64,000 nucleotides of DNA from Pseudomonas cavernicola. GTDB lineage: Bacteria > Pseudomonadota > Gammaproteobacteria > Pseudomonadales > Pseudomonadaceae. The notes under the pieces are model-generated. The model worked only from the letters and a program-made list of their open reading frames with translations. It made no database searches and was not told the DNA's origin. The stretch is from NCBI RefSeq assembly GCF_003596405.1, contig NZ_QYUR01000002.1, positions 1,194,501-1,258,500 of the forward strand, written 5' to 3'. The translations under genes and the position numbers were made by a program. This document shows positions 1 through 64,000 of this stretch, piece by piece (positions within the stretch are counted from its first letter, which is position 1; every line of letters starts with the position of its first letter).

Positions 1-1324
<1,324 letters not shown>

Positions 1325-2005
1325 TCAGCCGTTGCGTAGTGCCGCCAAGGTTTGCCGTTGTTGGCCGGCAGCATCGAAGTTCTCTGCCGCCAGCCAGCGC
1401 TCGAAGGCGCGCCGCACGGCCGGCCATTCGCTATCGAGCATGGCGTACCAGGCGGTGTCGCGGTTGCGATCCTTGATCACCATGTGCTGGCGGAACAACC
1501 CCTCGTATCCGAAGCCAAAGCGCTCGGCGGCACGTTTCGAGCGGGCGTTCTGCGCGTTGCACTTCCATTCCAGGCGGCGGTAACCCAGCTCGAAGGCGTA
1601 TTTGGCTAACAGGTAAATCACCTCGCTCGCCTGCGCGGTGCGCTGCATGGCGCGGCCGTAGCAGATATTGCCGATCTCGATGCTGCCATGGGCCGGGACG
1701 ATGTTGAGAAAACTGAGCAAGCCTTGGGCGCTTGCGCTGGCCAGGTCGATCACCGTGTAGAACAACGGATTGCTGGTCGCCGCATTGCCGGCCAGCCAGG
1801 CGTCGAAGGCGCTGCGCTCGCTGAACGGGCCATACGCCATGTAGTCCCAGAGCGCCGGGTCGGACTGCGGGCCTTGCAAGGCTTGCCATAAATCGTTGCC
1901 GTGGCGGGCCGGGTCGAGGGGTTCCAGGCGTACGCGCTGGCCGCTCAACGGCTGACGCTCAGGGGGGTTGGCTGGCTGCCAGTGCAGTAAAGGCTCGTTC
2001 GACAT
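1325..2005 (-). CDS. GNAT family N-acetyltransferase, RimJ/RimL type
   Basis: A 226-residue acetyltransferase of the GNAT fold, likely transferring acetyl from acetyl-CoA to an amino group of a protein or small molecule. The N-terminal SGQRVRLEPLDPARHG segment, the central strand IEIGNICYGRAMQRTAQASE (acetyl-CoA binding region) and LEWKCNAQNARSKRAAERFGFGYEG, with the Asn-Ala-Arg-Ser and Arg-Phe-Gly-Phe pattern, are typical of RimJ/RimL-like enzymes. It lies 38 bases downstream of the GNAT gene at 2044-2493 on the same strand, so the two may be co-transcribed, but they are not close paralogues. Substrate unknown. Confidence 0.85.
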   Translation of the reverse strand: MSNEPLLHWQPANPPERQPLSGQRVRLEPLDPARHGNDLWQALQGPQSDPALWDYMAYGPFSERSAFDAWLAGNAATSNPLFYTVIDLASASAQGLLSFLNIVPAHGSIEIGNICYGRAMQRTAQASEVIYLLAKYAFELGYRRLEWKCNAQNARSKRAAERFGFGYEGLFRQHMVIKDRNRDTAWYAMLDSEWPAVRRAFERWLAAENFDAAGQQRQTLAALRNG

Positions 2006-2043
2006 GGCGGGTTCTCGTGGTGGTGATTAAGGCATGCGGCCCG

Positions 2044-2493
2044 TTAAGGCAGGAGCTTGCGGTACTGAATGAAGCCAGAGCGCTCGGCGATGCGCTCGTA
2101 CAACTGAATGGCGGTGTGATTGCTTTCGTGGGTCAGCCAGTGCACTCGCGAGGCGCCGGCGGCATGCGCTTGCTCGTAAACGTGTTCGATCAGTTGCCGG
2201 CCGATGCCGGCGGTACGCTGACCTTCGCCGACGAACAGATCCTGCAGGTAACAGTAGTCGCCGGGCGTCCAGCAGGAGCGATGAAAGATCCAGTGCACCA
2301 GGCCGACGGCGCGCTCGTCCTGCCAGGCCAGCGCGGCATGCATAGGCTCGGTCGGATCGAGGAAACGCTGCCAGGTGACGGCGCTGGTGCCGGCGGGAAT
2401 CTCGGCCTTGTAGAACGCTTGATAACCCTGCCAGAGCGGCAGCCAGGCGGCGTGGTCGTCCTGGCCGATGGGGCGGATAGTGAGTGTGGTCAT
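2044..2493 (-). CDS. GNAT family N-acetyltransferase
   Basis: A 149-residue GNAT acetyltransferase. I place the start at the ATG whose product begins MTTLTIRPIGQDDHAAW; a longer frame reaches back into the interspersed repeat at 2504-2632 and is not credible. Motif A is visible as LFVGEGQRTAGIGRQLIEHV (R/Q-x-x-G-x-G/A CoA-binding loop), followed by GASRVHWLTHESNHTAIQLYERI, with the typical Asn and Tyr near the C-terminus. Similar short proteins act on amino acids, peptides or antibiotics; this one gives no clue to its substrate. Confidence 0.85.
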   Translation of the reverse strand: MTTLTIRPIGQDDHAAWLPLWQGYQAFYKAEIPAGTSAVTWQRFLDPTEPMHAALAWQDERAVGLVHWIFHRSCWTPGDYCYLQDLFVGEGQRTAGIGRQLIEHVYEQAHAAGASRVHWLTHESNHTAIQLYERIAERSGFIQYRKLLP

Positions 2494-2503
2494 AGTCTGT
2501 TCT

Positions 2504-2632
2504 CGTAGGTTGGTGCTGAGCCAAAGGCGATGCCCAACAACCGGCCTGTAAGGCCGGGCTTTCATGTTCAAGACCGCATATAGGAGTCGCCGACTCCTTG
2601 TTGGGCATCGCTACGTTCAGCACCAACCTACG
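2504..2632. repeat. Interspersed palindromic repeat, family A, copy 1
   Basis: The ends are inverted complements: CGTAGGTTGGTGCTGA on the left and the matching TCAGCACCAACCTACG on the right, with GATGCCCAACAA and TTGTTGGGCATC nested inside. Copies 2 (7591-7723) and 3 (21379-21528) share the same ends and inner boxes but differ in the centre. No transposase is present, so it looks like a small non-autonomous or REP-like element. It sits between the starts and ends of flanking minus-strand genes. Confidence 0.85.
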
Positions 2633-3272
2633 AAGCCCCTTTTGCACATTCGGCCATCCGCGCCGCCAGTGCGACCTCACTCGCCAAGGCGCTGCCGGCC
2701 AGTTGCTCGCGCACGCCAGCGCGGTCTTCCTGGCTACGGTTCTGGCTGAGTTTCCATTTGCCTTCCAGGCGCTCGATCGGCAGGGAGAAGCCGACGATGG
2801 CACGCAGCATGCTGTCCAGATAGTCCGCCGGCGCATCGCTGAGCGACCAGGGCTGCGCCCGGCCTTGTTCGTGCTGCCGAGTCAGTTGCGCCAGCAGTTC
2901 GCGCAGGCGCTGCGGGTCGTCGTAGACCTCGGCATGGCCATAGGCGTGTACGGCGATGTAGTTCCAGGTCGGCACTGCTTTGCCGTGCTCGGCCTTGCTC
3001 GGGTAATAGCTGGGGCTGACGTAGGCTTGCGGCCCAGGGAAGATAACCATGGCCTCGGCGCCGGCCGCGAGGCTTCGCCAGTGCGGGTTGGCCCGAGCGA
3101 AGTGGCCTTTCAAGGTGCCGAAGCGACCCTCTTCAGGGCTCAGCAGCAGCGGCAGGTGGCTGCTTTCGAAGCCGTTCGCGCCGTGGCTCAGTAGGATCGC
3201 CAAAGGCGTTTGCGCGATCTGTGTATGCAGTGTGGGCAGGTCTTCTTCGCGGAATGCGGGCGGCAGGTACAT
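2628..3272 (-). CDS. PaiB family FMN-binding protein
   Basis: A 214-residue protein of the PaiB family, a split-barrel FMN-binding fold first described as a negative regulator of sporulation and protease genes in Bacillus. The start is the ATG giving MYLPPAFREEDLPTLH, which matches the family's usual N-terminus and has GGAG about 8 bases upstream; a longer frame exists but is less likely. Family features include LLSHGANGFESSHLPLLL, FGTLKGHFARANPHW and VPTWNYIAVHAYG. It is divergent from the MocR-type regulator at 3394. Its last bases run into repeat copy 1. In Gram-negatives its function is not established. Confidence 0.85.
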   Translation of the reverse strand: MYLPPAFREEDLPTLHTQIAQTPLAILLSHGANGFESSHLPLLLSPEEGRFGTLKGHFARANPHWRSLAAGAEAMVIFPGPQAYVSPSYYPSKAEHGKAVPTWNYIAVHAYGHAEVYDDPQRLRELLAQLTRQHEQGRAQPWSLSDAPADYLDSMLRAIVGFSLPIERLEGKWKLSQNRSQEDRAGVREQLAGSALASEVALAARMAECAKGAS

Positions 3273-3328
3273 GGCAGTTCTCCGGCGGGATGAATGCATC
3301 CTAGGCCGGCTATTGGTCTGTTGTAAGA

Positions 3329-3340
3329 GCCATTAATGGC
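3329..3340. promoter_or_regulatory. Perfect 12-bp palindrome between divergent paiB-like and mocR-like genes
   Basis: GCCATTAATGGC is a perfect dyad. A second short dyad, GTGACGGTCAC, lies at 3366-3376, closer to the regulator gene. Both are in the 121-base divergent intergenic region and are candidate operators for the MocR-type regulator; binding is inference. Confidence 0.4.
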
Positions 3341-3393
3341 AATTTTCATTGGGCCAATTTAGGCTGTGACGGTCACCTATAGGTCAGCCGTCC

Positions 3394-4872
3394 ATGCCTC
3401 CGAACGCACCGCGCCCGCCGTTGCCGCTCGATCCCTCGGGCATTCATCTTGACCGCCGCCAAGGCTTGTCCCGTCAGCTGTATCAGGCGTTGCGCGAGCG
3501 CATTCTCGGCGGTCAGCTGAGCAGTCGCGTGCGCCTGCCGGCCAGCCGTGATCTGGCGGCGGCGCTAGGCGTATCGCGCAATACCGTGGTGCGCGCCTAC
3601 GACCAGCTATATGCCGAGGGCTATCTCGAGGGGCGCATTGGCGATGGCACCTATGTGGCGGAGTTAGCCAGCAGCGCCGCGCCGCCCAGCCCATCCGCGC
3701 CGGCGGCCAGTGCGCTGCACACGAGTCTGCTCAGGCGCTTGCAGAACAACCGCTTGCCCGCCCCGCGAGCCGGTGCGCCCCGAGCCTTTCGCGTCGGCAT
3801 CGCGGCGTTCGACCTGTTTCCTTTCGACATCTGGGCACGTTTGCAATCCAACTTCTGGCGTCATCCGCCCCTGGAGCGCCTGGGTTATGCCGAGGCTGCA
3901 GGCGACCCGCAGTTGCGCGAGCTGATCGCCGCCTACCTGCGCAATAGTCGCGGTCTGATCTGCGATCCAGCGCAGGTCATCATCACCAGTGGCGCCCAGC
4001 AGGCCATCAGCCTGTGTGCCCAGGTATTGCTGGAAGTGGGCGATGGCGTGGCGGTGGAAAACCCTGGTTATCGCGCTGCCGGACATGCCTTTGCGCTTGC
4101 CGGCGCGTGGCTGCATGGGGTCGCGGTCGACCAGGACGGTCTGGACACCACGCAACTGGCGGCACTAAAGGATTGCCGGCTGGCTTATGTGACGCCTTCG
4201 CATCAGTACCCAACCGGCGTCACCTTGTCCCTGCCACGGCGTTTGGAGTTGCTGGAGTGGGCCGAGCGCGAGCAGGCCTGGATCGTCGAGGACGATTACG
4301 ACGGCGAATACCGGTATCGCGGTACGCCGCTGTCACCCTTGGCCGCGCTCGATCGGCAGGGCCGTGTGCTGTACGTCGGGACCTTCTCGAAGATCGCTTT
4401 TCCTGGCCTGCGCCTGGGGTATCTGGTGGTGCCGCCAGCCTTGGCCGACGCCTTTACGCAGCTGCGCGCGCTAGGCGTACGGCACTCGGAAATCGGCACT
4501 CAGGCGGTGATGGCCGAGTTCATCGCTGCTGGGCATTTCCAGCGGCATATCCGTCGGATGCGCCGGGCTGCGCGTTCGCGTCGAGATGCGCTGCTCCGCG
4601 ACTGGCCGGAACAGATTGCCGGTTGTCAGCCGTTACCGGTGGTGGATGCCGGCCTGCATCTGAGCGTGCGGGTGGCCAGTCGGACGCGCGAGTGCGAGCT
4701 GATCGAGCAGGCGGCGGCGGTCGGGGTCGAGCTGAATGGCTTGAGCGATTACTGGCTGGCGGATTCGCCGGGCACGGAAGACGAGCGGGCCGGGCTGGTG
4801 CTGGGTTTTGCCGGGGTCGATGAAGCCAGGATTGCCGTGGCCCTGCAGGCGCTGCGTAAGGTCTGGGCATGA
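3394..4872 (+). CDS. MocR/PdxR-type transcriptional regulator (GntR HTH fused to aminotransferase-like domain)
   Basis: A 492-residue regulator with an N-terminal GntR winged helix (about 20-90; LSRQLYQALRERILGG and LPASRDLAAALGVSRNTVVRAYDQL) joined by a Ser/Ala/Pro-rich linker to a fold-type I aminotransferase domain (about 130-490). The PLP-binding lysine is K333 in TFSKIAFPGLRLGY; Asn-Pro-Gly-Tyr and EDDYDGEYRY are also present. Such proteins sense PLP or amino compounds and often control an adjacent divergent gene, here the PaiB-like gene. From memory the gene matches the P. aeruginosa MocR-type regulator near aspA. Its ligand is unknown. Confidence 0.9.
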   Translation: MPPNAPRPPLPLDPSGIHLDRRQGLSRQLYQALRERILGGQLSSRVRLPASRDLAAALGVSRNTVVRAYDQLYAEGYLEGRIGDGTYVAELASSAAPPSPSAPAASALHTSLLRRLQNNRLPAPRAGAPRAFRVGIAAFDLFPFDIWARLQSNFWRHPPLERLGYAEAAGDPQLRELIAAYLRNSRGLICDPAQVIITSGAQQAISLCAQVLLEVGDGVAVENPGYRAAGHAFALAGAWLHGVAVDQDGLDTTQLAALKDCRLAYVTPSHQYPTGVTLSLPRRLELLEWAEREQAWIVEDDYDGEYRYRGTPLSPLAALDRQGRVLYVGTFSKIAFPGLRLGYLVVPPALADAFTQLRALGVRHSEIGTQAVMAEFIAAGHFQRHIRRMRRAARSRRDALLRDWPEQIAGCQPLPVVDAGLHLSVRVASRTRECELIEQAAAVGVELNGLSDYWLADSPGTEDERAGLVLGFAGVDEARIAVALQALRKVWA

Positions 4873-4882
4873 AAAGGTTATT

Positions 4883-4947
4883 GTAGGAGCGAGCTCTGCT
4901 CGCGAAGCTCTTCGGGCAAAATCATCGCGAGCAGAGCTCGCTCCTAC
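4883..4947. repeat. GTAGGAGCGAGC-type inverted repeat pair
   Basis: GTAGGAGCGAGCTCTGCTCGCGA at the left is mirrored by TCGCGAGCAGAGCTCGCTCCTAC at the right, with an 18-19 base centre. This is the common GTAGGAGC element of pseudomonad genomes. It sits between the convergent MocR-type gene and aspA. Confidence 0.85.
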
Positions 4948-4980
4948 AGGTTTTGCGCATTTCCAATTGAGACAGAGGCA

Positions 4981-5014
4981 TAAAAAAAGGAGATGAGGGC
5001 TGGCCTCATCTCCT
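4981..5014 (-). terminator. Rho-independent terminator of aspA
   Basis: On the minus strand an 11-bp perfect stem (AGGAGATGAGG paired with its complement, 5-base loop) is followed by a run of seven T. It lies about 70 bases past the aspA stop. Confidence 0.9.
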
Positions 5015-5083
5015 GAATGGCGAGGGGAGAGTGATCCCCTTAGCCTGGTGAGCGTGTATCTGCAGCAGGATCGCGCGCTTAAC

Positions 5084-6508
<1,425 letters not shown>

Positions 6509-6603
6509 GATGTCAGTCATCTCAGGGTAGGCACGGACTAGGCCGCGATGCCGATTAGACTAGGCTTGAGCTTTGCATCAGGCCAATGCTGTTAAACGCT
6601 GCC

Positions 6604-6622
6604 CTATACCGAATCGGCATAG
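6604..6622. promoter_or_regulatory. Candidate LysR-type operator between aspA and its divergent regulator
   Basis: CTATACCGAATCGGCATAG is a 19-base near-perfect dyad containing a T-N11-A core, the usual LysR-family recognition pattern. It lies about 68 bases upstream of the regulator start and about 96 bases from the aspA start. Binding is inferred from pattern and position only. Confidence 0.5.
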
Positions 6623-6689
6623 TGTTGGTGTGACGCTGTCTCGTTGGCGAGCGTATAGATTGCAGTGATAACGGCCGAGGAGGCCCGTG

Positions 6690-7595
6690 GTGAACCTCGA
6701 AATGAAATGGCTGGAGGACTTCAGTGCCCTGGCCGCGACCCACAGCTTTTCCCAGGCGGCCGAGAAGCGTTTTGTCACTCAGCCAGCTTTCAGCCGGCGG
6801 ATTCGCAACCTGGAAGAAACCTTGGGACTGACCCTGGTCAACCGTGCCCGCACGCCGGTGGAGCTGACCGAGGCCGGGCAACTGTTCCTGGTCACCGCGC
6901 GCAGCGTGATCGAGCAGCTCGGTGATGTGGTGCGCCATCTGCATCATCTGGAAGGTCAGCAAGGCGAGGTGTTGCAGTTCGCCGCTGCGCATTCGCTGGC
7001 GCTGGGTTTCTTCCCGCCATGGATCGCGCGCTTGCGCAACGAGGGTTTGAATATCGCCAGCCGCTTGGTGGCGACCAACGTAGGCGAGGCGGTACACGCG
7101 CTGCGCGAAGGCGCCTGCGATCTGATTCTGGCCTTCTACGACCCAGATGCGGCCTTGCAGATGGACCCGGAAATTTTCCCCTCCCTACACTTGGGGCGCA
7201 CCGAGATGTTGCCGGTCTGCGCGGTCGGCACGAATGGCCAGGCCTTGTTCGACCTGGAGAGCGGCCAGAGCGTGCCACTGCTGGCTTACAGCGCGGGCGC
7301 TTTCCTTGGGCGGTCGGTGAATCTGCTGCTGCGCCAGCGGGGTTTGCGTTCGACGACGGTGTACGAGACGGCGATGGCCGATAGCCTGAAGAGCATGGCG
7401 TTGCAGGGTTTGGGAGTGGCCTGGGTGCCGCGTCTGAGCATCACCGCCGAACTGGCTCGCGGTGAACTGGTGGAGTGCGGCGGCCCCCAGTGGCATGTGC
7501 CGCTGGAAATTCGCCTGTACCGCTGCGCGCTGGTGCGCAAGGCGTCGGTGCGCCTGCTGTGGCGCAAGCTCGAGGGCGGGGCGGGGAGTGCGTAG
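6690..7595 (+). CDS. LysR family transcriptional regulator, divergent from aspA
   Basis: A 301-residue LysR-type regulator. The N-terminal helix-turn-helix (MKWLEDFSALAATHSFSQAA, then FVTQPAFSRRIRNLEETLG) is followed by the effector-binding domain. Two GTG codons (6687 and 6690) sit behind GAGGAGG; 6690 has the better spacing. An ATG at 6702 is less likely. Position and memory of the P. aeruginosa order suggest control of aspA. The TAG stop (7593-7595) is part of the outer edge of repeat copy 2, so the last codons may have been altered when the repeat arrived. Confidence 0.9.
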   Translation: MNLEMKWLEDFSALAATHSFSQAAEKRFVTQPAFSRRIRNLEETLGLTLVNRARTPVELTEAGQLFLVTARSVIEQLGDVVRHLHHLEGQQGEVLQFAAAHSLALGFFPPWIARLRNEGLNIASRLVATNVGEAVHALREGACDLILAFYDPDAALQMDPEIFPSLHLGRTEMLPVCAVGTNGQALFDLESGQSVPLLAYSAGAFLGRSVNLLLRQRGLRSTTVYETAMADSLKSMALQGLGVAWVPRLSITAELARGELVECGGPQWHVPLEIRLYRCALVRKASVRLLWRKLEGGAGSA

Positions 7596-7723
7596 GTTGG
7601 TGCTGAGCCGAAGGCGATGCCCAACAACCGGCCTGCAAGGCTGGGGCTTTTAGGTGGTTGCTGAGCGCCGGGAGTCGCGGGCGACTCCCTGTTGGGCATC
7701 ACTGCGTTCAGCGCCAACCTACG
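7591..7723. repeat. Interspersed palindromic repeat, family A, copy 2
   Basis: It has the same outer CGTAGGTTGG(T/C)GCTGA ends and inner GATGCCCAACAA boxes as copies 1 and 3. Its left edge supplies the TAG stop of the LysR gene. The right end runs into TTTTTT, so the folded RNA could also act as a terminator for that gene. Confidence 0.85.
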
Positions 7724-7792
7724 TTTTTTAAGTGTCGCGCCGGGCGCTGGACGGACGGTCGCAGCGGATACTCGCCAGCCCAGGCTTTGCGG

Positions 7793-7798
7793 TATACT
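7793..7798 (+). promoter_or_regulatory. Possible -10 box (TATACT) of purE
   Basis: TATACT lies about 140 bases upstream of purE. No good -35 hexamer is seen at the expected distance, so the call is tentative. The long leader that would follow contains the hairpin at 7858-7898. Confidence 0.3.
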
Positions 7799-7857
7799 GC
7801 GCGGCCTTTGGCCGGCCTCGCACCGGCCCTGGTCTTTCACACAGAAAGCCATTCGCC

Positions 7858-7898
7858 AACAAGCCACGCCTGGTCTCCAGCGTGGCTTGTTAGCTTTT
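7858..7898 (+). terminator. Terminator-like hairpin in the purE leader
   Basis: A perfect 12-bp stem (AACAAGCCACGC with its complement, 10-base loop) is followed after three bases by TTTT. It lies between the possible promoter and purE. It could be an attenuator or the end of a short leader RNA; the T run is short, so strength is uncertain. Confidence 0.45.
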
Positions 7899-7937
7899 GC
7901 CGCGCCTGCGGGCGCCCAATGAAGAAGAGGCACGACG

Positions 7938-8429
7938 ATGAGCGCACTGGTTGGCGTGATCATGGGCTCCAAGTCCGACTGGTCCACCCTTAGCCACACC
8001 GCCGAAATGCTGGACAAACTGGGCATTCCCTACGAGGTCAAGGTGGTTTCTGCCCACCGTACCCCGGACTTGCTCTTCCAGTACGCCGAACAGGCGGACG
8101 CACGCGGCATCCAGGTGATCATCGCCGGTGCCGGTGGCGCAGCCCACTTGCCGGGCATGTGCGCCGCCAAGACGCACTTGCCGGTGCTTGGTGTGCCGGT
8201 GCAGTCGTCGATGCTCTCGGGCGTCGATTCACTGCTGTCGATCGTGCAGATGCCCGCGGGCATTCCGGTCGCTACCCTGGCCATCGGCAAAGCCGGCGCG
8301 GTCAATGCTGCACTGCTGGCGGCGAGCATCCTCGGCCACCAGCATCCGCAGTTCCATGCCGCGCTGAAGCAGTTCCGCACTGAGCAGACGGATAGCGTGC
8401 TGGACAATCCAGACCCACGTGAGGCCTGA
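7938..8429 (+). CDS. purE: N5-carboxyaminoimidazole ribonucleotide mutase
   Basis: A 163-residue class I PurE, which moves the carboxylate of N5-CAIR to give CAIR in de novo purine synthesis. The phosphate-binding GSKSDWSTL near the N-terminus, SAHRTPD with the catalytic histidine, and the glycine-rich [14 protein letters not shown] and VPVQSS segments are all present. It has the usual length. It pairs with purK downstream, which supplies its substrate; the 149-base gap between them is unusually structured. Confidence 0.97.
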
Positions 8430-8578
8430 GAGCCCCTTCCATCAGGGCTGCGACGCGGCGCAGTTGAGCGCCGTCCGCTGCTCGGAATGCTCATTTACTC
8501 GCGTGTAAACTCCGCTTCCTGCGCTGCGTGCGCCGCTCAACTGCTTGGTCTCGCCACCTACTGAAAGGGGCTCTATAA
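8430..8578. repeat. Long imperfect palindrome between purE and purK
   Basis: The two halves of the gap are imperfect inverted copies of about 55 bases each: AGAGCCCCTT near 8430 pairs with AAGGGGCTCT near 8564, and GCAGTTGAGCG near 8460 pairs with CGCTCAACTGC near 8533. The centre carries TCGGAATGCTCATTTAC. The RNA could fold into a long hairpin between the two coding regions. Confidence 0.7.
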
Positions 8579-9664
8579 ATGAAAATCGGTGTAATCGGTG
8601 GCGGCCAGCTGGGTCGTATGTTGGCTCTGGCGGGCACTCCGCTAGGGATGAATTTCGCCTTCCTCGACCCGGCGCCGGATGCTTGCGCCGCCGCCCTCGG
8701 CGAGCATATCCGCGCCGATTACAGCGACCAGGATCACCTGCGTCAGTTGGCCGACGAAGTGGATCTGGTGACCTTCGAGTTCGAGAGCGTGCCGGCGGAA
8801 ACCGTGGCCTTCCTCTCGCAGTTCGTGCCGGTCTACCCGAGCGCTGAAGCGCTGCGCATCGCCCGTGACCGCTGGTTCGAAAAGAGCTTGTTCAAGGAGC
8901 TCGGCATCCCCACGCCGGAGTTTGCCGACATTCAGTCGCAGGCGGATCTCGACGCCGCCGTCGCCCGTATCAGCCTGCCGGCGGTGCTGAAAACCCGCAC
9001 CCTCGGCTACGACGGCAAGGGCCAGAAGGTCCTGCGCAAAGCGGCCGATGTGACCGGTGCCTTCGCCGAACTGGGCAGCGTGCCGTGCCTGCTTGAAGGT
9101 TTCGTGTCGTTTAGCGGCGAAGTCTCGCTGGTCGCCGTGCGCGCACGCGATGGCGAAACGCGCTTCTATCCGCTGGTGCATAACACCCACGAGAACGGCA
9201 TTCTCTGCTTGTCCATCGCCAGCAGCGCGCATCCGTTGCAGGCGCTGGCGGAAGACTATGTTGGCCGGGTGCTGACCAAGCTCGACTATGTCGGCGTGCT
9301 GGCGTTCGAATTTTTCGAAGTCGACGGTGGCCTCAAGGCCAACGAAATCGCCCCGCGCGTGCACAACTCCGGGCACTGGACTATCGAAGGCGCCGAGTGC
9401 AGCCAGTTCGAAAACCATCTGCGCGCCGTCGCCGGCCTACCGCTGGGCTCGACTGAGAAAGTCGGGGAAAGCGCCATGCTCAACTTCATCGGCGAGGTGC
9501 CGGACGTTGCCAAGGTGATCAGCATTGAAGACTGCCACCTGCACCACTACGGCAAGGCCTTCAAGGTGGGGCGTAAAGTCGGTCACGCCACCCTGCGCAG
9601 CGCCGACCGCGCCACGCTGGACCGGCAGATCACCGCGGTTGAAACGCTGATCGGCAAAGCCTGA
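8579..9664 (+). CDS. purK: N5-carboxyaminoimidazole ribonucleotide synthase
   Basis: A 361-residue ATP-grasp enzyme that makes N5-CAIR from AIR, bicarbonate and ATP, feeding PurE. The N-terminal nucleotide-binding loop IGVIGGGQLGRMLALAG, the VLKTRTLGYDGKGQ ATP-grasp strand, FSGEVSLVAVRA and the C-terminal NEIAPRVHNSGHWT segment are typical. Length is normal for the family. It is the second gene of purEK. Confidence 0.97.
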   Translation: MKIGVIGGGQLGRMLALAGTPLGMNFAFLDPAPDACAAALGEHIRADYSDQDHLRQLADEVDLVTFEFESVPAETVAFLSQFVPVYPSAEALRIARDRWFEKSLFKELGIPTPEFADIQSQADLDAAVARISLPAVLKTRTLGYDGKGQKVLRKAADVTGAFAELGSVPCLLEGFVSFSGEVSLVAVRARDGETRFYPLVHNTHENGILCLSIASSAHPLQALAEDYVGRVLTKLDYVGVLAFEFFEVDGGLKANEIAPRVHNSGHWTIEGAECSQFENHLRAVAGLPLGSTEKVGESAMLNFIGEVPDVAKVISIEDCHLHHYGKAFKVGRKVGHATLRSADRATLDRQITAVETLIGKA

Positions 9665-9852
9665 GCCCGACCTTCTTTAGAAAAGGCCGGATTGCCGCTA
9701 GGCGCGTGTAGATGGAACCTCCGTGGCGCTCACTCGTCTGATGGCAAGGTGCCCGAGCCACGACTAGGCTCAGGCACTAGAACCCGCTCAAGCTCTGCGT
9801 CGCTCGCGACGACCTTGAACAGGCTCTTAGCCAATCACACGGAGGGAATGCT

Positions 9853-10098
9853 ATGGGCATCATCGGAACCATCATCATCGGCTTGTTGGCCGGCTTGGTC
9901 GCACGCTTCCTCAAACCCGGCGACGACAGCATGGGCTGGATCATGACCATCCTGCTCGGCATCGGCGGCTCGCTGGCAGCCACCTACGGCGGCCAAGCAC
10001 TGGGTTTCTACCAGGCCGGGCAGGCTGCCGGGTTTATCGGCGCGGTAGTCGGTGCCGTCATCCTGTTGGTGCTCTACAGCGTGGTCAAAAAGAGCTAA
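9853..10098 (+). CDS. GlsB/YeaQ/YmgE family stress-response membrane protein
   Basis: An 81-residue inner-membrane protein of the transglycosylase-associated (YeaQ/GlsB) family. Three hydrophobic glycine-rich helices are seen: about 2-20 (IIGTIIIGLLAGLVARFL), 29-48 (MGWIMTILLGIGGSLAATYG) and 55-78 (GAVVGAVILLVLYSVV), with the family's KPGDDSMGW loop between the first two. A clear GGAGGGAATGCT ribosome-binding region precedes the ATG. Members are often induced by stress; the biochemical role is unknown. Confidence 0.9.
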   Translation: MGIIGTIIIGLLAGLVARFLKPGDDSMGWIMTILLGIGGSLAATYGGQALGFYQAGQAAGFIGAVVGAVILLVLYSVVKKS

Positions 10099-10196
10099 AT
10101 CTCTCTGGCTCAGCCCTCTCCCGCCAGGGAGGGGTGCTGGCAACATGCCGCACGCATACCTGTGAGTCTTACCCCGTTTTTCCTTCGAGCTTTGCC

Positions 10197-10730
10197 ATGC
10201 GCCGTTTGCTTCTGATGACCCTGTTGCTGCTCAGCGGCCTTGCCCACGCCGAACTGCCGGAAACCGACTGGCTCGAGCTGATGCCCAACTCCGACCAGAA
10301 AGCCCTTGAGGCCATGCCGGAGATCAGCCACGACACACCCGAGGCGAATGGCACTTTCAACGGCAAGGGCGGGCTAAAGCAGGAAAAAGGCTTGCCGGCG
10401 GTCATGTACTCGGCCAAGACCGTGTCCGCCATGAACGGCAAACAGATCCGCCTCGGCGGCTATCCCGTGCCACTGGAAACCGACGGCAAAGGCCGCAGCA
10501 CCCTATTCTTCCTCGTCCCTTACCCTGGTGCCTGCATCCACGTCCCGCCACCGCCACCCAACCAACTGGTACTGGTGCGCTACCCCAAGGGCTTGAAACT
10601 GGACGACATCTACACCCCACTCTGGGTGAGCGGCACGCTGAAGGTCGAGCAGGTCAGTAATGATCTGGCCGATGCGGCGTATGCGCTGGATGCGAGCAAG
10701 GTGCGGGTGGTAGTGGACACCGATCTGTAG
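10197..10730 (+). CDS. Secreted DUF3299 protein
   Basis: A 177-residue exported protein of unknown function. The ATG at 10197 gives a good signal peptide (MRRLLLMTLLLLSGLAHA, cleavage before ELPETD); the frame is open further upstream but without a signal. The DUF3299 core follows: KQIRLGGYPVPLE, FFLVPYPGACIHVPPPPPNQ with its single cysteine before a proline run, and YTPLWVSGTLKVE. Family members are small periplasmic proteins sometimes found near ABC exporters and metal-related genes. Here no neighbour suggests a partner. Confidence 0.85.
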   Translation: MRRLLLMTLLLLSGLAHAELPETDWLELMPNSDQKALEAMPEISHDTPEANGTFNGKGGLKQEKGLPAVMYSAKTVSAMNGKQIRLGGYPVPLETDGKGRSTLFFLVPYPGACIHVPPPPPNQLVLVRYPKGLKLDDIYTPLWVSGTLKVEQVSNDLADAAYALDASKVRVVVDTDL

Positions 10731-10864
10731 CCAGCCGATCACTCGGTTTCGCTGAAGGTCGCAGCACTTTCCAAAACCACATCGGCAAAAAACAACTCAG
10801 TCGGGGGGCCAAAACCAGCAGATCCCCCCATCGGCGGACAAGGCTTCGCGGCGTCATGACACGC

Positions 10865-11977
10865 CTACCAACGCAACGCGAAGGCATTGTCCGCCCCCAA
10901 CTGGATGCTACAGCCCAGGCGTGCGCACTCGCGCGACAGGGTGTCGTGCAGCCATTGACGGTCATCCCCTTCGGCACGGCAGATGCGAAAGCGGCGGAGG
11001 CGGGTGGGTATCAGGTCGAGCGACTGCAGGCGCCCGCTCGGGTCCAGCGCGGCGAAATACATAAGCCCCAGGTCGCCGCGAAAGGCTGTGTGGCCCTCGA
11101 TGCCTTCGTAATCGTTCAGCAGATCACCGCAGCCATAGAGAATCAGGTGTTCGCGGTACACCTCGATGCCTTTGATGTGGTGTGAGGAATGCCCGTGCAC
11201 CAGATCGACTCCGGCCTTGTCGATTAAGGCATGGGCGAACCGGACCTGCTCCTGCGGGATATCGAACCCCCAGTTGCCACCCCAGTGAATGGAGGCGACC
11301 ACCAGATCCCCCGGGCTTTTACCCTCGAGAATTCGTTTGGCCACAGGGCGCAGGCTTTGCCTCGACAGATCCTCCAGCCGCGCGACGCCCGCATGCCTAT
11401 CTGTGGCGACCCAGTCCGGTGGAATGCCGCTGTCGGGTGTACCGAGGCCGTACACCAGCAAGCGCCGCCCGCCAGGCTGCGGCAGCACGGCGGGCGCTTC
11501 GGCAGATTGCCGGTCGTGCCCGGCGCCGGCGCTGCACATGCCGTTGCTCGATAGTGTATCCAGCGTCTCGGCCAGGCCGGCTGTCCCCCAGTCAAGCACA
11601 TGGTTGTTGGCCAGCACGCAGCAGTCGATGCCGGCTGCGCTGATGGCCGGGAAGTTCTCCGGGCTCATGCGGTAATTGATGCCCTTTTGCTCCGGTCGGC
11701 CGTGGCGGGACACCGCAGTTTCCAGATTGATGATGCGTACCTGTGGCTGGCGAAGTCCGAACTCATCCAGCGCATCGCCCCAGACATAGGTGAAATCGAC
11801 TGGGTGCGGAATCGAGCCATTGAGTCTTTCTGCCAGCTGGACGTAAACGCCGGCATTCTTGACGTAGGCTTCGTAAAGTCGCGGATCGCCAGGGTGCGGC
11901 AGCACTGAGTCGATGCCGCGAGCGGTCATGACGTCGCCGGCGAGAAACAGCTTCAGCGTATCGGTCACAACTGCCAT
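10865..11977 (-). CDS. CapA family protein (poly-gamma-glutamate capsule-type metallophosphoesterase fold)
   Basis: A 370-residue protein of the CapA/PgsA family. Family motifs are in order: FLAGDVMTARG near the N-terminus, NLETAVS, ANNHVLDWG, VASIHWGGNWG and VHGHSSHHIKG, which supply the Asp/Asn/His residues of a metallophosphoesterase-like site. The ATG at 11977 has GGGAGG six bases upstream; a GTG at 11983 overlaps that site and is less likely. No signal peptide or membrane segment is seen. No other capsule genes lie nearby, so a true role in polyglutamate synthesis is doubtful; an unrelated phosphoesterase is equally possible. Confidence 0.8.
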   Translation of the reverse strand: MAVVTDTLKLFLAGDVMTARGIDSVLPHPGDPRLYEAYVKNAGVYVQLAERLNGSIPHPVDFTYVWGDALDEFGLRQPQVRIINLETAVSRHGRPEQKGINYRMSPENFPAISAAGIDCCVLANNHVLDWGTAGLAETLDTLSSNGMCSAGAGHDRQSAEAPAVLPQPGGRRLLVYGLGTPDSGIPPDWVATDRHAGVARLEDLSRQSLRPVAKRILEGKSPGDLVVASIHWGGNWGFDIPQEQVRFAHALIDKAGVDLVHGHSSHHIKGIEVYREHLILYGCGDLLNDYEGIEGHTAFRGDLGLMYFAALDPSGRLQSLDLIPTRLRRFRICRAEGDDRQWLHDTLSRECARLGCSIQLGADNAFALRW

Positions 11978-12264
11978 GGGCACCCTCCCGATTAGCTCAC
12001 CTGCGGCCCCATCACAACGATAATCACGCCTTAACTATAGCTAGCCAGCCGGCCGCCTCTTCAGTGCATCCAGAGTCAGACTAAAAGAGGGGCGTACCCT
12101 TTGAGCGCGTCGGTGAGCACCGACATAAAGAAAAAGGTTCTTCACGGATTGCCGGGGGGCATGGGGGCTAACACCGGATCGGCAAGATGGTGCTGTCTTG
12201 TCGTTTGGTGTCATTGGGCGCTTGCCGTGCTGGCTGACAGTCCGGTTTCGCCCTGCTGGGCGAG

Positions 12265-12752
12265 TTTCTTTTGGCATTGCCCCAAAAGAAACCAAAAGGT
12301 CTAGCCCCGGCATCCGGCCCGCCTGCGGCGGGTTCCCTCTCTCCATCGTCGCTCCGGGGGTACGCCGCGAAGGGCCGTCCCTGGCCCATCGCGGCTCTCG
12401 CGGCATCCCTGCCGCTCAACCCCCTCCACAACGATTCCGTTCGGCCTCCTGAAGGGGCTCTGTCCCCGCCCCACTTTTTGTCTCAAATCCACCAGGCAGC
12501 TGTTGGCACCAGGTAGTTTTAAAAAAAACTTGCAGGCGACACCCCGGGGCCCCGTCAGGAGGCCGAGTGGAGGTACTGCGCAGGGGGACGCGAGGCAGGA
12601 CGCCGAGCGAGGCACGATGGGACAGGGACGTCCCTTCGTGGCGTGCCCCCGGAGCAGTGCCGAAGCGAGGGCAGTCGGAGCGCAGCGAAGACCCGGATGC
12701 CGGGGGGCGCTTTCTTTTGCTTACTTTTCTTTGTGCAAAACAAAGAAAAGTG
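12265..12752. repeat. Large composite inverted repeat
   Basis: Two arms of roughly 220 bases face each other around an A-rich centre near 12520. The left arm holds the hairpin TTTCTTTTGG...CCAAAAGAAA (12265-12291) and a block from 12360 (GTACGCCGCGAAGGGCCGTC). The right arm, read on the opposite strand, holds a matching block ending at 12647 (GCACGCCACGAAGGGACGTC) and the hairpin CTTTTCTTTG...CAAAGAAAAG (12724-12750). CGGCCTCCTGA is also shared by the inner ends. There is no transposase. Confidence 0.8.
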
Positions 12753-12892
12753 AGGCGCCCGAGGGGGCGCAACCAGAAGCATCAGCCAGCGCGCTAAAAG
12801 GCCCGGGCACTGCTTCAAGGCCAACAAACAGCAAGGCTCTTGCAACTATCTTGCCTATCCGGTGTGAGCCACCATCCCGGAATTTCGTGAAG

Positions 12893-12923
12893 AATCAAGA
12901 AAAGGGGCGCCTCGTGCGCCCCC
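12893..12923 (-). terminator. Rho-independent terminator of the peroxiredoxin gene
   Basis: On the minus strand GGGGCGC and GCGCCCC form a 7-bp stem with a 5-base loop, followed by a T-rich tail. It lies about 25 bases past the stop codon. Confidence 0.85.
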
Positions 12924-12945
12924 TTATCCATCAAGGCAACGCTCG

Positions 12946-13599
12946 TTACCTCGGTTGTGCCACCACGCGCAGATAGGGTTTCAGCGTCTTGAAGCCCTGC
13001 GGGTATTTCTTCCGGGCCTCCTCGTCGGACACCGAGGTGGGAATGATCACATCCTCGCCCGGCTTCCAGTTCACCGGGGTGGCGACGGTGTGCTTGGCGT
13101 TCAACTGCAATGAATCGAGCAGGCGCAAGACTTCGTCGAAGTTGCGCCCGGCGCTCATCGGATAGACCAGCATCGCCTTGACCTTCTTGTCCGGGCCGAT
13201 GATGAACACCGAGCGCACCGTGGCGTTGTCCACGGCGGTGCGCGCTCCGCCGCTGGCATTCGGGTGGATCATGTCGTAGAGCTTCGCCACCACCAGATTC
13301 TCATCGCCGATCATCGGATAGTTGACCGCATGGCCCTGGGTCTCCTGGATGTCGCCGACCCAGGCTCGGTGGTCGCTGACCGGGTCGACGCTGAGCCCGA
13401 CTATCTTGGTGTCGCGTTTGTCGAACTCCGGCTTGAGCTTGGCCATATAACCGAGCTCGGTGGTGCAGACAGGGGTGAAATCCTTCGGATGCGAGAACAG
13501 GATGGCCCAGTGGTTGCCGATCCACTCGTGGAAGCGGAGGGTCCCTTCAGTGCTTTCGGCGGTGAAATCCGGCGCTTCGTCGCCAATGCGAATGGCCAT
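12946..13599 (-). CDS. lsfA: 1-Cys peroxiredoxin (LsfA/Prx6 type)
   Basis: A 217-residue peroxiredoxin that reduces hydrogen peroxide and organic hydroperoxides. The peroxidatic cysteine is C45 in the PVCTTELG motif, with the catalytic Thr at 42 and Arg in the ARTAVDNATVRSVF region. There is no resolving cysteine, and the long C-terminal extension (TPVNWKPGEDVIIPTSVSDEEARKKYP, read as separate short segments) is that of the Prx6 group, called LsfA in Pseudomonas. A clear terminator follows. The gene is alone in its unit. Confidence 0.93.
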   Translation of the reverse strand: MAIRIGDEAPDFTAESTEGTLRFHEWIGNHWAILFSHPKDFTPVCTTELGYMAKLKPEFDKRDTKIVGLSVDPVSDHRAWVGDIQETQGHAVNYPMIGDENLVVAKLYDMIHPNASGGARTAVDNATVRSVFIIGPDKKVKAMLVYPMSAGRNFDEVLRLLDSLQLNAKHTVATPVNWKPGEDVIIPTSVSDEEARKKYPQGFKTLKPYLRVVAQPR

Positions 13600-13793
13600 G
13601 GTCGACCTCCTTGCAGGTGATGGAGATGGGGTGGTTGCCGACGCTGCGGCAGTCGTTCCGACCAGGCTGGCGTAGCCGCGTCGAACCTGTCGGCGCGAAA
13701 CAGTATAGGCCCCTTAGCGCAGTGCGCCCGCTCGGCTGATGGGTGTCCGCGGTTCGCCGGACTTCCCATTCTCTTGCAGCGCCATCCTGGTGT

Positions 13794-14675
13794 TCAGCCG
13801 ACTTCCTGGCTCAACCAGTCGAAGAACGCCTTGACCGGCGGGTGGCGCTCGCGACCGGGGACGCAGAGGGCAGTGTAGCCCGCGCCGGGCACGGTCACTT
13901 CGGGGCGATAGGGCAGCAGCAGGCCATTGTCGAGGCTCTCCGAGACAAGGATCGAACTGGCCAGCACCAGGCCCTGGCCGGCGATGGCCGCCTGTAGGGC
14001 GTAATGCTCCTCGTCGTATTCGCGCAGGGTCGCCTGCTCCAGCAGCCGCTCCTCGCCCGCCGCTGCACACCAGGCCTTCCAACTCCGGTCATAGAGGGCG
14101 GAATTGCGCCAGCGCACGGTGATCAGGGTTGGGGTCGTTTGCTCTGCACTGGCGACCAGGGCCGGAGCGCCGTAGACGGCGAAACGCTCGTCCAGCAGGC
14201 ATTGGCTGTGCAGCTTGGGGTAGTCGGCGAAGCCATAGCGGAGCACCAAATCGACGCTGGCATCCTGATGCAGGTCCAGCAGTGCGGTGCTGGTGTCGAG
14301 GCGCAGGTTGATGCCGGGGTGCGCAGCGTAGAAACGCCCCAGACGGGGGATCAGCCAGAGTGCGGCGAAGGCTGGCGTGGTCGACAGGGTCAGGCTGCCC
14401 GTGCTGCGTTGCGGGCGCAGGCTGTCGAGGGTCTGGGCCATGTCGAGAAAGGCGCCGTGCAGACTGTGGAACAGCCTTTCGCCACCTTCGGTGAGGCGCA
14501 CGCAGCGGGGTAAACGCTCGAAAAGCGGGACGCCCAGCCAGCTCTCCAGCGACTTGATCTGATGGGAGACCGCCGTGGGGGTGACAGCAAGCTCCTGCGC
14601 TGCGGCCTTGAAGCTCAGCTGGCGGGCGGCCGACTCGAAGGTTCGGAGCGCGGTCAACGGCAGGGCGGCGAACAT
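13794..14675 (-). CDS. LysR family regulator, GcvA-like
   Basis: A 293-residue LysR-type regulator. The helix-turn-helix region (LTALRTFESAARQLSFKAAA, then LAVTPTAVSHQIKSLESWLG) and the motif RCVRLTEGGERLF are typical of the GcvA-like branch. It is divergent from the azoreductase-SMR pair, with 139 bases between starts, and a perfect T-N11-A dyad lies 16 bases upstream of its own start; control of both genes is therefore likely. The inducer is unknown. Confidence 0.9.
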   Translation of the reverse strand: MFAALPLTALRTFESAARQLSFKAAAQELAVTPTAVSHQIKSLESWLGVPLFERLPRCVRLTEGGERLFHSLHGAFLDMAQTLDSLRPQRSTGSLTLSTTPAFAALWLIPRLGRFYAAHPGINLRLDTSTALLDLHQDASVDLVLRYGFADYPKLHSQCLLDERFAVYGAPALVASAEQTTPTLITVRWRNSALYDRSWKAWCAAAGEERLLEQATLREYDEEHYALQAAIAGQGLVLASSILVSESLDNGLLLPYRPEVTVPGAGYTALCVPGRERHPPVKAFFDWLSQEVG

Positions 14676-14690
14676 GCGGGCGTCCTCGGG

Positions 14691-14703
14691 TGAATTGAAT
14701 TCA
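14691..14703. promoter_or_regulatory. Candidate LysR operator (perfect T-N11-A dyad)
   Basis: TGAATTGAATTCA is a perfect 13-base palindrome of the exact T-N11-A form, located between the LysR gene and the azoreductase gene, 16 bases from the LysR start and 112 from the azoreductase start. Confidence 0.55.
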
Positions 14704-14814
14704 TCCGGATAAAGTAATCCTCATTTGTCCGATACCGCCAGGGCGAATAGCTTGGCTCCTGTGGTTTCAAGAGGCCTCAAGCGTTTGGCGAGGCCGTTCA
14801 GGCAGGAGAAAGCG

Positions 14815-15453
14815 ATGAAAAAAATTCTGGCGGTTCAGGGTAGCCCACGGGGTGAACGTTCCCATTCACGGCGTCTGGTCGAGGCTTTCCTACAGGCCTA
14901 CGCGGCCGAACAGGGCGATACGCAGTTGCTGCGGCGCGAGGTGGGCCGGGCGGACCTGCCGCATATCAGCGAGGCCTGGATCGCCGCGGCCTTCCATCCC
15001 CAACCCGATCAACGGCCGCTGGCCATGCAGGCCGATCTGGCGCTGAGCGATGAGCTGGTCGACGAACTGTTCGCCGCCGACCGGCTGGTGATCTCGGCGC
15101 CCATGTACAACTTCGGCATCCCCAGTGGGCTGAAGGCCTGGGTCGATCAGATCGTGCGGATCGGCCGCACCTTCGACTTCACCCCGGATGATCCCGAGAG
15201 CCAGTACAAGCCGCGTGTGCTGGGCAAGAAGGCGCTGATCGTCACCACTCGTGGCGATCGCGGTTACGGATCGGGCGGGGTGAATGCGCACCTGAATCAT
15301 GCGGATGTCTATCTGCGTGCGGTGCTGGGCCTTATCGGCATCATCGACGTGACGGTCATAGCGGTGGAAAACGACGAGTTCGGCGGGCTGGCTTTCGAAG
15401 CGTCCTTCCGGGCCGCGGAGAGTGCCCTGGCTGAGCTCGCCGCCCGCTTCTGA
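14815..15453 (+). CDS. azoR: FMN-dependent NADH-azoreductase
   Basis: A 212-residue flavodoxin-fold oxidoreductase of the AzoR family, which reduces quinones and azo compounds with NAD(P)H. The FMN phosphate-binding loop QGSPRGERSHSRRL lies at the N-terminus, APMYNFGIPSGLKAWVDQI carries the flavin-binding Met-Tyr-Asn-Phe motif, and VTTRGDRGYG follows. The start at 14815 has GGAG behind it and matches the family; a longer frame reaching upstream is rejected. An SMR transporter gene begins 11 bases downstream, suggesting a small detoxification operon under the divergent LysR regulator. Confidence 0.92.
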   Translation: MKKILAVQGSPRGERSHSRRLVEAFLQAYAAEQGDTQLLRREVGRADLPHISEAWIAAAFHPQPDQRPLAMQADLALSDELVDELFAADRLVISAPMYNFGIPSGLKAWVDQIVRIGRTFDFTPDDPESQYKPRVLGKKALIVTTRGDRGYGSGGVNAHLNHADVYLRAVLGLIGIIDVTVIAVENDEFGGLAFEASFRAAESALAELAARF

Positions 15454-15464
15454 GGAGAAAGAAC

Positions 15465-15770
15465 ATGTCCTGGTTATTTCTGCTGGTCGCGGCGGTATTC
15501 GAGGTGGTGTTCGCCCTCAGCATGAAATATGCGGCCGGCTTCACCCGTCTGTGGCCGAGTCTATTGACCGTGCTGGCGGCGGTTGGCGGAATCTACTTCC
15601 TCACCCTGGCGATGCGCGAGCTGCCCGTGAGCATCGCCTATCCGTTGTGGACAGCCGTGGGTACGCTGGGGACGGTCGTGCTGGGGGCGTTATTGCTCGG
15701 CGAGTCCTTCACCCCCGTCAAGCTGCTCTCGGTTGCCTTGATCGTCGCGGGAGTGGCGGGGCTGAAATGA
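15465..15770 (+). CDS. SMR family transporter (SugE/Gdx-like or multidrug type)
   Basis: A 101-residue small multidrug resistance protein with four membrane helices. The essential Glu is E13 in AAVFEVVFALSMK; GFTRLWPS, LPVSIAYPLWTAVGTLG and the C-terminal ALIVAGVAGLK follow. Some features recall SugE/Gdx guanidinium exporters (VSIAYPLWTAVG, LLGES), but the Trp usually found three residues after the Glu in Gdx proteins is Phe here, and GFTRLWPS resembles EmrE, so the subtype is open. It follows the azoreductase by 11 bases and is probably co-transcribed. Confidence 0.85.
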   Translation: MSWLFLLVAAVFEVVFALSMKYAAGFTRLWPSLLTVLAAVGGIYFLTLAMRELPVSIAYPLWTAVGTLGTVVLGALLLGESFTPVKLLSVALIVAGVAGLK

Positions 15771-15833
15771 GTCGAACGGTGATCACTCGGCCGCTATCCA
15801 GGCCGGGGACGGTCCGCATGACCGCGCGACGGG

Positions 15834-15867
15834 GGTTGCCGAAGCTGCTTGATCAGCTTCGGCAACC
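15834..15867. terminator. Strong hairpin between convergent SMR and mutarotase genes
   Basis: GGTTGCCGAAGCTG and its exact complement form a 14-bp stem with a 6-base loop. There is no T run on either side, but its place between two convergent genes suggests a shared transcription end. Confidence 0.55.
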
Positions 15868-15931
15868 GACTCGACTCTGACACTATTCCATTCATACCGG
15901 ACATGCCGATTCAGGGTGGCAAGGGCCGTAA

Positions 15932-16855
15932 TTATCCGTTGCTCAACGGCTCCGCCCACAACGTCACCGCCATGCTCTGCTGTTCGCCGGCGGCGAGCTG
16001 CAGTACATCGTCCAACACGTTCGCGGTTTCGATGCAGAGCATGCGTTGCCAGGCGTCATCGGCGAACTGGCTGAGGCGTTGGGCTTTGTCGATCCATGGG
16101 TTCCACAGCACGGCTGAGTGCGAGCCGCTGGTGTGTAGCTGAATCCGTCGCTTCCAGCCGGGGTCGAGGATGCTGAGTTGGGCCGGGGTATTCAGGTAGA
16201 TACGATCCGTCTCGCCGCGAAAGTGCAGGGCGCCGCTTTGTTGGCAGGGCAGCCAGCTTTCGAGTGTTTCGATGTAGTGGGTGCCGGCTAAGCCTTCGAC
16301 GCTGGCTTGCCGGATGTCGCTGACGGCGAAGTAGGTGTGCAGCGCTTGGCTCAGGGCGACCGGGGTGTCGCCCAGGTTATGGCTGGTCAGGCTTAGGCTC
16401 AGGCGGTCGTCGAGGTGGATGCTTAGTTGCAGTTCGACCGCGTGAGGCCAGCCCGGCAGGCTGTCATGCGCTGAGCTAAAGGTGAAGTCCAGGCGCACGG
16501 CTGAATCTTCGGTGTCGATGCCGAGCAACTCCCAGTCCAGCCCGCGCACTGGACCGTGGGCCGGCACGCCGATTCTGCCGCCTTGGTGCATCGCCTGTAC
16601 GCTGGGCGGGTTGCGCGCCAGGTCGCCAAACCAGGGCCAGCACACCGGCACTCCGCCGCGTACCGATTGGCCCTTCTTATAGGCCGCTTGTTCGCTGAGC
16701 CAGATCAGTGGCGGCTCGCCATGTTGTTGGTAACTCAGCACCTGCGCGCCTTGCTGCGCCACCAGCAGCTCCGCCTGCTCGGTGCGCACCCGCCAGCAGA
16801 CCAGTTCGTCCAGCTCCACGCGCTCGACTTGTGGGGTGGTTTTTTCACTGTTCAT
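15932..16855 (-). CDS. D-hexose-6-phosphate mutarotase (YeaD-like)
   Basis: A 307-residue galactose-mutarotase-fold enzyme, likely interconverting alpha and beta anomers of glucose 6-phosphate or related sugars. Family segments include SGARVLSY-like AQVLSYQQHGEPPLIWLSE, RGGVPVCWPWFG, the catalytic histidine region PAHGPVRGLDWE, and HTYFAVSDI. The start at 16855 gives MNSEKTTPQVE; a longer frame runs into the intergenic region and is rejected. It stands alone and is divergent from the ABC export operon. Confidence 0.88.
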   Translation of the reverse strand: MNSEKTTPQVERVELDELVCWRVRTEQAELLVAQQGAQVLSYQQHGEPPLIWLSEQAAYKKGQSVRGGVPVCWPWFGDLARNPPSVQAMHQGGRIGVPAHGPVRGLDWELLGIDTEDSAVRLDFTFSSAHDSLPGWPHAVELQLSIHLDDRLSLSLTSHNLGDTPVALSQALHTYFAVSDIRQASVEGLAGTHYIETLESWLPCQQSGALHFRGETDRIYLNTPAQLSILDPGWKRRIQLHTSGSHSAVLWNPWIDKAQRLSQFADDAWQRMLCIETANVLDDVLQLAAGEQQSMAVTLWAEPLSNG

Positions 16856-17000
16856 GGCAGGACTCCGCAAGATGGCTATGGGGAAAGGGTGGCACAGTTT
16901 CCGGGGATATTTCGACGCCGTATCGCCGCCGTGGCAAGGAAATTTGTTGAGCTGGCAACGGTTCGCGGAAGCAGTTGCGAGCAAGAACAAATCTCATTCG

Positions 17001-17041
17001 TCATTAATCTGACACTCGTCCGAATACAGTCAGATTAATGA
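17001..17041. promoter_or_regulatory. 13-bp perfect inverted repeat upstream of the ABC export operon
   Basis: TCATTAATCTGAC at 17001-17013 and GTCAGATTAATGA at 17029-17041 are exact complements separated by 15 bases. The pair ends 65 bases before the adaptor gene start. It looks like an operator for a dimeric regulator; the centre-to-centre distance of 28 bases places both halves on nearly the same DNA face. Confidence 0.5.
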
Positions 17042-17106
17042 CGTTCTGCGTTGTGCTTTTGTCCTGCTGACCTAGGCTGAAGCCGAGTGGGGAGGAGGTT
17101 CAGCAC

Positions 17107-18258
17107 ATGCGCAAATTGTTGATTGGCTCGTCGATCCTGGCCTGCCTGGTGGTATTGGGCGGCTGGTTGAATCGTCCGCAGCCGTTGCCTGTCAGGCTGT
17201 TGGACGTTGAGCGTGGGCCGGTGGAGACGCTGGTGGCCAACACTCGCGCGGGTACTCTGAAATCCTGCCGGCGTTCGCATCTGTCCTTCAATGTCGGCGG
17301 CCAGGTTGCCGAGTTGCTGATCGGCGAGGGGCAGCGGGTCCAGCAAGGCCAGGTGCTCATGCGCCTGCGGCAGGACGAACAGCAGGCCCGGCTGCAGGAG
17401 GCCGAGGCGCGTCTGGAGGCCCAACGCAACGCCCGCGAACAGCGCTGCCAACAGGCTCACCTGGACCAGCGCGACCTCAATCGCCTGCGCCACCTGGCTG
17501 ACCGCAAGCTGGTTGCCGCTGATCGCCTGGATCAGGCCGAAACCAAGGCTAACTTGGCAAAGTTGATGTGCAGTGCCAGCGCTGTGCTGATCCGCGAGGC
17601 CGACGCCAGTTTGCAACTGCAGCGCTCGCTGCTGGATCAGGCGACCCTGCGCGCGCCCTTCGCCGGCATAGTTGCAGAGATCAACGGTGAGCTCGGCGAG
17701 TTCGTCACTCCTTCGCCGCCGGGTATTCCTACACCGCCGGCGGTCGACCTGATCGATGACAGCTGCCTGTATGTAGAGGCGCCGATCGATGAGGTGGACG
17801 CTGCGCGGGTGCGCCCTGGGACAGCCGTACGGATCAGCCTGGATGCCTTCCGCGGCCAGCATTTCGCCGGCCGCGTCAGCCGCATCGCCCCCTATGTGCG
17901 TGACCTGGAGAAGCAGGCGCGCACCGTCGATGTCGAAGTGCGCTTCGACCAGCCGCCGGCCGATCTGGCCCTACTCACCGGCTATAGCGCCGACGTCGAG
18001 ATCCTCTTGGAGCAGCGCGCCAATGCTTTGCGCATCCCCACCGAGACTCTGCTGGAGGGGCAACACGTGCTGCGCTATGACCCAAGCGCCCGGGTGCTGC
18101 GCGAAGTGACCGTGAAAACCGGGCTGAGCAACTGGCGCTGGACCGAGGTGCTCGGAGGGCTGGACGAGGGCACGCGTATTGTCGCCAGCCTCGACCAGGA
18201 AGGGCTCAAGGATACTGTGGCGGTGATCCCGGAGGACGCCGCGGAACCTGAGCAATGA
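17107..18258 (+). CDS. Periplasmic adaptor (membrane fusion protein) of an ABC exporter
   Basis: A 383-residue HlyD/MacA-family adaptor. An N-terminal membrane anchor (about 4-20, LLIGSSILACLVVLGGWL) is followed by a lipoyl half (LSFNVGGQVAELLIGEGQRVQQGQVL), a coiled-coil hairpin (about 95-185, rich in Gln, Arg and Ala), the second lipoyl half (LRAPFAGIVAEINGELGEFV) and beta-barrel domains. It overlaps the ATPase gene by 4 bases and opens a four-gene operon. MacA-type adaptors link an inner-membrane ABC transporter to an outer-membrane channel, which is not encoded here. Confidence 0.9.
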   Translation: MRKLLIGSSILACLVVLGGWLNRPQPLPVRLLDVERGPVETLVANTRAGTLKSCRRSHLSFNVGGQVAELLIGEGQRVQQGQVLMRLRQDEQQARLQEAEARLEAQRNAREQRCQQAHLDQRDLNRLRHLADRKLVAADRLDQAETKANLAKLMCSASAVLIREADASLQLQRSLLDQATLRAPFAGIVAEINGELGEFVTPSPPGIPTPPAVDLIDDSCLYVEAPIDEVDAARVRPGTAVRISLDAFRGQHFAGRVSRIAPYVRDLEKQARTVDVEVRFDQPPADLALLTGYSADVEILLEQRANALRIPTETLLEGQHVLRYDPSARVLREVTVKTGLSNWRWTEVLGGLDEGTRIVASLDQEGLKDTVAVIPEDAAEPEQ

Positions 18259-18941
18259 TCCGCCTGCGCGGCGGGAGCCGCAGCTTCCAACTGGGCGAGC
18301 AGCAGGTAATGGGGCTGGACGGATTGGATCTGGACATTGCCGCCGGTGACTATATGGCGGTGATGGGGCCGTCGGGTTCGGGTAAGTCGACCTTGCTGAA
18401 TATCCTCGGCTTGCTCGATGCGCCGAGCGCCGGCGAGTACTGGCTGCAGGGCGAGGCCACGGCGACGCTGAGCGAAGCGCGGCGCGCCCAGTTGCGCAGC
18501 CAACTGATCGGGTTCGTGTTCCAGTCCTACCACCTGATCGCGCGGTTGACGGTGCTGGAAAACATCGAGCTGCCGATGGTCCTCGCCGGCATCGACGCGG
18601 CGCAACGGCGCAAGCGCAGCAGCGAACTGGTGGCGCGTCTGGGGCTGGGCGACCGCATTGCCCACCGCCCGGCTGAGCTGTCCGGTGGCCAGCGCCAGCG
18701 CGTTGCCATCGCCCGGGCGATGGTCATGCAACCTGCGCTGCTGTTGGCCGATGAGCCCACCGGCAACCTCGACAGCCATGCCGGAGCCGAGGTCTTCACT
18801 CTGCTCGAGGAGCTCAACGCCGAAGGGCTGACCCTGATCGTGGTGACCCACGACGACAGCTTGGGCGCCCGCGCGCAGCGGCAGTTGCACATGCGCGACG
18901 GGCGGATTGTCAGTACTTCGCCGCAGCGGGCGCTGGCCTGA
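18255..18941 (+). CDS. ABC transporter ATPase (MacB/LolD type)
   Basis: A 228-residue nucleotide-binding subunit. Walker A is GPSGSGKST, the Q-loop is VFQSYHLIARLTVLENIELPM, the signature is LSGGQRQRVAIARA, Walker B is LLLADEPTGNLDS, and the H-loop is VVTHDDS. These are the marks of the LolD/MacB branch that drives extrusion through FtsX-like permeases. It starts within the 3' end of the adaptor gene and ends on the first base of the next gene, so the operon is translationally coupled. Confidence 0.95.
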   Translation: MIRLRGGSRSFQLGEQQVMGLDGLDLDIAAGDYMAVMGPSGSGKSTLLNILGLLDAPSAGEYWLQGEATATLSEARRAQLRSQLIGFVFQSYHLIARLTVLENIELPMVLAGIDAAQRRKRSSELVARLGLGDRIAHRPAELSGGQRQRVAIARAMVMQPALLLADEPTGNLDSHAGAEVFTLLEELNAEGLTLIVVTHDDSLGARAQRQLHMRDGRIVSTSPQRALA

Positions 18942-20152
18942 TGCGCACCGCCGATACCCTGGGCTTCTGGCTCGGTGCTTTGCGTGGGCACCGCTCGCGG
19001 AGCCTGATGCTGCTCCTGGCCATCGCTATCGGGGTGGTTGCGGTCAATCTGCTCACCGGCCTTGGCGCGGGTGCGCGGGCCTTCGTCCTTAACGAGTTCT
19101 CGCTGCTCGGGCGCGACATCCTGATCGTTTTCCCGGGTCGCAAGGAGACCACTGGGCGCATGCCGCCGCTCACCGGCCTGACGCCGCACGAGTTGACCTT
19201 GCAAGATGTCCAGGCCATCACCCATCTGCCGGGCATCCGCCGGGTCGCGCCACTACAGGCCGGGCAGATGGAGGTGATCGTCGGCAACCGCAATCGTGAG
19301 GTGCTGACCCTGGGCACCACCCGGGACTTCTTCGCCATTCGCCAACTGACGGTCGTCCAGGGCCAGCCCCTGCCGGTGCTGGACCCGGAGCAAGCCGAGG
19401 CTGTCTGCGTGATCGGCGGCAAACTCAGGCGTGAGCTATTCGGTGCGCGTCCGGCCCTGGGTGAATGGTTGCGCGCCGGCGACCGACGCTTCCGGGTGGT
19501 CGGCATCCTCAGTGAGCGTGGTGAATCGCTGGGGATGGATTTCGCTGAAATGTTGATCATCCCGGTGGCCAGTGCCCAGGCCTTGTTCAACCGCGAGGGG
19601 TTGCTGCGGGTGTTCGTCGAGGTGCATGGGCCGAGTTTTCTGGACAGCAGCAAGCGGCTGATACTCGCCGCGCTCAAGGAACGCCACGAGGGTGAGGAAG
19701 ACATCACCCTGATCAGCCAGGACAGCCTGCTCGCCGCCTTCGACGAGATTCTCGCGGTGCTGACCCTGGCGGTGGCCGGGATTGCCGCGATCAGCCTGCT
19801 GGTGGCGGGCATCCTGATCATGAACGTGACCTGGATTGCGGTGAGCCAGCGCACCGCCGAGATCGGCCTGCTCAAGGCCATCGGCGTGACGGCGGCGCAG
19901 TTGCGCCTGCTGTTCCTCGGCGAGGTGGCACTGCTCGCCCTAATGGGAGCGCTGGCGGGGCTATTGCTGGCCGAAACGCTGCTCTGGTTGGGGCGCCTGG
20001 CATTCGATCTGCCGCTTTACGCACCCTGGTGGGCGCGGGTTAGCGCGGTGCTGCTGGCGCTCGGCACGGCGGTGCTGTTCGCCTGGCTGCCGGCTGGTCA
20101 GGCCTCGGCGCTGGAACCGGTGGCTGCGCTACGTCCGCCGGGAGCGCACTGA
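18941..20152 (+). CDS. ABC transporter permease, MacB/FtsX type (first)
   Basis: A 403-residue permease. A first membrane helix (about 21-45, SLMLLLAIAIGVVAVNLLTGLG) is followed by a large periplasmic domain (about 50-265) and three C-terminal helices (about 275-390, including LTLAVAGIAAISLLVAGILIMN and LALMGALAGLLLAETLLWLG). SQRTAEIGLLKAIG is the FtsX-family coupling motif. It overlaps both neighbours by one base. Confidence 0.92.
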   Translation: MRTADTLGFWLGALRGHRSRSLMLLLAIAIGVVAVNLLTGLGAGARAFVLNEFSLLGRDILIVFPGRKETTGRMPPLTGLTPHELTLQDVQAITHLPGIRRVAPLQAGQMEVIVGNRNREVLTLGTTRDFFAIRQLTVVQGQPLPVLDPEQAEAVCVIGGKLRRELFGARPALGEWLRAGDRRFRVVGILSERGESLGMDFAEMLIIPVASAQALFNREGLLRVFVEVHGPSFLDSSKRLILAALKERHEGEEDITLISQDSLLAAFDEILAVLTLAVAGIAAISLLVAGILIMNVTWIAVSQRTAEIGLLKAIGVTAAQLRLLFLGEVALLALMGALAGLLLAETLLWLGRLAFDLPLYAPWWARVSAVLLALGTAVLFAWLPAGQASALEPVAALRPPGAH

Positions 20153-21348
20153 TGCGCTGGCAAGATGGTTTCCGGCTGACCAGCACGGCGCTGACCTGTC
20201 GACCGTTGCGCAGCCTGCTGACCCTGCTCGGGGTGGCAATCGGGATCGCTGCCGTGGCGCTGCTCACGGCCATCGGCGAAGGCGTGCGCGGCTATGTGCT
20301 GGAGAATTTCTCGCAGTTCGGTACACGGATCATCACCGTTCGCCCGGGCAAGACGCAGACCAGTGGCCTCGGCGGCCTGCTCGGCAGCGTACGGCCACTG
20401 ACCATCAGTGATGCCGACGCGCTGCGGCGCTTGCCGCATGTCGAGGCGGCGGTGCCGATCATTCAGGGCAGCGGGGATATCCAGTTCGGTCAACTGAGCC
20501 GACGCAGCGACATTCTTGGAGGCGGCCATCAGCTGGCGCAGGCCTGGCGCATGAAGCTGAGCCTGGGCGAGTTTCTGCCCGTGGCCCGTGACGGTCGGTC
20601 GCCACCCTATGTGGTGCTCGGCCATAAGCTGCGTGTCGAGCTGTTCGGCGCACGCAATCCGCTGGGCGAGCTGATCCGCGTCGGCGGCGTACGTTTCAGG
20701 GTGATCGGCGTGATGGAGGAGAAGGGCCAGTTGCTCGGCTTCAACCTCGACGATATCGCCTACATCCCGGTGGATTGGGCGGAAAGCCTGTTCAACCGAA
20801 CCGGGGTGGTCAAAATCCATATGGTGTTCGGTGCCGGCACCACTTCGCGGGCGTTGAGCCGGCAGATTCGCCAGGTTCTCAGCGAACGGCACGGCGAGGA
20901 GGACTTCAGCCTGACCACCCAGGACGACATGCTCCGCAGTTTCAACCGCGTCCTCGGCACCCTGACCTTGGCTATCGGTGCCTTGGGGGGCATATCCCTG
21001 TTGGTCGGTGCCGTCGGCATTCTCACGATCATGACCACCACGGTGGGCGAGCGCACGGCGGAAATCGGTCTCTTGCGGGCGATTGGTGCCAGCCCGCGGC
21101 AGGTGCTCGGGCTGTTTCTCGCCGAGGCGACGCTGCTTTCCCTGGCAGGTGGTCTGCTTGGCTTGCTGTTGATGGGCCTGCTGCTCGGGCTACTGCACCT
21201 GGCCATGCCGAGCCTGCCCTTGTCGCTGCAGCCGCTGTTCCTGCTGCTGGCGCTGCTGCTGGCGGCGGTGATCGGCATTCTCGCCGGCCTGGCTCCGGCT
21301 CGACGGGCGGCCCGTCTGCATCCGGTGGCGGCGCTGCGCAGTGAATAG
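20152..21348 (+). CDS. ABC transporter permease, MacB/FtsX type (second)
   Basis: A 398-residue permease with the same plan as the preceding gene: one N-terminal helix (LLTLLGVAIGIAAVALLTAIGEG), a periplasmic domain and three C-terminal helices (including LAGGLLGLLLMGLLLGLLHL). The coupling motif is GERTAEIGLLRAIGASPRQV. Together the two permeases could form a heterodimer, whereas MacB itself is a fused homodimer. No outer-membrane factor follows. Family A repeat copy 3 begins 30 bases after the stop. Confidence 0.92.
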   Translation: MRWQDGFRLTSTALTCRPLRSLLTLLGVAIGIAAVALLTAIGEGVRGYVLENFSQFGTRIITVRPGKTQTSGLGGLLGSVRPLTISDADALRRLPHVEAAVPIIQGSGDIQFGQLSRRSDILGGGHQLAQAWRMKLSLGEFLPVARDGRSPPYVVLGHKLRVELFGARNPLGELIRVGGVRFRVIGVMEEKGQLLGFNLDDIAYIPVDWAESLFNRTGVVKIHMVFGAGTTSRALSRQIRQVLSERHGEEDFSLTTQDDMLRSFNRVLGTLTLAIGALGGISLLVGAVGILTIMTTTVGERTAEIGLLRAIGASPRQVLGLFLAEATLLSLAGGLLGLLLMGLLLGLLHLAMPSLPLSLQPLFLLLALLLAAVIGILAGLAPARRAARLHPVAALRSE

Positions 21349-21378
21349 CGGCCTTTGCTGGGTAAGTAGCACCGTTCA

Positions 21379-21528
21379 CGTAGGTTGGCGCTGAGCCGTA
21401 GGCGATACCCAACAACCGGCCTGCACGGCCGGGCTTTTCGGGCGGGAATCCAGCCGAGTTCGAGATCGAGCATTGGGAGTCGGCGACGACTCCTTGTTGG
21501 GCATCACTTCGTTCAGCGCCAACCTACG
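21379..21528. repeat. Interspersed palindromic repeat, family A, copy 3
   Basis: It has the same ends as the other two copies (CGTAGGTTGGCGCTGA, with its complement at 21513-21528) and a longer, unrelated centre. It lies between the export operon and the thioesterase gene. Confidence 0.85.
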
Positions 21529-21570
21529 CACCAACCGACCGCTGAACGGAATTGCGATTGGGGCGGGGCT

Positions 21571-21972
21571 TCAGCGGCGCGGTGGAACCGGGCGGGTGCG
21601 GCCGCTGCCGTCGATGGCGACGAAGACGAACACCGCTTCGGTGACCTTGCGCCATTCGCTGGACAGCGGATCGTCGCTCCACACTTCGACCAGCATCTGA
21701 ATCGAGCTGCGGCCGATCTCCAGGGTCTGGCTATAGAAGGACAATTGCGCGCCTACGGCCACCGGCACCAGAAAGGCCATGCGGTCGATGGCGACGGTGG
21801 AGACCCGGCCACCGGCGACCTTGCTGGCCATGGCCGTTCCGGCGAGATCCATCTGCGAGACCAGCCAGCCGCCATAAATATCGCCAAAGCCGTTGGTTTC
21901 ACGCGGTAAGGCGGTGATTTGCAGGGCCAAGTCACCCTGGGGGGTTGGATCTTCTTGTTCGAGTTCGATCAT
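21571..21972 (-). CDS. Acyl-CoA thioesterase, YciA family
   Basis: A 133-residue hotdog-fold thioesterase that hydrolyses acyl-CoA to free acid and CoA. The family motif GDIYGGWLVSQMDLAGTAMASK is split here: the catalytic Asp is in QMDLAG, and RVSTVAIDRMAFLVPV and VEVWSDD follow. Length and order match YciA. It is a single minus-strand gene, divergent from the MFS transporter at 22281. Confidence 0.92.
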   Translation of the reverse strand: MIELEQEDPTPQGDLALQITALPRETNGFGDIYGGWLVSQMDLAGTAMASKVAGGRVSTVAIDRMAFLVPVAVGAQLSFYSQTLEIGRSSIQMLVEVWSDDPLSSEWRKVTEAVFVFVAIDGSGRTRPVPPRR

Positions 21973-22280
21973 GCCTAGGGTGCCTCTGACCCATAACTCT
22001 TTAAGTGGGGCGTGGTGATCGGGCGACTCTGCAACCCGGCTATTGAGCCACGGCGTATTCGCAGAAGCCCCGACCGCTCTAGCTGGGCTTGTGGCCTGGC
22101 GAGCGGCTGATAACGGGCAGTATATCGGGCGTTGCGTCTGGCGACGACTGCCCGGTTCCAGAAATGACTGGCTAGATGTCAGAGGCTGTGTCAGTTCCCG
22201 GCAATTTGTTATCGTGCGGCACCTGCCGGGCGGGCCTGCCGTACCGCCGGCTGCTGTCTGCCTTTGAGAAGCCTAACGCC
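21973..22280. promoter_or_regulatory. Divergent intergenic region of the thioesterase and MFS genes
   Basis: About 308 bases hold the promoters of both genes. A frame open from 22176 joins the MFS gene but lacks a good ribosome-binding site and membrane-protein N-terminal features. I see no clear operator. Confidence 0.4.
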
Positions 22281-23576
22281 ATGTCATCTGTGTCCACTAG
22301 CGCTGTGCTGCCGTCACGTTCGCTGACCCGCAGCGACTATAAAACTCTGTCGTTGTCTGCCTTGGGCGGTGCGCTGGAGTTCTACGACTTCATCATCTTC
22401 GTGTTCTTCGCCGCCGTCGTCGGCAAGCTGTTCTTCCCGGCAGAAATGCCCGAGTGGCTGCGGCAGATGCAGACCTTCGGGATTTTTGCCGCCGGTTACC
22501 TGGCGCGCCCGCTCGGCGGCATTGTGATGGCGCATTTCGGCGATCTGCTCGGGCGCAAGAAGATGTTCACCTTGAGCATCTTTATGATGGCGGTGCCGAC
22601 GCTGCTGATGGGCCTGCTGCCGACCTATGCGCAAATCGGCCTCTGGGCGCCGATCATTCTGCTGTTCCTACGGGTGATTCAGGGCGCGGCGATTGGTGGT
22701 GAAGTGCCCGGCGCCTGGGTGTTCGTCGCCGAGCACGTGCCCACGCGGCATGTCGGTTACGCCTGCGGCACCCTTACTTCTGGGCTGACCGCCGGCATTT
22801 TGCTCGGCTCGCTGGTGGCGACGCTGATCAACAGCATATATAGCGCAGAGGAAGTACTGGCCTACGGCTGGCGGATTCCGTTCTTGCTCGGCGGCGTGTT
22901 CGGGCTGTTCTCCGTCTATCTGCGCCGCTGGCTGCACGAGACGCCGGTGTTCGCCGAGTTGCAACAGCGCAAGGCGCTGGCCGCGGAAGTGCCGCTGAAG
23001 ACGGTGGTGCGCGACCACCGCGGCGCGATCCTGTTGTCGATGCTGCTGACCTGGGTACTGTCAGCCGGAATCATCGTGGTAATCCTGATGACCCCGACCC
23101 TGTTGCAGACCCGGTATGGCTTCGACGCGGCCACCGCGCTGCAAGCCAATAGCCTGGCCATCGTCTTCCTCAGCTTTGGTTGCGTCGCGGCGGGCGCCCT
23201 GGCCGACCGTTTTGGCGCTGGGCGGGTCTTTGTGGTCGGCAGCCTGTTGCTGCTGGCGAGCTCTTGGACCTTCTATACCCGCCTCGGCGCGCATCAGGAT
23301 TGGCTGTTCCCGCTGTATGCGCTGACTGGTTTGTGTGTCGGCGTGATCGGCGCGGTGCCCTATGTGATGGTCAACGCCTTCCCGGCGGTGGTGCGTTTTT
23401 CCGGCTTGTCGTTCTCCTACAACCTGGCTTACGCCATCTTCGGTGGGTTGACGCCGATGGTGGTGACGCTGCTGCTTAAGGCCGACCCCCTGGGCCCGGC
23501 CTATTACGTTGCCGCGCTGTGCGGGCTGGGTCTGCTGATTGGCCTCTACCTGTTGCGTAAAGACCATCGAGCGTAG
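22281..23576 (+). CDS. MFS transporter, metabolite:H+ symporter family
   Basis: A 431-residue protein with 12 predicted membrane helices. Its N-terminus (SLSALGGALEFYDFIIFVFFA) and the loop FGDLLGRKKMFTLSIFMM are those of the metabolite:H+ symporter (ProP/ShiA/KgtP) branch; GGEVPGAWVFVAEHV is the family's helix 5 motif. The start at 22281 gives MSSVSTSAVL. Substrates in this branch are organic acids or compatible solutes; this member's is not predictable. The TAG stop lies in the left edge of a GTAGGG repeat, and a strong terminator follows at 23679. Confidence 0.92.
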   Translation: MSSVSTSAVLPSRSLTRSDYKTLSLSALGGALEFYDFIIFVFFAAVVGKLFFPAEMPEWLRQMQTFGIFAAGYLARPLGGIVMAHFGDLLGRKKMFTLSIFMMAVPTLLMGLLPTYAQIGLWAPIILLFLRVIQGAAIGGEVPGAWVFVAEHVPTRHVGYACGTLTSGLTAGILLGSLVATLINSIYSAEEVLAYGWRIPFLLGGVFGLFSVYLRRWLHETPVFAELQQRKALAAEVPLKTVVRDHRGAILLSMLLTWVLSAGIIVVILMTPTLLQTRYGFDAATALQANSLAIVFLSFGCVAAGALADRFGAGRVFVVGSLLLLASSWTFYTRLGAHQDWLFPLYALTGLCVGVIGAVPYVMVNAFPAVVRFSGLSFSYNLAYAIFGGLTPMVVTLLLKADPLGPAYYVAALCGLGLLIGLYLLRKDHRA

Positions 23577-23672
23577 GGTGGGTTAGGCCGTAGGCCGTAA
23601 CCCACCAACCGGCGCAACGCGCCGGCAATCGCGATAGCTTTCGGTGTCTCTGGCGGGTTGCACCCGCCCTAC
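23573..23672. repeat. GTAGGGTGGGTTAG-type interspersed repeat, copy 1
   Basis: It begins GTAGGGTGGGTTAGGC and has GTAACCCACC in the left half and GGCGGGTTGCACCCGCCCTAC at the right end. The MFS stop codon is part of its first bases. Related copies are at 31923-32020, 37441-37496 and 56519-56587. Confidence 0.75.
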
Positions 23673-23678
23673 AAAAGC

Positions 23679-23710
23679 AATAAGGCCCGCTATTTGCGGG
23701 CCTTATTTTT
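23679..23710 (+). terminator. Rho-independent terminator after the MFS gene
   Basis: AATAAGGCCCGC pairs with GCGGGCCTTATT (12 bp, 5-base loop) and runs into TTTTT. It separates the MFS gene from pstS. Confidence 0.93.
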
Positions 23711-23729
23711 ATGCTGGCCTTTAATCTAA

Positions 23730-23758
23730 TTGTCACATTCGGTTCATAGAGTGTTCAT
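23730..23758 (+). promoter_or_regulatory. Candidate Pho box of pstS (three 7-base repeats, 11-base spacing)
   Basis: TTGTCAC (23730), GGTTCAT (23741) and TGTTCAT (23752) are spaced 11 bases apart, the arrangement bound by PhoB dimers; the first two form an 18-base box close to the usual CTGTCAT-N4-CTGTCAT. The third unit could bind a further PhoB monomer. It lies 59 bases upstream of pstS. PhoB and PhoR are encoded at 52839-54848. Confidence 0.75.
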
Positions 23759-23816
23759 ACGGCCTGCAGATACTTGGGCCCGTTCCATCACACCCCTATC
23801 CTGCTAGGAGTAAGGC

Positions 23817-24782
23817 ATGAAACTGAAGCGTTTGATGGCGGCCCTGACTTTTGTCGCCGCTGGCGTCGCCACCGCAAGCGCGGTTGCCGCTGTTGACCCG
23901 GCTATTCCGGCCTACACCAAGACCACCGGTGTCTCCGGCAACCTGTCCAGCGTCGGCTCTGACACCTTGGCTAACCTGATGACTCTGTGGGCCGAGGAGT
24001 ACAAACGTCTGTACCCGAACGTCAACATCCAGATCCAGGCAGCCGGCTCCTCCACTGCACCGCCAGCACTGACCGAAGGCACCGCTAATCTGGGCCCGAT
24101 GAGCCGCAAGATGAAGGACGTCGAGCTTCAGGCTTTCGAAGAAAAGTATGGCTACAAGCCGACTGCCATCCCAGTTGCGGTCGACGCCCTGGCCGTGTTC
24201 GTGCACAAGGACAACCCGATCAAGAGCCTGGACATGGCCCAGGTGGATGGCATCTTCTCCGCCACCCGCCTGTGTGGCGGCGGCAACGTCAAGACCTGGG
24301 GCGACCTGGGCCTGACCGGCGACCTGGCGAAGAAGCCGGTTCAGCTGTTCGGCCGTAACTCGGTATCCGGCACCTATGGCTACTTCAAGGAAGAAGCCCT
24401 GTGCAAAGGCGACTTCAAGGGCAATGTCAACGAGCAGCCGGGTTCCGCCTCGGTGGTGCAGTCGATCAGCCAGTCGTTGAACGGTATCGGTTATTCCGGT
24501 ATTGGCTACAAGACTGCGAGCGTCAAGGCTGTCGCGCTGTCGAAGAAAGGCGGCGAAGCTTTTGATGCCACCGAAGAGAACGCCCTGAACGGCAAGTACC
24601 CGCTGTCGCGCTTCCTGTTCGTTTACGTCAACAAGGCGCCGAACAAGCCATTGGCTCCGCTGGAAGCCGAGTTCGTGAAGATGGTGCTGTCGCAATCCGG
24701 CCAGCAAGTTGTGGTCAAGGACGGCTACATCCCGGTTCCGGCCAAAGTGGCTGAGAAAGTGCTGAAAGAACTGGGCTTGTAA
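23817..24782 (+). CDS. pstS: Phosphate ABC transporter substrate-binding protein
   Basis: A 321-residue periplasmic phosphate-binding protein of the large Pseudomonas type. Signal peptide [20 protein letters not shown] with cleavage near ASAVAA; ligand loops include [23 protein letters not shown] (phosphate contacts through Ser/Thr and Arg), [10 protein letters not shown] and [12 protein letters not shown]. It is the first gene of pstSCAB-phoU, has its own Pho box and is followed by a weak terminator-like hairpin, which would allow PstS to be made in excess over the membrane components. Confidence 0.97.
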
Positions 24783-24864
24783 TACGCCCAGGTATTAGGT
24801 GGCTTATTGGCCGCCTCGATATGAATGCTCAAGCGAGGCTGGGTGATCCCTGACCTCGCATTTC

Positions 24865-24906
24865 GCAAGCCCGCTACTAGTGTTACTGGTCGGCGGGTTT
24901 TTTGCG
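24865..24906 (+). terminator. Terminator-like hairpin between pstS and pstC
   Basis: AAGCCCGC can pair with GCGGGTTT (one G-U pair) across a long loop, ending in TTTTTT. It probably trims read-through from pstS into pstC. Confidence 0.6.
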
Positions 24907-24954
24907 TCACTGCGTTGTCATGTTTCTGTAATACAGAGCCGCTAGGGTGTGCGC

Positions 24955-27240
24955 ATGAACGATTTGGCCAACTCCACCATGACTGCTAATCCCCCTCCGG
25001 TGCGGATTGATTTCAATACGCCCGAACTCAAGCGTAAGCGCCGCCTGCGTGCGCTTAAAGATCGCCTGACCCGTTGGTACGTGCTGGTCGGCGGCCTCGC
25101 CGTGCTCGCAGCGATCACACTGATTTTCTTCTACCTCGTCTACGTGGTGCTGCCACTGTTCCAGGGTGCCGAGCTGACTGCCAAGAAAGTGCAGAGCCCG
25201 GCCTGGTTGCAGGACTCCGGTAAGCCGCTGCTGCTCACCATCGAAGAGCAAAACCAAGTCGCCATGCGGGTGTCCGCCAAGGGCGAGGTGGTGTTCTTTG
25301 CCGCGAAAACGGGAGCAGAGCTGAAACGCGTCAGCTTGCCGCTGCCGGCCGGCACCCAAGTGGTCTCGCTCGGTCAGGACCAGCCCGGCACTAACTTGGT
25401 CGTGCTGGGCTTGTCGAATGGTCAGGCATTGGCGTTCAAGCATGTCTACAAAGTGACCTACCCGGACAACAAGAAAACCATCAGTCCGCAGATTGATTAC
25501 CCCTACGGCCAGGCGCCGCTGGGCCTGGACCCGCAGGGCCGTGCGCTGGAGCATGTCAGCCTCAGCGTGAATGGCGACACCCTGTTGCTGGCCGCCTCCA
25601 CCGGCAATGAACTGCACCTGCTGTCGCTGGCGCAGGAAGAGAACATGCTGACCGGCGAGACCACGCTGGAACAGGAGCGCATTGCCCTGCCGCAGATCGC
25701 CGAGCCGATCAAGGCGATGTATATCGACCCGCGCCAGCAGTGGCTGTATGTCCTCAACGGACGGGCGCATGCCGATGTCTACAACCTGCGTGAACGTTCG
25801 CTGAACGGCCGCTACAAACTGCTGGACGATGCCAATACGGAAGTCACCGCCAGCACTCAGTTGCTCGGCGGCATTTCGCTGATCATCGGTAACTCCAAAG
25901 GCGGTATCGCCCAGTGGTTCATGGCCCGTGACCCGGATGGCGAGCCGCGCCTGAAGCACATTCGCGACTTCCAGCAGGGCACTACGCCGATTGTCCAGAT
26001 CACCCCGGAAGAGCGCCGCAAAGGCTTCGTCGCGTTGGACGCCAGCGGCAAGCTGGGGGTATTCCATAGCACCGCCCAGCGCACCTTGTTAATTGAACCG
26101 GTCGTCGATGGCGCTGGCTTGCTGGCCCTGTCGCCGCGGGCCAACCGGGTGCTGGTCGAGGCCGGTAACACCTTGCAGCCGCTGACCTTGAACAACCCGC
26201 ACCCGGAAGTCTCCTTCAGTGCGCTGTGGGGCAAGGTCTGGTACGAGAGCTACGACGAGCCCAAACACATCTGGCAGTCGACGGCCGCCAACACCGAGTT
26301 CGAGCCCAAGCTGAGCTTGGCGCCGCTGACCTATGGCACGCTGAAAGCCGCCTTCTACGCCATGCTCCTGGCAGCGCCACTGTCGATTGCCGCGGCGATC
26401 TACACCGCCTACTTCATGGCGCCGCGCATGCGCCGAAAGGTCAAGCCGGTGATCGAGCTGATGGAGGCGATGCCGACGGTGATTCTCGGTTTCTTCGCCG
26501 GCCTGTTCCTGGCGCCCTATGTCGAAGGGCATCTGCCGGGGATCTTCAGCCTGTTGGTGCTGACCCCCATCGGCATTCTGCTGGCCGGCTGGCTGTGGAG
26601 CCGGTTGCCGGAGTCGATCCGGCTGCGAGTCCCGGAAGGTTGGGAAGCCCTGACGCTGATTCCGGTGGTGCTGTTGATCGGCGCGCTGGCGCTGGGCATG
26701 AGCCCGCACATGGAAAACTGGTTCTTCGCCGGCGACATGCGCCTGTGGATTTCCAATGACCTGGGCATCACCTATGACCAGCGCAACGCCCTGATCGTCG
26801 GCCTGGCGATGGGTTTTGCGGTGATCCCGAACATCTACTCGATCGCCGAAGACGCCGTGTTCAGTGTGCCGCGCAGTCTGACCCTCGGTTCCCTGGCGCT
26901 CGGTGCGACGCCGTGGCAGACCATGACTCGGGTGGTGATCCTGACCGCCAGCCCGGGGATTTTCTCGGCCTTGATGATCGGCATGGGCCGCGCCGTCGGT
27001 GAGACCATGATCGTGCTGATGGCCACCGGTAACACCCCGGTCATGGAGATGAACCTGTTCGAAGGCATGCGCACCCTGGCCGCGAACGTGGCGGTGGAAA
27101 TGCCCGAGTCGGAAGTAGGCGGCAGCCATTACCGCGTGCTGTTCCTCTCCGCGCTGGTGCTGCTGATGTTCACCTTCGTGATGAACACCATGGCCGAACT
27201 GATCCGTCAGCGCCTGCGCAAGAAATACGCAGCGCTATAA
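24955..27240 (+). CDS. pstC: Phosphate ABC transporter permease PstC, large form
   Basis: A 761-residue permease, more than twice the length of E. coli PstC. An N-terminal helix (about 42-64) is followed by a long region of about 390 residues with beta-propeller-like repeats, then the ABC permease domain with helices from about residue 460. The EAA-type loop is SVPRSLTLGSLALGATPWQ, and AVGETMIVLMATG follows. Large PstC proteins with such an insert are normal in Pseudomonas. The ATG at 24955 is preceded by a GTG two codons earlier, which is less likely. Confidence 0.93.
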   Translation: MNDLANSTMTANPPPVRIDFNTPELKRKRRLRALKDRLTRWYVLVGGLAVLAAITLIFFYLVYVVLPLFQGAELTAKKVQSPAWLQDSGKPLLLTIEEQNQVAMRVSAKGEVVFFAAKTGAELKRVSLPLPAGTQVVSLGQDQPGTNLVVLGLSNGQALAFKHVYKVTYPDNKKTISPQIDYPYGQAPLGLDPQGRALEHVSLSVNGDTLLLAASTGNELHLLSLAQEENMLTGETTLEQERIALPQIAEPIKAMYIDPRQQWLYVLNGRAHADVYNLRERSLNGRYKLLDDANTEVTASTQLLGGISLIIGNSKGGIAQWFMARDPDGEPRLKHIRDFQQGTTPIVQITPEERRKGFVALDASGKLGVFHSTAQRTLLIEPVVDGAGLLALSPRANRVLVEAGNTLQPLTLNNPHPEVSFSALWGKVWYESYDEPKHIWQSTAANTEFEPKLSLAPLTYGTLKAAFYAMLLAAPLSIAAAIYTAYFMAPRMRRKVKPVIELMEAMPTVILGFFAGLFLAPYVEGHLPGIFSLLVLTPIGILLAGWLWSRLPESIRLRVPEGWEALTLIPVVLLIGALALGMSPHMENWFFAGDMRLWISNDLGITYDQRNALIVGLAMGFAVIPNIYSIAEDAVFSVPRSLTLGSLALGATPWQTMTRVVILTASPGIFSALMIGMGRAVGETMIVLMATGNTPVMEMNLFEGMRTLAANVAVEMPESEVGGSHYRVLFLSALVLLMFTFVMNTMAELIRQRLRKKYAAL

Positions 27241-27276
27241 AACACGGCCTCCACAGGAGGCCCATCTGATGGTCCT

Positions 27277-27381
27277 CGCCCCTCGGGGAGAGGGTGGCCC
27301 GTAGGGCCGGGAGAGGGTTGGTTCGGCTTGCATGGCCTCCCTCTCCCCCAGCCCCTCTTCCTGAAGAGAGAGGGGAGAACT
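27277..27381. repeat. CCCTCTCC/GGGAGAGG hairpin-forming repeat between pstC and pstA
   Basis: GGGAGAGGG and GAGAGGGTTG on the left face CCCTCTCCCCCAG and GAGAGAGGGGAG on the right. It is a common pseudomonad intergenic repeat; similar blocks lie at 29985-30082 and 45991-46019. It may slow or trim transcription inside the pst operon. Confidence 0.6.
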
Positions 27382-27400
27382 GAAACCAAGGTAGAACTCC

Positions 27401-29071
27401 GTGAAACAGAATTCTCTCAAAAGCTGGTTCAAGAGCGGTTCACCGGGTGTCTGGCTGAGCGGTGGCGCGGTGTCGATCGCGGTGATCATGACCCTGGGCT
27501 TGCTGCTGGTGATCGCGGTGCGCGGCCTCGGCCATTTCTGGCCGGCGGACCTGTTGCAGGCGCGTTATGAAGTGCCGGGGCAAGCGGTGCATACCCTGAT
27601 AGGCGAGGTGGTCCAGGCCGAAGAGGTGTCACGCGCCCGCCTGCAAGGCGCTGGCCTGCCGGTACCGGAGCAGGGCCCGGAGTTCATGACCCGTGAGCTG
27701 ATCAAGGTCGGCAACCGCGATGTGTACGGCAGCGACTTTACCTGGGTGGTTGGTGAATGGCTGGTGGGGCAAAGCAAGCCGGCCGAGCTGATGGCCCTGG
27801 AGCGCCGAGAGTGGGGCAACTTCTATGGCTACCTGGTCAGCGTCAAGGAACAGGGCAAGGTCATTGCGCAAGGCGAGGCCGGCTGGCCGACGCTGCAGGA
27901 GCGCATTGCCCGCGTCGTGGGTTTGGCCAAGCAGCTCAAGCAGCTCGAGAAGCAAGACATTGGCGCTATCAACCATGAGCTCGAACGCCTGCGGCTGAAG
28001 TCGCGCAAGCTGGAGCTGGATGGCAAGTTGGATGCTGCTGCGCAGGCCGATATTGCCGCAGAGGTCGCCGAGTTCGATGCGCAATACAAGGCTTTGGAAG
28101 GTCAGTTGCTTGAGCTGCACCAAGCGGTTGATCGCGACAGCATTGTGGTTCGCGAGGCCGATGGCAAAGAGCTGGAAATCAGCCTGGGCAAGATCGTCCA
28201 CGCCTACCAGCCGAACGCCATGGGTTTGCTCACCAAGGTCGGCATGTACTTCAGCAAGTTGTGGGAGTTCCTCAGCGACGACCCGCGTGAAGCCAACACC
28301 GAAGGCGGCATCTTCCCGGCGATTTTCGGCACCGTGATGATGACCCTGATCATGGCGGTGATCGTCACCCCGTTCGGCGTGCTGGCGGCAGTCTACCTGC
28401 GTGAATATGCACGCCAGAACGCGTTGACCCGAGTGATCCGCATCGCGGTGAACAACCTCGCCGGGGTGCCGGCGATCGTCTACGGCGTGTTCGGCCTGGG
28501 CTTCTTCGTCTATGTGCTGGGTGGCTCGATCGATCAACTGTTCTTCCCGGAGGCCTTGCCGGCGCCGACTTTCGGTACCCCGGGGCTGTTGTGGGCCTCG
28601 CTGACCCTGGCGATTCTCGCGGTGCCGGTGGTGATCGTGGCCACTGAAGAAGGTCTGGCGCGGATTCCGCGGGCGGTGCGTGAAGGCTCCCTCGCGCTCG
28701 GTGCAACCAAGGCCGAGACCCTGTGGAAGGTGGTGCTGCCGATGGCCAGCCCGGCGATGATGACCGGCATGATCCTGGCCGTGGCACGTGCAGCCGGTGA
28801 AGTAGCGCCGTTGATGCTGGTTGGGGTGGTCAAGCTGGCGCCGTCGCTGCCGGTGGATGGCAACTACCCGTACCTGCACCTGGACCAGAAGATCATGCAC
28901 CTGGGTTTCCATATCTACGACGTCGGCTTCCAGAGCCCCAACGTCGAGGCCGCGCGGCCGCTGGTGTACGCCACCGCTTTGTTGCTGGTGCTGGTGATCG
29001 CCGGGCTCAACCTATCTGCCGTGGCCATCCGTAACCACCTGCGCGAGAAGTACAAGGCGCTGGATCACTGA
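27401..29071 (+). CDS. pstA: Phosphate ABC transporter permease PstA, large form
   Basis: A 556-residue permease, about 260 residues longer than E. coli PstA. It starts with GTG at 27401 behind AAGG. Helix 1 is at about 25-48, then comes a periplasmic/coiled region (about 60-275, with LAKQLKQLEKQD and LERLRLKSRKLELDG), then five membrane helices with the coupling loop RIPRAVREGSLALGATKAET and AGEVAPLMLVGVV. The form is typical for Pseudomonas. It pairs with PstC to form the phosphate channel. Confidence 0.93.
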   Translation: MKQNSLKSWFKSGSPGVWLSGGAVSIAVIMTLGLLLVIAVRGLGHFWPADLLQARYEVPGQAVHTLIGEVVQAEEVSRARLQGAGLPVPEQGPEFMTRELIKVGNRDVYGSDFTWVVGEWLVGQSKPAELMALERREWGNFYGYLVSVKEQGKVIAQGEAGWPTLQERIARVVGLAKQLKQLEKQDIGAINHELERLRLKSRKLELDGKLDAAAQADIAAEVAEFDAQYKALEGQLLELHQAVDRDSIVVREADGKELEISLGKIVHAYQPNAMGLLTKVGMYFSKLWEFLSDDPREANTEGGIFPAIFGTVMMTLIMAVIVTPFGVLAAVYLREYARQNALTRVIRIAVNNLAGVPAIVYGVFGLGFFVYVLGGSIDQLFFPEALPAPTFGTPGLLWASLTLAILAVPVVIVATEEGLARIPRAVREGSLALGATKAETLWKVVLPMASPAMMTGMILAVARAAGEVAPLMLVGVVKLAPSLPVDGNYPYLHLDQKIMHLGFHIYDVGFQSPNVEAARPLVYATALLLVLVIAGLNLSAVAIRNHLREKYKALDH

Positions 29072-29146
29072 TAGCTTAAAGCCCCCTCTCGCCACTGGTG
29101 AGAGGGGATGGCTCAACGAACGAATTGTTAGCGTATGGAGTTTCCC

Positions 29147-29980
29147 ATGCAGCATGAAGCGCAGCCCCACGGCATCAACATCTCTGCCCTCGGCCGTGAA
29201 AAACAGAATCTGCAACTGGCTGAAGAAGCCGTGACCCTGGAAGTACCTGGTTTGAGCTTGTTCTACGGCGACAAGCAGGCGCTCTTCGACGTCAAGATGA
29301 ATATCCCCAAGCAGCGCGTCACCGCCTTTATCGGCCCGTCCGGTTGCGGCAAGTCGACCCTGCTGCGCTGCTTCAACCGCATGAACGATCTGGTCGACGG
29401 CTGTCGGGTGGACGGCGCGATCAATCTGGATGGCAGCAACATCTATCGCAAAGGCGAAGATGTGGCCGAACTGCGTCGGCGCGTCGGCATGGTGTTCCAG
29501 AAGCCCAACCCGTTCCCCAAGAGCATCTACGAGAACGTCGCCTACGGCCTGCGTATCCAGGGCATCAACCAGAAGCGCGTGCTCGATGAAGCGGTCGAGT
29601 GGGCCCTCAAGGGTGGTGCGCTGTGGGACGAGGTCAAAGACCGCCTGCACGAGTCGGCGCTCGGCCTCTCCGGTGGTCAGCAGCAACGTCTGGTGATCGC
29701 CCGCACCATCGCCGTTTCGCCGGAAGTGCTGCTGCTGGATGAGCCGTGCTCGGCGCTCGACCCGATCTCGACCCTGAAAGTGGAAGAGCTGATCTACGAG
29801 CTGAAGTCCAAGTACACCATCGTCATCGTTACCCACAACATGCAGCAGGCGGCGCGGGTTTCCGATTACACGGCGTTTATGTACATGGGCAAACTGATCG
29901 AGTTCGGTGATACCGATACGCTGTTCACCAACCCGGCCAAGAAGCAGACTGAAGACTACATCACCGGTCGCTACGGCTAG
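29147..29980 (+). CDS. pstB: Phosphate ABC transporter ATPase
   Basis: A 277-residue ATPase that powers phosphate import. Walker A is GPSGCGKST, the Q-loop is [15 protein letters not shown], the signature is [13 protein letters not shown], Walker B is [12 protein letters not shown], and the H-loop is IVTHNMQQA. The ATG at 29147 is chosen because it matches the usual N-terminus ([11 protein letters not shown]) and has GGAG behind it; an ATG four codons upstream is possible. PstB also takes part in phosphate signalling to PhoR through PhoU. Confidence 0.96.
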
Positions 29981-29984
29981 TTCA

Positions 29985-30082
29985 GGCAGTTCCCTCTCCC
30001 CCCTGGGGAGAGGGTTAGGGAGAGGGGATAGTGGGGCTAGCGCCCTCTCCCCGGCCCTCTCCCTGAAGGGAGAGGGAGTAAC
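29985..30082. repeat. CCCTCTCC/GGGAGAGG hairpin repeat between pstB and phoU
   Basis: Alternating CCCTCTCC and GGAGAGGG blocks (for example CCCTCTCCCCCCTGGGGAGAGGG) can form two or more stem-loops. It is the same class as at 27277. Confidence 0.6.
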
Positions 30083-30107
30083 AGCGGCCACTACAGGATT
30101 CCCCGAG

Positions 30108-30848
30108 ATGATCAGCAAAGACAGCCTTACTCATCACATCTCTCAGCAGTTCAACGCCGAGCTGGAAGAGGTGCGCGGTCACCTTCTGGCCATGGGCGGC
30201 CTGGTTGAGAAGCAGGTCAACGACGCGGTGACCGCGCTGATCGACGCCGACTCCGGGCTGGCCCAGCAGGTGCGCGAGATCGACGACCAGATCAACCAGA
30301 TGGAACGCAACATCGACGAGGAGTGCATCCGTATCCTCGCTCGTCGTCAGCCGGCGGCTTCCGACCTGCGCTTGATCATCAGCATCTCCAAGTCGGTGAT
30401 CGACCTCGAGCGCATCGGCGACGAAGCGACCAAGATCGCCAAGCGTGCTATCCAGCTGTGCGAAGAAGGCGAGGCTCCGCGCGGTTACGTCGAGGTGCGG
30501 CATATCGGCGATCAGGTGCGCAAGATGGTTCAGGAAGCGCTGGATGCCTTCGCCCGTTTCGATGCCGATTTGGCGCTGTCGGTGGCCAAGTACGACAAGC
30601 AGATCGACCGCGAATACAAAACGGCGCTGCGCGAACTAGTCACCTACATGATGGAAGACCCGCGCTCGATCACCCGCGTGCTCAGCATCATCTGGGTGCT
30701 GCGCTCGCTGGAGCGCATCGGCGACCATGCACGCAACATCGCCGAACTGGTGATCTATCTGGTACGCGGCACCGACGTGAAGCATCTCGGTCTCGCGCGG
30801 ATGGAAGAGGAAGTGCTAGGCAGCGCGGATAAAACCAAAGACAACTAA
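30108..30848 (+). CDS. phoU: Phosphate signalling regulator PhoU
   Basis: A 246-residue all-helical protein of two PhoU repeats. The start at 30108 gives MISKDSLTHHISQQFN; frames open further upstream run through the GC-rich repeat and are rejected. The metal-binding motif ERIGDEATKIAKRA in the first half and ERIGDHARNIAELV in the second are both present. PhoU restrains PhoR when phosphate is plentiful and closes the pstSCAB-phoU operon. Confidence 0.97.
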   Translation: MISKDSLTHHISQQFNAELEEVRGHLLAMGGLVEKQVNDAVTALIDADSGLAQQVREIDDQINQMERNIDEECIRILARRQPAASDLRLIISISKSVIDLERIGDEATKIAKRAIQLCEEGEAPRGYVEVRHIGDQVRKMVQEALDAFARFDADLALSVAKYDKQIDREYKTALRELVTYMMEDPRSITRVLSIIWVLRSLERIGDHARNIAELVIYLVRGTDVKHLGLARMEEEVLGSADKTKDN

Positions 30849-31025
30849 GTACTCGCGCTCAAGCCTTGAACGCTGTCACGACGCCTGGCCCTGTGCCGGG
30901 CGTTGTGCTTTCTGCTGGCCGGTGACGCTGGCTGCTCCGGCTAATGCACTGCATCGGCAATCCAGTTTGGCAATTGGCCAGCCGCCAGGGCTATGCTTAG
31001 CGCCATTCGTGGAATGGGGTGGTCG

Positions 31026-31928
31026 ATGAGCAAAGTCAGTGTGCTGGTGGTGGATGACGCGCCGTTTATCCGCGACTTGGTGAAAAAAGGCCTGCGCAAT
31101 CACTTTCCAGGTATCCAAATCGAAGAGTCGGTGAACGGGCGCAAGGCCCAGCAACTGCTTGCGCGGCAAAGCTTCGACCTGATTCTTTGCGACTGGGAAA
31201 TGCCCGAGCTGTCGGGCTTGGAGCTGCTCAGTTGGTGCCGTGAGCAGGACAACCTGAAGAGCGTGCCGTTCATCATGGTCACCAGCCGTGGTGATAAAGA
31301 CAACGTGGTGCAGGCAATCCAGGCCGGGGTTTCCGACTTTATCGGCAAACCCTTCAGCAACGAGCAACTGATCACCAAGGTCAAGAAGGCCCTGAGTCGG
31401 GCCGGTAGGCTGGAGGTCCTGGTCGCCAGCGCGCCGGGCAAGCCGATGAACTCGGCCTTCGCCAACGACTCGCTGTCGGCGCTGACCGGCGGTAGAGCCG
31501 ATGTGGTCAAGCCGATCGCGCCGCCTGCCAGCGTCCGTCCGCTGGCAGCGGCACCGGCGACCTCGGCCAAGCCCGCAGCACCGGCGCCCGGCGGCCGTGG
31601 TCAAGGTCAGCTACGGTTGCCCGGCGGCAACCTGGCGTGCGTGATCAAAGCCCTGAGCCTGAAGGAGGCCTTGCTGGTGGTGAAGCGAGTCGAGTTGCTG
31701 CCGCAAGTGCTGGAAAGCGCAGTGCTCGATCTGGAGCAGGGCGAGGGTGGTGAAGTGGCCCGCTTGAACGGTTATCTGCACGCCGTCGCCGCGTTCGAGC
31801 CGAAGCCGGACAGCGAATGGCTGCAGCTAAACTTCCGCTTCGTCGACCGTGATCCACAGAAGCTCGATTATCTGTCGCGCCTGATCGCCCGTGGCTCGGT
31901 GCAGAAGCACTTCGTCCCCGGTGCGTAG
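31026..31928 (+). CDS. Response regulator with a C-terminal PilZ-like domain
   Basis: A 300-residue protein with an N-terminal receiver domain (about 1-125; acidic DD at 10-11, phospho-acceptor D56 in LILCDWEMPELSG, Thr/Ser at VTSRG, Lys at IGKPFS), a Pro/Ala-rich linker (about 155-190) and a C-terminal domain of about 100 residues with a predicted beta-barrel pattern that may be PilZ-like (c-di-GMP binding); the RxxxR signature is not clear, so this part is inference. From memory it lies just after phoU in P. aeruginosa too. No DNA-binding domain is seen. Its stop codon lies in the edge of a GTAGGG repeat. Confidence 0.8.
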   Translation: MSKVSVLVVDDAPFIRDLVKKGLRNHFPGIQIEESVNGRKAQQLLARQSFDLILCDWEMPELSGLELLSWCREQDNLKSVPFIMVTSRGDKDNVVQAIQAGVSDFIGKPFSNEQLITKVKKALSRAGRLEVLVASAPGKPMNSAFANDSLSALTGGRADVVKPIAPPASVRPLAAAPATSAKPAAPAPGGRGQGQLRLPGGNLACVIKALSLKEALLVVKRVELLPQVLESAVLDLEQGEGGEVARLNGYLHAVAAFEPKPDSEWLQLNFRFVDRDPQKLDYLSRLIARGSVQKHFVPGA

Positions 31929-32020
31929 GGTGGGTTAGCCGCGTAGCGGCGTAATCCACCATCCGGCCCGCAGGGGCGGCGCTTTCCCCCGGCATTTGGT
32001 GGGCTCTACAAAACCTACGC
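31923..32020. repeat. GTAGGGTGGGTTAG-type interspersed repeat, copy 2
   Basis: GCGTAGGGTGGGTTAGCCG at the left is balanced by GGTGGGCTCTAC and CCTACGC at the right, with CGTAGCGGCGTAATCCACC inside. The TAG of the response regulator gene (31926-31928) is its fourth to sixth base. Confidence 0.75.
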
Positions 32021-32119
32021 GAGCTTCGTCACAGCCCGACCGTCGGTATCTCGCGTGCGGTAGGGCACGCTGCTAGTCTTGCCAGCTCAGATACCCATAA
32101 CCATAAGAACTGTGCAGTT

Positions 32120-33016
32120 ATGCTAGGGCGCATATTCCTTCTCTGTGGTCTGCTCGCCACGGCCAGTCCGGCTGCGGCCTTGACCATCTATAAATACACC
32201 GACGCCAATGGCGTGGTCACCTACACCGACAAGGCCAAGGCGGGCGCGCAAGTGTTCGTCTTTCGCGACCGGATGGTCGAGCGGCTGGAGTTGCAGGTAA
32301 AGCTGGAAACCAAGAAGCACGCGGCCGGCGAAACCTTGCTGGTGCGCAATGACCTGTACGCCCCGGTGGAAGTGGAGCTGCGTTTGACGGGGGTGGAAAA
32401 CGCCTCGGGTGCGCCGGACGAGCCGATTCGCTGGGTGCTGCCGGCGCGCAGCAAGATTCGCCTGGCGACTCTGGCCCCACTTGACCCGAACAAACCACTG
32501 CACTACACGCCGAAGCTGCGCACCGCCCTCGGTGACCCGCGACTACAGCCGCTGCTCTACGACTATCCGCTGCCTTGGCGGGGCGGGCCGTTTCGGATGA
32601 CCCAAGGGGCGAATGGCAAGTACAGCCACTTCACCCCGAAGGGCCGTTACGCCATCGACATCGCCATGCCGGAAGGCACGCCCATCGTGTCGGCGCGGGC
32701 GGGGGTGGTGGTGAAAACCGAGAACGGTCAAAGCGGCCGTGGCAACAACCCTTCCGGCAACTATGTGCGCATCCTGCATGACGACGGCACCATGGGCGTC
32801 TACCTGCACCTGATGCGCGGCTCGGTGCTGGTCAGCGAAGGCCAGCGCGTCGAGCTCGGCACGCCACTGGCGCGCTCCGGCAATACCGGCAACAGCAGCG
32901 GCCCGCACCTGCACTTCGTGGTGCAGCGCAACGTCGGCCTGGCGCTGGAGTCGATTCCTTTCGACTTCGCCCAGCCGGTCAACAGCCTGCCGAACTTCGC
33001 CGTCGGCGGCGAGTGA
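32120..33016 (+). CDS. M23 family metallopeptidase with N-terminal DUF4124-like segment
   Basis: A 298-residue exported protein. A signal peptide (MLGRIFLLCGLLATASPAAA) is followed by a short segment IYKYTDANGVVTYTDKAKAG like DUF4124, a beta-rich middle, and a LytM/M23 domain (about 165-290). Zinc ligands are visible: His in GKYSHFTPKGRYAIDIAMPEGT (His and Asp) and HLHFVV (His-x-His). M23 enzymes cleave peptidoglycan cross-bridges. From memory this is the gene next to the response regulator in P. aeruginosa. It marks the left border of the accessory region. Confidence 0.88.
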   Translation: MLGRIFLLCGLLATASPAAALTIYKYTDANGVVTYTDKAKAGAQVFVFRDRMVERLELQVKLETKKHAAGETLLVRNDLYAPVEVELRLTGVENASGAPDEPIRWVLPARSKIRLATLAPLDPNKPLHYTPKLRTALGDPRLQPLLYDYPLPWRGGPFRMTQGANGKYSHFTPKGRYAIDIAMPEGTPIVSARAGVVVKTENGQSGRGNNPSGNYVRILHDDGTMGVYLHLMRGSVLVSEGQRVELGTPLARSGNTGNSSGPHLHFVVQRNVGLALESIPFDFAQPVNSLPNFAVGGE

Positions 33017-33100
33017 GGCAGCGGGCGCAGCCCGAGATGGAACAGCCTATGTGCCGGTCGGGTTCGGTTGCTGAGCCTGGCCCTGCTAGGCGAACAGTCA

Positions 33101-33515
33101 GCCGGCCCGCTGCTCGAAGGTCACTTGCTTGCGCGTACTGAGCAGGAGACTGGCGGTATCGATGTCGCCTGCCTGTCGGCATTGGCGGATCAGGGGGCTG
33201 CTGATGCGCTGGTCCTTGTAACGCAAGGTCGGGGCGCGCTCGAGGCCGAAATAGCCTTTTGCCGAGGTCCGCTGCGAAGCAGCCGTTCTGCTCGATCGCC
33301 GCATAGGCGAGGTTGTTGCGGTGCACGCAGACCAGCAGCGGCTCGGCGGACACCGAACTCATGGCGCTGACGGTGACGCCGAAGCGCCCGGCGGGGCCGT
33401 CGGTGGTGATGACATTGACGCCGGTGGCGCACTTGCCCATGGCGGCGATGAAATCGGCCGGGGCTAACGGGCTGGGCGCGGTGGGGGCGGTCAGGGCAAC
33501 TGCGGGAGCATTCAT
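33101..33515 (-). pseudogene. Broken flavin reductase-like gene
   Basis: From an ATG at 33515 the minus strand encodes about 90 residues like the N-terminal half of HpaC/StyB-type flavin reductases: FIAAMGKCATGVNVITTDGP, GVTVSAMSSVSAEPLLVCVH and AYAAIEQNGCF. The frame then turns into Arg/Pro-rich sequence, while another frame downstream gives RISSPLIRQCRQAGDIDTAS and LLLSTRKQVTFEQRAG before a stop at 33101, which I cannot place in a family. The full gene should be about 160-180 residues. The likely picture is a frameshift or internal deletion joining fragments of one or two genes. Confidence 0.65.
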
Positions 33516-33793
33516 CGCACGAATCCAATGCGTGGCGATGTAGGTGGGAGTGATTCTGCGAGCGCCGTGGGGTTCGCGAAGTTATCTAATTTGTCGCGGC
33601 TGAAGCTAAAAAACCTATATCCAAAGCCTTCTGCCATGCAGGCTCCGCGCTTTCCGTGCGGGCAGCTTTTTCCTAGCCAGCGAGTACAAAAATCATAATT
33701 TCGCGAATCCCTGGTTCTGAACAGAATGCGGCCAACACCCACAGATAGCCGCAACAGTAGAACAACAATGTTCAGAATCAGAGGAGGCAAGCC
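33516..33793. promoter_or_regulatory. Promoter region of the monooxygenase operon
   Basis: This 278-base stretch is richer in A/T than its surroundings. It holds the perfect palindrome TTCTGAACAGAA (33715-33726) and, 43 bases further on, TGTTCAGAA (33769-33777), the inverse of the palindrome's core. These are candidate regulator sites for the operon starting at 33794, and the second lies next to the GAGGAGG ribosome-binding site (33781-33787). Confidence 0.45.
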
Positions 33794-35185
33794 ATGACCG
33801 ACCTGAATCAAACCGCCTTTCAGAAGTACACAGGCATGACAGTTGAAAAAATAGAAATAGATACGCTTGTTGTTGGCGCCGGTCAGGCCGGCGTGGCCAT
33901 GAGTGAACACCTGAGCAAACTCGGGGTGCCCCACCTCGTCCTGGAGCGCAATCGTATCGCCGAAGGCTGGCGCACGGGACGCTGGGATTCGCTGGTTGCC
34001 AATGGTCCGGCCTGGCACGATCGTTTCCCGGGTCTGGAGTTCGACGATCTCGAGCCCGACGCCTTTGCCCCGAAAGAGCGGGTTGCGGCTTATTTCGAAG
34101 CCTATGCCAAGAAGTTCAACGCCCCCATCCGCACCGGTGTGGAAGTGAAGAAGGTGGAACGCAATGCTGGCCGCCCGGGCTTCACTATTGAAACCTCCGA
34201 GGGCGTGATCGAGGCCAATCAGGTGATTGTCGCAACCGGCCCCTTCCAGCGCCCTGTTGTTCCGCCGATCGCTCCTAAAGATGAGAAGCTCACACAGATC
34301 CACTCTGCCGAGTATCGTAATCCTGAGCAACTGCCCGAGGGGGCTGTGCTGGTGGTGGGTGCCGGGTCGTCGGGTGTGCAGATCGCGGATGAGCTGCAAC
34401 GTGCCGGCAAGCAGGTCTACCTTTCGGTCGGCGCGCACGATCGCCCGCCACGCGCCTATCGCAACCGTGACTTCTGCTGGTGGCTCGGCGTTCTCGGTGA
34501 ATGGGATGCGGAGGGCGTCCAGCCGGGCAAGGAGCATGTCACCATCGCAGTAAGCGGTGCGCGTGGCGGCCATACGGTTGACTTCCGCAGACTTGCCCAT
34601 CAGGGGATGACGCTCGTTGGCCTGACCAAAGCGTTCAATGAAGGTGTGGTGACCTTCGCATCGAATCTTGCGGACAACCTTGCTCGCGGTGATGAGAACT
34701 ATCTGGCGCTGCTCGATGCTGCTGACGCCTATATCGCCCGCAATGGTCTGGACCTTCCGGAAGAACCTGAAGCCCGCACCATGCTCCCGGATCCGGAATG
34801 TGTGACCAACCCCATTCTTGAGCTCGATCTGGCCGAGGCCGGCGTGACCTCGATCATCTGGGCAACGGGCTATTCAGTTGATTACAACTGGCTGAAGGTC
34901 AACGCCTTCGACGCAAACGGCAAGCCGCAGCATCAGCGCGGTGTTTCGACCGAGCCTGGCGTCTATTTCGTGGGCCTGCCGTGGCTGTCGCGTCGTGGCT
35001 CCGCGTTCATCTGGGGCGTTTGGCACGATGCCAAGCATATTGTTGACCACATCGTAAAACAGCGCACCTATCTCGACTATCGGGATGCCTCGCAACGCCA
35101 GGCAGAGGCTGATCTAAAGCAAATGCCTGATGGCGCACAGCCCGATTCGCACATTCAAAAAGCCAGCCTTATGGGAGTCCGTTGA
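33794..35185 (+). CDS. Flavin-containing monooxygenase (CzcO/FMO-like)
   Basis: A 463-residue class B flavoprotein monooxygenase. The FAD-binding loop GAGQAG is at about 28-33 and the NADPH loop GAGSSG at about 189-194; between them LTQIHSAEYRNP resembles the FMO fingerprint (His and Tyr of FxGxxxHxxxY), and WATGYSVDYNWL is the second fingerprint. Such enzymes oxygenate nitrogen or sulfur or insert oxygen next to a carbonyl. Its stop overlaps the RidA start by one base, so it opens a coupled operon of four genes. It uses more A/T-ending codons than its neighbours, a hint of separate origin. Substrate unknown. Confidence 0.85.
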   Translation: MTDLNQTAFQKYTGMTVEKIEIDTLVVGAGQAGVAMSEHLSKLGVPHLVLERNRIAEGWRTGRWDSLVANGPAWHDRFPGLEFDDLEPDAFAPKERVAAYFEAYAKKFNAPIRTGVEVKKVERNAGRPGFTIETSEGVIEANQVIVATGPFQRPVVPPIAPKDEKLTQIHSAEYRNPEQLPEGAVLVVGAGSSGVQIADELQRAGKQVYLSVGAHDRPPRAYRNRDFCWWLGVLGEWDAEGVQPGKEHVTIAVSGARGGHTVDFRRLAHQGMTLVGLTKAFNEGVVTFASNLADNLARGDENYLALLDAADAYIARNGLDLPEEPEARTMLPDPECVTNPILELDLAEAGVTSIIWATGYSVDYNWLKVNAFDANGKPQHQRGVSTEPGVYFVGLPWLSRRGSAFIWGVWHDAKHIVDHIVKQRTYLDYRDASQRQAEADLKQMPDGAQPDSHIQKASLMGVR

Positions 35186-35595
35186 TGCCTACTCACACCC
35201 GCATCCGCATGTTCAACACCAAAGACACCTACCCGAACCAGACGCTCGACAACGACCTGTGCCAGGCCGTGCGCGCCGGCAACACCGTGTATGTCCGTGG
35301 CCAGGTGGGTACCGATTTCAACGGCCAGCTGGTCGGCCTCGGCGACCCGCGTGCCCAGGCCGAACAGGCAATGAAGAACGTCAAGCAACTGCTGGAAGAG
35401 GCCGGCAGCGACCTCAGCCACATTGTCAAGACCACCACCTACCTGATCGACCCGCGCTACCGCGAGCCGGTCTACCAGGAGGTCGGCAAGTGGCTCAAGG
35501 GCGTGTTCCCGATCTCCACCGGCCTGGTGGTCTCCGCTCTCGGCCAGCCGCAATGGCTGATGGAGATCGACGTGATCGCCGTGATTCCTGACTGA
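35185..35595 (+). CDS. RidA family reactive imine/enamine deaminase
   Basis: A 136-residue Rid protein. The core RAGNTVYVRGQVGTD, DPRAQAEQAMKNVKQLLEEAGS and VKTTTYLIDPRYREPVYQEVGKW is present. The Arg required for imine hydrolysis in RidA (usually in a C-terminal CxPRxx segment) is not at a clear equivalent place: the C-terminus reads ISTGLVVSALGQPQWLMEID, so it may belong to a Rid4-7-like branch rather than RidA proper. It starts on the last base of the monooxygenase stop (TGATG) and ends 9 bases before the DUF1028 gene. Confidence 0.85.
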   Translation: MPTHTRIRMFNTKDTYPNQTLDNDLCQAVRAGNTVYVRGQVGTDFNGQLVGLGDPRAQAEQAMKNVKQLLEEAGSDLSHIVKTTTYLIDPRYREPVYQEVGKWLKGVFPISTGLVVSALGQPQWLMEIDVIAVIPD

Positions 35596-35604
35596 GGTGA
35601 TGTG

Positions 35605-36282
35605 ATGACCTTCTCCATAGTCGGCCGTTGCGCCGAGACCGGCCAGCTCGGCATTGCCATAAGCTCTTCCAGCATCGCCGTGGGGGCGCGCTGCCCCTGG
35701 CTGCGCGCCGGGGTCGGCGCGGTTGCCACGCAGAACATCACCCTGCCGGCCCTCGGCCCGGATATTCTCGACCTGCTGGACGCCGGACTGGCGCCTCTCG
35801 CGGCGATGGATCGGGCGCTGGCCAGCAACGGGTTCAGCCAGTACCGCCAGCTCGCGGTGATCGACAGCCAGGGCCGTACCGCGCTGTTCACCGGCAGCGA
35901 GGCGCTCGGCGTGAATAACGCCGTGGCCGGCGAGCAATGCGTGGCGGCCGGCAATCTGCTGGCCGGCCCGCAGGTGATCGCGGCCATGGTCGCCGCCTTC
36001 GAGGCGCATGCCGGCGAGCCCCTGGCGGATCGCCTGCTGGCGGCCATGAACGCTGCGGTTGCGGCTGGTGGCGAGGCCGGGCCGGTGCATTCGGCGGCGC
36101 TCTCGGTGGTCAGCGATCTGCTTTGGCCGCTGGTCGACCTGCGGGTGGACTGGGCCGAGGAAGACCCGCTCGGCGAGCTGGGCAAGCTGTGGAGCGCTTA
36201 CCGGCCGCAGATGCAGGACTACGTCACCCGCGCGCTGGACCCGACCCAGGCGCCGAGCTACGGCGTGCCTGGCGATGAGTGA
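35605..36282 (+). CDS. DUF1028 protein
   Basis: A 225-residue protein of the DUF1028 family, distantly like Ntn hydrolases. The N-terminus TFSIVGRCAETGQLGIAISS begins with Thr right after Met, which would suit an Ntn nucleophile if Met is removed. ARCPWLRAGVGAVATQNIT, AVIDSQGRTALFTGSEA and AVAGEQCVAAGNLLAGPQV are the family core. Proteins of this kind are often found near peptidases and Rid proteins in amino-compound catabolic operons, but no activity is established to my knowledge. It starts at ATG 35605 (a GTG three bases earlier is possible) and overlaps the M20 gene by 8 bases. Confidence 0.85.
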   Translation: MTFSIVGRCAETGQLGIAISSSSIAVGARCPWLRAGVGAVATQNITLPALGPDILDLLDAGLAPLAAMDRALASNGFSQYRQLAVIDSQGRTALFTGSEALGVNNAVAGEQCVAAGNLLAGPQVIAAMVAAFEAHAGEPLADRLLAAMNAAVAAGGEAGPVHSAALSVVSDLLWPLVDLRVDWAEEDPLGELGKLWSAYRPQMQDYVTRALDPTQAPSYGVPGDE

Positions 36283-37438
36283 AGCGCGCAGCCGTGAACT
36301 GCTGGCCCAGCTGATCGCCTTCAACACCGTCAGCCGCGAATCCAATCTGGCGCTGATCGAATTCATCCGCGACTACCTGGCCGGCTTCGGGGTCGAGAGC
36401 GAGCTGTTGTTCAACGCCGAGCGGACCAAGGCCAACCTGTTCGCCACCCTCGGCCCCCGGGACTGCGGCGGGGTGGCGTTGTCCGGGCATACCGACGTGG
36501 TGCCGGTGGAAGGCCAGGCCTGGACGGTCGATCCGTTCAAGTTGAGCGAACAGGACGGCCGGCTCTATGGCCGCGGTACGGCGGACATGAAGGGCTACCT
36601 GGCCTGCGTGCTGGCGGCGGTGCCGCGTTTTCTCGCGCAGCCGCTGCGCCTGCCCGTGCATCTGGCATTTTCCTATGACGAGGAGGTCGGCTGTCTCGGC
36701 GTGCGCTCGTTGCTGGACGCACTGGAACGGCGCGAGCACAAGCCGATCGTCTGCATCATCGGCGAGCCGACCGAGATGCGCCCGGTGCTCGGGCACAAGG
36801 GTAAGCTCGCCATGCGCTGCTGTGTGCAGGGCGCCGCCTGCCATTCGGCCTATGCGCCGCAGGGGGTGAATGCCATCGAATACGCCGCCCGGCTGATTGG
36901 CAAGCTCGGTCAGATCGGCGAACGCCTGGCCGCGTCGGGCCAGCATGACGCGCGCTTCGACCCGCCCTATTCAACGGTGCAGACCGGCGTGATCAGCGGC
37001 GGCAGGGCGCTGAACATAGTCCCCGCTGAATGCCAGTTCGATTTCGAGGTACGCGCCTTGCCGGACTTCGATGCGCAGCAGGTCGCCGAACAACTGCAGG
37101 ATTACGCCACGACCGAACTGCTGCCGAAGATGCAGGCGATCCAGGCCGAGACGACGATCCGTTTTCAGCCGCTGAGCGCTTATCCAGGCCTGGCGACCGA
37201 TCCGCAGAGTGAAGCTGCTGAATTGATCGCGCTGCTCAGTGGGTCACGCGAGTTCGGCACCGTGGCCTTCGGTACCGAAGGCGGCCTGTTCGCTCAGGCG
37301 GGTATTCCAACCGTGGTCTGCGGCCCCGGCAGCATGGACCAGGGGCACAAGCCGGACGAGTTCGTCAGCATCGAGCAGTTGCGGGCCTGTGATGGGTTGC
37401 TGGACAGGCTGGCGGAGCTGCTCCAGGCCGGCGCCTAG
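36275..37438 (+). CDS. M20 family deacylase, ArgE-like
   Basis: A 387-residue zinc hydrolase close to acetylornithine deacetylase (ArgE) in length and motifs. The zinc ligands lie in SGHTDVVPVEGQ (His, Asp), GRGTADMKGYL (Asp), FSYDEEVGCLG (catalytic Glu and ligand Glu) and GPGSMDQGHKPDEFV (His). The start at 36275 gives MSEARSRELL and lies inside the end of the DUF1028 gene. Because it sits in a catabolic operon with a monooxygenase, a role in removing an N-acyl group from the substrate is more likely than arginine synthesis. Confidence 0.88.
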   Translation: MSEARSRELLAQLIAFNTVSRESNLALIEFIRDYLAGFGVESELLFNAERTKANLFATLGPRDCGGVALSGHTDVVPVEGQAWTVDPFKLSEQDGRLYGRGTADMKGYLACVLAAVPRFLAQPLRLPVHLAFSYDEEVGCLGVRSLLDALERREHKPIVCIIGEPTEMRPVLGHKGKLAMRCCVQGAACHSAYAPQGVNAIEYAARLIGKLGQIGERLAASGQHDARFDPPYSTVQTGVISGGRALNIVPAECQFDFEVRALPDFDAQQVAEQLQDYATTELLPKMQAIQAETTIRFQPLSAYPGLATDPQSEAAELIALLSGSREFGTVAFGTEGGLFAQAGIPTVVCGPGSMDQGHKPDEFVSIEQLRACDGLLDRLAELLQAGA

Positions 37439-37440
37439 AA

Positions 37441-37496
37441 GTAGGGCGGATGAAACCCGCGCGTTGGCGAGGCCAGGCGGGTTGCACCCGCCCTAC
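37441..37496. repeat. GTAGGGCGGATGAAACCC-type repeat, copy 3
   Basis: GTAGGGCGG at the left and CCGCCCTAC at the right are inverted, with GGGTTGCACCC near the right end. It lies between the convergent M20 and LysR genes and could fold into a shared terminator hairpin. Confidence 0.7.
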
Positions 37497-37501
37497 ATGG
37501 C

Positions 37502-38425
37502 TCACTCGCCAGGCGTTTCGGTTTGCGGCGCCAGCTGCTCCTTGCAGTAGTCGACGAACAGTTGTGCCGGCTTGGTCAGCGGTGCGCGTTTCAGCCAGGC
37601 GGCCACCAGCCCTGAGGTGGTCACCGGCTCGGCGATCTCCAGCATCACCACCTTCTGCCCGTCGTAGGTGCACTCCGAGTGCGGGCGGGTGACCAGCACC
37701 GAGAAGCCGAAACCCTGGCCGACCATGCCGCGGACCATCTCGATCGACGGTGAGCTGAAGGCGATATGCGGGCTCAGGCCGAGCTCCTCGAACAGGCTGA
37801 CGAAATAGGTGCGGCTCGGCTGCACGTCGAGCAGGATCATCGGCTCCAGCGCCAGGTCGCGAAGTGACACCTGCGCCTGATGGGCGAAGCGGTGGCCGTC
37901 CGGTAGCAGCGCGTAGGGGCGCTGCGGAGGCATCAGTGGCTCGGTTTCGATGGTCGAGTCGAGGTCGTGCTGGTAGAGGATCGCCAGGTCGAAACGCCCG
38001 GCGGTCAGGCCCTGCACCAGCTCCTGCTGCTCGCCGTCGCGCAGGCGGATTTCCACCCCCGGATAGAGCGCGTTAAAGCCGGCGATCAGGCGTGGCAGGT
38101 AGAGCGGGGCGACGGTCTCGAAGCAGCCGATATCGATCTGCCCGGCCACCACATCGAGGTCGGCCAGGGCGTTCTGTTCGAACTCCTTGGCCATGCGCAG
38201 CAGTTCCTGGGCCTTGCGGTAGAAGCGCGCACCACCTGGGGTCAGCGACACACCCTGGGCATGATGGCGGATGAGCAACTGCAGGCCAAAACTCTCTTCC
38301 AGCCCCTTGATCGCGGTGGAGATCGATGGCTGGGCGATATACAGCTTGCGCGAGGCCTCGGCCACGCTGCCGCATTCCACGGTGGTCACGAAATACTTCA
38401 GTTGCCGCAGGGTATAGGAAGCCAC
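37502..38425 (-). CDS. LysR family regulator of the amine-catabolic cluster
   Basis: A 307-residue LysR-type regulator with helix-turn-helix TLRQLKYFVTTVECGSVAEAS and LYIAQPSISTAIKGLEESFG. I favour the GTG at 38425 because GAGG lies 6-9 bases upstream; another GTG at 38449 would add eight residues. It is convergent with the monooxygenase operon and divergent from the aldehyde dehydrogenase operon, so it is well placed to control both. Its effector could be the cluster's substrate or an intermediate. Confidence 0.9.
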   Translation of the reverse strand: MASYTLRQLKYFVTTVECGSVAEASRKLYIAQPSISTAIKGLEESFGLQLLIRHHAQGVSLTPGGARFYRKAQELLRMAKEFEQNALADLDVVAGQIDIGCFETVAPLYLPRLIAGFNALYPGVEIRLRDGEQQELVQGLTAGRFDLAILYQHDLDSTIETEPLMPPQRPYALLPDGHRFAHQAQVSLRDLALEPMILLDVQPSRTYFVSLFEELGLSPHIAFSSPSIEMVRGMVGQGFGFSVLVTRPHSECTYDGQKVVMLEIAEPVTTSGLVAAWLKRAPLTKPAQLFVDYCKEQLAPQTETPGE

Positions 38426-38819
38426 AAAAACCTCGTTTTTTGCCCGCACGCCGGTGAATCGAAAGGGGGCAGCTTATTGTCATTAATGGGCCAATCCGCG
38501 AAGCTCCAGGCTCAGCAATTTGCGCGACTCACGAACTCGAGCGCTGGCGCAAAGCCGCTATTTTCCTGCTCTGGCGGAGCCCTCGCGAACAGAATCCAGC
38601 GAGCCGCCGCAAGCTTGCCCCGGCAGCTCCGGCGGAGCATGTGCGCCACTGCACAATAACCCAGCACGCTGCACTTTGTTGGGGCTGGGCTAACCAGCTT
38701 TTTCGTATACCCCGAACACATATTTAATATTTTTCCTAAGCCGCACCTTCGGCCACTATCGATCGCATCCAAAACCACCATGACCGGCCATGATCGGTCG
38801 CAGGCGAGGGAGCTCGGTA
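38426..38819. promoter_or_regulatory. Divergent promoter region of the LysR gene and the aldehyde dehydrogenase operon
   Basis: This 394-base gap carries an A/T-rich stretch at about 38690-38745 (CACATATTTAATATTTTTCC) that would suit a promoter. I see no clear T-N11-A dyad. No gene is evident within it. Confidence 0.4.
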
Positions 38820-40310
38820 GTGTTCGAACTCAGTGATTGGCAACAACGTGCGCGTACCCAGCGCTTCATCGACCGGGCCCTAATCGGCGGCCGGCAGGTC
38901 GCCGCCGAGTCCGGCGCGACCTTCGCGGCGATCAACCCGGCGACCAACCGGCTGCTGGCGAATGTCGCCGCCTGCGGTGCCGCCGAGGTCGACGCCGCCG
39001 TGCGCGCCGCGCGTCAGGCCTTCGATAGCGGCCCCTGGGCGCGCATGGCACCGGTGGAGCGCAAGCGCGTGCTGCTGCGCCTGGCCGAGCTGATCCTGGC
39101 CAATCGCGAGGAACTGGCCCTGCTCGATTCGCTGAACATGGGCAAGCCGGTGATGGACGCCTACAACATAGACGTGCCGGGCGCCGGCGGGGTGTTCGCC
39201 TGGTATGCGGAAAGCCTCGACAAGCTCTACGACCAGGTCGCGCCCACCGCGCAGAACGCCCTGGCCACCATCACCCGCGTGCCGCTCGGGGTGGTCGCGG
39301 CGGTGGTGCCGTGGAACTTCCCGCTGGATATGGCGGCCTGGAAGCTCGCCCCGGCGCTGGCCGCAGGCAACTCGGTGGTCCTGAAGCCGGCCGAGCAGTC
39401 GCCGTTCTCCGCCTTGCGCCTGGCCGAACTGGCGCTGGAAGCCGGGCTGCCGGAAGGCGTGCTGAGCGTGGTGCCGGGTCTCGGCGAGAGTGCCGGCAAG
39501 GCGCTCGGCCTGCACCCGGATATCGACTGCCTGGCCTTCACCGGCTCGACCGAAGTCGGCAAATATTTCATGCAGTACTCGGCGCAGTCGAACCTCAAGC
39601 AGGTCTGGCTGGAGTGCGGCGGCAAGAGCGCCAATCTGGTGTTCGCCGATTGTCAGGATCTCGATCTGGCGGCGGAGAAGGCCGCCTTCGGCATCTTCTT
39701 CAACCAGGGCGAGGTCTGCTCGGCCAACTCGCGGCTGCTGGTGCAGCGCTCGATCCACGATGAGTTCGTCGAGCGCCTGATCGCCAAGGCCCGCCACTGG
39801 CAGCCGGGCGATCCGCTGAACCCACAAAGCCGCGCCGGTGCCATAGTCGACACGCGGCAGGCCGATAGCGTGATGGGCTTTATCGACAGCGCCCGCACCA
39901 GTGGTGCGAACTTGGTCTGCGGTGGCCAGCGTCTGAGCTACAACGGCTCGAGCAACTTCATCGAGCCGACCATCTTCACCGGCGTGGGTGCGGACATGCG
40001 CCTGTCCCGTGAAGAGGTGTTCGGCCCGGTGCTGGCGGTGACCCCCTTCGATGACGAAGAGCAGGCCGTGCGCCTGGCCAACGACAGCGTCTACGGGCTG
40101 GCTGCCTCGCTGTGGAGCGACGACCTCAACCGCGCCCATCGTGTGGCCCGGCGCCTGAATGCCGGCACCGTGTCGGTGAATACCGTCGACGCCCTCGACG
40201 TCAGCGTGCCCTTCGGCGGCGGCAAGCAGTCCGGCTTCGGCCGCGATCTGTCGCTGCACTCCTTCGACAAGTACACCCAACTGAAGACCACCTGGTTCCA
40301 GCTGCGCTGA
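38820..40310 (+). CDS. PuuC-like aldehyde dehydrogenase
   Basis: A 496-residue NAD(P)-dependent aldehyde dehydrogenase. Catalytic C300 is in FFNQGEVCSANSR, the general base E265 in QVWLECGGKS, and N166 in VVPWNFPLD; NAD-binding FTGSTEVGKYF is intact. Many stretches resemble PuuC, the gamma-glutamyl-gamma-aminobutyraldehyde dehydrogenase of putrescine breakdown, and KauB of Pseudomonas. The start is the GTG at 38820 behind GCGAGGGAGC; an ATG at 38790 is less likely. It is probably the second oxidative step after the aminotransferase at 41839. Confidence 0.92.
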   Translation: MFELSDWQQRARTQRFIDRALIGGRQVAAESGATFAAINPATNRLLANVAACGAAEVDAAVRAARQAFDSGPWARMAPVERKRVLLRLAELILANREELALLDSLNMGKPVMDAYNIDVPGAGGVFAWYAESLDKLYDQVAPTAQNALATITRVPLGVVAAVVPWNFPLDMAAWKLAPALAAGNSVVLKPAEQSPFSALRLAELALEAGLPEGVLSVVPGLGESAGKALGLHPDIDCLAFTGSTEVGKYFMQYSAQSNLKQVWLECGGKSANLVFADCQDLDLAAEKAAFGIFFNQGEVCSANSRLLVQRSIHDEFVERLIAKARHWQPGDPLNPQSRAGAIVDTRQADSVMGFIDSARTSGANLVCGGQRLSYNGSSNFIEPTIFTGVGADMRLSREEVFGPVLAVTPFDDEEQAVRLANDSVYGLAASLWSDDLNRAHRVARRLNAGTVSVNTVDALDVSVPFGGGKQSGFGRDLSLHSFDKYTQLKTTWFQLR

Positions 40311-40351
40311 GAGTCGGGGGCCCATTACAACAACAAGAGCGGGAAATACAG

Positions 40352-41785
40352 ATGACTGAAAGTACAAGCCTACCCTTACAGGCGCCGGCGTCGGCGACCG
40401 CCGCGACGCCGGGCGGCCTGCGCCGGGTGCTCGGCCTCGGCTCGCTGCTGGCAGTGGCCGTCGGGGTGGTGGTGTCCCAGGGCGTGATGGTGCTGATGCT
40501 GCAAGGTGTCGGCGTCGCCGGGCCGGGCTTCCTGATCCCGCTGGGGCTGGCCTATCTGTTGGCGCTGACCTACGCGTTTTCCTTCTCCGAGCTGGCGTTG
40601 ATGATCCCGCGAGCGGGCAGCCTGAGCAGCTACACGGAAGTTGCCATCGGCCAGTTCCCGGCGATCCTGGCGGTCTTCTCGGGTTACGTGGTGGTGGCCA
40701 TGTTCGCCCTGTCCGCCGAACTGCTGCTGCTCGACCTGATCATCGGCAAGGTCTATCCCGGGGTGTTCCCGCAGTTCAGCGTCGCCTTCGGGGTGCTTGG
40801 CCTGTTCACCCTGCTCAACCTGCTGGGCCTCGACATCTTCGCCAAGCTGCAGACAGTGATGGCGGTAGTCATGGTGGTGGTGCTGCTGCTGCTGGGGCTG
40901 AGCGCTCTCGCCAGCGATACGCCAGTGCTGGAGCCCGCTGCATTGCTCGGCGGCGACTGGAATCCGCTCGGCGTGGGCGTGTTCGCCCTCACCGCGATGG
41001 CTGTCTGGGGCTTCGTCGGCGCCGAGTTCGTCTGCCCGCTGGTGGAGGAGACGCGCCGGCCGGAACGCAATATCCCGCGCTCGATGATCATCGGCCTGAG
41101 CATCATCTTCGCGACCATCGCTCTGTATTGCCTCGGCGCGCTGCTGACGGTGCCGCAGGCGGAGTTGGCGAGCAACGGCCTGCCGCATTACCTGTTCGCC
41201 ACCACGGTGTTCGGCGAGAGCGGCCAGCTGTTCCTAGTAGCCGCGGCGATCACCGCCACCTGCAGCACCCTCAACTCCTCGCTGGCGGCGATTCCACGGA
41301 TGCTCTACGGCATGGCGCAGAACGGCCAGGCCTTCCCGCTGTTCAAGCGCCTCAGCCCGCGGGCCCGTACGCCTTGGGTGGCCGTGCTGTTCGTCGCGGC
41401 CATCACCGGCCTGCCGATCCTGCTGATGGGCCAGGACGCGGCAGCGATCAACCTGTTGCTGCTGGCCGCCGCCCTGGCCTGGCTGCTGGCCTACATCATC
41501 ACCCACATCGACGTGATCGCCCTGCGCCGGCGCTACCCGCAGATCGCCCGGCCGTTCCGTACGCCCTTCTATCCCTGGCCGCAGGTCATCGGCATCGCCG
41601 GCATGCTCTACGCCATCTGGTACGCCTCGCCGGCGCCGGAAATGACCGGGAAGATCTTCGGCATCGCCGGGCTGGTGCTGGGCCTGGTGTCGCTGATCGC
41701 GATCCTCTGGATCAAGCTGGTGATGCGCAAGCCGCTGTTCGTGCCCGAGCCGCTTGAAAAGGCGCTGAACCCGGACCAAGCCTGA
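40352..41785 (+). CDS. APC superfamily amino acid/amine permease
   Basis: A 477-residue transporter with 12 predicted membrane helices. The N-terminal soluble stretch is followed by LGLGSLLAVAVGVVVSQGVMVLMLQGVG (helix 1, with the unwound glycine region), SFSELALMIPRAGSLSSYTEVAIG (the APC helix 2-3 signature), GFVGAEFVCPLVEETRRPERNIPRSM and C-terminal helices. Relatives carry amino acids and polyamines such as putrescine. It lies 41 bases after the dehydrogenase gene in the same operon. The start at 40352 gives MTESTSLPLQ. Confidence 0.9.
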   Translation: MTESTSLPLQAPASATAATPGGLRRVLGLGSLLAVAVGVVVSQGVMVLMLQGVGVAGPGFLIPLGLAYLLALTYAFSFSELALMIPRAGSLSSYTEVAIGQFPAILAVFSGYVVVAMFALSAELLLLDLIIGKVYPGVFPQFSVAFGVLGLFTLLNLLGLDIFAKLQTVMAVVMVVVLLLLGLSALASDTPVLEPAALLGGDWNPLGVGVFALTAMAVWGFVGAEFVCPLVEETRRPERNIPRSMIIGLSIIFATIALYCLGALLTVPQAELASNGLPHYLFATTVFGESGQLFLVAAAITATCSTLNSSLAAIPRMLYGMAQNGQAFPLFKRLSPRARTPWVAVLFVAAITGLPILLMGQDAAAINLLLLAAALAWLLAYIITHIDVIALRRRYPQIARPFRTPFYPWPQVIGIAGMLYAIWYASPAPEMTGKIFGIAGLVLGLVSLIAILWIKLVMRKPLFVPEPLEKALNPDQA

Positions 41786-41838
41786 AGGCTGCAAATTCAG
41801 AAGTACTGTTGATACCCCCTGAGGGGAGGAGAGCTGTG

Positions 41839-43221
41839 ATGAATACCCAGATTAAGGGAAACCGTGAAACCCGTGAGTACCAGGCGCTGGACGCCGCCCA
41901 CCATATCCATGCCTTCCTCGACCAGAAGGCGCTGAATGCCGAGGGCCCGCGGGTAATCGTGAAGGGCGAGGGCCTGTACCTGTGGGACAACGACGGCCAG
42001 CGCTATCTGGACGGCATGTCCGGCCTGTGGTGCACCAACCTCGGCTACGGCCGCAAGGACCTCAATGCCGCCGCCGCCCGCCAGCTCGAGCAGCTGCCGT
42101 ACTACAACATGTTCTTCCACACCACTCACCCGGCGGTGGTGGAGCTCTCCGAGCTGCTCTTCAGCCTGCTGCCCAGCCACTACAGCCACGCGATCTATAC
42201 CAACTCCGGCTCCGAGGCCAACGAGGCGCTGATCCGCACCGTGCGCCGCTACTGGCAGATCCTCGGCAAGCCGCAGAAGAAGATCATGATCGGTCGCTGG
42301 AACGGCTACCACGGCTCGACTCTGGCCGCGACCGCCCTGGGCGGGATGAAGTTCATGCACGAGATGGGTGGCATGATCCCCGACGTTGCGCACATCGACG
42401 AGCCCTACTGGTACGGCCACGAAGGCGACCTGACGCCGGCCGAGTTCGGCCTGCGCGCCGCCCGCCAACTGGAAGAGAAAATCCTCGAACTGGGTGCGGA
42501 AAACGTTGCGGCCTTCATCGCCGAACCGTTCCAGGGCGCCGGTGGGATGATCTTCCCGCCGGAAAGCTATTGGCCGGAAATCCAGCGCATCTGCCGCCAG
42601 TACGACGTGCTGCTGTGCGCCGATGAGGTGATCGGTGGCTTCGGCCGCACCGGCGAATGGTTCGCCCATGAATACTTCGGCTTCGAGCCGGACACCCTGT
42701 CGATCGCCAAGGGTCTGACTTCGGGTTACATCCCGATGGGCGGGCTGGTGCTTTCCAAACGCATGGCCGAGGTGTTGGTGGAGCAAGGCGGGGTGTTCGC
42801 CCACGGCCTGACCTACTCGGGGCACCCGGTGGCCGCCGCCGTGGCTACCGCCAACCTCAAGGCGCTGCGCGACGAGGGTGTGGTCACTCGGGTCAAGCAG
42901 GAGACCGGCCCCTATCTGCAACGCTGCCTGCGCGAGGTGTTCACCGATCACCCGCTGGTCGGCGAAATCCAAGGTGCCGGGATGGTCGCCGCCCTGCAGT
43001 TCGCCGAGGACAAGGCCACGCGCAAGCGCTTTGCCAACGAGGCCGACATCACCTGGAGCTGCCGCACCCATGGTTTCGAAGAGGGGTTGATCATCCGCGC
43101 CACCCTCGGCCGGATGATCATGGCGCCGGCCCTGGTGGCCAGCCACAGCGAGCTCGATGAACTGGTGGAGAAGACCAAGCGCGCGGTGGATCGCACAGCG
43201 CAGGAACTGGGGCGGCTGTAA
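41839..43221 (+). CDS. Class III aminotransferase, SpuC-like (polyamine/omega-amine:pyruvate type)
   Basis: A 460-residue PLP-dependent aminotransferase. The PLP lysine is K291 in SIAKGLTSGYIPMGG, D262 in LLCADEVIGGFGRTGEW contacts the pyridine nitrogen, and TNSGSEANEALIRTV and WNGYHGSTLAATALGGM are the phosphate and ring contacts. From memory it closely follows SpuC, the putrescine:pyruvate aminotransferase of Pseudomonas. It would turn a terminal amine into an aldehyde for the dehydrogenase at 38820. The ATG at 41839 follows a strong GGGGAGGAG site. Confidence 0.92.
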   Translation: MNTQIKGNRETREYQALDAAHHIHAFLDQKALNAEGPRVIVKGEGLYLWDNDGQRYLDGMSGLWCTNLGYGRKDLNAAAARQLEQLPYYNMFFHTTHPAVVELSELLFSLLPSHYSHAIYTNSGSEANEALIRTVRRYWQILGKPQKKIMIGRWNGYHGSTLAATALGGMKFMHEMGGMIPDVAHIDEPYWYGHEGDLTPAEFGLRAARQLEEKILELGAENVAAFIAEPFQGAGGMIFPPESYWPEIQRICRQYDVLLCADEVIGGFGRTGEWFAHEYFGFEPDTLSIAKGLTSGYIPMGGLVLSKRMAEVLVEQGGVFAHGLTYSGHPVAAAVATANLKALRDEGVVTRVKQETGPYLQRCLREVFTDHPLVGEIQGAGMVAALQFAEDKATRKRFANEADITWSCRTHGFEEGLIIRATLGRMIMAPALVASHSELDELVEKTKRAVDRTAQELGRL

Positions 43222-43359
43222 GCCGGCCCCGGCGTTCCATTCCCCGTACTACCTATCACGCCGGCCCGTAGCGGCCGGCGCGACGGAACCCTTTTGGCCT
43301 TAGGCCAATGCTGTCCCGCAAATCCAATAACTAAAGCCGATAGGCTGTGGGAGTGTTCC

Positions 43360-44343
43360 ATGATCAAGTCCTTGCTCAAGCGTTCCTCGCTGTCCCTTGC
43401 AACCACCGCACTGGCCGTTGGCGTCGTCACTGGCGCCCAGGCCGGCACTCTGTCCATCGGCCATACCACCTGGGTTGGTTATGGCACGCTGTATCTGGCT
43501 CGCGATTTGGGCTACTTCAAGGAGCAGGGCCTCGACCTGCAGCTGACCACCATGGAGGAGTCCTCGATGTACATGGCCGCCCAGGCCTCCGGCCAACTCT
43601 CCGGCTCGGCTTCGACCATCGACGAGATCCTCAAATACCGTCCGCAGTTTTGCTTCAAGGCGGTGGCCGCGCTGGATGACAGCTACGGCGGTGACGGCGT
43701 GCTGGTGGGCAAGGAGGTCAACAGCCTGCAGGAGCTCAAGGGCAAGGCGATCGCGGTCAACGAGGGTTCGGTCTCGCAGTTCTGGCTGTCCTATCTGCTC
43801 AAGCAAAACGGCATGTCCATGAGCGATCTGCAGGTGCAGAACATGACCGCCGACGACGCCGCCACCGCCTTTATCGCCGGGCGCATTCCGGCCGCGGTGA
43901 CCTGGGAGCCGCACCTGTCGCTGGTGCGCCAGAAAGGTCAGGGCAAGGTGCTGATCGACAGCACCAAGACGCCCGGGATCATCGTCGATGTGGTGGCGCT
44001 CAACTGCGACGTCATCGAGAAGCAGCCGGAAGACGTCAAGGCGCTGGTCAACGGCCTGTACAAGGCTGTGCAGTACACCAAGGAGCATCCGCAGGAGGCC
44101 TACGCGATCATGGCCAAGGGCGTCGGCGGCTATCTGGCCGATCCGCTCGAGATGGCGAATGCCGCCAAGGGCGTGCGCTTCTATGACCAGCCCATGAGCG
44201 AAAAACTGCTCGGCACTCCCGGCAAGCCCGGTGACATCGCCGAGTTGATCGAGCTGGCCAACCAGACCTGGAGCTCACTGCAAGGCAAACCCTTTGCCGT
44301 CAGCTACGACGACCTGGTCGACAGCACATTCGTCAGCCCTTGA
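43360..44343 (+). CDS. ABC transporter substrate-binding protein, SsuA/TauA (NMT1) type
   Basis: A 327-residue periplasmic binding protein. Signal peptide MIKSLLKRSSLSLATTALAV with cleavage near AQAGTLS; the core TTWVGYGTLYLARDLGYFKEQGLD, SASTIDEILK and IAVNEGSVSQFWLSYLLKQNGM matches the NMT1/SsuA/TauA family, whose members bind sulfonates, taurine, thiamine precursors and other small acids or amines. No sulfonate monooxygenase is nearby, so a nitrogen compound is as likely. It begins 138 bases after the aminotransferase and 12 bases before the permease gene. Confidence 0.9.
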   Translation: MIKSLLKRSSLSLATTALAVGVVTGAQAGTLSIGHTTWVGYGTLYLARDLGYFKEQGLDLQLTTMEESSMYMAAQASGQLSGSASTIDEILKYRPQFCFKAVAALDDSYGGDGVLVGKEVNSLQELKGKAIAVNEGSVSQFWLSYLLKQNGMSMSDLQVQNMTADDAATAFIAGRIPAAVTWEPHLSLVRQKGQGKVLIDSTKTPGIIVDVVALNCDVIEKQPEDVKALVNGLYKAVQYTKEHPQEAYAIMAKGVGGYLADPLEMANAAKGVRFYDQPMSEKLLGTPGKPGDIAELIELANQTWSSLQGKPFAVSYDDLVDSTFVSP

Positions 44344-44355
44344 GCGGAGGCAATC

Positions 44356-45159
44356 ATGGCCAATTCAAAATCATGGCTTAACCGCTGCCTGACGCCCAAG
44401 GTCGACTTGCCGGCCAAGCTGCTTCTCGGCGCCAGCACAGTCTGTTGGCTGCTGGTGATCGGCCTTTGGGCCGGGCTCTCCTACGGTGGCGTGGTACCGA
44501 CGATGTTCCTGCCCACCCCCGGCGCGGTGCTGGAGGCGGCCGCACGTCTGGGTAGCGACGGCACCCTGGCGCAACACGTCTGGGCCAGCGTCGAGGTGGT
44601 GCTGATCGGCTTCATCGTCTCCTCCCTGGTGGCGGTGCCGCTGGGGCTGCTGATGGGCAGCTTCCGCATCGTCCAGGCGTTCCTCGAACCGCTGGTGAAC
44701 TTCATCCGCTACCTGCCGGTGACCTCCTTCGTGCCGCTGTTCATCCTCTGGATCGGCATCGGTCTGGAGCAGCGGGTGACGGTGATCATCTTCGGCGTGT
44801 TCTTCCAGCAACTGGTGATGATCGCCGACGTCTCCAAGGGCGTGTCCAAGGACCTGATCAACGCCTCCTACACCCTGGGCTCCAATCGCCGCGATGTGCT
44901 CTTCCACGTGCTCGGCCCGGCGTCGCTGCCGGGCGTGCTGGATACCCTGCGGGTGACCATGGGCTGGGCCTGGACCTACCTGGTGGTGGCCGAACTGGTC
45001 GCGGCGTCCAGCGGCCTCGGTTACATCAGCTTGAAGGCCATGCGCGGCTTCCAGGTCGATGTGATTTTCCTCGCCATCGCCATCATCGGCCTGCTGGGCC
45101 TGGTGACCGATCAACTGTTCCGACTTCTTCGACTCAAGGTGGCCTCATGGGCGCAGTAG
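44356..45159 (+). CDS. ABC transporter permease, SsuC/TauC type
   Basis: A 267-residue inner-membrane permease with about six helices. The family opening LLVIGLWAGLSYGGVVP, the middle helices (SVEVVLIGFIVSSLVAVPLGLLMG) and the coupling loop INASYTLGSNRRDVLFHVLGPASLPG are typical of SsuC/TauC. VAELVAASSGLGYI is also family-like. It overlaps the ATPase gene by 13 bases. Confidence 0.93.
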   Translation: MANSKSWLNRCLTPKVDLPAKLLLGASTVCWLLVIGLWAGLSYGGVVPTMFLPTPGAVLEAAARLGSDGTLAQHVWASVEVVLIGFIVSSLVAVPLGLLMGSFRIVQAFLEPLVNFIRYLPVTSFVPLFILWIGIGLEQRVTVIIFGVFFQQLVMIADVSKGVSKDLINASYTLGSNRRDVLFHVLGPASLPGVLDTLRVTMGWAWTYLVVAELVAASSGLGYISLKAMRGFQVDVIFLAIAIIGLLGLVTDQLFRLLRLKVASWAQ

Positions 45160-45983
45160 CAGCGGTGCAACGTGACGATGCGGTTTCGTTAGCGGCACAA
45201 ATCGGGGCTCCGGCGCGCTTGCGCGTCGACGCGGTCAGCCTGCAGTACCAGACGCCCAGCGGCTCGACCTTCACCGCCTTGGACAAGGTCTCCTTCGAGG
45301 TGCCGGATCAGCAGTTCGCGGTGCTGGTCGGCCCCTCCGGTTGCGGCAAGTCGAGCCTGCTGTATCTCACCGCCGGCCTGGCCGAGCCGAGCGCCGGCAG
45401 CATCCATGTCGGCGGTCGGCAGGTCGAGGGGCCGGGCGTCGACCGCGGCATGGTGTTTCAGAGCTATACGCTGTTCCCCTGGCTGACGGTACGGCAGAAC
45501 ATCGAGTTCGGTCTCAAGCGCCGCGGCATGCCGGCCAGGCAGCGCGCCGAGATAGTCGACTTCTACCTCAACGAAGTCGGCCTCGCGCAGTTCGCCGATA
45601 ACTATCCCAAGCAGCTCTCCGGCGGCATGATGCAGCGCGTGGCGATCGCCCGCGCGCTGGCCAACGATCCGCAGATTCTGCTGATGGATGAACCCTTCGG
45701 CGCGCTGGATAGCCAGACCCGTTTGCAGATGCAGCAACTGCTGCTGCGGGTGTGGGGTAACAGCAAGAAGACCGTGCTGTTCGTCACCCACGACATCGAC
45801 GAGGCGATTCTGCTTGGCGACCGCGTCTATGTGATGGGCGCCCGTCCGGGGCGGATCAAGAAGATCCTCGATGTGCCGATCGAGCGTCCGCGCACGCTGG
45901 ACATGGTCATGGAGCGCTCGTTCATCGAGATGAAACGCGAGATCTTCGGCCTGCTGCACGACGAGCTGGAAGAGGCGCACTGA
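45147..45983 (+). CDS. ABC transporter ATPase, SsuB/TauB type
   Basis: A 278-residue ATPase. Walker A is GPSGCGKSS, the Q-loop is VFQSYTLFPWLTVRQNIEFG, the signature is LSGGMMQRVAIARA, Walker B is ILLMDEPFGALDS, and the H-loop is FVTHDIDEA. These are typical of importers in the SsuB/TauB class. It ends the operon; a short hairpin repeat (45991-46019) follows and could terminate transcription. Confidence 0.94.
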   Translation: MGAVAAVQRDDAVSLAAQIGAPARLRVDAVSLQYQTPSGSTFTALDKVSFEVPDQQFAVLVGPSGCGKSSLLYLTAGLAEPSAGSIHVGGRQVEGPGVDRGMVFQSYTLFPWLTVRQNIEFGLKRRGMPARQRAEIVDFYLNEVGLAQFADNYPKQLSGGMMQRVAIARALANDPQILLMDEPFGALDSQTRLQMQQLLLRVWGNSKKTVLFVTHDIDEAILLGDRVYVMGARPGRIKKILDVPIERPRTLDMVMERSFIEMKREIFGLLHDELEEAH

Positions 45984-45990
45984 CGGCCGC

Positions 45991-46019
45991 TCCCCCTCTC
46001 TCTTCGGGAGGGGGAAGGG
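45991..46019. terminator. CCCCCTCTC/GGGAGGGGG hairpin after the importer operon
   Basis: CCCCCTCTC and GGGAGGGGG pair around a short loop (TCTTC). It has no strong T run but follows the last gene of the operon directly. Confidence 0.45.
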
Positions 46020-46028
46020 TTTGCCCCT

Positions 46029-46074
46029 GACTCAAGACTCCCCCCCTCCCGCAGCGGCCGACAGCCGGCCTGGC
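46029..46074. repeat. Degenerate direct copy of the S58 peptidase 3' end (copy 1)
   Basis: GACTCAAGA, GCGGCCG and CAGCCGGCCTGGCG occur here in the same order and direction as at 48175-48214, with two point changes and a gap of about six bases. On the minus strand the copy would encode RQAG-C-RPLRE, like RQAG-W-RPRRES at the end of the S58 peptidase. The two copies bracket 2.1 kb that includes the protease-TPR gene. Confidence 0.7.
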
Positions 46075-46170
46075 GGCGACCATCATCCCCAGCACCTGGC
46101 TGGCCTATTCGCGCCAGCGGGCAAGGTCGCCGGAGAAGACGCGGACGTAACCCAGACCACGGCTATCCAT
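46072..46170 (-). pseudogene. N-terminal relic of a type I extradiol dioxygenase (VOC/BphC family)
   Basis: From an ATG at 46170 the minus strand reads MDSRGLGYVRVFSGDLARWRE, a stop (TAG at 46105-46107), then ASQVLGMMVA. This is the usual N-terminus of BphC/HsaC-type ring-cleavage dioxygenases, with the in-frame stop where a Tyr or Phe codon is expected. Homology ends where the direct repeat at 46029-46074 begins, so the gene is truncated as well as stopped. A GGAGAGCGCC site still precedes the ATG. Confidence 0.7.
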
Positions 46171-46574
46171 GGCGCTCTCCTCGCATCTGCCAGGCCTTGG
46201 CCCGCCCCGAAACCAACGCTGGGAGAGGCCCCATGGAGAGCGATTTAAACGGCTTAGCGGAGGGACAACCATCCTGCGATGGGACTAACGCGCAAGGCCG
46301 GTCGGGGCTGGGGTTATGCGGGGGGCATGAAGAAAACAAGCCATTCGGGCCGAGGACAGCGCGCTGTTCAACAGCGCTTTCGAAGCAAGGCCTGGTGCGA
46401 CGCGCCAGCTTGGTGAAGACGCCGCGCAGGTGCGGCCGGTCGGTGTTTTTCCTATGGACTAAGCTCGTTCTAAAGAGGTTATAAGAATGTGGGCGTGGGG
46501 TAGTGCCGGCTCTTGCCCAGAGCTATCCGTCATGCGGTTGATAAACCTAAGTAGGATTCTAAGGGCAGCATTCC
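46171..46574. other. Region without a recognisable gene
   Basis: About 400 bases lie between the dioxygenase relic and a small open frame. One frame (about 46340-46458) reads like decayed coding sequence (ALFNSAFEARPGATRQL), but I cannot assign it. No RNA gene or repeat is seen. Confidence 0.4.
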
Positions 46575-46712
46575 ATGCGCTACATGATCCCTTGTGTTGA
46601 GCAGCTTGACCGCGCCGCTCTAGAGCTGCACTACGACAACCCCGTAAATAGCAGGCTCGCGTTATCGGATGCCCACATCCGGATGGAAGTTGATCGTGCG
46701 CGTGGGAAGTGA
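46575..46712 (+). CDS. Possible small gene, 45 residues
   Basis: An ATG at 46575 opens a 45-residue frame beginning MRYMIPCVEQLDRAALELHY and ending in VDRARGK. The composition is protein-like (balanced, with LDRAALEL and RLALSDAH helical segments) and AAGGGC lies about 8 bases upstream. It ends 19 bases before the protease gene. It may be a real small protein or the N-terminus of a truncated larger one; I do not recognise the family. Confidence 0.3.
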   Translation: MRYMIPCVEQLDRAALELHYDNPVNSRLALSDAHIRMEVDRARGK

Positions 46713-46731
46713 GTGTCTAACGTCCCCCCTA

Positions 46732-48135
46732 ATGCCCCCAAACAATGGAACACGGGGCTTTCTGCTTGTCGTCTTCTGTCTGTTCGCCTTTGATGCTTAT
46801 GCCAAGACGGCCAGCGAAGTTTTCGATGCGGTTTCGCCCAGTGTTATCGTGATCCGAACTTTCGACGCCCAGGGCAAGGCGTTGGGATTGGGCAGCGGCG
46901 TGGCGCTGGGCGGAGGCATGGTTGCCACAAACTGCCATGTGCTTGCAGGTGCCGAGCATATGCGAGTGCAGCACCGGAAAAGAGAATATCCGGCAGCTCT
47001 GCGGCACAGCGACTGGGATAGGGATGTCTGCACCCTCGCCGTGAACGGGCTTAAGGCCGCGCCTGTAACTTTGGGCAGCACCGCTCGCCTCAAGGTGGGC
47101 GCACGGGTTTATGCCATCGGCGCACCCAGAGGGCTGGAACTCACTTTGTCCGAGGGCATTATTTCCAGCCTGCGCCCGGTGGCAGGCGGTCAGTACCTTC
47201 AGATCACCGCCCCCCTCTCCCCCGGCTCCAGTGGTGGCGGCCTGTTTGATGAACAAGGCCGGCTCATCGGGTTGCCCACCTTTTATCTGGCCGAGGGCCA
47301 GCAACTTAACTTTGCCGTGCCGGTGGAATGGATCAGCGAACTGCCCAAACGGCACAAGAGCACTGAGGAAACCACGCAGACTCCCTATCTCGACTGGCTC
47401 AATAAGGCGGCGGCGCTGCAAGTGAAACAAGATTGGGCCGGGCTGTTAAACCATGCACGGCGCTGGACCAAGGCGCAGCCGCAGGCCGCCGTGGCTTGGC
47501 ACTGCTTGGGCTTTGCCTACGGGAAATCCGGCCAGAGCGCCAAGGCCATCGAAGCCTACCGACAGGCAGTGCGCATCAACCCGGAATACGCCGAGGCCTG
47601 GTACAACTTGGGCGTTGTCTACGGGAAATCCGGCCAGACCACCAGCGCCATCGAAGCCTACCAACAAGCAGTGCGCATCGACCCGGAAGATGCCGATGTC
47701 TGGAACAACCTGGGCGCTGTCTACGGGGACTCCGGCCAGATCGCCAAGGCCATCGAAGCCTTCCAGCAGGCAGTGCGCATCAACCCGGAATTTGCCAAGG
47801 CCTGGCTCAACCTCGGCGTTGTCTACGGGGACTCCGGCCAGATCGCCAAAGCCATCGAAGCCTTCCAACAGGCAGTGCGCATCAACCCGGAATATGCCAA
47901 GGCCTGGCTCAACCTGGGCGGTTCCTACGGGAAATCCGGCCAGACCGCCAAGGCCATCGAAGCCTACCGACAGGCAGTGCGCATCGACCCGGAAGATGCC
48001 GAGGCCTGGTACAGCCTAGGCGTTGCCTATCGCCTATCCGGCCAAGCTGAGCAGACCCTGGCAGTTTATAAGCGCCTCAAGGCACTCGATCCGGCAAGGG
48101 CGGAGCAGTTTCTCAATGAGAATGTGCTGCCCTGA
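46732..48135 (+). CDS. Exported trypsin-like (S1C) protease with C-terminal TPR array
   Basis: A 467-residue protein. The ATG at 46732 gives a signal peptide (MPPNNGTRGFLLVVFCLFAF, cleavage near AYA-K); a longer frame from 46669 lacks one. The protease domain (about 25-205) has a triad of H69 (TNCHVL), D98 (DWDRDVC) and S167 (PGSSGGG). No PDZ domain follows. Residues about 260-450 form TPR repeats of 34 residues (YGKSGQ, AKAIEAYRQAVRINPE), five of which are near-identical at DNA level (47518-48027). It is bracketed by direct repeats and has no operon partner. Confidence 0.88.
   Translation: MPPNNGTRGFLLVVFCLFAFDAYAKTASEVFDAVSPSVIVIRTFDAQGKALGLGSGVALGGGMVATNCHVLAGAEHMRVQHRKREYPAALRHSDWDRDVCTLAVNGLKAAPVTLGSTARLKVGARVYAIGAPRGLELTLSEGIISSLRPVAGGQYLQITAPLSPGSSGGGLFDEQGRLIGLPTFYLAEGQQLNFAVPVEWISELPKRHKSTEETTQTPYLDWLNKAAALQVKQDWAGLLNHARRWTKAQPQAAVAWHCLGFAYGKSGQSAKAIEAYRQAVRINPEYAEAWYNLGVVYGKSGQTTSAIEAYQQAVRIDPEDADVWNNLGAVYGDSGQIAKAIEAFQQAVRINPEFAKAWLNLGVVYGDSGQIAKAIEAFQQAVRINPEYAKAWLNLGGSYGKSGQTAKAIEAYRQAVRIDPEDAEAWYSLGVAYRLSGQAEQTLAVYKRLKALDPARAEQFLNENVLP
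47518..48027 (+). repeat. Five 102-bp tandem repeats encoding TPR units
   Basis: Units start at 47518, 47620, 47722, 47824 and 47926 (each at the TAC of YGKSG/YGDSG). They differ at only a few bases, mostly GGGAAATCC versus GGGGACTCC and at the AEAW/ADVW/AKAW positions. A diverged sixth unit starts at 48028. Such uniformity suggests recent expansion or homogenisation. Confidence 0.9.
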
Positions 48136-48174
48136 TGACGAACACTGAACGGGCCCCCTGAAACCCAGGACACC

Positions 48175-48214
48175 GACTCAAGATTCCCGCCGCGGCCGCC
48201 AGCCGGCCTGGCGC
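48175..48214. repeat. Direct repeat copy 2 (3' end of the S58 peptidase gene)
   Basis: This is the intact partner of 46029-46074 and includes the S58 stop codon. Confidence 0.7.
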
Positions 48215-49302
48215 AGGGCTTCCAGCAGGGTGGCGCTATCCAGCGCCTGGACCCGGTGGCCATTGCCCTCGACGGTATCGGCCGCCAGCAGCGCATTGAT
48301 GATGGCTTCCTCCACGGCCTCCGCCGCGGCGAGGAACAAGTCGCCAATATGGTCGTTGTTGACCATGCGCAGGCCGTCGCAGGTGAAGGCGCCCTTGCGC
48401 TCGTAAGCGGTGGCCTCAAGCTGCTGGTTGCCAGTGGAGAAGGCGACGAAGATATCGCCGCTGCAGTCCTCGTTACCGCCGCCGGTGCGGGCGATGCCGA
48501 TGCTGGCGCGCTGGGCCAGGCGGGTGCACTGGTGCGGCAGCAGCGGCGCATCGGTGGCCAGGCAGACGACTATCGAACCCATCCCCGGATGCGGCAGATC
48601 GGCGCGGAGGAACGGCGAGGTGGCCTTTTCCATGTAGCGCCCCACCGGGTAGCCATCCACCCGCAGCTCGCGGCGCGTGCCGTGGTTGGCCTGGACTATG
48701 GCGCCGACTGTCCAGCCGCCCTGCGCCGCGCTCAGGCGCCGCGAGGCGGTGCCGATGCCGCCCTTGTACTCGTGGCAGATCATGCCGCTGCCACCGCCGA
48801 CCGCGCCTTCGGCCACCGGGCCGCCGACGGCGCGGTCCAGGGCTTCGGCCACATGTTCGGGGCGCACATGGAAGCCGTTGATGTCATTGAGCAGGCCGTC
48901 GAAGGTTTCCAGCACCACCGGCATATTCCAGTACAGGCGCCCGTCATCGGGCTGATCCTGGCGGTCCAGGGCGATCAGCGCGTCGCGCACCACACCAATG
49001 CTGTGGGTGTTGGTAAAGGCGATCGGGCTGGTCAGTAGGCCGGCCTCGCGAATCCACTCCAGGCCCGTGGCATCGCCGTTGCCGTTGAGGATATGCACGC
49101 CGGCGAAGCACGGCTGCTGGGTGGTGGAACCCGCACGCGGCTCGATCAGGGTGACGCCGGTGTTGATGTCGCGGCCGTTGGCGCTACGCCCCCGGATATT
49201 GCTGTGACCGACGCGCACGCCGGGTACATCGGTGATGGCATTGAGGGGGCCGGGTTGCAGTTGGCCGAATTGGATGTGCAGATCGCGGGCACGAAGTTTC
49301 AT
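48178..49302 (-). CDS. S58 family aminopeptidase (DmpA/BapA type, beta-aminopeptidase-like)
   Basis: A 374-residue Ntn hydrolase that matures by cutting itself before the nucleophile. The predicted nucleophile is S243 in PGMG-SIVVCLATDAPLLPHQ, which matches the DmpA/BapA beta-subunit start. TDVPGVRVGHSN, NGNGDATGLEWIREAG, GGGSGMICHEYKGGIGTASR and GGNEDCSGDIFVAFSTGN are family motifs. Characterised members cleave N-terminal D-Ala or beta-amino acids such as beta-Ala from small peptides and amides. The ATG at 49302 gives MKLRARDLHI. It lies 74 bases after the PotF-like gene on the same strand, probably as one operon. Confidence 0.92.
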   Translation of the reverse strand: MKLRARDLHIQFGQLQPGPLNAITDVPGVRVGHSNIRGRSANGRDINTGVTLIEPRAGSTTQQPCFAGVHILNGNGDATGLEWIREAGLLTSPIAFTNTHSIGVVRDALIALDRQDQPDDGRLYWNMPVVLETFDGLLNDINGFHVRPEHVAEALDRAVGGPVAEGAVGGGSGMICHEYKGGIGTASRRLSAAQGGWTVGAIVQANHGTRRELRVDGYPVGRYMEKATSPFLRADLPHPGMGSIVVCLATDAPLLPHQCTRLAQRASIGIARTGGGNEDCSGDIFVAFSTGNQQLEATAYERKGAFTCDGLRMVNNDHIGDLFLAAAEAVEEAIINALLAADTVEGNGHRVQALDSATLLEALRQAGWRPRRES

Positions 49303-49376
49303 GGCGGAACTCTCAGGCAATTTAGGTAAAAAAAGCGCACACCGTTCTGGGCCTGCGCCGGGTAACTGATGTCGGC

Positions 49377-50483
49377 TCAGCGGCCGCTCGTGATGTTGCT
49401 CCAGGCCCGCGTGCGGACACGCTCGATTGCATGGGGCTGCGGTTGCAGGGTGAACAGCTTGGCTATCACCTCCGCCGAGGGATAGATATTCGGACTGTTG
49501 CGCACCTCGGCCGAGGCCAGCGCGGTCGCGTCCTTGTTGGCGTTGGCGGTGAGCGCCAGATCGGTGGCCGCCGCTGTCACCTCGGGGCGCAACATATAGT
49601 TGATAAAGGTCAGCCCTTCTGCGGGATGCTGGCTGTCTTTGACCAGGACCAGATTGTCGATCCACAGCGGCGCCCCTTCGATGGGGATGCTGTATTCGAC
49701 TTTCACTCCCTTTCCTGCTTGGTCGGCGGCTTGCTTCGCACCGAACACCGTGCCGGACCAGGTCAGGGCCAGGCAGATATCGCCGTTGCTCAGATCGCTT
49801 TGGATTTTCGACGAGTCGAAATAGGTGATGTATGGGCGCAGTTTCAGCAGCAGTGCCTGGGCCTTTTTGTAGTCATCGGGGTTGCTGCTGTTGGGTGACA
49901 GGCCAAGGTAGTGCAGGGCAATCGGCATGACCTCGGCGGGGGCATCCAGCAGTGCCACCCCGCATTGGCTGAGCTTGGCGAGGTTTTCTTCCTTGAACAG
50001 CAGGTCCCAGGAGTTCACTGGGGCATCACTGCCGAGAGCGGCCTTGACCTTGTCGACGTTGTAGCCCAGCCCATCGGTGCCCCACAGGTAGGGTATGGCG
50101 TACTGATTGTCGGGGTCGTTCGCGCGAATTTTTTCCAGCAGTACCGGGTCGAGGTGCTTCAGGTTGGGCAGTTGGCTGCGGTCCAGTTTCTGCAAGGCAC
50201 CGGCCTTGATCAGGGCCGGCAGAATGAAATTGCTGGCCACCACCACGTCATAACCGCTACGGCCGGTCATCAGCTTGGCTTCCAGCACTTCGCCGCTGTC
50301 GAAGGTGTCATACACGGGCTGGATGCCGGTGTCGCGCTGGAAGTCCTTGAGGGTGGTCGCGCCGATATAATCGTACCAGTTGTAGACATGCACGCTGGGG
50401 GCGTCGGCGGCTGCCGTTGCTAGCCCGCAAGAGAGGCATGCGCCAAGGCCGAGGTTGAGGCGCGAAGTGCGGGAAAGCATCAT
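49377..50483 (-). CDS. PotF-like ABC substrate-binding protein
   Basis: A 368-residue periplasmic polyamine-type binding protein. Signal peptide MMLSRTSRLNLGLGACLSCG with cleavage near AAADAPS; VHVYNWYDYIG, GEVLEAKLMTGRSGYD, WGTDGLGYNVDK and NGDICLALTWSG are family motifs. It is a paralogue of the partial gene at 1-883. No permease or ATPase lies beside it, so it must share a transporter encoded elsewhere or act as a sensor. It is divergent from the LuxR gene and precedes the S58 peptidase. Confidence 0.92.
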   Translation of the reverse strand: MMLSRTSRLNLGLGACLSCGLATAAADAPSVHVYNWYDYIGATTLKDFQRDTGIQPVYDTFDSGEVLEAKLMTGRSGYDVVVASNFILPALIKAGALQKLDRSQLPNLKHLDPVLLEKIRANDPDNQYAIPYLWGTDGLGYNVDKVKAALGSDAPVNSWDLLFKEENLAKLSQCGVALLDAPAEVMPIALHYLGLSPNSSNPDDYKKAQALLLKLRPYITYFDSSKIQSDLSNGDICLALTWSGTVFGAKQAADQAGKGVKVEYSIPIEGAPLWIDNLVLVKDSQHPAEGLTFINYMLRPEVTAAATDLALTANANKDATALASAEVRNSPNIYPSAEVIAKLFTLQPQPHAIERVRTRAWSNITSGR

Positions 50484-50590
50484 GGGGTCACTCCTGTCGC
50501 AGGGCTGGATGTTGTTCTTGTCGCGAACAGACTAGAGTGCCGACGGCGTGTCACCAATTCCCATCAGGGGTTACTCGATAGGGGTAGGCT

Positions 50591-51400
50591 GTGGATGCAT
50601 TACTGAAGGAGCTGCCAATCCATCAGGGGCTCGCGGAGCTGTTCGAGCAGCTCGGTACGCCGCGCTTCTGGCGTAGCCTGGTGGAGACCCTGCGGCTGTT
50701 GGTCCCGGCGGACAACGCGCTGCTGGCGCTGATGCCTCGTGAGCGGCCGCCGCAGGTGTTGGAGGTCTTCGAATTCACCCGTCTGGGCGAGGCCGACCAG
50801 TTTGCCGATTACTGCTCCGGCATGTACCTGCTCGACCCCTTCTACCAGGCCGCCAGCAGCGGCATCAGCGACGGCCTGTACCGACTGGAGACGCTGGCGC
50901 CCGATCAGTTTCGCCAGAGCGAGTATTACCTGAGCTATTTTCGGCAGGTGGTGGGCCGCGATGAGCTGCAATTCATGCTCAACCTCGGCGAGGGGTTGGT
51001 GCTGGGATTGTCACTGGGCAGCCATACGGCCTTTCGCAACGAGCAGGTCGGTGCCCTGCTGTGCGTGCGCGATTGGGTGCTGGCGGCCATGCGCAAGCAC
51101 CTCGCCCTGGCCCGCATCGAGGCGCCGGCTGCTGCGCTGGCACCGACCGACTTCGCCGCGGCTCTTGGCCAGTTGGCGGCGCGGCTCACTGAACGCGAGA
51201 GCGAAACGGCGCGGCTGATCCTTCAGGGTTTCTCCAGCAAGGCCACCGCCCAACGGCTGGGCATTTCGCCGGAGACCGTGAAGGTGCACCGGCGCAACCT
51301 GTACCACAAGCTTGGGGTCGGCAGTCACGCCGAGCTGTTCGCGCTGTTTTTGCAGCAGGGCGGCACGCCGGTTCGGGCAGTTAGTCTCAATCCAGCTTGA
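50591..51400 (+). CDS. LuxR-type transcriptional regulator
   Basis: A 269-residue regulator starting with GTG at 50591 behind AGGGGTAGG. The N-terminal about 190 residues are a sensor region without a clear autoinducer or receiver domain. The C-terminal helix-turn-helix is TERESETARLILQGFSSKATAQRLGISPETVKVHRRNLYHKLG in pattern (Glu, Val-Lys-x-His-x-x-x-x-Tyr-x-Lys-Leu), of the LuxR/FixJ class. It is 107 bases from the divergent PotF-S58 unit and probably controls it. Its 3' end overlaps the convergent CNNM gene by 14 bases. Confidence 0.9.
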   Translation: MDALLKELPIHQGLAELFEQLGTPRFWRSLVETLRLLVPADNALLALMPRERPPQVLEVFEFTRLGEADQFADYCSGMYLLDPFYQAASSGISDGLYRLETLAPDQFRQSEYYLSYFRQVVGRDELQFMLNLGEGLVLGLSLGSHTAFRNEQVGALLCVRDWVLAAMRKHLALARIEAPAAALAPTDFAAALGQLAARLTERESETARLILQGFSSKATAQRLGISPETVKVHRRNLYHKLGVGSHAELFALFLQQGGTPVRAVSLNPA

Positions 51401-52724
51401 GCACCTTGGCCAGGACGATCTTCGGGCCTTTCATCTTCTTGACGATGATGCGCAGGCCGTCGACCTCCAGCACTTCTTCCTCTTCCGGTACGCGTTTCAG
51501 CGTTTCGTAGATCAGCCCGGCGAGGGTCTCCGCATCGATATGGTCGAGGTCGACGCCGAGCAGGCGCTCGACCTTGAACAGCGGCGTGTCGCCACGTACC
51601 AGCAGCTTGCCTGGCTGGTAGGCGAGGATGCCGCGCTCGGCCTTGCGGTGTTCGTCCTGAATGTCGCCGACCAGTGCTTCCAGCACGTCTTCCATGGTCA
51701 GGTAGCCGATAACTTTGCCGTCGGCCTCCTCGACCAGGGCGAAGTGCGCGCCGCCCTGGCGGAATTGCTCGAGCAGGCGCGACAGCGGCATGTGCCGGCT
51801 CACTCGCTCCAGCGGGTGCATCAGCTCGCCGAGTTTGAGTGCCGAGGGCAGCATTTCCAGCAGCGACAGGTGCAGCAGCAGATCCTTGATATGCAGGACG
51901 CCGACAAAGTCGCCGGCGGCCTCGTCGTACACCGGGTAGCGGCTGTATTTGTGCCGGCGGAACAGGCTGAATACCTGATCCAGTGTCGCGTTCAGCTCCA
52001 GGTAGACCAGGTCTTCACGGGAGTTGGCCCAGTCGACTACTTCCAGCTCGCCCATCTCCACCGCCGAGGCCAGCACGCGCATGTCTTGATCGCTGGGGTC
52101 GCTGGCGCGGCTGGAATGCAGGATCAGCTTGAGCTCGTCGCGGCTGTAATGGTGCTCATGGTGCGGCCCCGGTTCGCCCTGGCCGGCGATGCGCAGAACG
52201 GTATTGGCGCTGGCATTGAGGATCCATATCGCCGGGTACATGGCCCAGTAGAACAGGTACAACGGGGCGGCCGTCCACAGCGAAAGCAGCTCGGGCTGGC
52301 GGATCGCCCAGGACTTGGGTGCCAGCTCGCCGACCACGATGTGCAGGTAGGAAATGATGAAGAAGGCAGTGAAGAAGGCGAAACCATGCACCAGTTTCGG
52401 CGAGTCTATGCCGAGGCTTTCGAACAGCGGCTGGAGTAGGTGGGCGAAGGCCGGTTCACCGACCCAGCCCAGGCCAAGCGAGGCCAGGGTGATGCCCAGC
52501 TGGCAGGCCGACAGATAGGCGTCCAGCTGATTGTGCACGGTGCGCAGGATATGCCCGCGCCAACCGCTCTTCGCGGCGATGGTCTCGACCTTGGTGGAGC
52601 GCAGTTTGACCATGGCGAACTCGGCGGCGACGAAGAAGCCGTTGAGCAGCACCAGCAGCAGGGCGAAAAGAATGAGACCAAAATCGGCGAAATAGGCGGC
52701 GTTGTAACTAGGGGAAGGGTCCAT
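51387..52724 (-). CDS. CNNM/CorC-type membrane protein with CBS domains (hemolysin family)
   Basis: A 445-residue inner-membrane protein. The DUF21/CNNM domain (about 1-200) has about four helices (LILFALLLVLLNGFFVAAEF, ISYLHIVVGELAPKSWAI), followed by a CBS pair (about 210-340) and a C-terminal CorC/HlyC FAD-binding-like domain (about 355-440). Relatives are linked to Mg2+/Co2+ transport and resistance. From memory this gene lies next to phoR and the M23 gene in P. aeruginosa, which makes it the right border of the accessory region here. Confidence 0.9.
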   Translation of the reverse strand: MDPSPSYNAAYFADFGLILFALLLVLLNGFFVAAEFAMVKLRSTKVETIAAKSGWRGHILRTVHNQLDAYLSACQLGITLASLGLGWVGEPAFAHLLQPLFESLGIDSPKLVHGFAFFTAFFIISYLHIVVGELAPKSWAIRQPELLSLWTAAPLYLFYWAMYPAIWILNASANTVLRIAGQGEPGPHHEHHYSRDELKLILHSSRASDPSDQDMRVLASAVEMGELEVVDWANSREDLVYLELNATLDQVFSLFRRHKYSRYPVYDEAAGDFVGVLHIKDLLLHLSLLEMLPSALKLGELMHPLERVSRHMPLSRLLEQFRQGGAHFALVEEADGKVIGYLTMEDVLEALVGDIQDEHRKAERGILAYQPGKLLVRGDTPLFKVERLLGVDLDHIDAETLAGLIYETLKRVPEEEEVLEVDGLRIIVKKMKGPKIVLAKVLKLD

Positions 52725-52838
52725 AAGGGTGTTTCAAGGATTCCGGATAATCAGGGGAGGGCACCGCGAGCATGGGTGCCAGTCGTCCAGATTAGCGGCT
52801 AGCGCACGACTTGCCCAGTCCCCGTGCGCTCGGCGGCA

Positions 52839-54140
52839 TCAGCGCTTGACCACTTGGGTCGAGGGGAAGTGGCAGGTGAAGGTGCTGCCTTTGCCCAGCA
52901 CACTGCTGATATCCAGGCGTGCGCGGTGGCGCAACAACACGTGTTTGACGATGGCCAGCCCGAGCCCGGTGCCGCCGGTATTCGAGGCGCGGCTGGAGTC
53001 GACCCGGTAGAAGCGCTCGGTCAGCCGTGGCAGGTGTTTGGCTTCGATACCCAGGCCACTGTCCTGCACGCTCAGATGCGCGCCTTGCTCGTCGCCCCAC
53101 CAACGGATGCGGATCTCGCCCTCATCCGGGGTGTATTTCACCGCATTGAAAATCAGGTTGGAGAAGGCGCTACGCAGCTCCGTCTCGCTGCCTTTGAGCT
53201 TGAGGCTGGCGTCGGCTTCCAGGCTGATACGGTGATGGCGCTCGCTCGACAGGGCTTGCGCGTCGCTTTTGATCGACAGCAGCAGCAAGTCGACGGCCAC
53301 CGGTTGGTTGTCCGAGGGGTAATCGGTAGCTTCCAGCTTGGCCAGCAGCAGCAAGTCATTCAGCAGATTCTGCATCCGCCCGCCTTGCTGTTGCATCTGT
53401 TGCAGGGCGCGTAGCCAGCGTGGGTTGATGTCGTCGACGTTATCCAGCAGGGTTTCCAGATAGCCGGAGATCACCGTCAACGGAGTTCGTAGTTCATGCG
53501 AGACGTTGGCGACGAAGTCTTTGCGCATCTGCTCCAACTGGTGCAGACGAGTGATATCGCGCACCAACATCAGGTGTTCGCGGTTGCCGTACTGGGTGAT
53601 GTGAAATTGCAGGCGCAGGCGGTCGTTGATCGGTGAGGGCAGCTCCAACGGTTCGCTGTGGTTGTTCTGCTCGAAGTAGTCTTTGAAGGTTGGATGGCGG
53701 ATCAGGTTGGTCACTGGCTGGCCGCTGTCTTGCGGGGTCTTCAGGCCGAGCAAGGTTTCCGCTGCGCGGTTCCACCACTCCAGGTTGCCATCGCTGTCGA
53801 GCATGATCACCGCATCATTCAATGCCGCGGTGGATTCCTGCACTCGATCGATCACCGCTTGCAGGCGTCCACGCACCCGTTGGTCGCGTCGTTGCAGGTG
53901 GTAGATGTTGTCGAAGACTTCGCCCCACAAGCCGTAGCCATCCGGTGGTGGCTCATCCGCTTGGTGACGCTTCAGCCATGTGTGCAGGCGCAGCAACTGG
54001 GCCAGGGTCCAGCCGAGGTAGGCGGCGAGGCCGACCACCAGGCTCCAGGCATATTCGCCGCTGATCAGACCGACCAGCAAACAGCCGGCCAGTAGCAGTA
54101 ACAGGCGACGGATTACGGCGCCACGCCAGTCTTGATTCAC
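52839..54140 (-). CDS. phoR: Phosphate regulon sensor histidine kinase
   Basis: A 433-residue membrane kinase. Two N-terminal helices (about 11-50), a PAS domain (about 100-195; AVIMLDSDGNLEWWNRAAETLLG), a HisKA domain with H215 in FVANVSHELRTPLTV, and a HATPase domain (NLIFNAVKYTP, DSGLGIEAKHLPRLTERFYRVD and GGTGLGLAIVKHVL) are in the standard order. It phosphorylates PhoB when phosphate is scarce. It follows phoB by 18 bases on the same strand. Confidence 0.96.
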   Translation of the reverse strand: MNQDWRGAVIRRLLLLLAGCLLVGLISGEYAWSLVVGLAAYLGWTLAQLLRLHTWLKRHQADEPPPDGYGLWGEVFDNIYHLQRRDQRVRGRLQAVIDRVQESTAALNDAVIMLDSDGNLEWWNRAAETLLGLKTPQDSGQPVTNLIRHPTFKDYFEQNNHSEPLELPSPINDRLRLQFHITQYGNREHLMLVRDITRLHQLEQMRKDFVANVSHELRTPLTVISGYLETLLDNVDDINPRWLRALQQMQQQGGRMQNLLNDLLLLAKLEATDYPSDNQPVAVDLLLLSIKSDAQALSSERHHRISLEADASLKLKGSETELRSAFSNLIFNAVKYTPDEGEIRIRWWGDEQGAHLSVQDSGLGIEAKHLPRLTERFYRVDSSRASNTGGTGLGLAIVKHVLLRHRARLDISSVLGKGSTFTCHFPSTQVVKR

Positions 54141-54158
54141 GTTGCAGCCATCCTGGCG

Positions 54159-54848
54159 CTAGCTTTTGGTGGAGAAACGATAGCCGGTGCCACGTACGGT
54201 TTGCACCAAATTCTCATACACCTCACCGAGCGCCTTGCGCAGGCGGCGGATATGTACGTCAACGGTGCGCTCTTCGACATACACGTTGCCGCCCCAGACC
54301 TGGTCGAGCAATTGGCCGCGAGTGTAGGCGCGCTCCTGGTGGGTCATGAAGAACTGCAACAGGCGATATTCGGTGGGCCCCATCTCGGCCGGCTTGCCGT
54401 CGATGGTCACGCGGTGGCTGATCGGGTCGAGCAGTAGGCCGCCGACTTCGATCGGTGCTTCACCATCGCTGGGCCCGGCACGGCGCAGCACCGCCTTGAG
54501 CCGGGCGACCAGTTCGCGCGGCGAGAACGGTTTGGTGATGTAGTCGTCGGCGCCGACTTCCAGGCCCTGGATCTTGTTGTCCTCTTCGCCCTTGGCGGTG
54601 AGCATGATGATCGGGATACCGCCGGTCAGCTCGTCACGCTTCAGCCGCCGCGCCAGTTCGATACCAGAGGTGCCGGGCAGCATCCAGTCGAGCAGGATCA
54701 AATCGGGTTTGCGGTCGACGATGATGGCGTGGGCTTGCTGGGTGTTTTCCGCTTCCAGGCACTCGTAGCCGGCCATTTCCAGGGCGACCGCGATCATTTC
54801 GCGGATCGGCGCTTCGTCGTCAACGATCAGGATGTTCTTGCCAACCAT
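54159..54848 (-). CDS. phoB: Phosphate regulon response regulator
   Basis: A 229-residue OmpR-type regulator. The receiver domain (about 1-122) has DD at 10-11, phospho-acceptor D54 in [10 protein letters not shown], Thr in MLTAKGEE and Lys in [10 protein letters not shown]; the winged helix (about 130-229) contains [22 protein letters not shown] and [15 protein letters not shown]. It should act at the Pho boxes near pstS and upstream of itself. Confidence 0.97.
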
Positions 54849-54901
54849 GGGTCAAGCCTCGGCTCGTTTAGCTGTCTTGCGCCGCATTAGATAACGGAAT
54901 T

Positions 54902-54919
54902 ATTGCAGCGGTGTGACAG
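54902..54919 (-). promoter_or_regulatory. Candidate Pho box of phoB
   Basis: On the minus strand CTGTCACACCGCTGCAAT has a good first half (CTGTCAC) and a weaker second half 11 bases on (CTGCAAT). It is 54 bases upstream of phoB, fitting autoregulation. Confidence 0.6.
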
Positions 54920-55121
54920 GCCGATGTTAGCGGCTTTGCCTGCGCCTGGCTCGTCTATGCTCAACGCGGTGTCCGGCGCTCGGCTGGACGCTTGGAGCCT
55001 GGCGTAGAAAACCTGGCACACACAGGGCTTTCATGGCTCTACCTGCTTATTTGTCGAGGCTGTCCGGCCGTGGCCACAATTGGCTGCCTGGTCGTCTCAG
55101 CCCACTTAGAGGAGATACATG

Positions 55122-55499
55122 ATGAGAACTTCCCCCACCATGATGGCGCTGCTCGCGGGCGCTGCACTGGCGTTGTCAGGACTCGTCCATGCGGCAGAGC
55201 CGGCAATGGAGAAGGACGGTATGTTGGTCGACAGCAAAGGCATGACGCTTTACACCTACGATAAGGACGCCATGGGTAAGTCCAACTGCAACGACTCATG
55301 CGCAACGAACTGGCCACCGCTGATGGCGGAGGCTGGCGCGAAGGCCGATGACGATTGGACCGTGGTCAAGCGCGACGATGGCACGATGCAATGGGCTTAT
55401 TACGGCAAACCGCTGTACACCTTTATTCAGGACAAAAAGGCCGGCGATATGGTCGGTGACGGCAAGGGGGGCGTCTGGCACGTGGCCAAGCCGGAATGA
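55122..55499 (+). CDS. Secreted protein with PF03640-type (lipoprotein_15) repeats
   Basis: A 125-residue exported protein. Signal peptide (MRTSPTMMALLAGAALALSG, cleavage near VHAAEP) and two copies of the secreted-repeat pattern: MLVDSKGMTLYTYDKDAMGKS with CNDSCATNWPPL, and WAYYGKPLYTFIQDKKAGD. Two cysteines are in CNDSC. The function of the family is unknown; members are induced by stress in several bacteria. An ATG three bases upstream is an alternative start; GAGGAG lies upstream. Confidence 0.88.
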   Translation: MRTSPTMMALLAGAALALSGLVHAAEPAMEKDGMLVDSKGMTLYTYDKDAMGKSNCNDSCATNWPPLMAEAGAKADDDWTVVKRDDGTMQWAYYGKPLYTFIQDKKAGDMVGDGKGGVWHVAKPE

Positions 55500-55507
55500 G
55501 ATCGATC

Positions 55508-55543
55508 CCCCAGCCTGCCACGCCTTGGCGTGGCAGGCTGGGG
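55508..55543. terminator. Perfect 17-bp hairpin shared by the secreted-repeat gene and ubiA
   Basis: CCCCAGCCTGCCACGCC pairs fully with GGCGTGGCAGGCTGGGG around a 2-base centre. It lies between two convergent genes and ends next to the ubiA stop codon; no T run is seen. Confidence 0.65.
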
Positions 55544-56434
55544 TTAGCGCAACGCGTAGTCGGCGACGATACCGAGGAAAATCGCCAGCCCGGCCCAGTG
55601 GTTGTGTAGAAAAGCCGCCAGGCAGGCCTGCGGCTCACGCGCGCGGGTGCTGTAAAATTGCCAGGCAAAGCACAGCGCCGCCACGCCCAGCCCGAGGTGG
55701 AAATACCCGCCCAGTGCAAAACGCGCCCCGGCCAGCAGCAGGCAGAGCAGGGCCAGCCCCTGTAGCGTGGCGATGATCAGGCGGTCGGCGTCGCCGAACA
55801 GAATGGCGGTGGACTTCACTCCGATCTGCAAGTCGTCATCGCGGTCGGCCATCGCATAATAGGTGTCGTAGGCTACCGTCCACAGCAGATTGCCGAGATA
55901 CAGCAGCCAGGCGGCAGCCGGCAGCGCGCCGGTCTCGGCGGTAAAGGCCATGGGCATCCCCCAGGAGAACGCCGCGCCGAGCACCACCTGCGGGTAGAAG
56001 GTATAGCGCTTCATAAAGGGGTAGCAGGCGGCCAACGCCAGCCCGCCGAAGGACAACCAGACCGTCGTGGCATTGGTGCAGAGCACCAGCGCGAAGCTCA
56101 GCACCAGCAGCACGGCAAATAGCACCAGCGCTTCGCGGGGCGCGATTTTGCCACTGGCCAGCGGGCGTTCACGGGTCCGTTTGACGTGACCGTCGAAGTT
56201 GCGGTCGGCATAGTCGTTGATCACGCAACCGGCGGCGCGCATCAGGATCACACCCAGCACGAAGATCAGCAGATTGCTCAGTGACGGCACACCTTTGGCC
56301 GCGACCCAGAGCGCCCAAAGGGTTGGCCACAGCAGCAGGTAGATGCCGATGGGTTTTTCCATGCGCATCAGTTGGACAAAATCCCAGGCGCGGGGATGCA
56401 GGTGATTGAGCGATTTCAGCAAGTTGACGTACAT
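55544..56434 (-). CDS. ubiA: 4-hydroxybenzoate octaprenyltransferase
   Basis: A 296-residue membrane enzyme that joins a polyprenyl chain to 4-hydroxybenzoate in ubiquinone synthesis. About eight helices; the two Asp-rich motifs are [15 protein letters not shown] (NDxxDRxxD type) and [15 protein letters not shown]. The start at 56434 gives [10 protein letters not shown]; a longer frame is not credible. ubiC follows upstream on the same strand, and UbiC makes its substrate. Confidence 0.95.
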
Positions 56435-56518
56435 CGACGGCTCTCCGGGCAAACTGCGCGGATTATACGGTGTGGATTTGCGCCTGTTGCCACAAGGTCG
56501 GTAGAAAGACTTCCGCCA

Positions 56519-56587
56519 GTAGGGTGGGTTAGGCGCGCACGTTAACAAGAGCGCTATGCCGAAAAGTGCGACGCGCCGTAACCCACC
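56519..56587. repeat. GTAGGGTGGGTTAGGCGCG-type repeat, copy 4
   Basis: GTAGGGTGGGTTAGGCGCG at the left faces ACGCGCCGTAACCCACC at the right. It lies between ubiC and ubiA and is the same family as at 23573 and 31923, though the right-hand CCCTAC end is missing. Confidence 0.7.
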
Positions 56588-56611
56588 ATTCGCGCGATGT
56601 CGCTCCGACCT

Positions 56612-57205
56612 TCAAGCCTCGACGTCGGCTGCAACCCAAAGCGTGGGTAGAAAGACTTCCGCCACCAGCACCGCCAATCCGCCACGGCTGAAGCTGGAGC
56701 GGCGGGCCCACAGGCGCTCGGCGCGGACTGCCACGGGTAGCCAGGCGGCGGGGTAACGGCTGACTTCGATGGCGCCACGGGCGAAGGCGCGGTCGCTGAA
56801 CAGCAATTCGCCGAGGGAGCGGCTACCCAGTTCACGCAACGCCAGCCCGGAGCCTTCCAAACTGCTGCGCGCCGCCACGCTACGGGCGAAGACCCAGGGT
56901 TGGCCGTGACCGCGCAAATACACCTCGCGCACCCAGCCTTGGCTGCCGGCCGGCACCTGCAGTGCGGTACACTCGTCGTTGCGCAGCGTCTGCCAACCTT
57001 CCGCCAGCGGGGTAACGCTGAACGCTTCGGCGGAGAGGGCAGTCAGCCGCCGGGTCAGCGAGCCTTGATCGAACAACCAATCACGCAACACGGCCGCGGG
57101 CGCGGGGTGCAGCTGCGTGGCGGTCAGCCAGCGGGGGGGGTGAGCGAGGGCGGCGTGCGGCACTGGAACAGGTATCTGCGGCAGTCGAGGCGGCGAGCTT
57201 AGCAT
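56612..57205 (-). CDS. ubiC: Chorismate lyase
   Basis: A 197-residue enzyme that turns chorismate into 4-hydroxybenzoate and pyruvate. WLFDQGSLTRRLTAL near the N-terminus, REVYLRGHGQPWVFARSV with the active-site Arg, and LGELLFSDRAFARG are family motifs. I use the start giving MLSSPPRLPQIP; an ATG ten codons upstream is possible. It is followed by ubiA after a repeat. Confidence 0.92.
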   Translation of the reverse strand: MLSSPPRLPQIPVPVPHAALAHPPRWLTATQLHPAPAAVLRDWLFDQGSLTRRLTALSAEAFSVTPLAEGWQTLRNDECTALQVPAGSQGWVREVYLRGHGQPWVFARSVAARSSLEGSGLALRELGSRSLGELLFSDRAFARGAIEVSRYPAAWLPVAVRAERLWARRSSFSRGGLAVLVAEVFLPTLWVAADVEA

Positions 57206-57364
57206 GTTTGCCAGGCCCGGCTGCGCCCCAGCCAAAGGTCGGAACTGCCCGATGGCACTTGCGTACTGGCGTGTCGATCAGTACAAAGCGCCCAGAGCCG
57301 GCCGGCATTTTTCTAACCATCGACCGCCGCGCCAAGAACGCCTGAAGAGTTGAGGTAGTAGCTG

Positions 57365-57532
57365 ATGAAGAAGTGGCAGTGTGTGGTCTGTGGCCTGATT
57401 TACGATGAAAGCCTGGGTTGGCCGGATGAAGGCATTGTCGCCGGAACCCCGTGGCAGGATGTTCCGGAAGACTGGCTGTGCCCGGATTGTGGCGTGGGCA
57501 AGCTGGACTTCGAGATGATCGAAATCGCTTGA
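57365..57532 (+). CDS. rubA1: Rubredoxin 1
   Basis: A 55-residue rubredoxin with one iron held by four cysteines in CVVCG near the N-terminus and CPDCG near the C-terminus. It starts [16 protein letters not shown]. It is AlkG2-like, as used for electron transfer to alkane hydroxylases. A clear terminator follows at 57571, and a second rubredoxin gene lies 218 bases on. Confidence 0.95.
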   Translation: MKKWQCVVCGLIYDESLGWPDEGIVAGTPWQDVPEDWLCPDCGVGKLDFEMIEIA

Positions 57533-57570
57533 TCGAGCCTTCCACGCCTTCAGGGCTGGAAACATTCAGT

Positions 57571-57604
57571 GCAACGGCGACCTTTGGTCGCCGTTGTCAT
57601 TTTT
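57571..57604 (+). terminator. Rho-independent terminator after the first rubredoxin gene
   Basis: CAACGGCGACC pairs with GGTCGCCGTTG (11 bp, 3-base loop), followed by TCATTTTT. Confidence 0.85.
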
Positions 57605-57750
57605 GGCCTTAGCCAAATTGAGCGAAAGCTCTCGCCGGTCGGGGCGGCGCGCGCGACCTATCCTATGTCGGGCCAGGGTTCCTGGGCATTGGCGGCAGCG
57701 GGCAATTGCGGTAGGGTCAAAAACGACGTTCCGCACGGCGGAGGCGAGCG

Positions 57751-57918
57751 ATGCGCAAGTGGCAATGTGTGGTGTGCGGCTTTATCTACGACGAAGCTGA
57801 GGGGCTGCCGGAAGAGGGCATAGCCCCAGGGACGCGCTGGGAAGACATTCCACCGGATTGGCTGTGCCCGGACTGTGGCGTCGGCAAGATAGATTTCGAG
57901 ATGATCGAAATCAACTAG
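57751..57918 (+). CDS. rubA2: Rubredoxin 2
   Basis: A 55-residue rubredoxin starting [16 protein letters not shown] with the same CVVCG and CPDCG iron sites. It differs from the first copy at about 15 positions, so the duplication is not recent. It is followed by the reductase gene and, from memory, the same three-gene set occurs in P. aeruginosa. Confidence 0.95.
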
Positions 57919-58125
57919 CAGGTAGTTTAAATACTGCGGCGGAGGGACAGGTTGCGTCGTACAGCGCTGCGTATGGCTTGTGACCCCTGCAAGCGCCGCG
58001 TCCTCAGTACTTTTCGCCTGACCGTTCCTGCACTTACGCTGCTTTATTCAACATACCTGTTGGTAGTTTTAATTCTCCGCGTTGGCTTCCGGGTCATCGC
58101 GTCGTTGCAGTCTTAGGAGTGAGTG

Positions 58126-59274
58126 ATGAGTGCACCTGTGGTGATCGTCGGCACCGGCCTGGCCGGTTACAACCTGGCCAAAGAATTTCGCAAGCTCGAT
58201 GGTGAAACACCGCTGCTGCTGATTACCGCCGATGACGGCCGCTCCTATTCCAAGCCGATGCTTTCCACCGGCTTCGGCAGGAACAAGGACGCCGACGGCC
58301 TGAGCATGGCCGAGCCAGGCGCCATGGCCGATCAGCTCAAGGCCGAGATCCGCACCCATACCCGAATCACCGGCATCGACCCCGGCCATAAACGCCTGTG
58401 GATCGGCGAAGAGGCCGTGGCTTACCGCGATCTGGTGCTGGCCTGGGGCGCGGAAACCATTCGGGTGCCGGTGGCAGGCGATGCTCAGGACGCGATTTTC
58501 CCGATCAACGATCTGGAGGACTACGCGCGTTTCCGCGCGGCGGCAGCGGGCAAACGTCGGGTGTTGCTGCTCGGTGCCGGTCTGATCGGTTGCGAGTTTG
58601 CCAACGACCTCAGTCTCGGCGGCTATGCGGTTGAACTGGTGGCGCCCTGTGAGCAGGTGATGCCGGGGTTGCTGCACCCGGCCGCGGCGACCGCGGTACA
58701 GGCCGGCCTGGAAGGGCTCGGTGCGCGCTTTCACCTCGGCCCGGTACTGGTCAGTCTGCAGCGCACGGCGGAGGGTCTCGATGCCCATCTGTCCGATGGC
58801 ACGCGGCTGCAGTGCGATGTGGTGGTCTCGGCCGTCGGCCTGCGTCCGCGGGTCGACCTGGCGGCGGCGGCCGGACTGGCGGTCAATCGCGGTGTGGTGG
58901 TGAACCGTCAGCTGCAGACTTCCCACGCGAATATCTTCGCGCTCGGCGATTGCGCCGAGGTCGATGGCCTCAACCTGCTCTATGTGATGCCGTTGATGAG
59001 CTGCGCGCGAGCCCTGGCGCAAACCCTTGCGGGCAAGCCGACCGCGGTCAGCTATGGGCCCATGCCGGTGCTGGTGAAAACGCCGGCCTGCCCACTGGTG
59101 GTCTCGCCGCCGCCGCGTGGTTTGGATGGGGAATGGACGGTGGAGGGCAATGGTGCCGATATCAAAGCGCTGTGCCGCGATGCGACGGGTCGCTTGCTGG
59201 GCTATGCGCTGACCGGCACTGCCGTGCAGGAAAAACTGGCGTTGAATAAGGAACTTCCGGCTCTCTTGGCGTGA
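58126..59274 (+). CDS. Rubredoxin reductase
   Basis: A 382-residue FAD-dependent NADH:rubredoxin reductase. FAD-binding [18 protein letters not shown] is at the N-terminus, the NADH-binding loop is [16 protein letters not shown], and the FAD contact near the C-terminus is [12 protein letters not shown]. It delivers electrons to the rubredoxins encoded just upstream. No alkane hydroxylase gene lies in the window. ATG 58126 is used; a GTG three bases earlier is possible. Confidence 0.94.
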
Positions 59275-59463
59275 ATGTCCTCTGTTCTGTCGGATCAGTC
59301 ACGAAGTTGCCCCGGAAAATTGTCGGACGTGACTGGCGCAGGTCCTAACGGCGTGCCATTCTCCCTCGGGTCTGCCGCAGCGCAGAGCTGTTGCGGCGCC
59401 TTGGGCGCTGTTCTGGAAGGGCAGCACGGACACAACAACAACAAACCGTCAAAGGGGCTTTCT

Positions 59464-59736
59464 ATGCGTAAACCGGAACTCGCCGCCGCCATCGCGGAAA
59501 ATACCGATCTCACTAAAGATCAGGCCAATCGTGTACTCAATGCCGTGCTTGAAGAAATCACTGGCGCGCTGAACCGTAAGGACAGCGTGACCCTGGTCGG
59601 TTTCGGCACTTTTGTGCAACGCCACCGTGGCGCCCGCACAGGGAAAAACCCACAAACCGGCGAGCCGGTGAAGATCAAAGCCAGCAACACCGTCGCTTTC
59701 AAACCGGGCAAGTCCCTGAAAGACGCCGTGAACTGA
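59464..59736 (+). CDS. HU/IHF family DNA-binding protein
   Basis: A 90-residue histone-like protein. MRKPELAAAIAENTDLTKDQA, VTLVGFGTFVQRHRGARTGKNPQTGEPV and the DNA-binding arm KIKASNTVAFKPGKSLKDAVN are typical of HU. The start at 59464 follows GGGGC about 9 bases upstream. It bends DNA without sequence preference. A stem-loop with 10-bp arms (59745-59770) follows. Confidence 0.95.
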   Translation: MRKPELAAAIAENTDLTKDQANRVLNAVLEEITGALNRKDSVTLVGFGTFVQRHRGARTGKNPQTGEPVKIKASNTVAFKPGKSLKDAVN

Positions 59737-59744
59737 GCCTTGGA

Positions 59745-59770
59745 CGCCCGGAGCTAACTGGCTCCGGGCG
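59745..59770 (+). terminator. Hairpin after the HU gene
   Basis: CGCCCGGAGC and GCTCCGGGCG form a 10-bp perfect stem with a 6-base loop. No T run follows, so it is a weak terminator candidate. Confidence 0.5.
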
Positions 59771-59858
59771 CGCCTCAGACCCAGCGAAAGGCTGGCTGTA
59801 GTCCTCGCGACAAACCGCTACAATGCGCCGCCGTTTCACTTTCCCCGAGGCCGTGCGC

Positions 59859-60251
59859 ATGAAATTCCGCTTTCTCCTCTGGATGCTGGGCCGCCTGATG
59901 GCCAAGGCCAGTCGTGGCAATCCCGCGTTCCAGCAGCAACTGCTTGACCGCGATCTGGTGTTCCAGCTGCATACTCTGGATGGCAAGATCGCCCGGCATT
60001 TCATCGTCAAGAATCAGCGGGTGGTCAGCCAGCGTGGCAGCGTTGCCCAGCCGGATTTCGCCCTGGGCTTTAAAGATGCGGCCTATGGCTTCGCAACCAT
60101 GAGCGCAAAGAACAAGCAGTTGGCCTTTATGCAAGGCATTCAGAACAAAGACATCGAGATCCAGGGCAACCCGGCGCTGGTGATCTGGTTCCAGGGTCTG
60201 ACCAAGTACTTGATGCCAAAGAAAAAACCCGCAGAGAAAAAAGCCGCCTGA
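59859..60251 (+). CDS. SCP2 sterol-carrier-domain protein
   Basis: A 130-residue protein with an SCP2-like domain, a small lipid-binding fold. LVFQLHTLDGKIARHFIVKN, AYGFATMSAKNKQLAFMQGIQNKDIEIQGN and a Lys-rich C-terminus (MPKKKPAEKKAA) are seen. Relatives bind acyl chains or lipids; the role here is unknown. The ATG at 59859 is used; a frame starting at 59823 is longer but less likely. Confidence 0.8.
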   Translation: MKFRFLLWMLGRLMAKASRGNPAFQQQLLDRDLVFQLHTLDGKIARHFIVKNQRVVSQRGSVAQPDFALGFKDAAYGFATMSAKNKQLAFMQGIQNKDIEIQGNPALVIWFQGLTKYLMPKKKPAEKKAA

Positions 60252-60279
60252 CTCTCGCTCTGCCGCGTTGCCGCTGATT

Positions 60280-60607
60280 CAGCGCGGCTTGCCAAAAGCG
60301 CAGCAGGCCGAGGTGGAACAGGCTTTTGCGGCCGATCTGCTGAGCTTGGAGTTGCCTCAGCGATAGCGACTAAGCTGGATGCCAGCCAGCTCAAGCAGGC
60401 CGGACCGCCGCCGAAGTCGAGCCCTTGCGGGTCTCCAGCGCGGAGGCGGTAGAGTCATTCATGCTCTACGCCTACCGGCAGATGCCCAGCGAGCAATTGG
60501 CCGATTACCCCGTGCTCTATGAGCAGGCGCCGGTCAGCCTCTTGCTCCAGGCGACGGTACAGGCACTGCCGGAAGTTTTCGCCGCGCGGCGGGCGGCCTT
60601 GAAATAG
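60280..60607 (+). pseudogene. Decayed remnant of an exported protein (C-terminal part)
   Basis: Two open pieces in the same direction read like one disrupted protein: LPKAQQAEVEQAFAADLLSL ending at a stop near 60366, and SAEAVESFMLYAYRQMPSEQL with ALPEVFAARRAALK ending at 60607. The second piece has the Tyr-Arg-x-Met-Ser/Pro and final Ala-Arg-Arg pattern of DUF2059-like secreted proteins, but this is weak. There is no start or signal peptide. It ends directly before a strong terminator. Confidence 0.35.
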
Positions 60608-60617
60608 CTAGCTGCAT

Positions 60618-60657
60618 AAACACCCCACGGGGCCTCATTAGGCCCCGTGGGGTGTTT
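60618..60657. terminator. Strong bidirectional terminator
   Basis: AAACACCCCACGGGGCC pairs with GGCCCCGTGGGGTGTTT (17 bp, 6-base loop), with T-rich tails on both strands. It serves the remnant or SCP2 gene on one side and the HDOD gene (minus strand) on the other. Confidence 0.9.
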
Positions 60658-60676
60658 TGCTTGCGCAGAGTCGGTG

Positions 60677-62086
60677 TCAGTGCAGCGGGTGGTGGAACTG
60701 CAGAGCCAATTCACGCAGTGCCACTTCGGCTTCCAGTACCTTGCTTACCGCATCCTCGGCTTTGTCACGCGTCAGCCCCAGGCGCTCGAATAGCGCTTGT
60801 GGGATTACGCTTTGCGGTCCAGAGCCGATGCCACGGTTACGCAGCAAACTGACGGCCAGACAGACCAGATTCGGGTAAGCGGCATGCGCGCCCTGGTAGT
60901 CCGGGTCGTGCTGGAAGCGCAGCGCGCTGGCCAGTTCTTCCGGCATATCCCAGTAACGCATCAACCAGGCGCCGATCTGTTCCCGGCTAATCCCCAGCAG
61001 GTGCTGCTCTATATAGCTGTGGCTGAGGTGCGGATTGACCTCCAGGTGTCGGCAGATCAGCGAGAAGTGCGGCGGGAACACATGCGCCAGTACCAGATAG
61101 CCGAAGTTGTGCAGCAAGCCGGCAAGGTAGGTCAGACCGGCTTCCGGGCGTTGTGCGCGCGGTATGGCGCGGGTCAGGCCTTCGATCACCGCCGCGGTGT
61201 AGATCGCTTGCTGCCAGTACGGGGTGGCGTGTTGTGGCTGATCCTTCGGCAGGCTCAGGGTTTTACCCAGCGCCAGGCCGAGGGCGAGGTTGATCACCAG
61301 ATCGAAGCCGAGCACGCGCACGATGGCATCTTCCACCGAGCGAATCTTGCCTGGCGCCGCGTAATAGGGCGAAGCGGCCCAGCTGACGACCTGTGCGGCC
61401 AGTGCCGGGTCGGTTTCCACTACGCCGGTGATGTCATCGACGGTGGCGTCCGGATCGACGCGCAGCTTGATGATCTTCTGCGCGGTTTCCGGCAGCGGTG
61501 GGATCTCGATGGTTTCCTCGAGACGCTGCTGAATCCGCCGCGCGGTGAAGGCCTGCACCGCCTGGGTGATTTCCGCGCGGTCGTCGTCCGGGCGATCGAG
61601 GTTGGGCCGAATGCTGCTCAGCGGCTCGCCGAAACGTGCTGCGCTGGCCTTGCTCAGCAGGCTTTTGAAGGCTTCGCGAGGGATCTCCAGGAGCACGCCG
61701 GGCTGGCCGGACTCGATCAGCAGCTGGGGCTCTTGCAGTAGGCGGTCGTCATACAGGCAGGGTGAACTGGTCAGCGGCGGCAGCGCCGGGAACACGCCGA
61801 GGTCGTGCTTGGCCAACATGCGCTCCTGACGCTCGGGTTTGACCGCGGCGAGTTTGCGCCCGGTCAGTTCCGCCAGCCGATCGAGGTCGAGCAGTTGGCT
61901 CTGCGGGTAGAGCACCAGCAGGGCGCCGATGGCATCGTCGAGCAGCACCGCCTGCACCCGTTGCGCGGGCGCTAGCCCAGACTGCTTGTTGCGCACCTGG
62001 TAGGGTATGCCGAGCTTTTCCAGCAGCTGAAGAATCACCGCCGGCGGTTGCGGCGAGGTGTCGGTGGCGAAGGCTACTTCAGTCAT
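60677..62086 (-). CDS. HDOD domain signal-transduction protein with N-terminal YbaK-like domain
   Basis: A 469-residue protein. An N-terminal segment (about 15-150; LLEKLGIPYQVRNKQSG, AVLLDDAIGALLVLYPQSQ) resembles the YbaK/aminoacyl-tRNA deacylase fold, and an HDOD domain (about 195-400; IPPLPETAQKIIKLRVDP, VETDPALAAQVVSWA, LLHNFGYLVLAHVF, GAWLMRYWDMP) follows. The HDOD fold is an HD relative without full metal ligands. The start at 62086 gives MTEVAFATDT. Such proteins act in regulation rather than catalysis. It precedes recG on the same strand in reverse order. Confidence 0.85.
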   Translation of the reverse strand: MTEVAFATDTSPQPPAVILQLLEKLGIPYQVRNKQSGLAPAQRVQAVLLDDAIGALLVLYPQSQLLDLDRLAELTGRKLAAVKPERQERMLAKHDLGVFPALPPLTSSPCLYDDRLLQEPQLLIESGQPGVLLEIPREAFKSLLSKASAARFGEPLSSIRPNLDRPDDDRAEITQAVQAFTARRIQQRLEETIEIPPLPETAQKIIKLRVDPDATVDDITGVVETDPALAAQVVSWAASPYYAAPGKIRSVEDAIVRVLGFDLVINLALGLALGKTLSLPKDQPQHATPYWQQAIYTAAVIEGLTRAIPRAQRPEAGLTYLAGLLHNFGYLVLAHVFPPHFSLICRHLEVNPHLSHSYIEQHLLGISREQIGAWLMRYWDMPEELASALRFQHDPDYQGAHAAYPNLVCLAVSLLRNRGIGSGPQSVIPQALFERLGLTRDKAEDAVSKVLEAEVALRELALQFHHPLH

Positions 62087-62175
62087 GAGCGGGATCCGGC
62101 GGAAGAATTTCTGCCCGAGTATAACCAGCGGGCGTGGTGACTGACGGGTCAGCCGACCGGCGCCTGTGCGCTGGG

Positions 62176-64000
62176 TCACACTTGACCGTATTGTTGGCCG
62201 TGCCGTAACCAGCGTTCCAGCAGTGGGCTGACATGCTGCGGCCAGCGCGCCAGTAGGGCTTGTGCGGCATCGCGAACGGCTGGCAACAAGTCCGCATCGC
62301 GCATCAGGTCGGCGACCTTGAACTGCAGTAAGCCGGTCTGTCGGGTGCCGAGCATTTCTCCGGGACCGCGTAGCTCCAGGTCTTTCTCGGCGATCAAGAA
62401 GCCATCGCAGGTCTCGCGCATGATGCCCAGGCGTTCACGGCCGAGTTGCGACAGTGGTGGATGGTAGAGCAGCACGCAGTGGCTGGCGGCGCTGCCACGG
62501 CCAACCCGCCCGCGCAGCTGATGCAGCTGGGCCAGGCCGAGGCGTTCGGGGTTTTCGATGATCATCAGGCTGGCATTCGGCACGTCGACGCCGACTTCGA
62601 TCACCGTGGTCGCGACCAACAATTGCAACTGGCCCTTTTTGAACTGGGCCATCACGGCGGCCTTTTCCGCCGGCTTCATGCGCCCGTGAATCAGCCCGAC
62701 ATGCAGGCCGCCGAGGGCGGCAGAGAGATCCTCGAAGGTGGTCTCGGCGGCTTGGCAGGTCAACTCCTCGGATTCCTCGATCAGCGTGCAGACCCAATAG
62801 GCCTGGCGCCCCTCGTGGCAGGCCGAGCGGACTCGCTCGATCACTTCGAAGCGCCGGCTGTCGGCCACCAGCACGGTGTTGACCGGGGTGCGGCCGGGCG
62901 GCAGCTCGTCGAGGATCGAGGTGTCCAGGTCGGCATAGGCGCTCATCGCCAGGGTTCGCGGAATCGGCGTGGCGGTCATGATCAGTTGGTGCGGGCAGAG
63001 ACGCCCCTCGACGCCCTTCTTGCGCAGGGCCAGGCGCTGCTGCACGCCGAAACGGTGCTGCTCGTCGATCACCACCAGGGCCAGGCGCTTGAACTGCACT
63101 TCATCCTGAAACAGTGCGTGGGTGCCGACCACCATCGGCGTGCCATTGGCGATCTGCTCCAGCGCGCTAGCGCGGGCCTTGCCCTTGAGCTTGCCGGCCA
63201 GCCAGGCTACGTCGAGACCGAGCGGCGTCAGCCAGCGCTGGAAGTTGATGAAGTGCTGCTCGGCGAGAATCTCGGTCGGCGCCATCAGCGCGACTTGATA
63301 GCCGGCCTCCAGCGCTTGCAGGGCGGCGAGGGCGGCGACCACCGTCTTGCCGGCGCCAACGTCGCCTTGCACCAGGCGCAGCATCGGTTCGGGCTGGCTT
63401 AGGTCGTAGGCGATTTCGGCGCCGACCCGTTGTTGCGCGCCGGTTGGCTGAAAGCCCAGGTTGGCGAGGAACTGCGTGGGCAGTCGGCGCGCCTTCGGCA
63501 GTTGCGGCGCTTCTTGTGCGCGCAGGCTTTCGCGCAGGCGCTGCAGCGACAGTTGGTGAGTCAATAACTCTTCGAAGGCCAGGCGATGCTGGGCCCAATG
63601 CCGGCCCTCGGCCAGTTCCTCCAGATTGGCGTCCGCCGGTGGCCGGTGCAGGTAACGGATTGCCTCGTCCAGCGGGCCGAGCTGGTAGTCGCGCGCCAGT
63701 TCGGCGGGTAGCCAGTCCGGCAGGCTATGCGGGCCGAGCCGCGCCAGGGCCTGTTCGCTGAGCTGACGCAGGCGCTGTTGCGTCAGCCCCTCGGTGGTCG
63801 GGTAGATCGGGGTCAGCGTCTGCTCCACCGGGATCGGTTCATGGCCATTCAGCGAGCGGTATTCCGGGTGATAAATCTCCAGTCCCGAGGCTCCCGGCCG
63901 GGCTTCGCCGTAGCAACGCAGCTGGGTGCCGCGCTTGAGGCCGTCTTTCTGCGCCTGGCTGAAGTGGTAGAAGCGCAGGCTCAAGGTGCCGCTGCCGTCT
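62176..64000 (-). CDS. recG: ATP-dependent DNA helicase RecG (5' end beyond window)
   Basis: 608 codons of a helicase that is about 690 residues long, so about 85 N-terminal residues lie outside. The helicase motifs are in order: GDVGAGKT (I), PTEILAEQ (Ia), DEQHRFG (II, DEQH box), TATPIPRTL (III), LIHGRMK (IV), VIEVGVDVPNA (V) and QLRGRVGRG (VI). The wedge domain region precedes these. RecG remodels stalled replication forks. Its last bases are 89 bases from the HDOD gene. Confidence 0.97.
   Translation of the reverse strand, partial: DGSGTLSLRFYHFSQAQKDGLKRGTQLRCYGEARPGASGLEIYHPEYRSLNGHEPIPVEQTLTPIYPTTEGLTQQRLRQLSEQALARLGPHSLPDWLPAELARDYQLGPLDEAIRYLHRPPADANLEELAEGRHWAQHRLAFEELLTHQLSLQRLRESLRAQEAPQLPKARRLPTQFLANLGFQPTGAQQRVGAEIAYDLSQPEPMLRLVQGDVGAGKTVVAALAALQALEAGYQVALMAPTEILAEQHFINFQRWLTPLGLDVAWLAGKLKGKARASALEQIANGTPMVVGTHALFQDEVQFKRLALVVIDEQHRFGVQQRLALRKKGVEGRLCPHQLIMTATPIPRTLAMSAYADLDTSILDELPPGRTPVNTVLVADSRRFEVIERVRSACHEGRQAYWVCTLIEESEELTCQAAETTFEDLSAALGGLHVGLIHGRMKPAEKAAVMAQFKKGQLQLLVATTVIEVGVDVPNASLMIIENPERLGLAQLHQLRGRVGRGSAASHCVLLYHPPLSQLGRERLGIMRETCDGFLIAEKDLELRGPGEMLGTRQTGLLQFKVADLMRDADLLPAVRDAAQALLARWPQHVSPLLERWLRHGQQYGQV

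Follow-up and report, generated by a model that had tools for sequence, protein, structure and literature searches.

The hin locus of Pseudomonas cavernicola

A region of the Pseudomonas cavernicola genome encodes eleven proteins in two blocks around one LysR-type regulator gene, which raises the question of what nitrogen compound is imported and degraded here. The original prediction saw in it a possible new amine or N-acyl-amine system that belonged to no named pathway. We analysed a window of 64,000 nt (GCF_003596405.1, NZ_QYUR01000002.1, 1,194,501-1,258,500, forward strand), in which all eleven predicted genes are open frames in the expected places and their families are confirmed by model matches. 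The starts of the Rid (35185), DUF1028 (35605), M20 (36275), APC (40352), aminotransferase (41839) and binding protein (43360) genes were refined. The features of the locus are as follows (percentages are identities to P. aeruginosa PA7):

33685..33705, no strand: candidate HinK-like operator, hinF promoter; 25.0 bits, second-best in the 64 kb
33794..35185, +: hinF, predicted FAD monooxygenase for imidazole-4-acetate; family models, 80%, heads the four-gene block; named after PMC6467879, Table 3
35185..35595, +: hinL, predicted Rid-family enamine deaminase; Rid model, 97%; name from PMC6467879
35605..36282, +: hinH, DUF1028 protein with Ntn-hydrolase fold and Thr after the initial Met, predicted amidase step; PF06267, fold, 82%; PMC6467879
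36275..37438, +: hinG, M20 deacylase, predicted N-formylaspartate deformylase; family models, 79%; PMC6467879
37502..38449, -: hinK, LysR-type regulator; family model, 89%, PDB matches
38717..38737, no strand: candidate HinK-like operator, hinK-hinD intergenic region; 27.0 bits, best in the 64 kb
38790..40310, +: hinD, aldehyde dehydrogenase, predicted to convert imidazole-4-acetaldehyde to imidazole-4-acetate; family model, 84%
40352..41785, +: hinA, predicted APC-family histamine permease of PA0220 type; family, 79%, published PA0220 mutant phenotype
41839..43221, +: hinC, predicted histamine aminotransferase; class III model, 86%
43360..44343, +: SsuA/TauA-type periplasmic binding protein, candidate histamine-binding; models, hinD adjacency, HinK-like sites elsewhere, relatives
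44356..45159, +: ABC permease of the same SsuABC-like importer; models, co-occurrence
45147..45983, +: ATPase subunit of this ABC importer; models, co-occurrence

The genes of block A (hinF-L-H-G) are spaced by -1, 9 and -8 bases, those of block B (hinD to the ABC ATPase) by 41, 53, 138, 12 and -13 bases. The FMO-like hinF product matches PF13738 and PF00743; its assignment to the MSMEG_0569 family flavin oxidoreductases was rejected (TIGR04046, 378.3 bits, cut-off 498.35). The hinL product belongs to the Rid family (PF01042), and the DUF1028 protein matches PF06267 with 242 bits, the sole such match in the genome. The M20 protein exceeds the cut-off of PRK07522 (592 bits, cut-off 412), and the class III aminotransferase exceeds those of PRK12403 (990 bits, cut-off 817) and PRK07480, which we take to be the SpuC type. 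The APC permease reached no NCBIfam cut-off. The label 'PuuC-like' for the aldehyde dehydrogenase stands only in the sense that PuuC is its best model, at 632 bits below the cut-off of 850. The best PDB matches of HinK are 6m5f (603 bits) and 3fzv (601 bits).

Correspondence with the histamine catabolic genes

Judged by sequence, the region is made up of the known Pseudomonas histamine catabolic (hin) genes and is not a new amine system. The published gene set and order correspond one-to-one with the window: the FMO is HinF, the Rid protein HinL, the DUF1028 protein HinH, the M20 protein HinG, the LysR regulator HinK, the aldehyde dehydrogenase HinD, the APC permease HinA and the aminotransferase HinC. 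HinH was equated with the DUF1028 protein through gene order and exclusion. Orthologues in PA7 are 79-97% identical and follow the published arrangement, with the two sets hinK-hinD-hinA-hinC and hinF-L-H-G described for PAO1. By this relatedness and order, all pathway genes (hinC, hinD, hinF, hinL, hinH and hinG) are encoded in the window, as is an orthologue of the histamine permease, 79% identical to the PA7 gene at the place of PA0220. A PA0220 mutant has a histamine defect according to the 2008 transporter paper.

In PAO1, as far as described, the genes and their order inside hinK-hinDAC-PA0222 and hinFLHG (PA5393-PA5390) are as in the window, but the two blocks lie far apart instead of in one locus. 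After hinC, in the place of PA0222, PA7 carries a binding protein of a different type; the 12 kb fetched there showed no SsuABC-like genes. P. putida U (hinABCD, hinFLHG, hinIJ, hinK), compared through published descriptions, has the same HinF, L, H, G, C, D and K functions and the same hinFLHG set. Its genes are reported from four genomic regions with the extra regulators HinB and HinJ, whereas the window holds one locus. Its HinA is given as only 17% identical to PA0220, whereas the window carries a PA0220-type HinA plus an ABC importer.

The polyamine, N-acetyl-polyamine or acyl-amine pathway originally proposed could draw on PuuC as the nearest model of the aldehyde dehydrogenase and on a PotF-like binding protein gene 3.4 kb downstream. 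It is contradicted by relatives in the same gene order with a published histamine phenotype and induction, and by the correspondence of the FMO, Rid, DUF1028 and M20 proteins to HinF, L, H and G in PMC6467879. Given the published histamine genes and the PA7 relatives, we rejected this reading as very improbable. We put the probability at roughly 0.93 that the locus is a single-locus histamine catabolic cluster controlled by HinK, which encodes every enzyme needed to turn histamine into aspartate as well as two systems for import.

Proposed pathway

Histamine would be taken up by HinA and, probably, by the SsuABC-like ABC importer. HinC would convert it to imidazole-4-acetaldehyde, which HinD would oxidise to imidazole-4-acetate; this acid would enable HinK to act at the hinF and hinD promoters. 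HinF would then oxidise the imidazole ring, and HinL together with HinH would open the product of this step and de-amidate it to N-formylaspartate. We infer a division of labour between the latter two, with N-formyl-isoasparagine presumably as an intermediate. Finally, HinG would release formate and aspartate. The reactions, the HinK ligand imidazole-4-acetate and transport by HinA are taken from the literature; Table 3 of PMC6467879 lists HinF as EC 1.14.13.5, HinG as EC 3.5.1.8, HinL as an enamine deaminase and HinH as an amidase. An aspartase model (TIGR00839), a candidate for passing the aspartate on to the TCA cycle, matches at about 5105-6487 of the window with 683.9 bits (cut-off 681.2); it also matches in 14 of 14 control genomes, in three above the cut-off.

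The published route, with matching gene set and order, replaces the earlier view that no named pathway fits. What had been predicted of the pathway's content, namely a nitrogen compound, its import, the oxidation of an aldehyde to an acid and a deacylation, is retained. The order of the chemistry is not: in the published scheme HinC and HinD act first, HinF then acts on imidazole-4-acetate, and the M20 protein HinG comes last.

Ntn-hydrolase fold of HinH

HinH has the fold of an Ntn-hydrolase with an N-terminal threonine. It resembles taspase-1, HslV and proteasome subunits; taspase-1 and HslV share about 12-17% of their residues with it. The two marks of Ntn-hydrolases, the fold and a Ser, Thr or Cys beside the initial Met, are both present. 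A Met-Thr start was found in 100 of 100 matches, and T2 is invariant in the 34 aligned. Thr2 is a candidate nucleophile that would act on an amide, and with this start only removal of Met, and no self-cleavage, should be needed. Literature searches on DUF1028 and on a Rid/FMO/deacetylase cluster found no paper.

Co-occurrence of the two blocks

Among 119 genomes of the genus, 69 carry hinF, and these include all genomes with hinD (51/51), hinC (55/55) or hinK (68/68). Fisher tests for co-occurrence with hinF gave 2e-18, 5e-21 and 5e-33, respectively, values that overstate independence because the genomes are related. Absence of hinC, hinD or hinK means no match within the E-value limits. Eight of 77 genomes, in which the sole FMO match was a 62-67% relative, were dropped, and the subset statements also hold with all 77; G114, a genome without hinC and with an APC match of 47%, was dropped as well. 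Of the 80 loci fetched with the FMO, 78 contain the whole of block A, which is more than chance. The two blocks are intermixed in several other species. Separation in most genomes had been named as a result that would refute a joint pathway. The blocks do lie more than 12 kb apart in 32 of 55 genomes, but joint presence and a common motif persist. Co-occurrence, intermixing and this operator-like motif thus agree with the predicted single pathway.

HinK-like operator sites

HinK is encoded divergently from hinD, and the hinD and hinF promoters have one motif in common. A first dyad count of promoters covered at best 27% of the stretches, and the motif then came from a model-based search, with two letter shuffles per set, run with fewer starts, as controls, on stretches that are related. 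Neither the window nor loci L114-L141 went into the matrix that gave the 27.0-bit and 25.0-bit sites; the training set retained loci seemingly from the same genomes as some of these (e.g. L053, L079, L045), with hinF and hinD stretches only. With this matrix, the third site of the 64 kb reaches 9.1 bits. A matrix from the hinF promoters of other loci ranked the hinF promoter first (24.0 bits) and the hinD promoter second (19.2 bits) in the window, followed by 9.5 bits; with a hinD-only 15-base matrix the hinF site was just ninth.

Searched in the genome itself, the pattern matched exactly at three sites: both hin promoters and C2:262015. Allowing up to two mismatches yielded 116 places vs 65 for the reversed control, and the pattern is therefore weak beyond exact matches. 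Within 6.5 kb around C2:262015 we observed only frames of at most 231 codons. A sigma-70 scan found 2 matches vs 1.9 expected. The predicted common sites suggest that HinK controls the hinF and hinD promoters. The available parts of PMC10912698 and PMC10606097 contain nothing on HinK sites or the importer.

The SsuABC-like importer

The ABC importer appears to be new here as part of the hin system; a literature search found no description of such a histamine importer. In 29 of 29 genomes its genes lie within 12 kb of hinD, and in 11 of 29 near hinF. They occur in none of the 14 hinF genomes without hinC or hinD vs 29 of the 55 with them (p 1.7e-4), and APC and ABC systems occur together in only 2 of 55 genomes, including that of the window (p 0.0014). 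The ABC genes have a HinK-like site of their own in 10 of 28 other fetched loci vs 4 of 1712 background windows. These 28 loci gave 29 stretches, with the binding-protein gene of L141 in two pieces, one of them not a real upstream stretch. The sites depend on the matrix (9 loci with one, 10 with a stricter one, 7 in common), and 7 of 17 distinct upstream stretches score at least 15 bits. In the window, no own HinK-like site was found before the ABC genes (maximum 5.2 bits), and the importer would therefore need run-on from hinD across the 138-base gap; a hairpin in this gap is not unusual (z -1.75).

The system is likely a histamine importer, histamine being the candidate substrate. We lean towards a HinK-controlled histamine ABC importer that replaces the APC permease in many pseudomonads, with genomes holding only the lower part of the pathway feeding on imidazole-acetate. 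SsuA-type proteins mostly bind acids, a point for the less likely alternative that the system carries imidazole-4-acetate or another imidazole compound feeding the lower pathway instead of histamine. By its sites, the importer also looks like a target of HinK, which in the published account answers to imidazole-4-acetate, and APC and ABC systems do coexist in the two genomes mentioned. Against import of the acid, the importer tracks hinD and not hinF, is absent from the 14 hinF genomes that lack hinC or hinD and is rarely found alongside the APC permease. The acid may also be carried by an NCS1 permease, which 38 genomes encode, 26 of them close to hinF or hinK; it is not significantly commoner in the hinF genomes without hinC/hinD (10/14 vs 28/55, p 0.23).

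A sulfonate or taurine importer merely neighbouring the hin genes is less probable still. The nearest models are SsuA_fam, TauC, SaoP and SaoA, and some relatives are labelled 'taurine ABC transporter', 'NitT/TauT family' or plain 'ABC transporter' among the best 120 of 1514 found at 1e-40; the named ones among these 120 are pseudomonads. We rejected sulfonate import: no model cut-off is reached (SsuA_fam 131.6 bits, cut-off 163.5; TauC 122.6, 342; SsuC 99.1, 347; taurine ATPase 240, 357) and the genes adjoin hinD in 29 of 29 genomes. The own HinK-like sites, the anti-association with APC and the lack of a sulfonate-cleaving enzyme among the listed models of the eleven proteins also argue against it. 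In 369 genomes of the class, the binding protein matched in its own genome only. Its structure model is poor (pLDDT 59.6).

Implications

With these assignments, the possible new amine system becomes a named pathway. If the ABC system replaces the APC permease, pseudomonads would swap unrelated importers (APC, ABC and perhaps NCS1) on one histamine pathway that is itself conserved. A function is also suggested for a binding protein now labelled 'taurine', 'NitT/TauT' or 'ABC transporter'; a high-affinity histamine-binding protein, if true, may be of use as a biosensor or in the removal of histamine from food. For DUF1028, of unknown function in Pfam, a testable mechanism is offered, in which the protein would serve as a threonine Ntn amidase in the breakdown of the imidazole ring.

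Core of the cluster

The eleven genes lie where the original prediction had placed them, with slightly shifted start codons:

33794..45983, the whole cluster
33685..33705 and 38717..38737, HinK-like sites
33794..35185, +, hinF (flavin monooxygenase, FMO), with hinL (Rid), hinH (DUF1028) and hinG (M20), all +: block A
37502..38449, −, hinK (LysR), between the blocks
+, hinD (aldehyde dehydrogenase, ALDH), hinA (APC permease), hinC (aminotransferase) and the ABC importer genes: block B
43360..44343, +, SsuABC-like binding protein of the importer, with permease and ATPase genes

These genes had been taken for a possible new amine or N-acyl-amine catabolic system; the core of the locus is an already known one. 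As reported in PMC8231116, HinABCDFLHGIJK are required to degrade histamine in P. putida U. For P. aeruginosa PAO1, the same review assigns hinK (PA0218), hinD (PA0219), hinA (PA0220), hinC (PA0221), a binding protein (PA0222), hinF (PA5393), hinL (PA5392), hinH (PA5391) and hinG (PA5390). Histamine induces every one of them, and HinK is described as binding the hinD and hinF promoters in response to imidazole-4-acetate. PMC6467879 describes HinF as an FAD-monooxygenase (EC 1.14.13.5), HinL as an enamine deaminase, HinH as an amidase and HinG as an amidase (EC 3.5.1.8). According to PMC2542419, which in 2008 proposed the PA0219-0221 steps, a mutant in PA0220 is defective on histamine. HinH was equated with the DUF1028 protein because of the gene order F-L-H-G and by exclusion; DUF1028 has a single match in the whole 5.63 Mb genome.

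P. aeruginosa PA7 carries relatives in the same two blocks, with identities to the window proteins of 80, 97, 82 and 79% for FMO, Rid, DUF1028 and M20, and of 89, 84, 79 and 86% for LysR, ALDH, APC and aminotransferase, but a binding protein of another type follows its aminotransferase gene. The LysR protein matches PDB entries 6m5f and 3fzv (~600 bits), both labelled only 'probable transcriptional regulator'.

The cluster is preceded by pstSCAB-phoU and by genes for a response regulator and an M23 peptidase-like protein. Genes for a trypsin/TPR protein, S58 peptidase, PotF-like binding protein and CorC/PaeA-like protein follow it, as does phoR-phoB. The cluster is flanked by phoU and phoBR (window 23817-54848). 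Among relative loci, L114 has this setting on both flanks, L122 has block B alone in it, L140 shows the phoBR flank, and L012 has block A after pstB-phoU.

Conservation of the two blocks

An FMO search of named genomes confirmed at least 587 loci, of which the best 80 were kept; the nearest named relatives among these are Pseudomonas. FMO, Rid, DUF1028 and M20 were all present in 78 of the 80; L046 lacks Rid, and L057, on a short contig, lacks M20. ALDH, APC or aminotransferase (≥60% identity) shared the fetched locus in at least 25 of 80, a lower bound since flanks reached 10 kb at most and were cut shorter by the ends of some contigs; in several of these loci block B genes are shuffled into block A.

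Across 119 same-genus genomes, hinF (≥74% identity) was present in 69. All genomes with hinD (51), hinC (55), hinK (68) or the binding protein of the ABC importer (29) were among these. The blocks lay together (hinF ≤12 kb from hinD or hinC) in 23 of 55 genomes and apart in 32. Their joint presence and the promoter motif that they share point to one pathway for both blocks. At the limits used, 14 genomes carried hinF without hinC or hinD, 13 of them with hinK; growth on imidazole-acetate, though not on histamine, is perhaps open to these 14.

Thirteen genomes carry an FMO of a second group, with 62-67% identity to HinF: in 8 it is the sole FMO, in 5 an additional copy. Five genomes (G020, G037, G056, G063, G098) have two hinK copies, one near hinD and one near hinF/NCS1. 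A GMC oxidoreductase (choline-dehydrogenase-like; one member scanned) adjoins hinD in 9 of 22 loci with gaps examined, some of the nine probably from the same genome (e.g. L134:8585-10219, −).

An NCS1-family permease (PF02133; L139:9718-11118, −) has 44-49% relatives in 38 genomes; 26 of these have the gene near hinF or hinK, and just 1 has it near hinD or hinC. This family is a candidate imidazole-4-acetate importer.

HinK-like operator motif

Promoter stretches of hinF (63) and hinD (35), counted after removal of near copies but still related to one another, yielded a palindromic motif, about AAAATAATATTTT, with scores of 242-619 versus 22-40 in letter shuffles. With the window left out, a matrix from hinF promoters alone ranked hinF first (24.0 bits) and hinD second (19.2) in the 64 kb, the next site reaching 9.5. 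With matrices from hinD only, the hinD site came first, and the hinF site came second at 21 bases and ninth at 15 bases. Leaving out the window and loci L114-L141, a matrix from 82 stretches gave window scores of 27.0, 25.0, then 9.1. Besides these two promoters, the window's genome matches the operator-like pattern exactly at one more place (G000:C2:262015), in a stretch with short frames only.

A candidate histamine importer

The ABC binding protein has 75-94% relatives in 28 other same-genus genomes. It lies ≤12 kb from hinD in 29 of 29 genomes and from hinF in 11 of 29, and is absent from all 14 hinF genomes without hinC/hinD (p 1.7e-4). The 55 hinC genomes carry APC and ABC (2, the window's included), APC only (12), ABC only (27) or neither (14; p 0.0014); 11 of these last 14 have an NCS1 relative somewhere, only 4 near hinF/hinK.

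A HinK-like site of its own (≥15 bits) precedes the binding-protein gene in 10 of 28 loci, and in 7 of 17 upstream stretches counted as distinct; elsewhere in these loci, 4 of 1712 stretches of 300 bases score as high. With an earlier matrix the count was 9 loci, of which 7 are among the 10. In the window, where the ABC genes follow hinC, no such site was found directly before them.

Named relatives within the top 120 of 1514 proteins are pseudomonads, some annotated as taurine or NitT/TauT importers; a sulfonate importer is unlikely, and the system is over no sulfonate-model cut-off. A search of 369 genomes of the class matched the binding protein in its own genome only. The literature searched, which covered a minority of subscription papers, gave no account of such a histamine ABC importer.

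To the known hin core, the locus would add a proposed, fold-based mechanism for HinH. Judged from sequence, the ABC importer is a well-supported candidate addition to this core and probably a member of the HinK regulon.
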